In this document: positions 1-40,566 of the stretch, piece by piece
How the letters are laid out: each line of letters starts with the position of its first letter
Numbering within the stretch: the first letter of the stretch is position 1
NCBI RefSeq assembly: GCF_003236385.1
Contig: NZ_POUA01000022.1
Location: forward strand, 1-40,566
Reading direction: 5' to 3'
Length of the DNA: 40,566 bases
DNA from: Spongiactinospora gelatinilytica
GTDB lineage: Bacteria > Actinomycetota > Actinomycetes > Streptosporangiales > Streptosporangiaceae
Translations under genes and position numbers: made by a program
The notes under the pieces: generated by a model
The model's input: the letters and a program-made list of their open reading frames with translations, nothing else
Database searches by the model: none
What the model was told of the DNA's origin: nothing

Positions 1-882
1 CAGGAATACGTCAGGAACTACCCGCCCCCCGGCTACCAGCAGCCCGGCCAGTACGGCAGGCCGGGTCAGCAGGGGCAATCGGGTCAGCAGGGTCAGCCGG
101 GTCAGCAGGGGTACGGCCAGAGCGCGGTCACCCCGGCGTACGGCGGGCAGCAGCAGTACGCCCCGCCGTACCCACAGCAGGGCTACCCCGGGCCTGGCCA
201 CCGGCCCGCCCAGCAGCCCCCGCCGCAGCGGCCCGCGCAGGGCCACGACCGGCAGCAGGCGCCGCATCAGGAGCAGGCGTCACAGAACAAGATGCATGCC
301 GTGGCCGCGATCCTGCTGCTGGCCATCGTGGCCGCGGTGGCGGTCCTGGCCCCGGTCGTCGTGGCGCTGATCGTGATCCCGCTGGCCGTCGTGCTGCGCG
401 CCGCCGACATCGCGCAGCCGTCCTTCGGCGACCGCCCGGCAGGGTCGGCGGCGGCAGACGTCGTGCGGGTGTTCGGCCGTCCGGCCGCGCTCGCCAAGTC
501 CGCGGGCGTCACGCTCGCGCTGGTGCCCTACGGGCTGATCCTGGGCCTGCCGGTGACGCTGCTGCTCACCGTGCTGCTCACGAACATGGAACTGGTCAAC
601 GCGCTGAGCTGGGGTTCGGCGGTCGCGCTGTGGACGGTCTGCGCCGGTCCCGGGGTCGAGGGCCCGGGCCGCCAGTTGCGCCGCACGCTGGCCTCCCTGC
701 TGCCCGAGCGGACCGCGGCCACCGTGGCGACGGCGGTGCTGGCGGGCCTGGCGCTGGTAATGGCGGTGCTCGTCGTGGGTACAGTGACCGGCTCGGGCAA
801 GGCGGAGTTCGCGCCGATCGGAGTGGAACAAATTACGGGACAGCTCGACAGCCTGCGAAAGAAGGCAGGAGGGCCGGAGTGA
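1..882 (+). CDS. C-terminal part of a membrane-tailed Ser/Thr protein kinase (5' end outside window)
   Basis: The open frame runs in from the window edge, so the start is missing. The first ~95 residues are a low-complexity Pro/Gln/Gly/Tyr-rich linker with PGQQGQ-like repeats. They are followed by hydrophobic segments starting at the residue encoded at 292, then further membrane segments and a short polar C-terminus. No kinase domain is visible here. The assignment rests on the tail: segment order and spacing (membrane pair, RxxDxxxxxxFGD-like loop, GxPxALxKxG segment, membrane) match the tail of the intact kinase that starts at 882. The stop TGA (880-882) shares one base with that ATG, so the two are translationally coupled. 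It could instead be a kinase-less membrane protein of the same family; the upstream sequence would decide. Confidence 0.6.
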   Translation, partial: QEYVRNYPPPGYQQPGQYGRPGQQGQSGQQGQPGQQGYGQSAVTPAYGGQQQYAPPYPQQGYPGPGHRPAQQPPPQRPAQGHDRQQAPHQEQASQNKMHAVAAILLLAIVAAVAVLAPVVVALIVIPLAVVLRAADIAQPSFGDRPAGSAAADVVRVFGRPAALAKSAGVTLALVPYGLILGLPVTLLLTVLLTNMELVNALSWGSAVALWTVCAGPGVEGPGRQLRRTLASLLPERTAATVATAVLAGLALVMAVLVVGTVTGSGKAEFAPIGVEQITGQLDSLRKKAGGPE

Positions 883-2741
883 TGAATCCACAGGAGACGC
901 AGACGCCCGACATGGTCGGCCACTATCGGCTGATCAAGAAGATCGGCGAGGGCGGGATGGGGGTCGTCTACCTCGGCATCGACGACGAGGGCACCGACCT
1001 GGCCGTCAAGATCCTGCATCCGCACGTCGCGGCCGACCTCAAGGCGCGCGACCGGCTGACGCGCGAGGTCGAGACCATGCGCCGGGTGCGCAGCCCGCAC
1101 GTGGCCGACGTGATCGACGCCGAGCTGACCGGGGCGCAGCCGTTCATCGTGACCCGGTTCGCGCCGGGGCGCACGCTGGAGGAGACGGTCCTGGTCGACG
1201 GGCCGCTGCCGGCGGCGGAGGTGATCCGGCTGGCCCGTGGCCTGTGCGCGGCGCTGGTGGCGATCCACGCGGCCGACGTGATCCACCGCGACCTCAAGCC
1301 GGCCAACGTGATCCTGGTCGGCGGCGAGCCGCTGGTCATCGACTTCGGCATCGCGCACCTGGTCAACGCGACCCGCCTCACGCAGACCGGGATGTTCGTG
1401 GGCACGCCCGGCTACCTCGCGCCCGAGATCATCAAGGACACCGAGATCACCCAGGCCGCCGACGTGCACGCGCTGGCCTCCACGGTGTTCTTCGGCGCGA
1501 CCGGCAAGCCGCCGTTCGGCACCGGCACGTTCGAGTCGGTCTGCTTCAACATCATGAACGGCAGCGCCCAGGTCGACGAGGCCCCCGCCTGGCTGCGCGG
1601 CTGGCTGCGGGCGGCGCTGGCGGTGGAGCCAGGGTCCCGCCCGACGGCCCGTGGGCTCGCGCAGATGGCGCGTTCCCTCGACCCTTCGGTCACCTCCTTC
1701 CACGAGGCCGCCCCGCCCCGGGAGCAGACCAAGGTGATGGGCGGTCGCAAGGACGGCACGCGGGTGCTGTCGCACGAGGACGGCTACGCCGACCTGCTGC
1801 CGCCGGTGGAGTACACCCGGCCGGGGCGCGGGCGCAAGGACCATTCCGCGGCGGAGACCAGCCGGATGGCCGCGGCCGCCGCGCCGCCTGCCGCGCCGCC
1901 GCCGGTCCAGGTGCCGCCGTACGTCCCGCCGGCGCCCTACGCCGACCAGCGGGTCGCCGGATACCCGCCGCCGCAGCCCGCCGGGCGGCCGGCGGCGTAC
2001 GCGCCGCCGGGCGAGGCCCGGCCCTACGAACCGCCGGCCCCGCCGCGTGAGCGCCGCCCGCCCTACCGGGTCTCGCACCCGGTGCTGGGCGCGCTGTTGC
2101 TGGCGACCCTGGTCGGGGCGGCCTTCATCATGCCGGTGCTGGTCAGCGCCCTGGCCATTGTGCTGGTGCTGTGCCTGCGGGTCGGCGAGCACCTGTTCGG
2201 CGACCTCGCCGAGCGGCGCAAGGTGCGCGGCAACAGCGGGGCCGACCCGGTGCTGGCGCTACTCGGCACGCCGTGGGCGCTGATCAAGGCGGGTCTCGGC
2301 ACCGCGGTGCACGTGCCGCTGTCGGTGATGTTCGGGATGTGCGTGTGGGGCGTGCTCGCGTACGGCGGGGGGATGAGCACCAACGGCGCCGCGGCCTACG
2401 CGGCGGGCGCGTTCACCGCGGGCCTGTTCGTGCTGCCCGGCGGCCGCAAGCCACGGCGCGCGGTGTCCCGGGTGCTCACCGGGGTGATCAGGAGCCCGCG
2501 GGCCGGGATGGTCACCGCGGTGTCCCTGGCGGTGATCACGGCGTTCGTGCTGTTGATCGCGTTCAGCACGGCCCCGTCCTTCGCGCCCTGGAAACCGCCG
2601 GAGCAGGTCATCGAGAACCTCACCGACGAGTTCCGCAGGCGCACCGACGAGGCGTCCATGGGCGCTGTCGACCTGGTGACCGGGCTCATCGGCGACCTGA
2701 TGTCCAGTCTGGGGCTCGGCTTCCTCTCGCCCTGGTCCTGA
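882..2741 (+). CDS. Membrane-anchored eukaryotic-type Ser/Thr protein kinase
   Basis: About 619 residues. The N-terminal ~280 residues are a complete Hanks-type kinase: glycine loop GEGGMG (22-27), ATP-binding Lys in LAVKIL (K43), catalytic HRDLKPAN (~residue 138), DFG (~155) and the activation/P+1 segment GTPGYLAPE. A Pro/Ala/Tyr-rich linker (~330-400) leads to a tail with several hydrophobic segments. There is no PASTA or other extracellular sensor domain, so the ligand is unknown. The ATG at 882 was chosen because it overlaps the upstream stop (TGATG) and places the glycine loop at the usual distance; an upstream in-frame start at 630 would run through the previous gene. The role is presumably phospho-signalling at the membrane; the substrate is unknown. 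It is very close to the kinase at 2834 in the VKILHPHVAAD region, suggesting tandem duplication. Confidence 0.9.
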   Translation: MNPQETQTPDMVGHYRLIKKIGEGGMGVVYLGIDDEGTDLAVKILHPHVAADLKARDRLTREVETMRRVRSPHVADVIDAELTGAQPFIVTRFAPGRTLEETVLVDGPLPAAEVIRLARGLCAALVAIHAADVIHRDLKPANVILVGGEPLVIDFGIAHLVNATRLTQTGMFVGTPGYLAPEIIKDTEITQAADVHALASTVFFGATGKPPFGTGTFESVCFNIMNGSAQVDEAPAWLRGWLRAALAVEPGSRPTARGLAQMARSLDPSVTSFHEAAPPREQTKVMGGRKDGTRVLSHEDGYADLLPPVEYTRPGRGRKDHSAAETSRMAAAAAPPAAPPPVQVPPYVPPAPYADQRVAGYPPPQPAGRPAAYAPPGEARPYEPPAPPRERRPPYRVSHPVLGALLLATLVGAAFIMPVLVSALAIVLVLCLRVGEHLFGDLAERRKVRGNSGADPVLALLGTPWALIKAGLGTAVHVPLSVMFGMCVWGVLAYGGGMSTNGAAAYAAGAFTAGLFVLPGGRKPRRAVSRVLTGVIRSPRAGMVTAVSLAVITAFVLLIAFSTAPSFAPWKPPEQVIENLTDEFRRRTDEASMGAVDLVTGLIGDLMSSLGLGFLSPWS

Positions 2742-2833
2742 CCCGGCGGGGCCGGACGACTTCCTCCGCCCGTGCGCCTTCGCGTGCGCGACGGCTTCTT
2801 CTGAGGCACGATGAATGTGGCGGAGGGAGTGTC

Positions 2834-4105
2834 ATGGGCGGGCCAGAGGGTGAGCGCCTGGGCGATTACCGGCTGCTCTCGCTGATCGGGGCGGGCGGGT
2901 TCGGAGAGGTTCATCTGGCGCTCGATCCCGAGGGCCGGACGGTGGCGGTGAAGATCCTGCATCCGCACGTCGCGGCCGACACGGGCGCGCTCGCGCGGCT
3001 CGCGCGGGAGGTCGAGACCATGCGCCGGGTGCGCGGCGACCACATCGCCGAGGTGCGCGACGCCTCACTCGGCGGCGGCCGCCCCTACCTGGTCACCCGT
3101 TACGTGCAGGGCAGGCCGCTGAGCACGCTGGTGGCCGAGGACGGGGCGATCGGCGGTGACTTCCTGCTGCGCCTGGCGCGCGGGCTGGTCGCCGCGCTGA
3201 CGTCCATCCACGGGGCCGGGGTGATCCACCGCGACCTGAAGCCGGCCAACGTGATCGTGGCCGACGGCGTGCCCGTGGTGATCGACTTCGGCATCGCGCA
3301 CGCGCTCGACTCGGTGTCGGTCACCGCGTCGGGGGCGGTGCTGGGCACGCCGGGTTACCTGGCGCCGGAGGTGATCGAGGGCGCCGAGTCGGGGGCCGCG
3401 GCCGACGTGTTCGCGTTCGCGGCCACGCTGGCGTACGCGGCGACGGGCCGCCAGCCGTACGGGCAGGGGCCGGCCACCGCGGTCGCCTACCGGGTGGTCC
3501 ACCACGAGCCCGACCTGGACGGCGTGCCCGACTGGCTGGCGCCGCTGCTGCGCGAGTGCCTGGTGCGGGAGCCGTCGATCCGGCCGACCGCCGCACAGCT
3601 CGCGGCGCGGCTCGGGGTGCCGGTCGAGGCGTCGTCGCCCGCCGCGGTGGGGGGCACGCTGGTCGGCCAGATCCCGCCGGTGCCCGCGAACGGCGGGGCC
3701 GACACCGTGCACTCGATGGCCACCCGCGAGGTCGGCCAGATCCGCCAGGCCGGGCGGCCCTCTCCCGACGAGGTCAGGGCCAGGCACGCGGCGAAGATCC
3801 GCACCCGGTGGGTGATCGGCTCGGGCATCGTGGCGGCGCTGGCCGCCGCCGCGGCCTCGGAAAACCTTCCGGAGGTCGCGCTGCTGGTGCTGGCCGGCTA
3901 CGCGGTCGGGGTGCTCGGCGACGCCGCGGTCGGGCTGCTCTCGCGCGGCGGGCCGCAGCGCACGCGGGTGCTGATCGACGTGGGCGGCGGCGTCGGCACG
4001 GTCGCGCTGTGGCTGCTGCTGAGCACGGTGTTCAGCACGTTCACGCTGGTGCTGGCACTGGGTACGGTGGTCTTCGTACTGCTGGTACTGGTCCTGGCGG
4101 GGTAG
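2834..4105 (+). CDS. Membrane-anchored eukaryotic-type Ser/Thr protein kinase
   Basis: 423 residues. The ATG at 2834 follows a GGAGG motif (2822-2826). Kinase motifs are complete: GAGGFGEV, AVKIL, HRDLKPAN, VIDFGIAH and GTPGYLAPE. After the kinase domain (~270 residues) a short linker leads to a hydrophobic C-terminal quarter with about four membrane segments and almost no residues after the last one. Stretches of about 30 bases are identical or nearly so with the kinase at 882 (VKILHPHVAAD and REVETMRRVR regions). The tail, however, is different and shorter. It is the third member of a same-strand kinase cluster and lies upstream of etfBA, with 143 bp between, so probably a separate transcription unit. 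Function beyond Ser/Thr phosphorylation cannot be read from sequence. Confidence 0.9.
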   Translation: MGGPEGERLGDYRLLSLIGAGGFGEVHLALDPEGRTVAVKILHPHVAADTGALARLAREVETMRRVRGDHIAEVRDASLGGGRPYLVTRYVQGRPLSTLVAEDGAIGGDFLLRLARGLVAALTSIHGAGVIHRDLKPANVIVADGVPVVIDFGIAHALDSVSVTASGAVLGTPGYLAPEVIEGAESGAAADVFAFAATLAYAATGRQPYGQGPATAVAYRVVHHEPDLDGVPDWLAPLLRECLVREPSIRPTAAQLAARLGVPVEASSPAAVGGTLVGQIPPVPANGGADTVHSMATREVGQIRQAGRPSPDEVRARHAAKIRTRWVIGSGIVAALAAAAASENLPEVALLVLAGYAVGVLGDAAVGLLSRGGPQRTRVLIDVGGGVGTVALWLLLSTVFSTFTLVLALGTVVFVLLVLVLAG

Positions 4106-4248
4106 GGCGGACCCACCTCGGCGCACCGGAATATTGTTCGGTAAAGTGTGCGCAGGCGGTCGGCCCGCCGTCCGCCCGAGGCGTCATGCCTGGCAGTCTT
4201 GGCAGCGCGAAGCATGATGGGATAAATCGTCCGGAGGCCATGGACCCC

Positions 4249-5034
4249 ATGAACATCGTCGTCTGCGTGAAGCAGGTCCCCGACACGGCGACCGAGCGCA
4301 AGCTCAGGTCGGATGACAAGACCCTGGACAGAGACGCCGCCGACGGCGTCATCAACGAGCTGGACGAATATGCCGTGGAGGAGGCTCTCAAGCTCAAGGA
4401 GGCGCATGGCGGCGAGGCGGCGGTGACCGTGCTCACCATGGGGCCGGCCAAGGCCACCGAGACCATTCGCAAGGCCCTCGCCATGGGCGCAGACAAGGCG
4501 GTCCACCTGACCGACGACGCGCTGCACGGGTCCGACGCGCTCTCCACCTCCTACGCGATGGCCCAGGCGCTCGGCAGGATCGGGTTCGACCTGGTCGTGC
4601 TCGGCTCGGAGTCCACCGACGCCCGTACCGGCGTGCTGGCCGCGATGCTGGCCGAACGGCTCGGCGTGGCCCAGCTCACGCAGGCCAAGAAGGTCGAGGT
4701 GTCCGGCACCTCGATCGCCGTCGAGCGGGTCACCGAGTACGGCTACGACAAGGTCGAGGCCACCCTGCCCGCCGTCGTGTCGGTGGTCGAGAAGATCAAC
4801 GAGCCGCGTTACCCGTCGTTCAAGGGCATCATGGCGGCCAAGAAGAAGCCGGTGGAGACGCTGTCGGTGGCCGACGCCGGCATCGCCGCCGACCAGGTCG
4901 GCCTGGCCGGGGCGTGGAGCGAGGTGGCGGAGTTCGCCGCCGCCCCGCCGCGCGGCGCGGGCACCATCGTCAAGGGCGACGGCGACGGCGGCACCAAGAC
5001 CGCCGACTTCCTGGTCACCAAGAAGTTCATCTGA
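4249..5034 (+). CDS. etfB: Electron transfer flavoprotein beta subunit
   Basis: 261 residues, the normal length for EtfB. It begins MNIVVCVKQVPDT, the family's usual start. It contains the nucleotide-binding-like core (GADKAVHLTDD, VVLGSESTDARTG) and the C-terminal recognition region (YPSFKGIMAAKKKPVE). EtfB pairs with EtfA to carry electrons from acyl-CoA and other flavin dehydrogenases to the ETF:quinone oxidoreductase; it binds AMP while EtfA holds most of the FAD site. ATG 4249 is preferred to the in-frame ATG at 4240 because GGAGG (4233-4237) is 11 nt from the first and only 2 nt from the second. etfA follows after 18 bp, so they form an operon. Confidence 0.95.
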   Translation: MNIVVCVKQVPDTATERKLRSDDKTLDRDAADGVINELDEYAVEEALKLKEAHGGEAAVTVLTMGPAKATETIRKALAMGADKAVHLTDDALHGSDALSTSYAMAQALGRIGFDLVVLGSESTDARTGVLAAMLAERLGVAQLTQAKKVEVSGTSIAVERVTEYGYDKVEATLPAVVSVVEKINEPRYPSFKGIMAAKKKPVETLSVADAGIAADQVGLAGAWSEVAEFAAAPPRGAGTIVKGDGDGGTKTADFLVTKKFI

Positions 5035-5052
5035 GGACGGGGGTTACAAACG

Positions 5053-6006
5053 ATGTCGGAGATTCTCGTTCTCGTCGAACACGTCGACGGTGAGGTCAAG
5101 AAGGTCACCCTTGAGCTGCTGACCCTGGCCCGCGGCCAGGGCGCGCCCAGCGCCGTGTGGGCCGGGCCCGGCTACACCGAGGAGGTCAGGGCCAGGCTCG
5201 CCGAGTACGGCGCGGAGAAGGTCTACGTGGCCGACTCCCAGGAGATCGTCGATTACGTCGTCGCGCCCAAGGCCGAACTCCTCGCGCAGTTGGTCGCCTC
5301 CGCTTCGGCAGGCGGGGTGCTGGTCGCGGCCACCGCCGAGGGCAAGGAGATCGCCGGCCGGCTGGCGATCAAGACCGACTCCGGCGTGATCACCGACGCG
5401 GTGGGGCTGGGCGAGGGCTTCGTGGCCGACCAGTCCATCTTCGGCGGCGGGGTCAACGTCAGGTCCCGGGTCGCCAAGGGCACCCCGATCGTGGCGGTCC
5501 GCCCCAACTCGGTGACCCCCGAGCCCGCCGCGGGCGCGGGTGCCGAGGAGCGGGTGAGCGTCACTCTGTCCGACGCGGCGCGGGCCGCACGGGTGGCCGA
5601 GCGGGTCAAGGAGGAGAAGGGCGCGCGCCCCGAGCTGGCCGAGGCCGCGATCGTGGTCTCCGGCGGCCGTGGCGTCGGGTCGGCGGAGGACTTCGCGCTG
5701 ATCGAACGGCTCGCCGACTCCCTCGGCGCGGCGGTGGGCGCGTCCAGGGCCGCCACCGACCTGGGGTGGTACCCGCACCAGTTCCAGGTCGGCCAGACCG
5801 GCAAGACGGTCTCCCCGCAGCTTTACATCGCGGTCGGCATCTCCGGCGCGATCCAGCACCGGGCCGGGATGCAGACCGCGAAGACGATCATCGCCGTCAA
5901 CAAGGACAGCGAGGCCCCGATCTTCGAGCTGGCCGACTTCGGCGTGGTGGGGGACCTGTTCCAGGTGGTCCCCCAGCTCATCGAGGAGATCGAGAAGCGC
6001 AAGTAG
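5053..6006 (+). CDS. etfA: Electron transfer flavoprotein alpha subunit
   Basis: 317 residues. The N-terminal domain is variable; the C-terminal half carries the FAD-binding signature of EtfA: SGGRGVGS, the [40 protein letters not shown] block and AVNKD. It forms the EtfAB heterodimer with the product of the preceding gene, moving electrons from flavoprotein dehydrogenases to the respiratory chain. The gene starts 18 bp after etfB and clearly belongs to the same transcript. The downstream gene is convergent, with stop codons 15 bp apart. Confidence 0.95.
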
Positions 6007-6021
6007 CGGCGGCGGGGGTGC

Positions 6022-7257
6022 TCAGGCGGCCATGGGGTCCTTGGCCGCCTGCCGTACCTCCTCCGCGCGCACGCCCGGCAGTGCCGTCAGTTGCAGGGCA
6101 GGGCGCTCCGGTACGGCCGGGCGGCGCGGCAGCAGGCGGGTCGTGATCGCGATGATCACGCCCAGCACCACCGCGCTGAACATCGCGGTCCGCAGGGATG
6201 CGTGGTCGGAGACGAAACCGATCACCACCGGTCCCAGCAGCAGGCCCGCGTATCCCATCGCGCTGGTCTGCGCGATGGCCGGGCCGGGCGACCCGGTGGC
6301 CGTGCCCGCCAGGGAGAGCGCCACGGGCGAGATGGTCGCGACCGCGATCCCCACGAACACCATCCCGGTGATCGCCACCGCGGCCGTGGGCGCGCTGACC
6401 ACGACCGCGAACGTCGCCGCCGTCGCCAGCCCGGACAGTCCGAGCAGCGCCGGGGCGCCCACGCGGGCGCGGACCCGGTCACCGGCCAGCCGCCCGGCCA
6501 GCATGCCCGCCTCGAACAGCGGGTAGCCGAGCGCGGCCAGCGCCTCCGGGGCGCCGAGGGTGTTCCGCAGGAACAGCCCGTTCCAGTCGGCGATCGTGCC
6601 CTCCACCATGAACGCGCAGAACGCGATCACGCCCAGCAGGTAGACCACGGGCGGTACGCGCCGCGCGCCGGTCCGTGCGCCCCGCCCGGCGTCCTGGCGG
6701 GGCTCGGCCAGGTAGGCGCGGCCGATCACGATCAGCACCGGCAGCGCCGCCACGGCGACCAGCGTCAGGTGCGTCCCGTACGGCAGGCCCGCCGTGATGG
6801 CCAGCGTGCCGAGCAGTCCCGCGGAGATCGCCCCCACGCACCAGCCCGCGTGCATGCCGTTCATCAGGTGCCGCCCGGCGGCCCGCTCCACCACCGAACC
6901 CTGCGCGTTCATCGCGATGTCCACGGTCCCGAACGCCATGCCGAACGCCGCCGCGCCCGCGAGGAGCAGCGGGAAGCTCGGTGCGAGGGCCACCAGGACC
7001 AGCGCGGCCGCGCACAGCGGCCCGCCGACGCGCAGTACCGCGCGGCTGCCCGCGCGGGCCATCACCGCGCGCATCGACTGCATCGTCACCAGCGCGCCGA
7101 CGCCCCAGGCCAGTAGTACCGCGCCGACCGCCGCCTCATTCAATTCGAGCCGGTCGGCCAGCGCCGGAATGCGCACGGTGAAGCTCCCGCACAAAAGCCC
7201 AGCCAGGACGAATGTGACGATAGCCCCAATTCTGGCCGTTCTCAGCTCGCGGGTCAT
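6022..7257 (-). CDS. MFS transporter
   Basis: 411 residues with about twelve hydrophobic segments and the loop pattern of a major facilitator. It begins [20 protein letters not shown], close to YbjJ/fucose-permease-like actinobacterial transporters. The start at 7257 has a good ribosome site (AAGGAG, ~6 nt upstream on the minus strand); a longer frame to 7368 exists but lacks one and would add a non-conserved polar stretch. It lies downstream of the TetR gene on the same strand with 228 bp between, so it is a plausible TetR target. The separate hairpin at 7332-7366 implies it may also have its own promoter. Substrate is unknown; export is inferred from the TetR pairing. A 7-bp inverted repeat (6025-6049) lies in the last codons near the convergent etfA stop. 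Confidence 0.85.
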
Positions 7258-7331
7258 CGTCGCTCCTTTCCAATGCAATAGAAGGTGCTCACGTTTGGTT
7301 TCGGCGGCGGCGAGGCGGGCACACAGAAGCA

Positions 7332-7366
7332 GGTCGCCCGAACGGCCCGGGCCGTTGCGGGCGACC
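7332..7366. terminator. Large inverted repeat between the TetR and MFS genes
   Basis: Two 9-base arms (7332-7340 and 7358-7366) flank a perfect 16-bp palindrome (AACGGCCCGGGCCGTT, 7341-7356) with a single bulged G at 7357. This could fold as one 17-bp stem. It lies after the tetR stop and ~75 bp before the MFS start. It may be a tetR terminator without a U-tract, or a protein-binding site for MFS control. It is unlike the TetR operator at 8021, so it is probably not a second copy. Confidence 0.5.
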
Positions 7367-7485
7367 ACCAGTGGGCGATCTCGCAGGGGGGATCGGCGGA
7401 GCGGTGGCGCAGGCCGCCGTCAGCGGGGCATCACGAGGGGCCGGTCGGCCGCTTGCCCGGGGGATGCGGGGTGATCTGTGCGGCC

Positions 7486-8013
7486 TCAGCGCAGCATGGC
7501 GAGCAGCCGTTGCTCCAGATCGTCGTAGTGCTGTTGAGAGTAGAGGCCGGGCGCATGTGTGGCGACTTCCCAGACCCCCTCGCAGGCCAGCCGCACGACC
7601 TCCGAGACCGCCGGGTCGGGCTCGTGGGCGAGCTCGTCCGAATGCCATCGGGCCATCGCCTCGCGCAGCGGCGCGAGCAGGTCGGGGTCTCCGGCCGCGG
7701 CCGTGACGACCGCCCATCGTCGCAACCGGCCGGTGCGCAGCGCGGCGAACGTCGCGTGGACATAGCGCTCGGTGTAGGCGCGCGGCGGCCCGCTCGGCCC
7801 GCCGGGTGGGGGGTGCTCACCGATAAGCTGGTCGAAGTCGGCGATGAGCCGCTCGACCAGGGCGCGGATCAATGCTTCCTTGCTGTTGAAGTGATAGAGA
7901 AGGCCCCCTTTGCTGACGCCCGCGGCCTGGGCGCAGGTGGCCAGGGTGAGCGCCGGTGCGCCACGGTCGGCCAGCAGCCGCTCCGCCGCGTCGAGCAACT
8001 CGTCTCTCTTCAC
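7486..8013 (-). CDS. TetR-family transcriptional regulator
   Basis: 175 residues from GTG 8013. Residues 1-50 form a standard TetR DNA-binding domain ([17 protein letters not shown] ... [19 protein letters not shown]). The rest is the variable ligand-binding and dimerisation domain (TetR_C-like, with a [13 protein letters not shown] segment). An upstream TTG (8049) would extend the frame but would put the operator inside the coding region. GTG 8013 lies 6 nt after a TACAGT -10 element, giving a leaderless mRNA. It probably represses itself through the palindrome at 8021-8042 and perhaps the MFS gene downstream on the same strand. The inducer is unknown. The divergent cysteine desulfurase gene is the other possible target. 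Confidence 0.9.
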
Positions 8014-8019
8014 GCTGCT

Positions 8020-8049
8020 ACTGTACCGGCCGGACGGTACAGCAGGCAA
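8020..8049 (-). promoter_or_regulatory. TetR promoter with embedded operator palindrome
   Basis: On the minus strand a TTGCCT -35 (8049-8044) and a TACAGT -10 (8025-8020) are separated by 18 nt; GTG 8013 begins 6 nt further on. Between and overlapping them is a perfect 8-bp inverted repeat CTGTACCG / CGGTACAG (8021-8028 and 8035-8042) with a 6-bp centre. A palindrome covering spacer and -10 is the usual layout for TetR autorepression. Operator identity is inferred from position and symmetry only. Confidence 0.65.
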
Positions 8050-8150
8050 ACCCGGGACTCCGCATACTCGAAAGCGCGGCTAGTCTTGGAAGGTCGTATT
8101 CCCCGAAAGGGTCAGTACTACAGGTATTGGTAAGTGAGGGGAGGGCGGTC

Positions 8151-9317
8151 GTGCATTCGGCCTATCTCGACCACGCGGCGACAACGCCAATGCGTGCGCA
8201 AGCCATCGCGGCGATGACCGAGCAACTCGGCCAGGTCGGCAACGCCTCGTCGTTGCACGCGGCCGGACGCCGGGTGCGCAGGGTGGTCGAAGAATCCAGG
8301 GAGGCCATCGCCCAGGCCCTGGACGCGCGGCCCAGCGAAATCGTCTTCACGGCCGGCGGCACCGAGGCCGACAACCTCGCCGTCAAGGGGCTGTACTGGG
8401 CGCGCAGGGCCGCCACCGGGGCCACCCGGATACTGCTCAGCGCGGTCGAGCACCACGCGGTGCTGGACGGCGCGCACTGGCTGGCCGAGCACCAGGGCGC
8501 GCAGGTCGAACTCCTGCCCGTCGACGAGTACGGCAGGGTCCACCCCGACACGCTCCGGGCCGCGATCGAACGCGACCCGGAGAGCGTCGCCCTGGTCAGC
8601 GTCATGTGGGCGAACAACGAAGTCGGAACGGTGCAACCGGTCAAGGTGCTCGCCGCCGTCGCGCACGACCACGGCGTCCCCTTCCACACCGACGCGGTGC
8701 AGGCCATCGGGCAGCTTCCGGTGTCGTTCGCGGGCTCGGGGGTCGACGCGCTCACCCTGTCCGGGCACAAGGCGGGCGGCCCGATGGGGGTCGGCGCGCT
8801 GCTGCTGGCCAGGGGCATCGACCCGGTTCCCGTGCTGCACGGTGGCGGCCAGGAGCGCGACGTGCGCTCGGGCACGCTCGACGCCCCGGCGGTGGCCGGG
8901 TTCGCGGCTGCGGTGACCGGGGCGGTGGCCGAGCAGGAGGAGCAGGCCAAGCGGCTGACCGCGCTGCGCGACGAGCTGATCGCGAAGGTCCGCGCCGCCG
9001 TACCCGACGTGGTCCTCAACGGCGCCCCCGACGACCGGCTGCCCGGCAACGCGCACTTCTCCTTCCCGGGTTGCGAGGGAGACGCGCTGCTGATGCTGCT
9101 CGACGCCAAGGGGGTCGAGTGCTCCACGGGCTCGGCGTGCTCGGCGGGGGTGGCGCAGCCTTCGCACGTACTGCTGGCGATGGGCACGGGGGCCGCGGCG
9201 GCCCGCGGATCCCTGCGCTTCACCCTCGGCCACACCTCCACCCAGGCGGACATCGACCGCCTCGCCGAGGTCATCGCCCCAGCCGTGGACCGCGCCTCCC
9301 GCGCCGGCCTGAGCTGA
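8151..9317 (+). CDS. Cysteine desulfurase (class V aminotransferase, NifS/IscS type)
   Basis: 388 residues from GTG 8151, with a strong GGGGAGGG ribosome site at 8138-8145. It begins [10 protein letters not shown], the family signature. PLP-site motifs are intact: [18 protein letters not shown] and the Schiff-base Lys in [15 protein letters not shown]. The catalytic cysteine lies in the [10 protein letters not shown] loop, followed by the RFTLG motif. It removes sulfur from cysteine as an enzyme persulfide. In actinobacteria a desulfurase of this kind lies near mnmA, the thiouridylase gene, so supplying tRNA 2-thiolation is the likely job; here mnmA is 4.5 kb downstream, separated by inserted or accessory genes. 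Iron-sulfur cluster supply is also possible. A stable hairpin follows the stop codon. Confidence 0.93.
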
Positions 9318-9514
9318 CCCACCGCCCGCCACATCGCCCGGGCGGTGGACGCATTGGCCTGGGCTGATCTGCCGGCGGGCCGGTCGTTGCCCGGGTGCCG
9401 GCCTGGATGAGGTCTTCGCCCTGGTGGTGGACGTGCCGGCCGGGGCCGGCCCGCCGGGCGGCCGAGATCATCGGCTCCCCCCGCGATGGATGCGCCTCCC
9501 GCGCCGGCCTGAGC
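9292..9514 (+). repeat. 23-bp direct repeat, copies exactly 200 bp apart
   Basis: Bases 9292-9314 (last codons and stop region of the cysteine desulfurase gene) recur exactly at 9492-9514 in the intergenic region before the DUF695 gene. Similarity continues weakly about 25 bp upstream of both copies (a CATCG core and nearby bases). This looks like a decayed duplication of the 3' end of the desulfurase gene, or the footprint of an insertion bounded by target-like repeats. No open frame of interest lies between. Confidence 0.6.
9320..9347 (+). terminator. Hairpin after the cysteine desulfurase gene
   Basis: CACCGCCCG (9320-9328) and CGGGCGGTG (9339-9347) form a perfect 9-bp stem with a 10-nt loop, beginning 3 bp after the stop codon. 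No T-run follows, which is common for hairpin terminators in high-GC actinobacteria. Confidence 0.55.
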
Positions 9515-9529
9515 CGGTTCGGTAGGAGG

Positions 9530-10579
9530 TCAGGCGAGGAAGGGGGAGACCTCCGCCCAGGCGGGGTCGTCCTCCGCCTCGACCTCCACGTCGCCCTCCC
9601 GCCAGCTGCTCGCCAGCTCCTCGGCGTGCCGTTCGGCGTCGCCCTCCGGGTCGGCGTAGATGTGGATCACCCGCTGGCCGTCCGAGCCGATGTACGCCAC
9701 CAGTACCGCCGACTCCGGCTTCAGCCCGGCCGCCAGCCGCTCCTCGAAGTCGCGCAACGCCGGTACCGAGGCCCCGTCGGGCAGACCGTCGGCGTCGCGG
9801 TGCCGGTAGCCCAGGCCGATCGCGACATGCCGGTCGAAGATCGGGTAGTCGACCGGCCGCAGCGGATAACGTACCGTCGCGACCAGCTTCGCGCCGTCGG
9901 CCGTCTGGCCCTCCATCAGCGCCCACTGCTCCTCGGCGAACTCCGCCGCCACATCGGCCACCACGCTCGGCAGATGCACCGCGGCCACCGCGTCGATGGG
10001 CTGGAAGGCGGCCGGCTGGATCTCACCGATCCAGCGGGCCACGTCGTCCTCGCCGAGCAGCCAGTCGAGCGCGAGCAGCGTGGCCGACAGCCGGGTCTCC
10101 TCCTCCAGCAGTGTGAAGATCGGATGGTAGGCGGTCACATCGACGCGCGGCTTGCCGCGCGGTACGTGCAGCCCGAGCATCAGCTTGTCGAAGTCGAACT
10201 CATACCCGCCGACGTCGATCGACAACTCCGCGGCGGCCTGGTTGGCCTGCCGCGCCGGGTGGTACTCCCAGCGCTCGTCAGGGGGCGGCGCGGCCAGCGC
10301 CCAGCGGTGCGCCAGCGAGCGCAGCTCGGGATCGCCCGCGGCGGTCACCACCAGCGCCTGCTCCGCCGACCGGCCGGGGGCGATCTCCCACACGAGCGAC
10401 GGATGCACCGCCGCCACGGCGGCCTCGATCCGCTCGGCCAGCTCGTCGTTCTCCCCAGCCACGACCAGCCCGTCCAGCTCCGGCCTTGCCTGTGACCACC
10501 ACTCCCAGAACTTCGCGATCTCCGCGGAACGCCGAGAACGCGGCCCGGACTCCCCACCATCGCGGCCGAACAATCGCAT
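9530..10579 (-). CDS. DUF695-like protein of unknown function
   Basis: 349 residues, start ATG at 10579. There is no signal peptide or membrane segment; it is acidic and rich in Trp, Ala and Glu. The N-terminus begins MRLFGRDGG followed by a FWEWW motif. The C-terminal ~100 residues (ERLAAGLKPES, VLVAYIGSDGQRVIHIYADPEG, and the final EDDPAWAEVSPFL) match my recollection of the DUF695 pattern, which ends in a DPxW motif. The gene stands alone on the minus strand between the desulfurase gene and the low-complexity region. No catalytic residues are known for this family, so no function is proposed. Confidence 0.75.
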   Translation of the reverse strand: MRLFGRDGGESGPRSRRSAEIAKFWEWWSQARPELDGLVVAGENDELAERIEAAVAAVHPSLVWEIAPGRSAEQALVVTAAGDPELRSLAHRWALAAPPPDERWEYHPARQANQAAAELSIDVGGYEFDFDKLMLGLHVPRGKPRVDVTAYHPIFTLLEEETRLSATLLALDWLLGEDDVARWIGEIQPAAFQPIDAVAAVHLPSVVADVAAEFAEEQWALMEGQTADGAKLVATVRYPLRPVDYPIFDRHVAIGLGYRHRDADGLPDGASVPALRDFEERLAAGLKPESAVLVAYIGSDGQRVIHIYADPEGDAERHAEELASSWREGDVEVEAEDDPAWAEVSPFLA

Positions 10580-11349
10580 GCAGGGGATGCTATCCGCTAT
10601 GTGGTCATGGCGCTCGTTGTGCCCATGGCGCTCGCTTAGCTCACGCTAGGCCCGGGCGCCCTCAAGGCCGCGCCCTCCTCTCCTCGCTCAGTCGCTCAGT
10701 CGCTCACTCGCTCGTCCCTCGCTCCCTCGCTCCCTCACTCCATCGCTCGTCGCTCCGGACACGGCCGCGCCCGGGCAAAGCCGAGCGCCTCGCTTCGCTC
10801 GCGCAGGCCGTGCTTGGCCACGGTGGGAGAGTCCATGATCGCTCGCATTCCCCCGCCTCCGGCGGGGACGCGCTCCGCGCGCCCAAAGGCCCTCGCTTCG
10901 CTCGGACGCCGGGCTTCGCCCGATGTACGGCAGGCCTGCTCTCGCCGCCCGCCGTGCTCGGTTGTGGCCTTGTGTCCGAGTTTCGTGTGTGTCGTGGTCG
11001 CCCGCCGTTCCAGCACCGGCTAAGACGGTCCCTGATGGCCGGTGGGCTGCCGTTAGCCCGACGATCGGGTGTGCGGCCCGAGGTGTGCGCCGGCCTCTTC
11101 CGTGACTTGGGCATGGTGGCTAAAGCCGCTGTACGGCGTCGGCCTTCACGCCACTGTGCCCTCCCCGTACCTCTACTTCTGAACGGACGGATCGGCATCT
11201 CCAAGGGCGTGGCCCCAAGGTCGGCATTCCGGGCATTGTTGTGACACAACAGGGCGTTTCACGGTTCGGACCTGCGTGATCCCTGGCATGAGCAAGACCT
11301 GCGCGCCTAGCCTGAGGTCGTCGAGACTTCAACGAAAGGCAGCACGGCC
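10580..11349. other. Gene-poor, low-complexity and hairpin-rich stretch
   Basis: No convincing gene. From 10676 to about 10760 the sequence is built of degenerate short units such as CGCTCAGT, CGCTCACT and CGCTCCCT. Downstream are small hairpins, for example CCCCGCC-TCC-GGCGGGG (10851-10867), and CGCTTCGCTCG-like motifs at 10791-10802 and 10894-10905. The possible frames in this stretch (such as 10486-11244) are Ser/Arg/Pro-rich, cover each other on both strands, lack ribosome sites and read as composition artefacts. It abuts two decaying genes, so it may be a scar of past insertion or a repeat family of this genome. Confidence 0.6.
11237..11251. promoter_or_regulatory. Perfect 15-bp palindrome upstream of the XRE gene
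   Basis: TGTTGTG-A-CACAACA is an exact inverted repeat in comparatively AT-rich DNA, ~100 bp upstream of the TTG start at 11350. Its length and symmetry fit an operator for a dimeric helix-turn-helix regulator, plausibly the adjacent XRE protein. A weak TAGCCT -10 candidate lies at 11308-11313. Confidence 0.45.
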
Positions 11350-12276
11350 TTGAGCGACGGTACCGATGATTCCAGCGCGCCGGAACTCACATTGGGGCAG
11401 CGCATCCAGAAGCTACGTGAACGCCGCGGGATGACCCGCGAGGTCCTGGCGGGCCTGGTCGGTAAGAGTGAGTCGTGGCTGAAGAGAGTGGAGAAGGGGC
11501 GGCTGCAACAGAATCCCCGTTTGCCGATACTGCTGGAATTCGCGGAGGCCCTCCGTGTTCGCGACCTTTCGGAAATCACGGGCGATCAATCCATGCCGGT
11601 GCGAATGTTCACCGGCCCGGGGCATCCCGCTCTCGCCGCGGTTCGCGCGGCCGTCAACGCATTGCCCGTCCAAGCCGCCGACGGCGCAGTGCAGCCGTTG
11701 GGAACCCTGCGCACCCGGCTCGATCGAGCGTGGCAGATCCGGCATTCCTCGCCTGATCACCGGACCGCGCTCGGTGCGCTTCTGCCCGACCTGCTGCGTG
11801 ACGCCCAGGTCGCGGCGCAGATGTACCGTGGCGACACGCGGCGGCGGGCCCAGGCCGTGCTCGCTGAGACCTATGGGCTGACGCCGGAGCGGGTGGCGGG
11901 GCGCCTGCCTGCGCAGTACTACCAGCCGTGGACGTCGTTCTCCCGGATCATCATGAAGCCGCACGCTGTGACGATCGCCGTGGAGCTGCACAAGAGCGGC
12001 GAGGCCGCGCGACAGGCCGACCGCGCCGGATCGACGGCGATTCCTTCGGTACCTCGGCGTGGGCGGCATCTCATCGAGGTCGCCCGCGCTCGCCGGCTCC
12101 GGCGCGACCACTCGGCTGTACTGGGGACACTTCAGCTTGCCAACCGAACGGCACCGGAGACGATCCGGTACAACGGCTTCGCGCGGCGCATGGTGTTGGA
12201 GCTCGTAGAAGCGGGTCCGGCCGGGCTGCGCTAGCAGGTACGAGAGCTGGCGGACCTTATCGGCCTTCTGGTCTGA
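11350..12276 (+). pseudogene. Decaying XRE-family regulator (internal deletion and premature stop)
   Basis: TTG start at 11350 after GAAAGG. Residues ~15-70 are a clear XRE helix-turn-helix (LGQRIQKLRERRGMTREVLAGLVGKSESWLKRVEKG). Full-length relatives I recall continue into a TPR-like C-terminal region of some 250-300 residues. Here the conserved stretch ending AQAVLAETYGL (~11880) is followed almost at once by a segment that normally lies about 100 residues later (YYQPWTSFSRIIM), so an in-frame deletion of roughly 300 nt is inferred. The conserved C-terminus is then broken by TAG at 12232-12234; the same frame continues QVRELADLIGLLV to TGA 12274-12276, which matches the usual ending. A 294-residue product with DNA-binding domain could still be made, so residual function cannot be excluded. 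Confidence 0.65.
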
Positions 12277-12338
12277 CCGGAACGAGGGGGCACATTCTGT
12301 GCCTCCTCCGTCACAGTCTGTTGCCTACGGTCGTCGCC

Positions 12339-12673
12339 ATGCTTCCTGAGCAGGCGCCCCGCACATCAGGCGGGTCCTGGACCGTGCCGTACCCCATCGA
12401 CCGAGACAGCGATCTGTTCGTGGTGTGGGAGGTCGACGCCGGCGACTCCGGCGCAGGCGGCGTGACCAGGGATGAGGTCGCCGCCGAGAAGGCGATGCTC
12501 GATGACCTCGCGTCGTTTCCGAGGGCGCGGGGCCGGGTCCGGTACGCGTGTCTGGTCCCGCGCCGCGCGGGCCCATCTACGACTATCGGTACGGCACGAC
12601 CCTGGTCACCGCGCATCGCACGGAAGGTGCGACCGTCTCCGTGGCCGGTGACGCGTGGGAGGGAACGCCATGA
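12339..12673 (+). pseudogene. Frameshifted small hypothetical gene
   Basis: A protein-like frame starts at ATG 12339 and reads WTVPYPIDRDSDLFVVWEVD, then VTRDEVAAEKAMLDDLASFP and RYACLVPRRAGP. At the C-run 12572-12574 coding character shifts to the next frame, which reads IYDYRYGTTLVTAHRTEG and continues to a stop at 12671-12673. One extra C at that run would join both halves into a ~112-residue protein ending DAWEGTP. I do not recognise the family. It follows the XRE remnant on the same strand and may have been its partner. A sequencing error in the C-run would give the same picture. Confidence 0.5.
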
Positions 12674-12748
12674 GCGGTTCCCCATCGTCCGCGGGGGCCG
12701 ACACGATCCTGCAGCGCGAAATCCGGCCCGTCCGTGGGGCGGGTGCGT

Positions 12749-13231
12749 TCACTGGTTCTCGCGGTGGGTCAGTTCGAGCAGGCGGCGTACCAGGGCCGCT
12801 CGTCGGAGGTGGGCGCGTACCGTCAGGAGCAGGGACGTGGTGATGAACACGCCCCCGACCGTCAGGACCGGCCAGGTGGCGGTGTCGCGCTGGGCGGCGA
12901 CGGTCGTCAGGACCGCCGTGGTGGTGATGGAGGCGGTCAGGGCGAGCCAGGCGGCGATCAGGCGGTCGGTGGCGAACAGTGGGACCCGGCGGGTCAGCAG
13001 CCAGCCGCCGTACCCCGCCCAGGCCAGGCAGAACGTGGTGAACATCGCGAATGCCAGATGGGTGTGGCCGGGGAGGGGGCCGGGCTCCGACCACCACAGG
13101 GCGCCGGTGAACGCCCCGCCCGTCGTGCCCGCCACCAGTGCCGTCACCGCGCGGATGCGGGTTCTCGGTGACAGTACCGGCGTCAGGTGTTCGATCATGT
13201 TTTGCGCCGACAGGCGCGGTTCGTCGGTCAT
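12749..13231 (-). CDS. Four-helix membrane protein coupled to an ECF sigma factor
   Basis: 160 residues with a ~25-residue cytoplasmic N-terminus and four hydrophobic segments (starting near IRAVTALVAG, HLAFAMFTTF, LIAAWLALTA and WPVLTVGGVF), ending in a basic, Arg-rich tail. Its ATG (13231-13229) overlaps the sigma factor stop by 4 nt (ATGA), so the two are translationally coupled. Position suggests a role in controlling the sigma factor, but the zinc-binding HxxxCxxC anti-sigma motif is absent. I do not recognise a named family. Confidence 0.75.
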   Translation of the reverse strand: MTDEPRLSAQNMIEHLTPVLSPRTRIRAVTALVAGTTGGAFTGALWWSEPGPLPGHTHLAFAMFTTFCLAWAGYGGWLLTRRVPLFATDRLIAAWLALTASITTTAVLTTVAAQRDTATWPVLTVGGVFITTSLLLTVRAHLRRAALVRRLLELTHRENQ

Positions 13232-13752
13232 GGCAGGTCTCCCTTCTCCTCCAGGTGTTCGCGCAGCAGGCGGCGGGCGCGGTTGAGCCGGGATTTGACC
13301 GTTCCGGCGGGGATCTGGCAGATGTGCGCGCATTCCTCCACTGGCAGGTCCTCCAGGTAGAAAAGGACGAGGATCTCCCGTTCCAGTACCGGCAGCGCGG
13401 ACAGCGCGCTCACCAGGGCGGCCCGATCCACCATGGCCTCGGCCGGATCTTCTACCGTGCTGTCGCCGACCAGAAAGACCTTCTCGGCCTGGGCGTACTC
13501 CGCGCGCAGCCGTTCGGTGATCGAACGCCGGGCGATCGTGAACAGCCATGGCGTGAACCGGCCGGGTTTCCTGAGCCGGGGCAGGCCGCGGACCACGGCC
13601 AGCCAGATCTCCTGGCTGACGTCGTCGGCCCGGTCGGCGTCCAGCATGCGCCGGACGTACGTCCACACCGGCACCCGCCACCGCGCCAGCAGCTCGGCCA
13701 GCGCCTCGCGCTCGCCCAACTGGGCGCGGATCACCAGTGCCTCATCGGTCAT
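13228..13752 (-). CDS. ECF-subfamily RNA polymerase sigma factor
   Basis: 174 residues, the usual ECF length. Region 2 ([29 protein letters not shown], then [15 protein letters not shown]) and region 4 ([32 protein letters not shown]) are both complete and joined by a short acidic linker. The start at 13752 has AGGAGG 5 nt upstream. It directs core polymerase to a specific regulon, signal unknown. The overlapping downstream gene encodes a membrane protein that may sense or restrain it. It is divergent from mnmA. Confidence 0.93.
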
Positions 13753-13838
13753 CTCGTCCTCCTGTCACCCACACAGTCGGGCGGGAGGCGGCGGAGGTTC
13801 ACGATCGCCCGGCGAAGGCGGGTACGCTCGATGGTGTT

Positions 13839-14912
13839 ATGGGACTTCGTGTGCTTGCCGCCATGTCGGGCGGTGTCGATTCGGCCGTGGCCGCCGCGCG
13901 GGCGGCCGAGGCCGGGCATGATGTCACCGGCGTGCATCTGGCGCTGTCGGCCAACCCGCAGTCGTACCGCACCGGGGCGCGTGGGTGTTGCACGGTCGAG
14001 GACGCGCGGGATGCCAGGCGGGCCGCCGACGTGATCGGCATTCCCTTCTACATCTGGGACATGGCCGAGCGTTTCGCCCGTGACGTGGTGGACGACTTCG
14101 TCAGCGAGTACGCCGCCGGCCGTACGCCCAATCCGTGCGTGCGCTGCAACGAGAAGATCAAGTTCGCCGCGGTGCTCGACCGGGCGCTGGCGCTCGGGTT
14201 CGACGCCGTGGTCACCGGGCACCACGCGCGCCTGTCCGGCGGCGTGCTGCGACGCAGCGTTGACGCCGACAAGGACCAGTCCTACGTGCTCGCCGTGCTC
14301 ACCGGCCGGCAGCTCGGGCACGCCATGTTCCCGCTGGGCGACTCCACCAAGGCCGAGGTCAGGGCGGAGGCCGCGGCCCGCGGGCTGTCGGTCGCCGACA
14401 AGCCCGACAGCCACGACATCTGCTTCATCGCCGACGGCGACACCCGCTCCTTCCTGGCCGAGCGGCTGGGCACGGCGGAGGGGCCGGTCATCGACGCCCT
14501 GTCCGGGGAGGTGGTCGGCGGCCACCACGGGGCCTACGGCTACACCATCGGGCAGCGCCGGGGCCTGGCCCTGGACCGTCCGTCGGCCGACGGCCGTCCC
14601 CGTTACGTGCTGTCCATCGAGCCGGTGTCCAACACCGTCACCGTGGGGCCGCGCGAAGCGCTCAAGGTCGGGTCGATCACCTGCGAGCGTCCGGTCTGGA
14701 ACGGCCCGGTCGCGGGCCCTGCCGAGCCTCGGGGCTGCACCGTGCAGCTTCGCGCGCACGGCGAGGTGTACGGCTGCCGGGCCCAGCTCACCGGCGACAC
14801 CCTGCACATCGAGCTGGACGAGCCGGCCACCGGCGTGGCGCCCGGCCAGACGGCCGTCCTCTACGACGGCGACATCGTGATCGGCTCGGCGACCATCTCG
14901 GCCGCCGCCTGA
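13839..14912 (+). CDS. mnmA: tRNA-specific 2-thiouridylase MnmA
   Basis: 357 residues. The N-terminus carries the PP-loop ATP pyrophosphatase motif ([11 protein letters not shown]). The two catalytic cysteines are in [12 protein letters not shown] and [24 protein letters not shown] and TIGQRRGL are further family signatures. It adenylates and then thiolates U34 of the tRNAs for Lys, Glu and Gln, taking sulfur from a cysteine desulfurase. A desulfurase gene lies upstream at 8151. The ATG at 13839 is used because it immediately precedes the PP-loop region; longer frames add a non-conserved stretch. A TACGCT element (13823-13828) lies 10 nt before the ATG, so the 5' leader is probably only a few bases long. 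Confidence 0.95.
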
Positions 14913-14947
14913 GGTCCCGAGCCGATAAGGCCGACAACGCCGATGGG

Positions 14948-15382
14948 TCAGGCTTCCAGCCGCTTGAGGAGGTACACGTCCTCATGGCCGCCGGGGATGC
15001 CCGGCACCCGGCTGATCTCGGCGTAGCCCTGCCGCTGGTAGAAACCGGGCGCCTGGAACGTGTAGGTCGAGACGATGACCCGGTCGCAGCCCCGTCGTCC
15101 GGCCTCCAGCTCGGCGGCTTTGAGGATCTTGGCGCCCCAGCCGTGCGCGCGGCCGTCCTCGCGGACCCAGAGCAGCGAGATCAGGCACAGGGCGCCCCAG
15201 GTGTAGGCGGTCAGGCCGCCGACCAGCTCGCCGTCGTCATCGACGACCTTGACGGAGAAGGAATCGCCATAGGGCGCGCCGATGGCGGCCTCATTGAACG
15301 CGGCCAGCTCCCGGTCGAGCCGTTCGTCGAGCTCGCGGTCGTCGCCACCGACGGTCAGGATGGGGGTCGGCTCTGCTGTCAC
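14948..15382 (-). CDS. GNAT-family N-acetyltransferase
   Basis: 144 residues from GTG 15382. The GNAT fold is recognisable: VGGLTAYTWGALCLISLLWVRE (beta 4) is followed by the acetyl-CoA loop region RAHGWGAKILKAAELEA, then CDRVIVSTYTFQAPGFYQRQGY. It transfers an acetyl group from acetyl-CoA to an unidentified small molecule or protein. A longer frame from ATG 15430 exists, but relatives normally begin close to the residue at 15382. That GTG also lies 8 nt from a CATACT -10 element on the minus strand, implying a leaderless message. It is downstream of the MBL-fold gene on the same strand and convergent with mnmA. Confidence 0.8.
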   Translation of the reverse strand: MTAEPTPILTVGGDDRELDERLDRELAAFNEAAIGAPYGDSFSVKVVDDDGELVGGLTAYTWGALCLISLLWVREDGRAHGWGAKILKAAELEAGRRGCDRVIVSTYTFQAPGFYQRQGYAEISRVPGIPGGHEDVYLLKRLEA

Positions 15383-15390
15383 GCTGCCGG

Positions 15391-15424
15391 AGTATGTCAG
15401 CAGGCCGGTTTCGGTGCGACCGAA
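15391..15424 (-). promoter_or_regulatory. GNAT promoter with palindrome over the -35 region
   Basis: On the minus strand CATACT (15396-15391) is 8 nt before GTG 15382. A perfect inverted repeat TTCGGT-GCG-ACCGAA (15410-15424) covers the position where the -35 would sit. This is a typical repressor site arrangement; the binding protein is unknown. Confidence 0.4.
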
Positions 15425-15451
15425 TTTCACCGGCCGGTGGCTCCTGGAGCC

Positions 15452-16096
15452 TCACAGCGCGACCGTCTCGCCGATCGCCAGCCTGCGGAACTCCGCCTTC
15501 TGCTCATCGCCCTCACCGGCGAGCCAGTTGTCGATCAGCCCGAGACCGGCCTCGCTGTAGAGCGCGTCGTGCGTGGAGTACGCGCGCTCGGGCCGTACCT
15601 CGCGCAGGTAGCCGATCATCTCGGCCAGCTTCAGCCACGGACCGCCGGTCGGCACCAGCAATGTGTGCACGTCCACCCCCGGCACGGTGAGGGCGTCGCC
15701 CGCGTAGAAGACCTGCTCCTCCACCAGGAATCCGACGTTCTGCACCTGCGGCAGGTCGGGGTGGTTCTTGGCGTGCAGCTCGCCGAAGGTCCGGACCCGG
15801 AAGCCCGCCGCCTCGAAGGCGTCGCCGTGACGGACGGTCTGGATCTGCGCGGGCACCCCCGAGTCCGTCAGGACCCTCGCGACGGCGTCGCAGGTCCAGA
15901 TGGACAGCCCGGGCTCGGCCGCCGCGGCGGCGCGCAGCCGTTCGGGCTCCAGGTGGTCGAAGTGCTCGTGCGTGATCAGCACCGCGTCCGCGCCCTCCAG
16001 GGCCGACTCCTCGCTGAACGCGCCGGGATCGATGACCAGGACCTTGCCGTCCTTCTCCAGCCGGACGCACGCGTGTGTGAACTTGGTCAGTTCCAT
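15452..16096 (-). CDS. MBL-fold metal-dependent hydrolase
   Basis: 214 residues from ATG 16096. It has the metallo-beta-lactamase signature ITHEHFDHL (HxHxDH), an early IDPG strand and later YAGDAL and STHDAL motifs that complete the di-metal site. It resembles the small UlaG/YcbL-like hydrolases; substrate is unknown. A longer frame extends to 16267 but it would overlap the divergent MetE gene. The ATG lies 7 nt from a TAGCGT -10 element, consistent with a leaderless mRNA from the shared divergent promoter. Confidence 0.88.
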   Translation of the reverse strand: MELTKFTHACVRLEKDGKVLVIDPGAFSEESALEGADAVLITHEHFDHLEPERLRAAAAAEPGLSIWTCDAVARVLTDSGVPAQIQTVRHGDAFEAAGFRVRTFGELHAKNHPDLPQVQNVGFLVEEQVFYAGDALTVPGVDVHTLLVPTGGPWLKLAEMIGYLREVRPERAYSTHDALYSEAGLGLIDNWLAGEGDEQKAEFRRLAIGETVAL

Positions 16097-16102
16097 GGGG
16101 CC

Positions 16103-16109
16103 TACGCTA
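16103..16109. promoter_or_regulatory. Mirror-symmetric bidirectional -10 element serving two leaderless genes
   Basis: TACGCTA (16103-16109) reads as TANNNT on both strands: TACGCT on plus, TAGCGT on minus. The plus-strand GTG (16116) and the minus-strand ATG (16096) each begin exactly 7 nt after their hexamer. Only 19 bp separate the two start codons, so neither gene has room for a leader or ribosome site. No strong -35 is visible on either side. The promoter call is inferred from spacing and matches similar TANNNT-to-start spacings at other genes here. Confidence 0.6.
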
Positions 16110-16115
16110 GCTGCC

Positions 16116-19537
<3,422 letters not shown>

Positions 19538-19609
19538 AGGTCACGACTGCGGGACGACCACGTGAGACGACGGACACCAGACGGGCATCGGGGGCAGCAT
19601 GGGAGAACA

Positions 19610-19629
19610 GCCGGAACCCCTGTTCCGGC
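19610..19629 (+). terminator. Hairpin after ligA, next to an AT-rich island
   Basis: GCCGGAAC-CCCT-GTTCCGGC is a perfect 8-bp stem with a 4-nt loop, 72 bp after the ligA stop. It leads into a run of short AT-rich palindromes (CCAAATTTGG at 19629-19638, then GTATAC, GAAATTTC and GAATTC) that stand out from the surrounding GC-rich DNA. It probably terminates ligA transcription; a role in the leader of the next gene is an alternative. Confidence 0.5.
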
Positions 19630-19663
19630 CAAATTTGGTATACGAAATTTCCGAATTCTTCCC

Positions 19664-19732
19664 TCACTGAGGGTGACGAAATCATGACCGAACCGGCGGC
19701 GATGTAGCGCTCTGTCGTCACTCATTGGGTGA
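19664..19732 (+). promoter_or_regulatory. Two BldD-like boxes upstream of the GGDEF-EAL gene
   Basis: The reported BldD consensus in Streptomyces is TNACNC(A/T)GNGTNA. TCACTGAGGGTGA (19664-19676) fits it with one mismatch. TCACTC-ATT-GGGTGA (19718-19732) has both half-sites exactly but a 3-bp centre instead of 1. A third, poorer site (two mismatches) is at 19761-19773. BldD is a cyclic-di-GMP-binding repressor known to control cyclic-di-GMP enzyme genes, so sites here would be a feedback loop. A stem GTCACT/AGTGAC (19717-19722 with 19735-19740) surrounds the second box. Confidence 0.5.
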
Positions 19733-19843
19733 ATAGTGACATTTCCCCAGAAATCGCCCGTGACGCACCGTACGCAGCCGGTTTCGCGAAGTGGCCCATA
19801 GGTCGTACCCTCCCATAGTGACCTCCAGGGGGTTTCGTTACTC

Positions 19844-22024
19844 ATGACCGACCCGACCGACACACGCGACACCGGACCCCGCGTCGGCTCACCGCTGTGG
19901 GCCTACCTGGCGGGCGTCATCACGATCGGCTTCACGACGCTGGCCGTGGCCCTGGCTCTGCTCGACCCCGCCGAGGCGGCGGGGCTCACCCGCGAACCGC
20001 TGTTCTGGATGCTCGGCGTCCTGGTCGTGCTCGGCGAGCTGCGGCCGGTGATGATCTCCTCGTCGGTGGTGGTCAACGGCACCTACCCCTCGGTGATGTT
20101 CAACTTCGCCGTGCTCATGCACTACGGGTTGCCGGTGGCGCTCCTGCTGCACGCCGTCGCGGTACTGGTGAACGGCGTGGTCACCCGCAAGGCATGGCAC
20201 CGGGTGATGTTCAACATCGCCCAGGTCACCATGGCCGGCACGGCGGCGGCCGCGGTGCTGACCGCCTTCGGCATCCGGCCGAGCCCGCTCGCCCCCTGGG
20301 TCCCCGGCGGCGGCGACCTGATCGCCATCGTGTTCGCCGCGGCGGCCTACTTCCTGGTCCGCGCCATGCTGGTGTGCTGGGCGGTGTCCCTGCACGAGCG
20401 CCGCTCCCCGATGCGGGTGATCAGGGCCACCATCGGCCACCAGGCCCTCGTCTACACCGGGCTGCTCGGCCTGGCCCCGCTGGTGGTCGTCGTGATGACG
20501 TACTCGCCGGTGCTCGTGCCGCTGTTCGTCGCCCCGCTGGTCGCGGTCTACTTCACCGCCGGCATGTCGATGCGCCGCGACCACCAGGCCCTGCACGACG
20601 GCCTGACCGGGCTGCCCAACCGCAAACTGCTGCTGCTGCGCACCGAGGAGGCCATCGCCGAGGCGCGCGGCGAAGACCGGGTCGGCCTGTTCCTGCTCGA
20701 CCTGGACCGCTTCAAGGAGGTCAACGACACCCTCGGACACCCGGTCGGCGACCGGCTGCTCCAGATCGTCGCGCACCGCCTCACCCACAGTGTGCGCCCC
20801 GGCGACGTGGTGGCCAGGCTCGGCGGAGACGAGTTCGCGGTACTCCTGCCCTCGGTCAGAGACGCCACGGCGGCCAGGGAGGTGGCCGCGCGGCTGCGGG
20901 TGGCGCTGACCGAACCGGTGCGCCTGGAGGGCATGACCTTCGACCTGGACGCCTCGGTCGGCATCGCGCTGCACCCCGACCACGCCCCCGACTTCCAGCT
21001 CCTGCTGCAACGCGCCGACGTCGCGATGTACCTGGCCAAGGAGGGGCGCACCGGCGTCGAGACCTACGTCGCCGACCGCGACCGCAACTCCCCGGAGCGA
21101 CTGCTGCTGCTCGGCGACCTGCGCCGCGGCCTGGACGCCGGGGAGCTGACCCTGCACTACCAGCCCAAGATCGGCCTGGGCACCGGCCGGGTCGTCGGCC
21201 TGGAGGGCCTGCTGCGCTGGGAGCACCCGACCAGGGGCCTGATCGCCCCCGCCGACTTCGTGCCGCTCGCCGAACAGTCCTACCTGATGCGGCAGCTCAC
21301 CCAGTACGTCATCGACGCGGCGCTGAAACAGGCCGCGAGCTGGTGGGACGCCGGGCTGCGGGTGCAGGTCTCGGTCAACGTCTCGGCCCGCGACCTGCTC
21401 GACAGCGGTCTGCCCGAGCGCCTGGCGGCCGGGCTGGACCGCTACGGCCTGCCGCCCACCGCCATCCAGCTCGAAGTCACCGAGCGGATCTTGATGACCG
21501 ACCAGGCGTACGCGGCCGACATGATCCACGCCCTGGTCGGCCTCGGTGTGCCGCTCGCGCTCGACGACTTCGGCACCGGATACTCCTCGCTGGTACGGCT
21601 ACAGCGGATGGCGGTCTCCGAGGTCAAGATCGACGCGTCCTTCGTACGGCGGCTGGCCGACCCCGCCGGTGAGGACAACGCGCGCATCGTGCGCTCGATC
21701 ATCGATCTGGTGCGTTCGCTCGGGCTGCGTTCGGTCGCCGAGGGCGTCGAGACCGACGAGGTCAGCAGGCGGCTTTCGGAGATGGGCTGCGACGTCGGGC
21801 AGGGCTGGTGGTTCTGCGCGGCGATGCCGGCCGGCGAGGCGACCACCTGGCTGCGCTCCCGCCGTACGATGCTGGCGCCCGCGCAGGGACCGGCGGCGGT
21901 GTTCACCGCGGCGGGCGCGGCGGCGCGTACCGTCCCCGCGGGCGAACGCATGCCCGCGGCGGTCGGCAAGGCCGGGTTCAACGACGGGCTCACCGACGGC
22001 CTGGCGATGGCCGACCTCTGGTGA
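19844..22024 (+). CDS. Membrane GGDEF-EAL cyclic-di-GMP enzyme (RmdB-like)
   Basis: 726 residues. Residues ~20-245 hold about seven membrane segments. The GGDEF domain (~250-410) has an intact active site RLGGDEF (~327-331) and an I-site RPGD five residues before it. The EAL domain (~430-680) reads EGLLRWEHP, NVSARD, LEVTERILM, LDDFGTGYSS, VKIDASFV and AEGVETDE, so catalytic residues are present although the name motif is EGL. It may make and degrade c-di-GMP; which activity dominates cannot be read. A ~40-residue Ala-rich tail follows. Position between ligA and gatC matches S. coelicolor SCO5495 (RmdB), as I recall. ATG 19844 follows AGGGGG (19827-19832). The leader carries BldD-like boxes. 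Confidence 0.93.
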   Translation: MTDPTDTRDTGPRVGSPLWAYLAGVITIGFTTLAVALALLDPAEAAGLTREPLFWMLGVLVVLGELRPVMISSSVVVNGTYPSVMFNFAVLMHYGLPVALLLHAVAVLVNGVVTRKAWHRVMFNIAQVTMAGTAAAAVLTAFGIRPSPLAPWVPGGGDLIAIVFAAAAYFLVRAMLVCWAVSLHERRSPMRVIRATIGHQALVYTGLLGLAPLVVVVMTYSPVLVPLFVAPLVAVYFTAGMSMRRDHQALHDGLTGLPNRKLLLLRTEEAIAEARGEDRVGLFLLDLDRFKEVNDTLGHPVGDRLLQIVAHRLTHSVRPGDVVARLGGDEFAVLLPSVRDATAAREVAARLRVALTEPVRLEGMTFDLDASVGIALHPDHAPDFQLLLQRADVAMYLAKEGRTGVETYVADRDRNSPERLLLLGDLRRGLDAGELTLHYQPKIGLGTGRVVGLEGLLRWEHPTRGLIAPADFVPLAEQSYLMRQLTQYVIDAALKQAASWWDAGLRVQVSVNVSARDLLDSGLPERLAAGLDRYGLPPTAIQLEVTERILMTDQAYAADMIHALVGLGVPLALDDFGTGYSSLVRLQRMAVSEVKIDASFVRRLADPAGEDNARIVRSIIDLVRSLGLRSVAEGVETDEVSRRLSEMGCDVGQGWWFCAAMPAGEATTWLRSRRTMLAPAQGPAAVFTAAGAAARTVPAGERMPAAVGKAGFNDGLTDGLAMADLW

Positions 22025-22138
22025 GGCACGAATGGTGAGGCGCGGGCCCGCCCTGGCGCTTATCCGTTCGGCCACGGCCGGTCACTGCCCCTAGGATGGC
22101 TGTGTCCAATCGCCATTCATGAAACGGGTTAACGACTT

Positions 22139-22438
22139 ATGTCAGCCATAACCCGCGACGAGGTCGCCCATCTGGCGCGGTTGTCCCGGCTGGCGCTCTC
22201 CGACGACGAGCTCGACCACTACGCGGCCCAGCTCGATGCCATCATCGTCGCTGTCGCCAAGGTGAGCGAGGTCGCCGCCGAGGATGTGCCGCCGTCGTCG
22301 CACGCGTTGCCGATCACCAACGTCTACCGCCCCGACCAGGTGCGCCCGAGCCTCACGCCGCAGCAGGCGTTGTCCGGCGCGCCCGCCGTGGAGGACGACC
22401 GGTTCCGGGTGCCGCGCATCCTCGGGGAGGAGGCATGA
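22139..22438 (+). CDS. gatC: Asp/Glu-tRNA amidotransferase subunit C
   Basis: 99 residues, the normal length for GatC. It begins [22 protein letters not shown] and ends with [10 protein letters not shown], both family signatures. GatC is the small linker that holds GatA and GatB together in the amidotransferase that converts Glu-tRNA(Gln) and Asp-tRNA(Asn) to the correct forms. The stop overlaps the gatA ATG by 4 nt. No clear ribosome site precedes ATG 22139; a TAGGAT -10 candidate at 22092-22097 would give a leader of about 35 nt. Confidence 0.96.
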
Positions 22439-23925
22439 GCCTGATCCGCAAGAGCGCCGCCGAGCTGGGCGCGCTGCTGGGCGCGGGCGAGGTGTCCGCC
22501 GTCGAGGTGGCCCAGGCCCATCTCGACCGCGTCGCCGAGATCGACGGCAAGGTCCACGCCTTCCTGCACGTGGCCGCCGAGTCGGCGCTCGCCCAGGCGC
22601 GCGCGATCGACGAACGCCGGGCGAAGGGCGAGAGGCTGGGGCCGCTGGCCGGCGTGCCGATCGCGCACAAGGACGTCTTCACCACCTCCGACATGCCGAC
22701 CACCGCGGGCTCGAAGATCCTCCAGGGCTGGCGCCCGCCGTACGACGCGACGGTCACCCGGCGGCTGCGCGAGGCCGGGCTGGTGATCCTGGGCAAGACC
22801 AACCTGGACGAGTTCGCGATGGGCTCCTCCACCGAAAACTCCGCGTTCGGCCCCACCCGCAACCCGTGGGACCTCACGCGCGTCCCCGGCGGCTCCTCCG
22901 GCGGCTCCAGCGCCGCCGTCGCCGCCTACGCCGCCCCGCTGTCCACCGGCACCGACACCGGCGGCTCGATCCGGCAGCCCGCCGCCGTCACCGGCATCGT
23001 CGGCATGAAGCCGACCTATGGGGGTTCCTCCCGGTACGGGCTGATCGCGTTCGCCTCCTCGCTCGACACCCCCGGGCCGTTCGCCCGCAACGTGCTCGAC
23101 GCGGCGCTGCTGCACGAGGCGTTCTCCGGCCACGACCCGATGGACTCCACGTCGATCGACGCGCCGGTCCCCGGCGTCGTCGAGGCGGCCAAGCGCGCCG
23201 ACATCGCGGGGCTGCGCGTCGGCGTGGTCCGGGAGTTCGACAGCGAGGGCTTCCAGGCCGGCGTGGTGGCCCGCTTCCACGAGACCGTCGAGCTGCTGGA
23301 GTCCCTGGGCGCCAAGGTCGTCGAGCTGTCCTGCCCGTCCTTCACCACGGCGCTGCCGGCCTACTACCTGATCGCGCCCTCGGAGTGCTCCTCCAACCTG
23401 GCCCGCTTCGACGCCATGCGGTACGGCCTGCGGGTCGGCGACGACGGCGAGCGCAGCGCCGAGGAGGTCATGGCGATGACCCGGGCGGCCGGCTTCGGCC
23501 CCGAGGTCAAGCGCCGCATCATGCTCGGCACCTACGCCCTGTCCAGCGGCTACTACGACGCCTACTACGGCCAGGCCCAGAAGGTCCGCACCCTGATCGC
23601 CCGCGACTTCGAGGCCGCCTTCCACCAGGTCGACGTCCTTATCTCGCCCACCACCCCGACCACCGCCTTCCCGATCGGCGAGCGCGTGGACGACCCGATG
23701 GCGATGTACCTCGCCGACCTCTGCACCATCCCGGCCAACCTCGCCGGCAACGCGGCCATCTCCATCCCCTGCGGCCTCGCCGACGAGGACGGCCTCCCGG
23801 TCGGCCTCCAGATCATGGCCCCGGTCCTCGGCGACGACCGCTGCTACCGCGTCGGCGCCGCTCTGGAAACGGCCCTGGAGTCCCGCTGGGGCGGCCCCCT
23901 GCTGTCCAAGGCCCCGGCCCTGTAG
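22435..23925 (+). CDS. gatA: Asp/Glu-tRNA amidotransferase subunit A
   Basis: 496 residues, normal length. It carries the amidase-signature catalytic triad: Lys in IAHKDVF, cis-Ser in [13 protein letters not shown] and the nucleophile Ser in [13 protein letters not shown]. It hydrolyses glutamine to give ammonia, which is channelled to GatB. The start overlaps the gatC stop (ATGA). Unlike a compact gatCAB operon, the next gene in line is not gatB but an ATPase gene that starts 21 bp later. Confidence 0.97.
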
Positions 23926-23946
23926 CAAGAGGGGAGGAACGGTGGC

Positions 23947-25176
23947 ATGATCACCCGCATCGAGATCGACGGCTTCAAGTCCTTCGCCGACTTCAGCATC
24001 GATCTGCCGCCGTTCCTCGCCGTCATCGGCACCAACGCCAGCGGCAAATCCAACCTGTTCGACGCGCTGCGCTTCCTGTCAGCGTTGTCCCGCGGCAGCG
24101 TCTTCGACGCCGTTGACGCGGTTCGGGGGGATGCGATCGGCCTGTTCCGGCAGCTCGGCGACGGCTCCCGGGTGGACACGATGACATTCGGCGTCGAGTG
24201 CGTGGTGGACCCACGGCTTTGGGACGTGCCCGAGGGGGAGTGGCCCGGCTCCCGGTGGCGTTATGACGTCACGGTCCGGCTCATCGAGAACGGGATCAGG
24301 ACCGTGGGATCGTTCTCTCCACTGGGCGAGTCGGCCGACCGCTGGGCGGAGTCGATCAACGCCGATCCCGCCTGGTCGGCGAATTACATCAGCTATATGG
24401 ACCAGGCGAAATGGAGGTCTCTGCCCGACGACAAGGCCTTGTTCCACGGCGTCGAGACCACTCTCGCCGCGATCGACGCCTTCCAACTGGAGGACACGGC
24501 GCTCCGGCGGGTCAGTCCCATGCCCGCGCGGCCCGACCTTCAGCCGAATGGCGGTGGGCTGCCCGCCTACCTGGAGTTCCTACGGCGGGCGAGTGCCACC
24601 GCCGAGGAGCCGCAGGGGGTGCTGGCCGAGATCAAGGCCGATCTGGTGCGGATCGTGCGGGAGGTCGTGTCGTTCGACGTGATCGAGGACATCGAACGGC
24701 GTGACCTGCGGATCGTGTTCGAGGGCCGGGACACCCCGAGGTTCGGGGCGGAGGTGGCCTCCGATGGCACGTTGCGGGTGCTGGCGCTGCTGGCCGTGCT
24801 CAACGACCCGCACAAGTCCGGGATGCTCGCCGTGGAGGAGCCTGAGAACGGCGTGTTCCCCGAGCGGCTGCGCGAGCTGCTGACCACCATGCGCCGCCTG
24901 GTCAGCGATCCGGCTCACGACGATCCCGACTGGCCGCTCAAGCAGGTGCTGATCACCAGCCATTCGCCGGTGGTTTTGGACACCGTCCCGCGTCGCGAGA
25001 TCGTCTTCCTGGACAACGTGACCCGCATCCAGAACGGCGTGGCCTCGCGGGTCACCCAAGCGAGACGGCTGGTGGAGCCGGGGCAGCCCAACAAGATGCC
25101 GGGAGAGGAGCTTCCCCGGGTGACGGAGAGCGAACTCGACCGCTTCCGTGCCGGGAGGGAGTCGCTCTCCCCATGA
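23947..25176 (+). CDS. ABC-type AAA ATPase (OLD/RecF-like), first gene of a two-gene module in the gat operon
   Basis: 409 residues, start ATG 23947 with GGGGAGG 9 nt upstream. The N-terminus ITRIEIDGFKSF and Walker A GTNASGKS (28-35) are typical of SMC/RecF/OLD-type ATPases. The ABC signature region is ASDGTLRVLALLAVL (~269-283), Walker B is MLAVEEPENG (~292-301) and the H-switch is ITSHSP (~336-341). The central ~170 residues are divergent. There is no TOPRIM domain; that activity appears to be supplied by the next gene, whose ATG overlaps this stop by 4 nt. Parts of it use less GC-biased codons than gatA and gatB, hinting at acquisition. This split layout resembles PARIS (AriA/AriB) and OLD-type defence modules; function is inference. 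Confidence 0.85.
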   Translation: MITRIEIDGFKSFADFSIDLPPFLAVIGTNASGKSNLFDALRFLSALSRGSVFDAVDAVRGDAIGLFRQLGDGSRVDTMTFGVECVVDPRLWDVPEGEWPGSRWRYDVTVRLIENGIRTVGSFSPLGESADRWAESINADPAWSANYISYMDQAKWRSLPDDKALFHGVETTLAAIDAFQLEDTALRRVSPMPARPDLQPNGGGLPAYLEFLRRASATAEEPQGVLAEIKADLVRIVREVVSFDVIEDIERRDLRIVFEGRDTPRFGAEVASDGTLRVLALLAVLNDPHKSGMLAVEEPENGVFPERLRELLTTMRRLVSDPAHDDPDWPLKQVLITSHSPVVLDTVPRREIVFLDNVTRIQNGVASRVTQARRLVEPGQPNKMPGEELPRVTESELDRFRAGRESLSP

Positions 25177-25826
25177 GAAGCCTGCAGTCCGTGCTCGTGT
25201 GCGAAGGACGGACCGACGAGTGGCTGCTGCCGGTGCTGCTCCAGCGGGCCACGCACGCCATCTGCCTGGAGACCTTCCCCGGCGACGTGGAGGTCAGAGA
25301 CGTCCGGGTGCTCCGCGCCGACCACCAGATCCCCGCGGAGATCGTGGCGGCGGTGCTGCGCGAGCGCGGGGCCTTCGACGTGCTGCTCTACCACCACGAC
25401 GGGGCCCCGAGGCGTACGGCGGAGCAGAAGATCGCCGAGGTGCGCGCGGCACTGGACAAGGCCGGGGTGACCGAGGACTGCGTGTCCGTGGTGCCGGTAC
25501 GCGAGACCGAGGTCTGGATCCTCGCCGACCCGCGTACGCTGGCCATGGCGCTGTCCGTGCCCGAGGACAGGGTCAGGGCACTGGTCCCGGCGCAGGCCAC
25601 GCAGGCCGAGGGGGTGCCCGACCCCAAGGCGGTGCTGGGCCAGGTGATGCGGTCGCTGGTCAGGCGTCATCGCAGAGTGCGGCCGGACGGCGACGATGTG
25701 GAGCGATACTTCAGTGAGATCGCGGAGAATCTGAACATACCGCTGCTGCGGGAGGTTCCCGCGTTCGGCGACTGGTGGAACGAGATGGTGCGCGCGCTGG
25801 ATCGGCTGGGCTTCCGGTACGGCTGA
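25173..25826 (+). CDS. DUF4276 TOPRIM-like protein, partner of the preceding ATPase
   Basis: 217 residues. The N-terminal CEGRTDEWLLPVLLQR matches the EGxTDE acidic motif of DUF4276, an OLD-family TOPRIM-like fold. The expected DxD site reads YHHDG (HxD, residues ~73-77), so one acidic residue is replaced. A third motif RETEVWILADP (~110-120) matches the family ExWxLAD signature. It is probably a nuclease or nuclease-like effector controlled by the ATPase; loss of one acidic residue leaves catalysis uncertain. Its ATG overlaps the ATPase stop (ATGA) and gatB follows after 35 bp, so all five genes gatC-gatA-ATPase-DUF4276-gatB look co-transcribed. Confidence 0.8.
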   Translation: MRSLQSVLVCEGRTDEWLLPVLLQRATHAICLETFPGDVEVRDVRVLRADHQIPAEIVAAVLRERGAFDVLLYHHDGAPRRTAEQKIAEVRAALDKAGVTEDCVSVVPVRETEVWILADPRTLAMALSVPEDRVRALVPAQATQAEGVPDPKAVLGQVMRSLVRRHRRVRPDGDDVERYFSEIAENLNIPLLREVPAFGDWWNEMVRALDRLGFRYG

Positions 25827-25861
25827 CGACCAGGGATATGTGAGAAGTGGTGGGAGAGCTG

Positions 25862-27367
25862 ATGAGCACTGAGACACTCATGGCCTACGACGAGGCGCTT
25901 GAGCGCTTCGAGCCCGTGCTGGGCATGGAGGTCCATGTCGAGCTGGGGACGGCGTCGAAGATGTTCTGCGGGTGCAGGGCGGAGTTCGGGGGGGCGCCGA
26001 ACACGCAGGTGTGTCCGGTGTGTTTGGCGTTGCCGGGGTCGTTGCCGGTGGCCAACGAGAAGGCGATCGAGTCGACGATCAGGATCGGGCTGGCTCTGAA
26101 CTGCTCGATCGCGTCGTGGTGCAGGTTCGCGCGGAAGAACTACTTCTACCCGGACATGCCGAAGAACTACCAGATCAGCCAGTACGACGAGCCGCTGTGC
26201 ACCGACGGGTACCTCGATGTCGAGGTGGACGGGCGCATCGTCAGGGTCGAGATCGAGCGGGTGCACCTGGAGGAGGACACCGGGAAGTCCACCCATGTGG
26301 GCGGGGCGACCGGGCGGATCCAGGGGGCCGACCACTCGATCGTCGACTACAACCGTGCGGGCATCCCGCTGGTGGAGATCGTGACCAGGCCGATCGAGGG
26401 CACCGACCGGCTCGCGCCGGAGATCGCCAGGGCGTACGTCGCGGAGCTGCGTGAGCTGATGCGCGCGCTCGGGGTGTCCGACGTGCGGATGGAGGAGGGG
26501 TCGCTGCGCTGTGACGTCAACGTCTCGCTGATGCCGCGCGGCACGTCCACCTGGGGCACCCGTACCGAGACCAAGAACGTCAACTCGCTGCGCAGCGTGG
26601 AGCGGGCGGTCCGGCACGAGATCGAGCGGCAGGGCGCGATCCTCGCCGACGGCGGCCGGATCATCCAGGAGACGCGGCACTTCCACGAGGACACCGGCGC
26701 CACGACCGCCGGGCGGTCCAAGGAAGAGGCCCAGGACTACCGCTACTTCCCCGAGCCCGACCTGGTGCCGATCGCCCCCGACCCGGAGTGGGTGGAGAGC
26801 CTGCGGTCCGGGCTGCCGGAGCTGCCCCGGGTGCGCCGCGGGCGGTTGCAGGAGGAGTGGGGCGCGTCCGACCTGGACATGCGCTCGATGCACAACGCCG
26901 ACGCGATCGACCTGGTGGAGGCGACCGTCGCCGCCGGGGCCGCGCCCGCCGACGCGCGGAAGTGGTGGATGGGCGAGCTGGCCAGGCGGGCCAACGAGGC
27001 CGGTTCCGCACTGGTCGAGCTGGCGATCACGCCGGTGCAGGTGGCCCGGGTGTGCGCGATGGTGGCCGAGGGCGCGGTCAACGACAAGCTGGCCAGGCAG
27101 GTGCTGGAAGGCGTACTGGCCGGCGAGGGCGGCCCCGACGAGGTCGTGGAGCGGCGTGGCCTGCGCGTCGTGAGCGACGAGGGCGAGCTGTCGGCGATCA
27201 TCGACCAGGTCATCGCGGACAACGCGGCGGCGGCCGACAAGGTGCGCGGCGGCAAGGTCGCCGCGGTCGGCGCGCTGGTCGGCGGGGTGATGAAGGCCAG
27301 CAGGGGCAAGGCCGACGCGGGCCGGGCCCGCGAGCTGATCCTGGCCAAGCTCGGCGTCTCCGAGTGA
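25862..27367 (+). CDS. gatB: Asp/Glu-tRNA amidotransferase subunit B
   Basis: 501 residues. Signatures include [26 protein letters not shown], the zinc-site cysteines in [71 protein letters not shown] and [10 protein letters not shown], plus a C-terminal YqeY-like tail domain (DQVIADN ... [16 protein letters not shown]). GatB phosphorylates the tRNA-bound Glu or Asp and receives ammonia from GatA. ATG 25862 was chosen because GGGAG lies 5 nt before it; an in-frame GTG at 25847 is possible. It follows the inserted ATPase/DUF4276 pair by 35 bp. Confidence 0.97.
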
Positions 27368-27623
27368 GCGAGGCCCCCGCAGAGGGTCGGGCGCGCGTTC
27401 CTTAGCACGCGGAAAGAACCGTGTTCATCGGGCTTTCCCGGGTGAGCGCGCGCCGCTACCTTGAATACCTGTGCGTCACAGGACCAGCCCGACTCCCTGC
27501 CAAATCGCAGGACCGCTCGGCACCGCCGGACCTCGATGTGCAATGTCTTCTTTCTGCGACATCAGATCACGGCCGTGCCGTAGGGTTGCGTGAGGAGAGG
27601 CCACGAAGCGAGAGGACGGAGGC

Positions 27624-29762
27624 GTGCGGAACGCCGGAGCGTCGATAGACCCGCCGACGGACCCGTTCGCTGCGATACCCCTGCCCGCTCCGCCGGAGTC
27701 CGGCGGCAAGGCCGGAAAACGCGGAAAGCCCGGGGCCGCGGAGCAGCGTTCCGAAGCGTCCGACCCGGACGGTGACGGCGACAGAAAACTGCCGCCAGGG
27801 GTTTCTCCCGACATTTTCGGCGGATTGGATTCACCATCGGAAAATGCCGGTGGCTCCGATTCCGCGGCCGGTACCAAGCTGCCCCCGGTGCCGTTGCCGC
27901 CGCAGCCCTGGCCCACCTCCGGCCCGCCGGAGCGGCGTCATCCGGTTCCGTTGTCCGCGCCGCTGTCGGCACCGGTCTCCGGGGCGATGGAGGGCGATCA
28001 CACGTTCAGCGGTGGCGCTCCCGTGCAGATCCAGGTGCCCGACCCGCCGCCGCGCCGCCGCGGGCGCGGCACGCTCGTCACGGTCATGTGCGTGCTGATC
28101 GTCCTGGCCCTGGCCTATACCCTGCCCGCGGTGTACATGTCGGGCGCCATCCTGCCCGGCACCACCGTGCGGGGCGTCGATCTCGGCGGGCTGACCGTCA
28201 CCCAGGCGGCCGAGCGGTTGCGCGAGCGGCTCGACGAGCGCAGCAGGGAGGAGATCACCGTACGGGCGCTGAGCGTGCCGTACGAGATCAAGCCGGAGCG
28301 CGCCGGGCTGGAGCTCGACGTGGTGGGCACCATCGAGCACGCCCCCAGCGGGTTCCCCGATCCGATCGAGGTGTGGCGCGGGCTGACCGGCACCACCGTG
28401 CTCGAACCCAAGATCACAGTGGACTCCGCCCGGCTGTCGGAGGCCGTTGACGACCTGGCCAAGAAGATCGACCGGCCGGTGCGCGAGGGCGAGATCCGCT
28501 ACAGCGGCGTCCGGCCGCGGATCGTCGAGCCGCGTGACGGCGCCGCGCTGCAGCGGGCCGCCGCCGCCGAGTTGATCAAGGGCGCCTACCTGTCGGAGGC
28601 GAGCGGCCCCGTCCAGCTTCCGGTCACCGTGGTGCGGCCCAAGGTCGCCAAGAAGGAGTTCAAGGCGGCGGCGGCGATGGCCCGGGCTGCGGTCGCCGCG
28701 CCGATCGTGCTCAGCACGGGCGTCGGGCGCGCTCGGCTGACGCCGTCCGTGCTGGCCGCCAACCTCACCTTCGAGCCGGGCGAGAGCGGCGGGCTCGACC
28801 CGGTCTTCGACGCCAAGGCGGCGCTGGCCGCGGTGGAAAGCCGCCTGGTGGACCCGGCCAAGGCCCCCGTCGAGGCCGGTTACGACATCGTCAACGGCAA
28901 GCCGAAGCTGACCCCCGGCAAGCCCGGCCTCGGCGTCGATGCCGACAAGCTGGCCGCGGCGGTGGAGAAGGTCGTCGAGGAGGGCGGGAGCCGGACGATC
29001 CGGGTGTCGCTCGTCGAGGTCGAGCCGAGGGTGGGCGCGGCCGAGGTGCGCAAGCTGGGCATCAAGGAGAAGATCAGCGAGTTCACCACCCAGCACCCCT
29101 GCTGCGCTCCCCGGGTGACCAACATCCACGCGATCGCCGACATCCTGGACGGGCACCTGGTCAAGCCTGGGGAGACGTTCTCACTCAACGAGATCGTCGG
29201 GCGGCGCGACACGGCGCGCGGTTTCGTCCCGGCCCCGCAGATCACCGCGGGCCGCCTGGTGAACGAGGTGGGCGGTGGCATCTCCCAGTTCGTCACGACG
29301 ATGTACAACGCCGTGTTCTTCGCGGGCCTGAAGGACGTGAAGCACACGCCGCACGAGTTCTACATCTCCCGGTATCCGGCGGGCCGGGAGTCCACGGTGT
29401 CCTTCCCGCAACCGGACTTCCAGTGGCAGAACGACTCCGGCCACGGGGTGCTGATCAAGACCAGTTATACCTCGACGTCGATCACGGTGTCGTTCTGGGG
29501 GACCAAACGGTACGACACCATCAAGGCGGTGGCCACCGAGCCGCACAGTTTCACCGACTTCACCCGTGAGACCGACGACAAGCCGGACTGCATTCCGATG
29601 ACCGGGCAGCGCGGGTTCACCATCGAGGTCACCCGGGTCTTCTTCAACGACGGGAAAGAGATCAGGCGCGACTCGCCGATCCGCACGGTGTACCGCCCGG
29701 AGACCGACCTGACCTGCGGGCCCGCCCCCACCGCGTCCCCGAAGCCGAGCGGCGGGAGCTGA
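27624..29762 (+). CDS. VanW-family membrane-anchored cell-wall protein
   Basis: 712 residues from GTG 27624. A Pro-rich cytoplasmic region (~1-150) is followed by one membrane segment (LVTVMCVLIVLALAYTLPAV). Outside it are PG_binding_4-like repeats (the TVRGVDLGGLTVTQAAERL type) and the VanW domain with HPCCAPRVTNIHAIADILDG, PGETFSLNEIVG, GGGISQFVTTMYNAVFFAGL and YPAGRESTVSFPQPDFQWQN. These proteins act at the peptidoglycan; the exact reaction is unproven and the link to vancomycin is historical, not evidence of resistance. A Pro/Ser/Gly tail ends the protein. AGAGGA (27611-27616) is the likely ribosome site. The next gene is convergent, with 14 bp between. Confidence 0.9.
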   Translation: MRNAGASIDPPTDPFAAIPLPAPPESGGKAGKRGKPGAAEQRSEASDPDGDGDRKLPPGVSPDIFGGLDSPSENAGGSDSAAGTKLPPVPLPPQPWPTSGPPERRHPVPLSAPLSAPVSGAMEGDHTFSGGAPVQIQVPDPPPRRRGRGTLVTVMCVLIVLALAYTLPAVYMSGAILPGTTVRGVDLGGLTVTQAAERLRERLDERSREEITVRALSVPYEIKPERAGLELDVVGTIEHAPSGFPDPIEVWRGLTGTTVLEPKITVDSARLSEAVDDLAKKIDRPVREGEIRYSGVRPRIVEPRDGAALQRAAAAELIKGAYLSEASGPVQLPVTVVRPKVAKKEFKAAAAMARAAVAAPIVLSTGVGRARLTPSVLAANLTFEPGESGGLDPVFDAKAALAAVESRLVDPAKAPVEAGYDIVNGKPKLTPGKPGLGVDADKLAAAVEKVVEEGGSRTIRVSLVEVEPRVGAAEVRKLGIKEKISEFTTQHPCCAPRVTNIHAIADILDGHLVKPGETFSLNEIVGRRDTARGFVPAPQITAGRLVNEVGGGISQFVTTMYNAVFFAGLKDVKHTPHEFYISRYPAGRESTVSFPQPDFQWQNDSGHGVLIKTSYTSTSITVSFWGTKRYDTIKAVATEPHSFTDFTRETDDKPDCIPMTGQRGFTIEVTRVFFNDGKEIRRDSPIRTVYRPETDLTCGPAPTASPKPSGGS

Positions 29763-29776
29763 GCCGGGCCCTCGCG

Positions 29777-30910
29777 TCAGCCGGCGGGGACGACGAGAAC
29801 GCGGTCGTCGTCGGCAGCGGGGGAGCCGCGGCCGTCCTTGTTGCTGGTGGCCACCCACAGTGAGCCGTCGGGGGCGGCGGCGACCGCGCGCAGCCGGCCG
29901 TACTCCTCGCGGAAGTGGGCCACCGGCGTGCCCACCGCGCCCTCGCCGGACACCGGCACCTGCCACAGCCGCGCGCCGCGCAGCGCGCCCGCCCACAGCG
30001 AGCCGCCCGCGTACGCGAGCCCGGACGGCGAAGCCTCGCCGGTGGACCAGGTCAGCAGTGGGTCCACGAACCGGCCGCCGCCGCCCACGCCCTCGACCTC
30101 GGGCCACCCGTAGTTCTGTCCTTCGCGGATGAGGTTGACCTCGTCGAAGGTGTCGGCCCCGAACTCGGTCGCGAACAGCCGCCCGGCCGGGTCCCAGGCG
30201 AGGCCCTGCACGTTGCGGTGGCCGTAGCTCCACACCAGGGAGCCGTCGAACGGGTTGCCCGGCGCGGGCTTGCCGTCCACGGTCATCCGCAGTATCTTCC
30301 CGGCCAGGGAGCCGCGGTCCTGGGCGAGCGGCCGGTCGCCGACCTCCCCGGTCGTGGCGTAAAGCCGCCGGTCTGGGCCGAAGGCCAGCCGGCCGCCATT
30401 GTGAATGGCGCCCTTGGGAATGCCGGAGAGAATGACCCGGGCGTCGGAAAGCCCATTGCCGGTGAGCCGGTAACGCACGATCCGGTTGTCGTCATCGGCG
30501 GTGAAGTAGAGAAAGATGTAATTGTCATCGGCGTGGTCCGGTGAAACCGCGACGCCCATCAGGCCGCCCTCGCCCGCCGGGGAAACGCCCTCGATCGTGC
30601 CGAGCGGCGTGACCTTCCCCTGCGGGGTCACCCGGAGCAGGCGCGCCGAATCCCGTTCGGTCACCAGCGCGTCGCCATTCGGCAAAAAGGCGATGGCCCA
30701 CGGCGCCGCCAGCCCCTTGACCAGGGTCCGCGCTTCCGCCACCCGCATGTCGCCACTGGGAGGACTGGCCGGCGGGCTGGTCACGGGGCTTTCCGTGGGG
30801 GCCGGACTCGGCGTCCGCCCGGCCCCGACCCCCGTCTCCGGCGCGGCCGAACACGCCCCGAGCAGCACCGCCGCCGTTACGGCCACCGCCGCCGGTATGC
30901 CGATCCTCAT
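29777..30910 (-). CDS. Secreted lipoprotein PQQ-dependent sugar (GSDH-type) dehydrogenase
   Basis: 377 residues from ATG 30910, chosen for GAGGAGG ~6 nt upstream and a proper signal peptide. The lipobox LGAC puts the lipidated Cys at residue 20. A Pro/Ser/Thr linker follows, then a beta-propeller of the glucose/sorbosone dehydrogenase family (PWAIAFLPNGDALVTERD, GLMGVAVSPDH, HNGGRLAFGPDRRLY, YGHRNVQGLAWDP, FGADTFDEVN). It would oxidise aldoses outside the membrane with PQQ or a related cofactor; substrate and cofactor are inferred from the family. No PQQ biosynthesis genes are in the window. Confidence 0.9.
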   Translation of the reverse strand: MRIGIPAAVAVTAAVLLGACSAAPETGVGAGRTPSPAPTESPVTSPPASPPSGDMRVAEARTLVKGLAAPWAIAFLPNGDALVTERDSARLLRVTPQGKVTPLGTIEGVSPAGEGGLMGVAVSPDHADDNYIFLYFTADDDNRIVRYRLTGNGLSDARVILSGIPKGAIHNGGRLAFGPDRRLYATTGEVGDRPLAQDRGSLAGKILRMTVDGKPAPGNPFDGSLVWSYGHRNVQGLAWDPAGRLFATEFGADTFDEVNLIREGQNYGWPEVEGVGGGGRFVDPLLTWSTGEASPSGLAYAGGSLWAGALRGARLWQVPVSGEGAVGTPVAHFREEYGRLRAVAAAPDGSLWVATSNKDGRGSPAADDDRVLVVPAG

Positions 30911-31034
30911 CGGGCACCTCCTCATCAAATCGCCTCTTCCCACCTCGCGCCAGCTTCCCACCCGGCACCGCACGGCCGCGTAAATCCGCGTCCGGCGCCA
31001 TGAGTCCGCAGGCAGACCTGGATAAAGGCCGGTG

Positions 31035-31065
31035 TTGACCCTTCCGTTACGGCAACGGCTACGGT
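31035..31065 (+). promoter_or_regulatory. MerR/TipA-type promoter (19-bp spacer) upstream of a TipA-like pseudogene
   Basis: A TTGACC -35 (31035-31040) and TACGGT -10 (31060-31065) are separated by 19 bp, the long spacer typical of MerR-activated promoters. Within it is the inverted repeat CCGTT-ACGGC-AACGG. Outer GACC/GGTC bases extend the symmetry. It was presumably the self-regulated promoter of the gene starting at 31113. Confidence 0.6.
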
Positions 31066-31075
31066 CGAAACCAAG

Positions 31076-31099
31076 CGGATCGGAAAACGGATCGGAAAA
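31076..31099 (+). repeat. 12-bp tandem repeat, two exact copies
   Basis: CGGATCGGAAAA occurs twice head to tail (31076-31087 and 31088-31099) between the MerR-type promoter and the pseudogene start. It may be a replication-slippage product in the decaying leader. Confidence 0.7.
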
Positions 31100-31112
31100 G
31101 CGGGGCTGCGAG

Positions 31113-31794
31113 ATGGCTTGATCGATCGCCGAAGTGGCGCGGATGCCGGGGTGACGGCGCGTACTCTACGCCATTACCACGAAATCGGGCTCCTGATCCC
31201 CGCCAGCATCGGGGCCAACGGCGGGCGATCGTGGACCGGCACACCGACCCGGTGGTGGCGCTGCGCGAGCACCACGAACGGCTGCTCACCGAACGCGACC
31301 GGCTCGACTCGGTGATCGCGAGCGTCGCCGGCACCATTGCCGAACTCCGGCACGACAAGGAGATGGGGACCATGCGGAAGATCAACCAGCCGGAGAACCT
31401 GTTCGCGGGATTCGACCCGGAGAGCTACCGCGACGAGGCCGCCCGGCAGTACGGCGAGCAGTGGGAGAACGCCGGGCAGCTCCGGCTGATCGAGTCGTCC
31501 TCGCCCGAGGAGCTCGAGCGCATGCAGCGGGAGGCCACCGCCGCGCTGGTCCGGATGGCCGGGCTGATGGAGGCGGGCACGCCGGTGGACGATCCGGCGG
31601 TGTTCACCGAACTGGACGCCCACTATGCGCAGATGGCGAAGTTCTGGACGCCGAGCGCCGAGGAGTACGCCTCCTTCGGCGCGATGCAGGCGGAGGACGA
31701 GCGGTTCCGCGCCGAGTACGAGCGCGTCGCCGCCGGGCTCGCCGAGTTCATGCGCGACGCCATGGCGGCCTACGCCGCCGCGCGACTGAGCTGA
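31113..31794 (+). pseudogene. TipA-like MerR regulator remnant with intact TipAS-type ligand domain
   Basis: ATG 31113 reads MA, then TGA (31119-31121) where relatives I recall have Trp, then SIAEVARM. One base is missing in the next codons; the following frame reads GVTARTLRHYHEIGLLIPAS, a clear MerR helix-turn-helix. Then, after GANGG, the frame changes and the dimerisation region of roughly 35-45 residues is absent. Coding resumes in another frame (GTG 31231, DRHTDPVVALREHHERLL) and stays open to 31794. That part is a TipAS antibiotic-binding-type domain (NLFAGFDPESY ... AEEYASFGAMQAEDERF). AAGGAG (31357-31362) lies 9 nt before ATG 31372, so a TipAS-like protein could still be made, as in tipA where the ligand domain is translated separately. 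Regulator function is lost. Confidence 0.75.
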
Positions 31795-31857
31795 GCCGCG
31801 CCCGCGACGGGTAGGCACACCACAAGGGGTCCAGGTCGCCCCTGGAGGAGTCCGGCG

Positions 31858-32430
31858 ATGTGGCACGACATGCTCGCCAGCGGCATTCCGCTGGCGGAGA
31901 AGGCGATCCGCACGGTCGCGGTCTACCTCTGCATCGTCGTCCTGCTGCGGGTCATCGGCAGGCGGGACCTGGCCCAGCTCAACACCCTCGACCTGGTCGT
32001 GATGCTGCTGCTGTCCAACGTGGTGCAGAACGCGATCATCGGTGACGACGACTCCGTCACCGGCGCGATCTTCGGCGCCGTGGTGCTGCTCGGCACCAAC
32101 ACCGTGCTGGCGCGGGCCGCGGCCAGATGGGGGCGGGCCGGGCGGCTGCTCGAAGGCAGGGACACGGTCCTGGCCGAGGACGGCCGCTACGACATCGCGA
32201 CCATCAGGCGGCTCGGGTTGCGGCTCGCCGACCTGGAGATGGCGATCAGGAGGCAGGGCGGTGGGAGCGTCGGGGACACCGCCAAGGTGACGCTGGAGCC
32301 GGGCGGCACGGTGGTCGTCCGGCTGCGCCCCGAGGAGGAGGGCGCCTCGGTCGGGGACCTCGCCGAACTCACCGCCCGCCTGGACCGCATCGAACACACC
32401 CTCCGCTCCCTGGCCGCCCGCCCGCGATGA
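31858..32430 (+). CDS. DUF421 (YetF-type) membrane protein
   Basis: 190 residues. It has three N-terminal membrane segments (RTVAVYLCIVVLLRVIG, LDLVVMLLLSNVVQNAI, GAIFGAVVLLGTNTVLA) and then a soluble DUF421/YetF domain with LLEGRDTVLAEDG and a DLEMAIRRQG segment. The order matches the family. ATG 31858 has GGAGGAG ~8 nt upstream. The role of DUF421 proteins is unclear; some are linked to spore-coat or stress functions in other phyla. It is 63 bp after the TipA-like remnant on the same strand. Confidence 0.85.
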   Translation: MWHDMLASGIPLAEKAIRTVAVYLCIVVLLRVIGRRDLAQLNTLDLVVMLLLSNVVQNAIIGDDDSVTGAIFGAVVLLGTNTVLARAAARWGRAGRLLEGRDTVLAEDGRYDIATIRRLGLRLADLEMAIRRQGGGSVGDTAKVTLEPGGTVVVRLRPEEEGASVGDLAELTARLDRIEHTLRSLAARPR

Positions 32431-32497
32431 CCCCACGCGGGTCGTGGCACCCGAAAGATGCTCAGGTTTTCCGGCTCCCCGGCCCCGGCCGCCCGGC

Positions 32498-32510
32498 TAT
32501 GGTGTGCCTC
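32498..32510 (+). promoter_or_regulatory. Leaderless-start promoter of the 2-hydroxyacid dehydrogenase gene
   Basis: TATGGT (32498-32503) lies 7 nt before ATG 32511, the same -10 sequence and spacing as the ilv leader peptide (36603-36608 to 36616). No ribosome site is present and no convincing -35 is visible. The reading that ATG 32511 is the true, leaderless start is inferred from this spacing. Confidence 0.45.
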
Positions 32511-33446
32511 ATGATGATCTGGGTGCCATCGGGGGACATCGCCGAGGCTTTGGCGGATCTCCCAGGGGTGCGGTGCGCGGTCTACGACGGCCGCACGCCG
32601 CTTCCCCCCGGAGCGGAAGACGTGGAAGTGCTCGTCCCCCCACTGATGCCGTTGAACGACGTCCCGGGCACCTTCGCCGTCATGCCCAAGCTGCGCCTGG
32701 TCCAGACCGTCACGGCCGGGGTCGAGCCGTACCGGCCGCACCTGCCCGAGGGCGTGGTGCTCTGCAACGCCCGCGGCGTGCACGACGCCGGGACGGCGGA
32801 GTGGGCGGTCGGGGCGATGCTGGCGGTGCTGCGGGAGTTCCCCGGGTTCGCGGTGGCGCAGCGGGCCGGCGAGTGGACGTACCACCACACCGGCGTGCTG
32901 GCCGACTCGACCGTGCTGATCGTCGGCTACGGGTCCATCGGGGCCGCCCTGGAGCGGCGGCTGGCCGGTTTCGAGGTGGACGTCGTACGGGTGGCCCGCG
33001 CCCGCCGCGAAGTCGAGGGACCCGACGGCAGGCCCGTGCTCGTCCACGGCGAGGACGAACTCCCCGACCTGCTGCCCCGGGCCGACGTCGTCGTACTGCT
33101 CATGCCCGCCACCCCCGCCACCGCCGGGATGGTGGACGCCGCCTTCCTGGCCCGGATGCGCGACGGCGCACTTGTGGTCAACGCGGCCAGGGGCACCGTG
33201 GTGGACACCGCGGCCTTGCTGGCCGAGCTGAAATCGGGCCGCCTGCTGGCCGCCCTCGACGTGACCGAACCGGAGCCGCTGCCGCGCGGGCATCCGCTGT
33301 GGAGCGCGCCCGGAGTGTTCATCACCCCGCACATCGCGGGCAGCACGCCCGCCTCCGGGCGGCGGGTGAGGAAACTCATACGCGCTCAGGTCGCCCGTCA
33401 CCTGGCCGGGGAACCGCTGGTCAACGTCATCACAGGTGCCTACTGA
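32511..33446 (+). CDS. D-isomer-specific 2-hydroxyacid dehydrogenase
   Basis: 311 residues. The NAD-binding fold has VLIVGYGSIGAALERRL (GxGxxG). The catalytic trio is in NAARGTVVDTAAL (Arg), ALDVTEPEPLP (Glu) and FITPHIAGSTP (His). The N-terminal substrate domain is short (LRLVQTVTAGVEPY, GVHDAGTAEWAVGAML). It reduces a 2-keto acid to a D-2-hydroxy acid, or the reverse; substrate is unknown. It is unlikely to be the main SerA, which is longer with an ACT domain. Start ATG 32511 was chosen for its leaderless spacing; in-frame ATG codons at 32499 and 32514 are alternatives. Confidence 0.88.
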   Translation: MMIWVPSGDIAEALADLPGVRCAVYDGRTPLPPGAEDVEVLVPPLMPLNDVPGTFAVMPKLRLVQTVTAGVEPYRPHLPEGVVLCNARGVHDAGTAEWAVGAMLAVLREFPGFAVAQRAGEWTYHHTGVLADSTVLIVGYGSIGAALERRLAGFEVDVVRVARARREVEGPDGRPVLVHGEDELPDLLPRADVVVLLMPATPATAGMVDAAFLARMRDGALVVNAARGTVVDTAALLAELKSGRLLAALDVTEPEPLPRGHPLWSAPGVFITPHIAGSTPASGRRVRKLIRAQVARHLAGEPLVNVITGAY

Positions 33447-33847
33447 GCCCCTGAGACACGCCGCGGCCCGGTGTGCGGGCACGGTCGCCGGACAATGGAA
33501 TCCTGACCGTGGCTGCCTTGTGACCTGCGATGCGTACCTTGGCCTTGAAAGTCAGTAAGCGCCGTTGTGAAGCCGCACCGGCGTCTCACGCGACGCAGGC
33601 CGGGCGCTGCCGGGCACATCGGCACGCACCGGCCGCCGGGCCGGGCCCGCCATCGGATCGGTGGCGACCGGGCCAGGCTGGTTATCAGATCGGTGACAAC
33701 TGAACCGTTGCCGTACCCCGCGTCGGCGGAAGCGCACAGACTGTCGATGAGTTGTCGTGGCGTGTCCGACGGCGAACACACCGCGACCGGCCGGGCGAGC
33801 CGGCCAGAGCCGGCCAGGCACGGGCCGGCCACACTCCAAGACACCGG
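33447..33847. other. Non-coding stretch with repeats before the PAS-GGDEF-EAL gene
   Basis: No convincing gene. It contains an imperfect 17-bp direct repeat (33652-33668 and 33684-33700, 14 of 17 identical, 32 bp apart, about three helical turns) built on GATCGGTG. Near the 3' end a 10-bp unit GAGCCGGCCA is repeated exactly in tandem (33797-33816) with a related GGCCGGCCA (33823-33831). Promoter and regulator sites are likely here but no clear -35/-10 pair is visible. An in-frame TTG at 33752 could extend the next protein into this region. Confidence 0.5.
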
Positions 33848-36538
33848 ATGGGCAGGAATTTGATCCGCTGGCGAGATCCACGGTTGCCGCTCACCGCCTC
33901 CGCGGCGGTGGGTGCGGCGGGGTTGGCGGCCGCGCTGATCGCCGGCGCGTCCGCGGTCGTCGCCGGCGCGGCGGCCGGCGCCCTCGCCGCGATGTGCGCC
34001 GTGGTGTCGCTGATCGTGGCGGGCGGGCGGATCACCCCGGGACGCCGCCGTACGACGCTGGCCTGGCGGTGGCTCGCCGCGGGCGGGCTGGCCTGGCTGA
34101 TCGGCATCGGCCTGCGCCCGGTCGCCCAGGACGTCGCCTTCGCGATGGGTTTCGCTGATCTACCCGTTCTCGTGGGCACGGTGCTGCTCGCGGGCGGCGC
34201 GTGGCTGACCGCGGCGTCGCGCCCGCAGGGGCAGGCGCTGGTCCGGTACGTCACCGACGCCTACCTGTGCGCCGCGTCCCTGTTCGTGATCAGTTGGGTG
34301 GCCGTGCTCGGCCCGGTCTACCAGGAGATCGGCGACTCCTCGGCGTTCGTCGTACCGCTGCTGTCGCCGATCCTGTGCCTGGTGACCACGTGCGCGGTGG
34401 GGCCCGCGGTGGTCGCGGCCCGCGCGCCCGGCTGGGCGGTCGGGCTGGCCGGGCTGGCCGTGCTCGCCGCGATCACCGCGGGCGAGCTGGCCACCGCGGT
34501 CGCCCGGCTGGCCGGCGACGACGGCATTCCGTGGGCTCTGTGGCTGGCCCCCGCCGGGTTCCTGCTGCTGGCCGCGACGCCATGGTGCCGCCGCCGCACG
34601 CCGTCGCCCGGCGACGAGCGGACCGACGACGGCGACGACGGCGTCCGCGCCACCACCGGCCCGGTGGTGGCCGGGCTGATCGCCGGGGCCCCGCTGGCGC
34701 TGGTCGCGCTGGCCACCGGTTTCGTGCTGTCCGACGTGATCCGCGGCGGGGCGACCGCCCCGGTGCCGATGATCTCCGCGGTCATCGCCTCGGTGGTGCT
34801 GGTCATGCTGGTCCGGCTGTTCGTGCTGCTGGCCGAGGGCGCGCGGCTGCGCCGTCTGGTCGCGCTGGGCGACCGCCAGTTGCGCGAGCTGGCCGCGAGC
34901 ACCGGCGACATCGTGCTGCTGTGCGACCACGAGGGCGTGCTGCACGAGGTCTGCGACGAGGTCGAGAGCGTGTACGGCTACCGCCCCGGCGACCTGGTCG
35001 GCGGCTCGATCTTCGACTACATCCACCCCGAGGACGTCCCTGGCCTGCGCACCGCGCTGCACGACATGGACCTCGACGACGACGCCCCCGAACAGGGCAC
35101 CACCTGCGTGATCGCCTGCCGGGTCCGCGCGGCCGACGGCACCTGGCGGCCGACGGAGGCCGTCGCCACCCGCCACCTGCGCGGCGAGGACCTGCTGCTG
35201 ATCAGCGCCCGCGACATCACCGACCAGGAGGCGCTGCGCAACCAGGTCGCGCACCTGACCTTCCACGACGGCGTGACCGGGCTGCCCAACCGGGCCTACT
35301 TCGAAGAGCGCACCCGCGAGGTGCTGGCCGGCCGGGCGGCCGGCTGCTCGGTGATCTTCCTGGATCTCGACGGCTTCACCGCGGTCAACGACTCGGTGGG
35401 GCACGCCAGCGGCGACTACCTGCTCGCGCAGGCCGCGCGTCGGCTGCGCTCGGCCGTACGCTCCGACGACACGCTGGCCCGCTGGGGCGGCGACGAGTTC
35501 GCGGTGCTCGTCGAGTCGCCGATCGAGGCCAAGGCGGTGGTGGACCTCGCCGAACGGCTGGTGCGGGCGGTGTCGCAGGAGCCGTTCCGGGTGGCCGACC
35601 GCGACATCGCGCTGACCGCGAGCGTGGGGGTGGCCTTCGCCGAGGACGGCGTACCGGCCGGCGACCTGATCCGCAACGCCGACGTGGCGATGGCCAGGTC
35701 CAAGGAGCAGGGCGGGCGACGGGTCGAGGTGTTCGCCGCGCACATGCACGCCGACGTGGTCCGCCGCCTGGAGCTGGCCGCCGACCTGCAACGGGCGCTG
35801 CTGGACCGGCAGTTCGCGGTGGAGTTCCAGCCGATCGTGGACCTCGCGACCTCCCGGGTGACCGCGGTCGAGGCGCTGGTCCGCTGGTGGCGGGGCAGCG
35901 CGTTCGTCCCGCCGCACGAGTTCCTGGGCCCGGCCGAGGACACCGGGCTGATCGTGCCGCTCAGCGAGTGGATACTGCGCGAGTCGTGCCGCGAGGTGGC
36001 CGCCTGGCGGGCCTCGTCCTGGGACATCGGCCTGTCAGTGAACCTCTCCGCGCGCCAGATCACCGCGCCGCGCTTCGTGGAGACCGTCGCCGAGGCGCTG
36101 GCCGAGAGCGGGCTGCCGCCGAGCGCGCTGACCCTTGAGGTCATCGAGGAGATGCTGGTGGAGGACGCCGAGGAGACCATCACCCGGCTGTCGGAGCTGC
36201 GCAACCTCGGCGTACGGCTGGCCATCGACGACTTCGGCACCGGCTACGCCTCGCTGGCGTTCCTGCGCCAGCTCCCGGTGGACATGATCAAGATCGACCC
36301 GTCGTTCGTGTCCGGGCTCGGCCGCGACGAGACGCTGAGCCTGCTGACCCGCACGATCGTGCGGCTCGGCCACGACCTCGGCCTGATCGTGGTCGCCGAA
36401 GGCATCGAGCGGCCCGAGCAACTGGAGCTGCTGCGCGAGATGGGCTGCACCCGCGGGCAGGGCTATCTGGTGGCCCGGCCGATGGCCGCCCGGGGCGTCG
36501 ACACGCTGATGCGCACCAGCCTGCAGAGCACCGCCTGA
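33848..36538 (+). CDS. Membrane PAS-GGDEF-EAL cyclic-di-GMP enzyme
   Basis: 896 residues from ATG 33848. About nine membrane segments (1-330) are followed by a PAS domain (~340-460), a GGDEF domain with intact WGGDEF (~547-551) and RxxD I-site (RSDD, five residues before), and an EAL domain with true EAL (VEALVRWW, ~675), NLSARQ, DDFGTGYAS (~794), IKIDPSFV and AEGIERPEQ. Both synthesis and hydrolysis sites look active; the PAS domain or membrane part probably decides which. Position just before ilvB matches S. coelicolor SCO5511, as I recall. The start is uncertain: no ribosome site is seen, and an in-frame TTG at 33752 would add an Arg/Pro-rich stretch. It is the second such enzyme in the window. 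Confidence 0.9.
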   Translation: MGRNLIRWRDPRLPLTASAAVGAAGLAAALIAGASAVVAGAAAGALAAMCAVVSLIVAGGRITPGRRRTTLAWRWLAAGGLAWLIGIGLRPVAQDVAFAMGFADLPVLVGTVLLAGGAWLTAASRPQGQALVRYVTDAYLCAASLFVISWVAVLGPVYQEIGDSSAFVVPLLSPILCLVTTCAVGPAVVAARAPGWAVGLAGLAVLAAITAGELATAVARLAGDDGIPWALWLAPAGFLLLAATPWCRRRTPSPGDERTDDGDDGVRATTGPVVAGLIAGAPLALVALATGFVLSDVIRGGATAPVPMISAVIASVVLVMLVRLFVLLAEGARLRRLVALGDRQLRELAASTGDIVLLCDHEGVLHEVCDEVESVYGYRPGDLVGGSIFDYIHPEDVPGLRTALHDMDLDDDAPEQGTTCVIACRVRAADGTWRPTEAVATRHLRGEDLLLISARDITDQEALRNQVAHLTFHDGVTGLPNRAYFEERTREVLAGRAAGCSVIFLDLDGFTAVNDSVGHASGDYLLAQAARRLRSAVRSDDTLARWGGDEFAVLVESPIEAKAVVDLAERLVRAVSQEPFRVADRDIALTASVGVAFAEDGVPAGDLIRNADVAMARSKEQGGRRVEVFAAHMHADVVRRLELAADLQRALLDRQFAVEFQPIVDLATSRVTAVEALVRWWRGSAFVPPHEFLGPAEDTGLIVPLSEWILRESCREVAAWRASSWDIGLSVNLSARQITAPRFVETVAEALAESGLPPSALTLEVIEEMLVEDAEETITRLSELRNLGVRLAIDDFGTGYASLAFLRQLPVDMIKIDPSFVSGLGRDETLSLLTRTIVRLGHDLGLIVVAEGIERPEQLELLREMGCTRGQGYLVARPMAARGVDTLMRTSLQSTA

Positions 36539-36577
36539 AACACCGATCTCGAATCCTGAGACAACCGTCCCAGTAAG

Positions 36578-36608
36578 TTGACATTCTGGCCGCTGGAGCG
36601 GCTATGGT
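36578..36608 (+). promoter_or_regulatory. ilv operon promoter
   Basis: TTGACA (36578-36583), a perfect -35, and TATGGT (36603-36608), a good -10, are separated by 19 bp. The leader-peptide ATG at 36616 is 7 nt past the -10, so the RNA is expected to begin at or near the ATG. Confidence 0.75.
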
Positions 36609-36615
36609 AGATGCC

Positions 36616-36666
36616 ATGCTCCGCAGGGACATTCTCGTAGTACTTCGCTGGCGCGCAGGCCACTAG
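36616..36666 (+). CDS. ilv leader peptide (attenuator)
   Basis: 16 codons encode MLRRDILVVLRWRAGH and end at TAG 36664-36666. Five consecutive codons, Ile-Leu-Val-Val-Leu (36631-36645), are branched-chain amino acids, the regulated products. It has no ribosome site and lies 7 nt past the -10, so it is probably a leaderless reading frame. Ribosome stalling at the Ile-Leu-Val-Val-Leu run when these charged tRNAs are scarce would alter folding of the RNA downstream. Similar leaders precede ilvB in other actinobacteria. Confidence 0.85.
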   Translation: MLRRDILVVLRWRAGH

Positions 36667-36689
36667 CGAAGCACTTCGACCTGCGCGCC
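36650..36689 (+). promoter_or_regulatory. Attenuator pause hairpin (1:2 stem)
   Basis: GGCGCGCAGG (36650-36659) and CCTGCGCGCC (36680-36689) form a perfect 10-bp stem, with an internal 5-bp hairpin CGAAG/CTTCG (36667-36671 with 36674-36678). The left arm lies within the last leader-peptide codons. A ribosome stalled at codons 36631-36645 would cover or approach it and free the right arm, which abuts the terminator. Confidence 0.7.
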
Positions 36690-36728
36690 GCCCCAGCGCC
36701 GCCGACTTCGGCGGGCGGGGCGTTTTTT
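36689..36728 (+). terminator. ilv attenuator terminator
   Basis: A classic intrinsic terminator: CCGCCGA/TCGGCGG stem (36699-36705 with 36708-36714), an interior loop, an outer CGCCCC/GGGGCG stem (36689-36694 with 36717-36722) and a six-T run (36723-36728). It is the only strong hairpin with a T-run that I see in the window. Its left edge touches the pause hairpin, as expected for mutually exclusive folding. The exact antiterminator pairing was not resolved by eye. Confidence 0.85.
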
Positions 36729-36776
36729 ATGTGACGAGACAGCTCATGCCCGCTCAGCCACGCAAGGAACGAGCCG

Positions 36777-38522
36777 ATGACCGAACGGATGACAGGTGCG
36801 CAGGCACTCGTGAGAGCGCTGGAGCACGTCGGGGTCGACACGGTGTTCGGGATCCCTGGCGGCGCGGTCCTCCCCGCCTACGATCCACTCTACGACTCGA
36901 CCAAGGTCCGGCATGTGCTCGTGCGTCACGAGCAGGGCGCCGGGCACGCGGCCGAGGGATACGCGCAGGCGACCGGCAAGGTCGGCGTCTGCATGGCGAC
37001 GAGTGGACCGGGGGCGACGAACCTGGTCACGCCGATCGCCGACGCGTACATGGACTCAGTGCCGATCGTGGCGATCACCGGCCAGGTGGCCGCGCCGCTG
37101 ATCGGTACCGACGCCTTCCAGGAAGCCGACATCTCCGGCATCACCATGCCGATCACCAAGCACAACTTCCTGGTCACCGAGGCCGGTGACATCGCCCGCA
37201 CGATCGCCGAGGCGTTCCACATCGCCTCCACCGGCCGCCCCGGGCCTGTCCTCGTGGACGTCTCCAAGGACGCGCTCCAGGCCATGACGTCCTTCTCCTG
37301 GCCGCCGACGCTGCAACTGCCGGGCTATCGGCCGGTGACCCGGCCGCACTCCAAGCAGATCCGCGAGGCCGCCCGGCTGATGGCCGAGTCCAAGCGCCCG
37401 GTCCTCTACGTCGGCGGCGGCGTCCACAAGGCGCGCGCGGCGGCAGAGCTGCTCCGGCTGGCCGAGCTGACCGGCATCCCGGTCATCACCACGCTGATGG
37501 CCAGGGGCACCTTCCCCGACAGCCACCCCCAGCACCTCGGCATGCCCGGCATGCACGGCAGCGTGGCGGCGGTGGGATCGCTCCAGCGCAGCGACCTGGT
37601 CATCGCCCTGGGCACCCGCTTCGACGACCGGGTGACCGGCCGGCTGGACAGCTTCGCCCCGCACGCCAAGATCGTCCATGCCGACATCGACCCGGCGGAG
37701 ATCTCCAAGAACCGGCACGCCGACGTCCCGATCGTGGGCGACTGCCGCGAGGTGATCACCGAGCTGATCAACGCCGTGGAGAACGAGCACCGCGAGGGCC
37801 GCCGAGGCGACTACAGCGCCTGGTGGACACAGCTCAACGGCTACAAGACGACCTACGCCCTCGGCTATGACGAGCCGGGCGAGGGTGAGCTGGCCCCGCA
37901 GTACGTCATGGAACGGCTGAGCGCGCTGGTCGGCCCGGACGCCTACTACGTCGCGGGCGTCGGCCAGCACCAGATGTGGGCCGCGCAGTTCATCGGCTAC
38001 GAAAAGCCCGGATCGTTCATCAACTCCGGGGGCGCGGGCACGATGGGCTTCGCCGTCCCGGCCGCGATGGGCGCCAAGATGGGCCGCCCGGACTCCGCCG
38101 TGTGGGCCGTCGACGGCGACGGCTGTTTCCAGATGACCAATCAGGAGCTCGCCACCTGCGCCCTGGAGGGCGTGCCGATCAAGGTCGCCGTGATCAACAA
38201 CGGCAACCTCGGCATGGTCCGCCAGTGGCAGACGCTGTTCTACAACCAGCGCTACTCCAACACGAACCTGCAGGCCGTCAAGCGGATTCCGGACTTCGTG
38301 AAGCTCGCGGAGGCGTACGGTTGTGTCGGCCTGCGCTGTGAGCGGGCCGAGGACGTCGACGCCACCATCAAGAAGGCGATGGAGATCAACGACGTGCCCG
38401 TCGTGATCGACTTCGTGGTGCACGAGGACGCCATGGTCTGGCCCATGGTGGCCGCGGGCACCAGCAACGACGACATTCAGGTGGCCCGGGACATGGCGCC
38501 CGTCTGGGACGCGGAGGAATAG
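36777..38522 (+). CDS. ilvB: Acetolactate synthase large subunit
   Basis: 581 residues, normal for the catalytic subunit. It shows the ThDP-site glutamate region [21 protein letters not shown], the SGPGATN loop, the FAD region (TRFDDRVTG) and the ThDP-Mg motif [29 protein letters not shown]. It condenses two pyruvates to acetolactate, or pyruvate with 2-ketobutyrate, the first step of valine, leucine and isoleucine synthesis. ATG 36777 is preceded by AAGGAA. Expression is controlled by the attenuator 36578-36728. ilvN follows after 4 bp. Confidence 0.97.
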
Positions 38523-38526
38523 CGAT

Positions 38527-40082
<1,556 letters not shown>

Positions 40083-40088
40083 CCGCTG

Positions 40089-40121
40089 CCCGAGCACGGC
40101 AGGCCGCCTGCCGTGCTCGGG
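40089..40121. terminator. Bidirectional hairpin between ilvC and the CAP-domain gene
   Basis: CCCGAGCACGGCAGG (40089-40103) and its exact complement (40107-40121) form a 15-bp perfect stem with a 3-nt loop (CCG). It starts 6 bp after the ilvC stop, and the convergent gene's stop is 10 bp beyond. There is no T-run, but its length and position make it the probable terminator for both transcripts. Confidence 0.75.
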
Positions 40122-40131
40122 GCATGCCGGG

Positions 40132-40566
40132 TCAGTGGCGGGCGAAGGTCTGCGTCCAGTACAGGCCGCGTGCGCCCTTGACCGCTCCGCTGCCGATGTG
40201 GGTGAAGGAGCAGTTCTCGATGTTGGCCCGGTGACCGGAGGAGTTCAGCCAGGTCTTGACCACGGAGGCCGGGGTGGGCTGGCCCATGGCGATGTTCTCG
40301 CCCCAGGCCCTGATCGGGGCGAAGCCGGCCGCCCTGATCCGGGCCCCGGGGTCCCTGCCGTCCTTGGACGTGTGCGAGAAGTAGTTCTTCTGCGCCATGT
40401 CTGCGGAGTGCCCGTGGGCGGCGGCGCGCAGCTTGGCGTCGTGCGTGAGGGGGGCGCAGCCCGCGCGCTTTCTGGCCTCGTTGGTCAGCCGGACGACCTC
40501 TTCTTCGATCCGCGTGCCCACCGAGCCTGCGGGCGGAGTGGGAGTGGGGGCGGGCTTGGTCCCGGG
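40132..40566 (-). CDS. Secreted CAP/SCP-domain protein (N-terminus outside window)
   Basis: The frame runs off the window edge; 144 C-terminal residues are visible. A Pro/Thr/Ala linker (PAPTPTPPAG) leads to a bacterial CAP domain: VVRLTNEARKRAGC, LTHDAKLRAAAHGHSADMAQKNYFSHTSKDG, WGENIAMG, WLNSSGHRANIENCSFTHIG and YWTQTFAR. The His/Glu metal-site residues of the family are present (HGHS, GEN, GHR). The linker suggests an upstream signal peptide. Function of bacterial CAP proteins is poorly known. The long frame from the GTG at 40521 is an internal start only. Confidence 0.88.
   Translation of the reverse strand, partial: PGTKPAPTPTPPAGSVGTRIEEEVVRLTNEARKRAGCAPLTHDAKLRAAAHGHSADMAQKNYFSHTSKDGRDPGARIRAAGFAPIRAWGENIAMGQPTPASVVKTWLNSSGHRANIENCSFTHIGSGAVKGARGLYWTQTFARH

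Follow-up and report, generated by a model that had tools for sequence, protein, structure and literature searches.

The window analysed here, a 40,566-nucleotide stretch of Spongiactinospora gelatinilytica DNA, is part of an 8.05-Mb draft genome in 957 contigs and has a G+C content of 67-75% (2-kb steps). Its forward strand carries ilvB, encoding the large subunit of acetolactate synthase (36777..38522; NCBIfam NF005860, 1120.6 bits), ilvN, encoding the small subunit (38527..39051; NCBIfam NF008864, 234.1 bits), and ilvC, encoding ketol-acid reductoisomerase (39078..40082; Pfam KARI_N and KARI_C, start codon picked by eye). Among the best 80 named IlvB loci listed, the closest include two from Actinomadura, at 79-80%. 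A Shine-Dalgarno-like AAGGA, noted by eye, precedes ilvB (36764..36768, +). On the other side, a gene for a PAS-GGDEF-EAL protein (33752-36538, +) ends 39 bases 5' of the -35 element described below, placing the operon promoter in a very short gap.

An initial annotation, made from the letters alone, had proposed a complete ilvB attenuator in this region, and its identity as an ilvB attenuator is supported, with the ilvB gene confirmed by NF005860. The -35 element is the perfect TTGACA that had been claimed (36578..36583, +), followed after a 19-nt spacer by the -10 element TATGGT (36603..36608, +), which has four of six consensus bases. A gap of 7 nt then leads to the ATG at 36616 of a 16-codon leader ORF, MLRRDILVVLRWRAGH (36616..36666, +; stop UAG at 36664-36666), and this peptide does contain five consecutive Ile/Leu/Val codons, AUU CUC GUA GUA CUU (36631..36645, +), recognized from the sequence and from family comparison. 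The transcript is predicted to start at the leader ATG or one base 5' of it (36615..36616, +), judging from the -10 spacing and from mapped orthologous leaders. A promoter-scan program reported no promoter at 36578-36608, because it is limited to spacers of 16-18 nt and the actual spacer is 19 nt. On both strands of the window, TTGAC placed 33-40 nt before a short ORF containing five or more consecutive I/L/V codons occurs once, and the same pattern was absent from all 100 first-order Markov windows generated; the promoter-plus-leader arrangement at 36578-36728 is not due to chance.

Three hairpins follow. H1, the protector hairpin (36643..36671, +), pairs CUUCGCU (36643-36649) with AGCGAAG (36665-36671) and was identified from family covariation and the folding model. 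H2, putatively licensed by ribosome stalling (36650..36689, +), has the 10-bp arms GGCGCGCAGG and CCTGCGCGCC (36650-36659 with 36680-36689) and was identified from the sequence and phylum comparison. The terminator hairpin T (36689..36722, +), found by folding and a terminator scan, pairs GCCCC (36690-36694) with GGGGC (36717-36721), with an optional C36689-G36722 pair, and runs into six U (36723..36728, +), the U-run terminator that had been annotated. All elements from the -35 through the U-run thus lie within 151 nt, in agreement with the roughly 150 bp first given. The 115-nt leader fold has a z-score of -4.28, and its best fold without a ribosome contains H1 rather than the 10-bp hairpin H2, the two being mutually exclusive as nested helices. 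An outer helix of the minimum free energy fold, CGCAGG/CCUGCG (36622-36627 with 36680-36685), was rejected, since 450 of 500 shuffles reach its score in the family alignment. Rfam 15 gave no matches in the window at gathering score, and its sub-threshold matches were rejected as evidence (best 25 bits, with 50 needed).

Promoter geometry and sensor codons in related leaders

Leaders were collected under a rule that called for a TTGAC box, exact or nearly so, 33-40 nt upstream of an ORF of 7-36 residues with at least three consecutive I/L/V residues and a U-run downstream. The best 80 named IlvB loci gave 51 leaders; among the other 29, three had a leader but no U-run was found, some had short upstream sequence, and one locus (L004) was left out as its leader has no TTGAC box. 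A search of 150 genomes of the family matched 88, our own included (some weakly, over the terminator part only), and 67 of the 70 loci taken from it gave a leader and three none. The resulting set of 118 consists of related leaders with some redundancy; one of them (L082) is the window's own and another (L083) its identical sister. Under the same TTGAC, I/L/V and U-run rule, no leader was found at 13 IlvB loci that we take to belong to Microbacteriaceae, nor at either bifidobacterial locus. In six family leaders (L108, L110, L118, L121, L124 and L125) the ORF is lengthened in frame by roughly 30 nt, a segment that looks partly self-complementary by eye, and the sensor run is only VVL or VVVL.

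The position of the promoter relative to the leader is strongly conserved. A TTGAC-type box lies 35-38 nt 5' of the leader start (ATG in 96, GTG in 22) in all 118 leaders (33-40 nt searched), exact in 115 and with one base changed in L040, L062 and L081. Defining a -10-like hexamer by its second base, A, and its sixth, T, we found it to end 6 nt (62), 7 nt (42) or 8 nt (6) before the start codon in the 110 distinct upstream regions, compared to gaps scattered over 3-11 nt in shuffled sequences. In these regions the -35/-10 spacer varies from 16 to 19 nt, in contrast to the fixed gap between the -10 and the start codon. Similar geometry was seen at ilvB loci retrieved with R1, a covariance model that spans the sensor codons to the U-run and includes no promoter: TTGAC was present at 35-38 nt in 43 of 48 loci (30-45 allowed) and the -10 gap was 6-8 nt in 39 of those 43, where the start nearest 36.5 nt was chosen if several fitted and where some loci are perhaps close to the model-building set. 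As for the five misses, L233 and L236 have, by eye, an ATG or GTG at 36 nt from TTGAC, L180 and L221 are short loci at which the search fell inside ilvB, and at L177 no TTGAC was seen.

These spacings bear out the leaderless geometry and fit the annotated placement of the transcript start at the ATG, and the window's ilvB leader is very probably leaderless. RNA-seq start mapping showed the orthologous ilv leader of S. lividans to be leaderless, and likewise its leu, trp, met and thr leaders, according to excerpts of PMC8079986; the orthologous ilvB leader of C. diphtheriae is leaderless by its mapped 5' end (PMC5784534, in part), and in C. glutamicum the transcript start is placed one nucleotide from the leader start codon (PMC11857589, in part). 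With leaderless ilv leaders mapped in S. lividans and C. diphtheriae (excerpts of PMC8079986 and PMC5784534), there is no support for calling such initiation an unusual input to attenuation, as the initial annotation did. A transcript beginning further upstream, with a ribosome site for the leader, would suit the imperfect -10, the long spacer and the silent promoter scan. However, there is no space for a ribosome site between the well-conserved promoter and the ATG, and with a gap of 6-8 nt in all 110 distinct upstream regions and orthologues mapped as leaderless, we regard such a start as very improbable.

The sensor codons are conserved in an uneven manner. Of the 60 distinct family leaders, 59 have an in-frame GUA GUA CUU, the exception (L129) reading GUA CUC GUA CUU, while the first two codons differ in some clades, giving IRVVL, IEVVL, IQVVL or VVL alone. 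The last three of the five codons therefore look essential in the window's family. L098-L101 and L104-L106 have a codon for Arg, Gln or Glu in second place, as though GUA GUA CUU alone counted. For codon choice, we compared the runs of 81 distinct leader starts with three ORFs in the window, those of ilvB and ilvN and that at 33752-36538 (with its listed start). GUA makes up 4 of 174 Val codons (2%) in these genes and 125 of 159 (79%) in leader runs, CUU 2 of 174 Leu codons (1%) and 69 of 142 (49%), respectively, whereas CUG, with 122 of 174 Leu codons in the genes, appears only once among 142 in the runs. This enrichment of rare GUA and CUU codons in leader runs is new from the comparison.

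Conserved hairpins and the proposed attenuation switch

A terminator was found in 116 of the 118 leaders, with none found in the other two. H2 with GCGC-type arms could be anchored in 112 of these 116 and not in the remaining four. Its GCGC core begins 5 nt past the sensor run in 105 of the 112, and its 3' arm ends between -3 and +3 nt from the terminator in 111 (-4 to +6 allowed). A second count, with no upstream limit, other anchor words and at most 3 nt into T, again gave -3 to +3 nt in 111 of the 116, the five others being without any H2 anchor word. The loop between the anchors varies from 16 to 56 nt. The distance from core to stop is also variable, and in six leaders the final base of the stop codon is already the first of the core, which argues that the arm is kept as RNA and not as peptide. 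A function for the RRAG tail of the peptide was rejected, as the arm persists outside the ORF in those six leaders.

Covariation across related ilvB leaders, named as a check in the initial annotation, was found. In an alignment of 48 of the 51 distinct phylum leaders (A2; L008, L053 and L140 excluded, L060 misaligned), H2 and the terminator scored 0.250 versus 0.130 when shuffled, and none of 500 shuffles did as well. Both bases had changed in three of the eight H2 pairs, and one H2 position showed six pair types. The first three inner pairs of H2 were all formed in 72 of 112 leaders (shuffles, mean 32.9, maximum 45), with inner positions 1, 2 and 4 pairing above every shuffle and positions 3, 5 and 6 not. 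Within the window's family, variation in H2 was uninformative, with seven of ten pairs invariant. H1 was scored in 48 of the 60 distinct family leaders (A1; long or shifted leaders excluded) and reached 0.114 versus 0.062 when shuffled (0 of 500 shuffles), with three pairs changed on both sides, a number also seen in 213 of 500 shuffles. It is uneven, in that two of its seven pairs are frequently open, one in 22 of 48 rows and the other in 18 of 26.

We modelled the ribosome as a 26-nt mask on the leader RNA under equilibrium folding. With no ribosome, the pair probability of H1 was 0.98 and that of H2 was 0. Stalling at AUU, CUC or the first GUA raised H2 to 0.985-0.997, stalling at the second GUA left five of its ten pairs, and at the last sensor codon, CUU, the ribosome itself blocked H2. 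At the stop codon H2 was masked and neither hairpin formed. The H1 and H2 states thus follow, across ribosome positions, the order that an attenuator needs. T had a pair probability of 0.994-0.998 in every modelled state, and of 0.997-0.998 with H2 formed, and therefore no switch is shown by equilibrium folding. A base-pair-exclusive antiterminator was not found, H2 and T coexisting in the folding model, and the word "complete" in the initial annotation was in this sense overstated.

Our combined findings make it highly probable that ilvBNC is controlled by a leaderless, ribosome-mediated transcription attenuator, in which H2, formed upon stalling, would antagonise T. The transcript would begin at the leader ATG, with the ribosome loading on the bare 5' end. 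When branched-chain amino acids are plentiful, the ribosome would reach the stop codon and cover the 5' arm of H2, and T would end transcription. A shortage of charged Val, Leu or Ile tRNA would make the ribosome stall at AUU CUC GUA GUA, opening H1, whose 5' arm would then be inside the ribosome, and freeing the 5' arm of H2 just ahead; H2 would fold next to T and lower termination. Without a ribosome, H1 would form, H2 would be blocked and T would act by default. The action of H2 against T is the weakest step, one that we infer. Since H2 and T barely overlap, it would be steric or kinetic rather than a competition for base pairs, the two helices perhaps being unable to close together at the RNA exit channel. 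Clusters of hairpins are said, in the portion of PMC8355165 available, to promote termination, which counts against antitermination by H2.

It is also conceivable, if distinctly less probable, that H2 takes bases from the foot of the terminator, in the manner of the C. glutamicum "fast attenuator", with the overlap acting as the switch. A mutational study in that species favours such competition (PMC11857589, in part), as do leaders such as L034 and L038, two mycobacterial leaders in which H2 runs into the C-tract of the terminator. In the window, however, H2 overlaps T by one base pair (C36689), or by two should a G-U form, and among 51 distinct flank pairs an overlap of at least 2 was found in 13, against a shuffled mean of 10.8, with 85 of 1000 shuffles reaching 13. 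The number of paired T bases in these 51 distinct leaders averaged 2.88, compared to 3.27 (range 2.73-3.88) with swapped flanks. The overlap as a phylum rule thus has no support, and the contact between H2 and T is what is conserved.

Somewhat less likely again is the role given to H2 in the initial annotation, that of a pause hairpin, here one that would hold RNA polymerase in the 5' arm of the terminator until the ribosome comes, with antitermination arising elsewhere. The end of H2 adjoins the terminator and equilibrium folding allows both, and pausing has been proposed for a C. glutamicum leader of this type, though for H1 (PMC11857589, in part). Yet H1 outcompetes H2 without a ribosome, which is unexpected for a pause hairpin, and no other recurrent pairing that excludes the terminator was seen among the pairings examined. 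Thus, the annotated 10-bp pairing is present but the pause role is not borne out, H2 being placed to form only upon ribosome stalling. That the leader is read by a protein or another signal instead of a ribosome appears unlikely. Changes to candidate codons in S. coelicolor are reported to be without effect on ilvB regulation, according to excerpts of PMC1262725; nonetheless, in M. tuberculosis the change of LVVI to AAAA abolished induction and codon mutants lost regulation (excerpts of PMC13236596), and the extreme choice of rare codons and the fixed spacing from run to arm argue for the ribosome. A steric or kinetic action of H2, licensed by a stalled ribosome, is the reading we prefer.

Relation to known attenuators

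The classical enterobacterial trp-type attenuator has a leader with a Shine-Dalgarno sequence and a 2:3 hairpin that excludes 3:4. The window has in common with it coupled translation of a leader, sensor codons and an intrinsic terminator, but neither a Shine-Dalgarno leader nor the 2:3 exclusion. As in actinobacterial ilvB leader-peptide attenuators, a short ORF with an I/L/V run lies 5' of ilvB with an intrinsic terminator between them, whereas the exclusive antiterminator of the classical kind was not found in the window, with H2 and T coexisting and the overlap not above chance in relatives.

The switch is of a kind already known in related bacteria, and its probable leaderless start is not new. 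In S. lividans, the ilvL leader MRTRILVLGKRVG before ilvBHC is leaderless by mapping, as predicted for the window, and shares a short run of branched-chain residues, hairpins, a U-rich stretch and the same operon, with 13 residues and ILVL compared to 16 and ILVVL in the window (excerpts of PMC8079986) and a longer H2 loop. The Streptomyces leaders of our survey have H2 abutting T as in the window. The Corynebacterium ilvB leader, or ilvB-II motif, is similarly a leader rich in branched-chain residues, usually of 15-17 residues, with leaderless starts in C. diphtheriae and C. glutamicum (excerpts of PMC10272879, PMC11857589 and PMC5784534). In the ilvB-II motif the antiterminator joins the loop of P1 to the right shoulder of P2; the pairing scored in our leaders was the overlap between H2 and the 5' arm of T. 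The C. glutamicum attenuator also consists of three hairpins, a protector, a middle hairpin and a terminator, and H2 corresponds by its place to the antiterminator proposed there (PMC11857589, in part). That middle hairpin is reported to take GCC at the terminator foot and the overlap is given as a hallmark, in contrast to about one base pair in the window (PMC11857589, in part). The ilvB1 leader of M. tuberculosis shares an LVVI leader, GUA as a regulatory codon, a short terminated transcript and loss of regulation in codon mutants, but antiterminator and terminator are described there as mutually exclusive, unlike H2 and T in the window (excerpts of PMC13236596).

Distribution and a second leader before cimA

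R1 matched 35 of 40 genomes of the class at E <= 0.05, our own included, and the match lay beside ilvB in 34 of the 40 (tblastn against fetched loci). Four weak matches in the class are left out of the counts: G472 C25, the second matches in G172 and G447, and the second in G454 (L250), whose stretch has neither ilvB nor cimA. In a sample of 296 genomes of the phylum, 30 matched at E <= 0.01 under stricter filters, our own included. Nine of the 30 came from other classes, five of them beside ilvB (L175, L177, L178, L180 and L181) and four not; the sensitivity of R1 outside the class is low, so that absence there means little. L175, L178 and L181, all before ilvB, have a GCGC-type arm and a TTGAC at 37-38 nt from the leader start. 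These three leaders suggest that the attenuator may be old within the phylum.

Within the S. gelatinilytica genome itself, a second R1 match (35.5 bits, E 2.3e-4) lies upstream of cimA, identified as citramalate synthase (TIGR00977, 586.7 bits, cut-off 450). A third (L154; E 0.06, no U-run) was rejected. The cimA leader attenuator (G000:C643:16585-16755, minus strand; L184, L153) repeats the layout before ilvB, with the leader MKNGLLIIGRRAGT, which has an LLII run, followed by 5 nt, a GCGCG core, 1 nt and the terminator. Both the spacing of 5 and the gap of 1 were found in 30 of 30 family loci, the best 30 of 133 genomes. The leader DNA matches 133 of 150 family genomes, our own included and weak rows counted, and R1 matches beside cimA in 10 of the 40 class genomes, again with our own. 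A TGTGGCA-ACT word, perhaps a -10 region or operator, recurs where the cimA leader starts or immediately 5' of it (L184, L243). Among the open-licence PMC papers listed, no description of a cimA attenuator was found, and in the excerpts available a 2005 survey notes no conserved structure in other pathways (PMC1262725).

We tentatively suggest that an actinobacterial antiterminator for branched-chain amino acids may share no bases with its terminator, and that a hairpin licensed by stalling within about 3 nt of the foot of T might block its closing sterically or kinetically, the same device being used twice, before ilvB and before cimA. The missing overlap of H2 and T and the cimA copy are what lend interest to this locus, which adds a further actinomycete operon to those under probable leaderless attenuation. 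The parts that are kept are the promoter-to-start gap, the rare GUA and CUU codons, the 5-nt spacing to GCGC and the contact of hairpin and terminator. That the overlap is not conserved bears on the regulation of ilvB in Streptomyces, a point called unclear in 2005 (excerpts of PMC1262725). Through the predicted cimA leader, isoleucine synthesis via the citramalate route would come under the same control.
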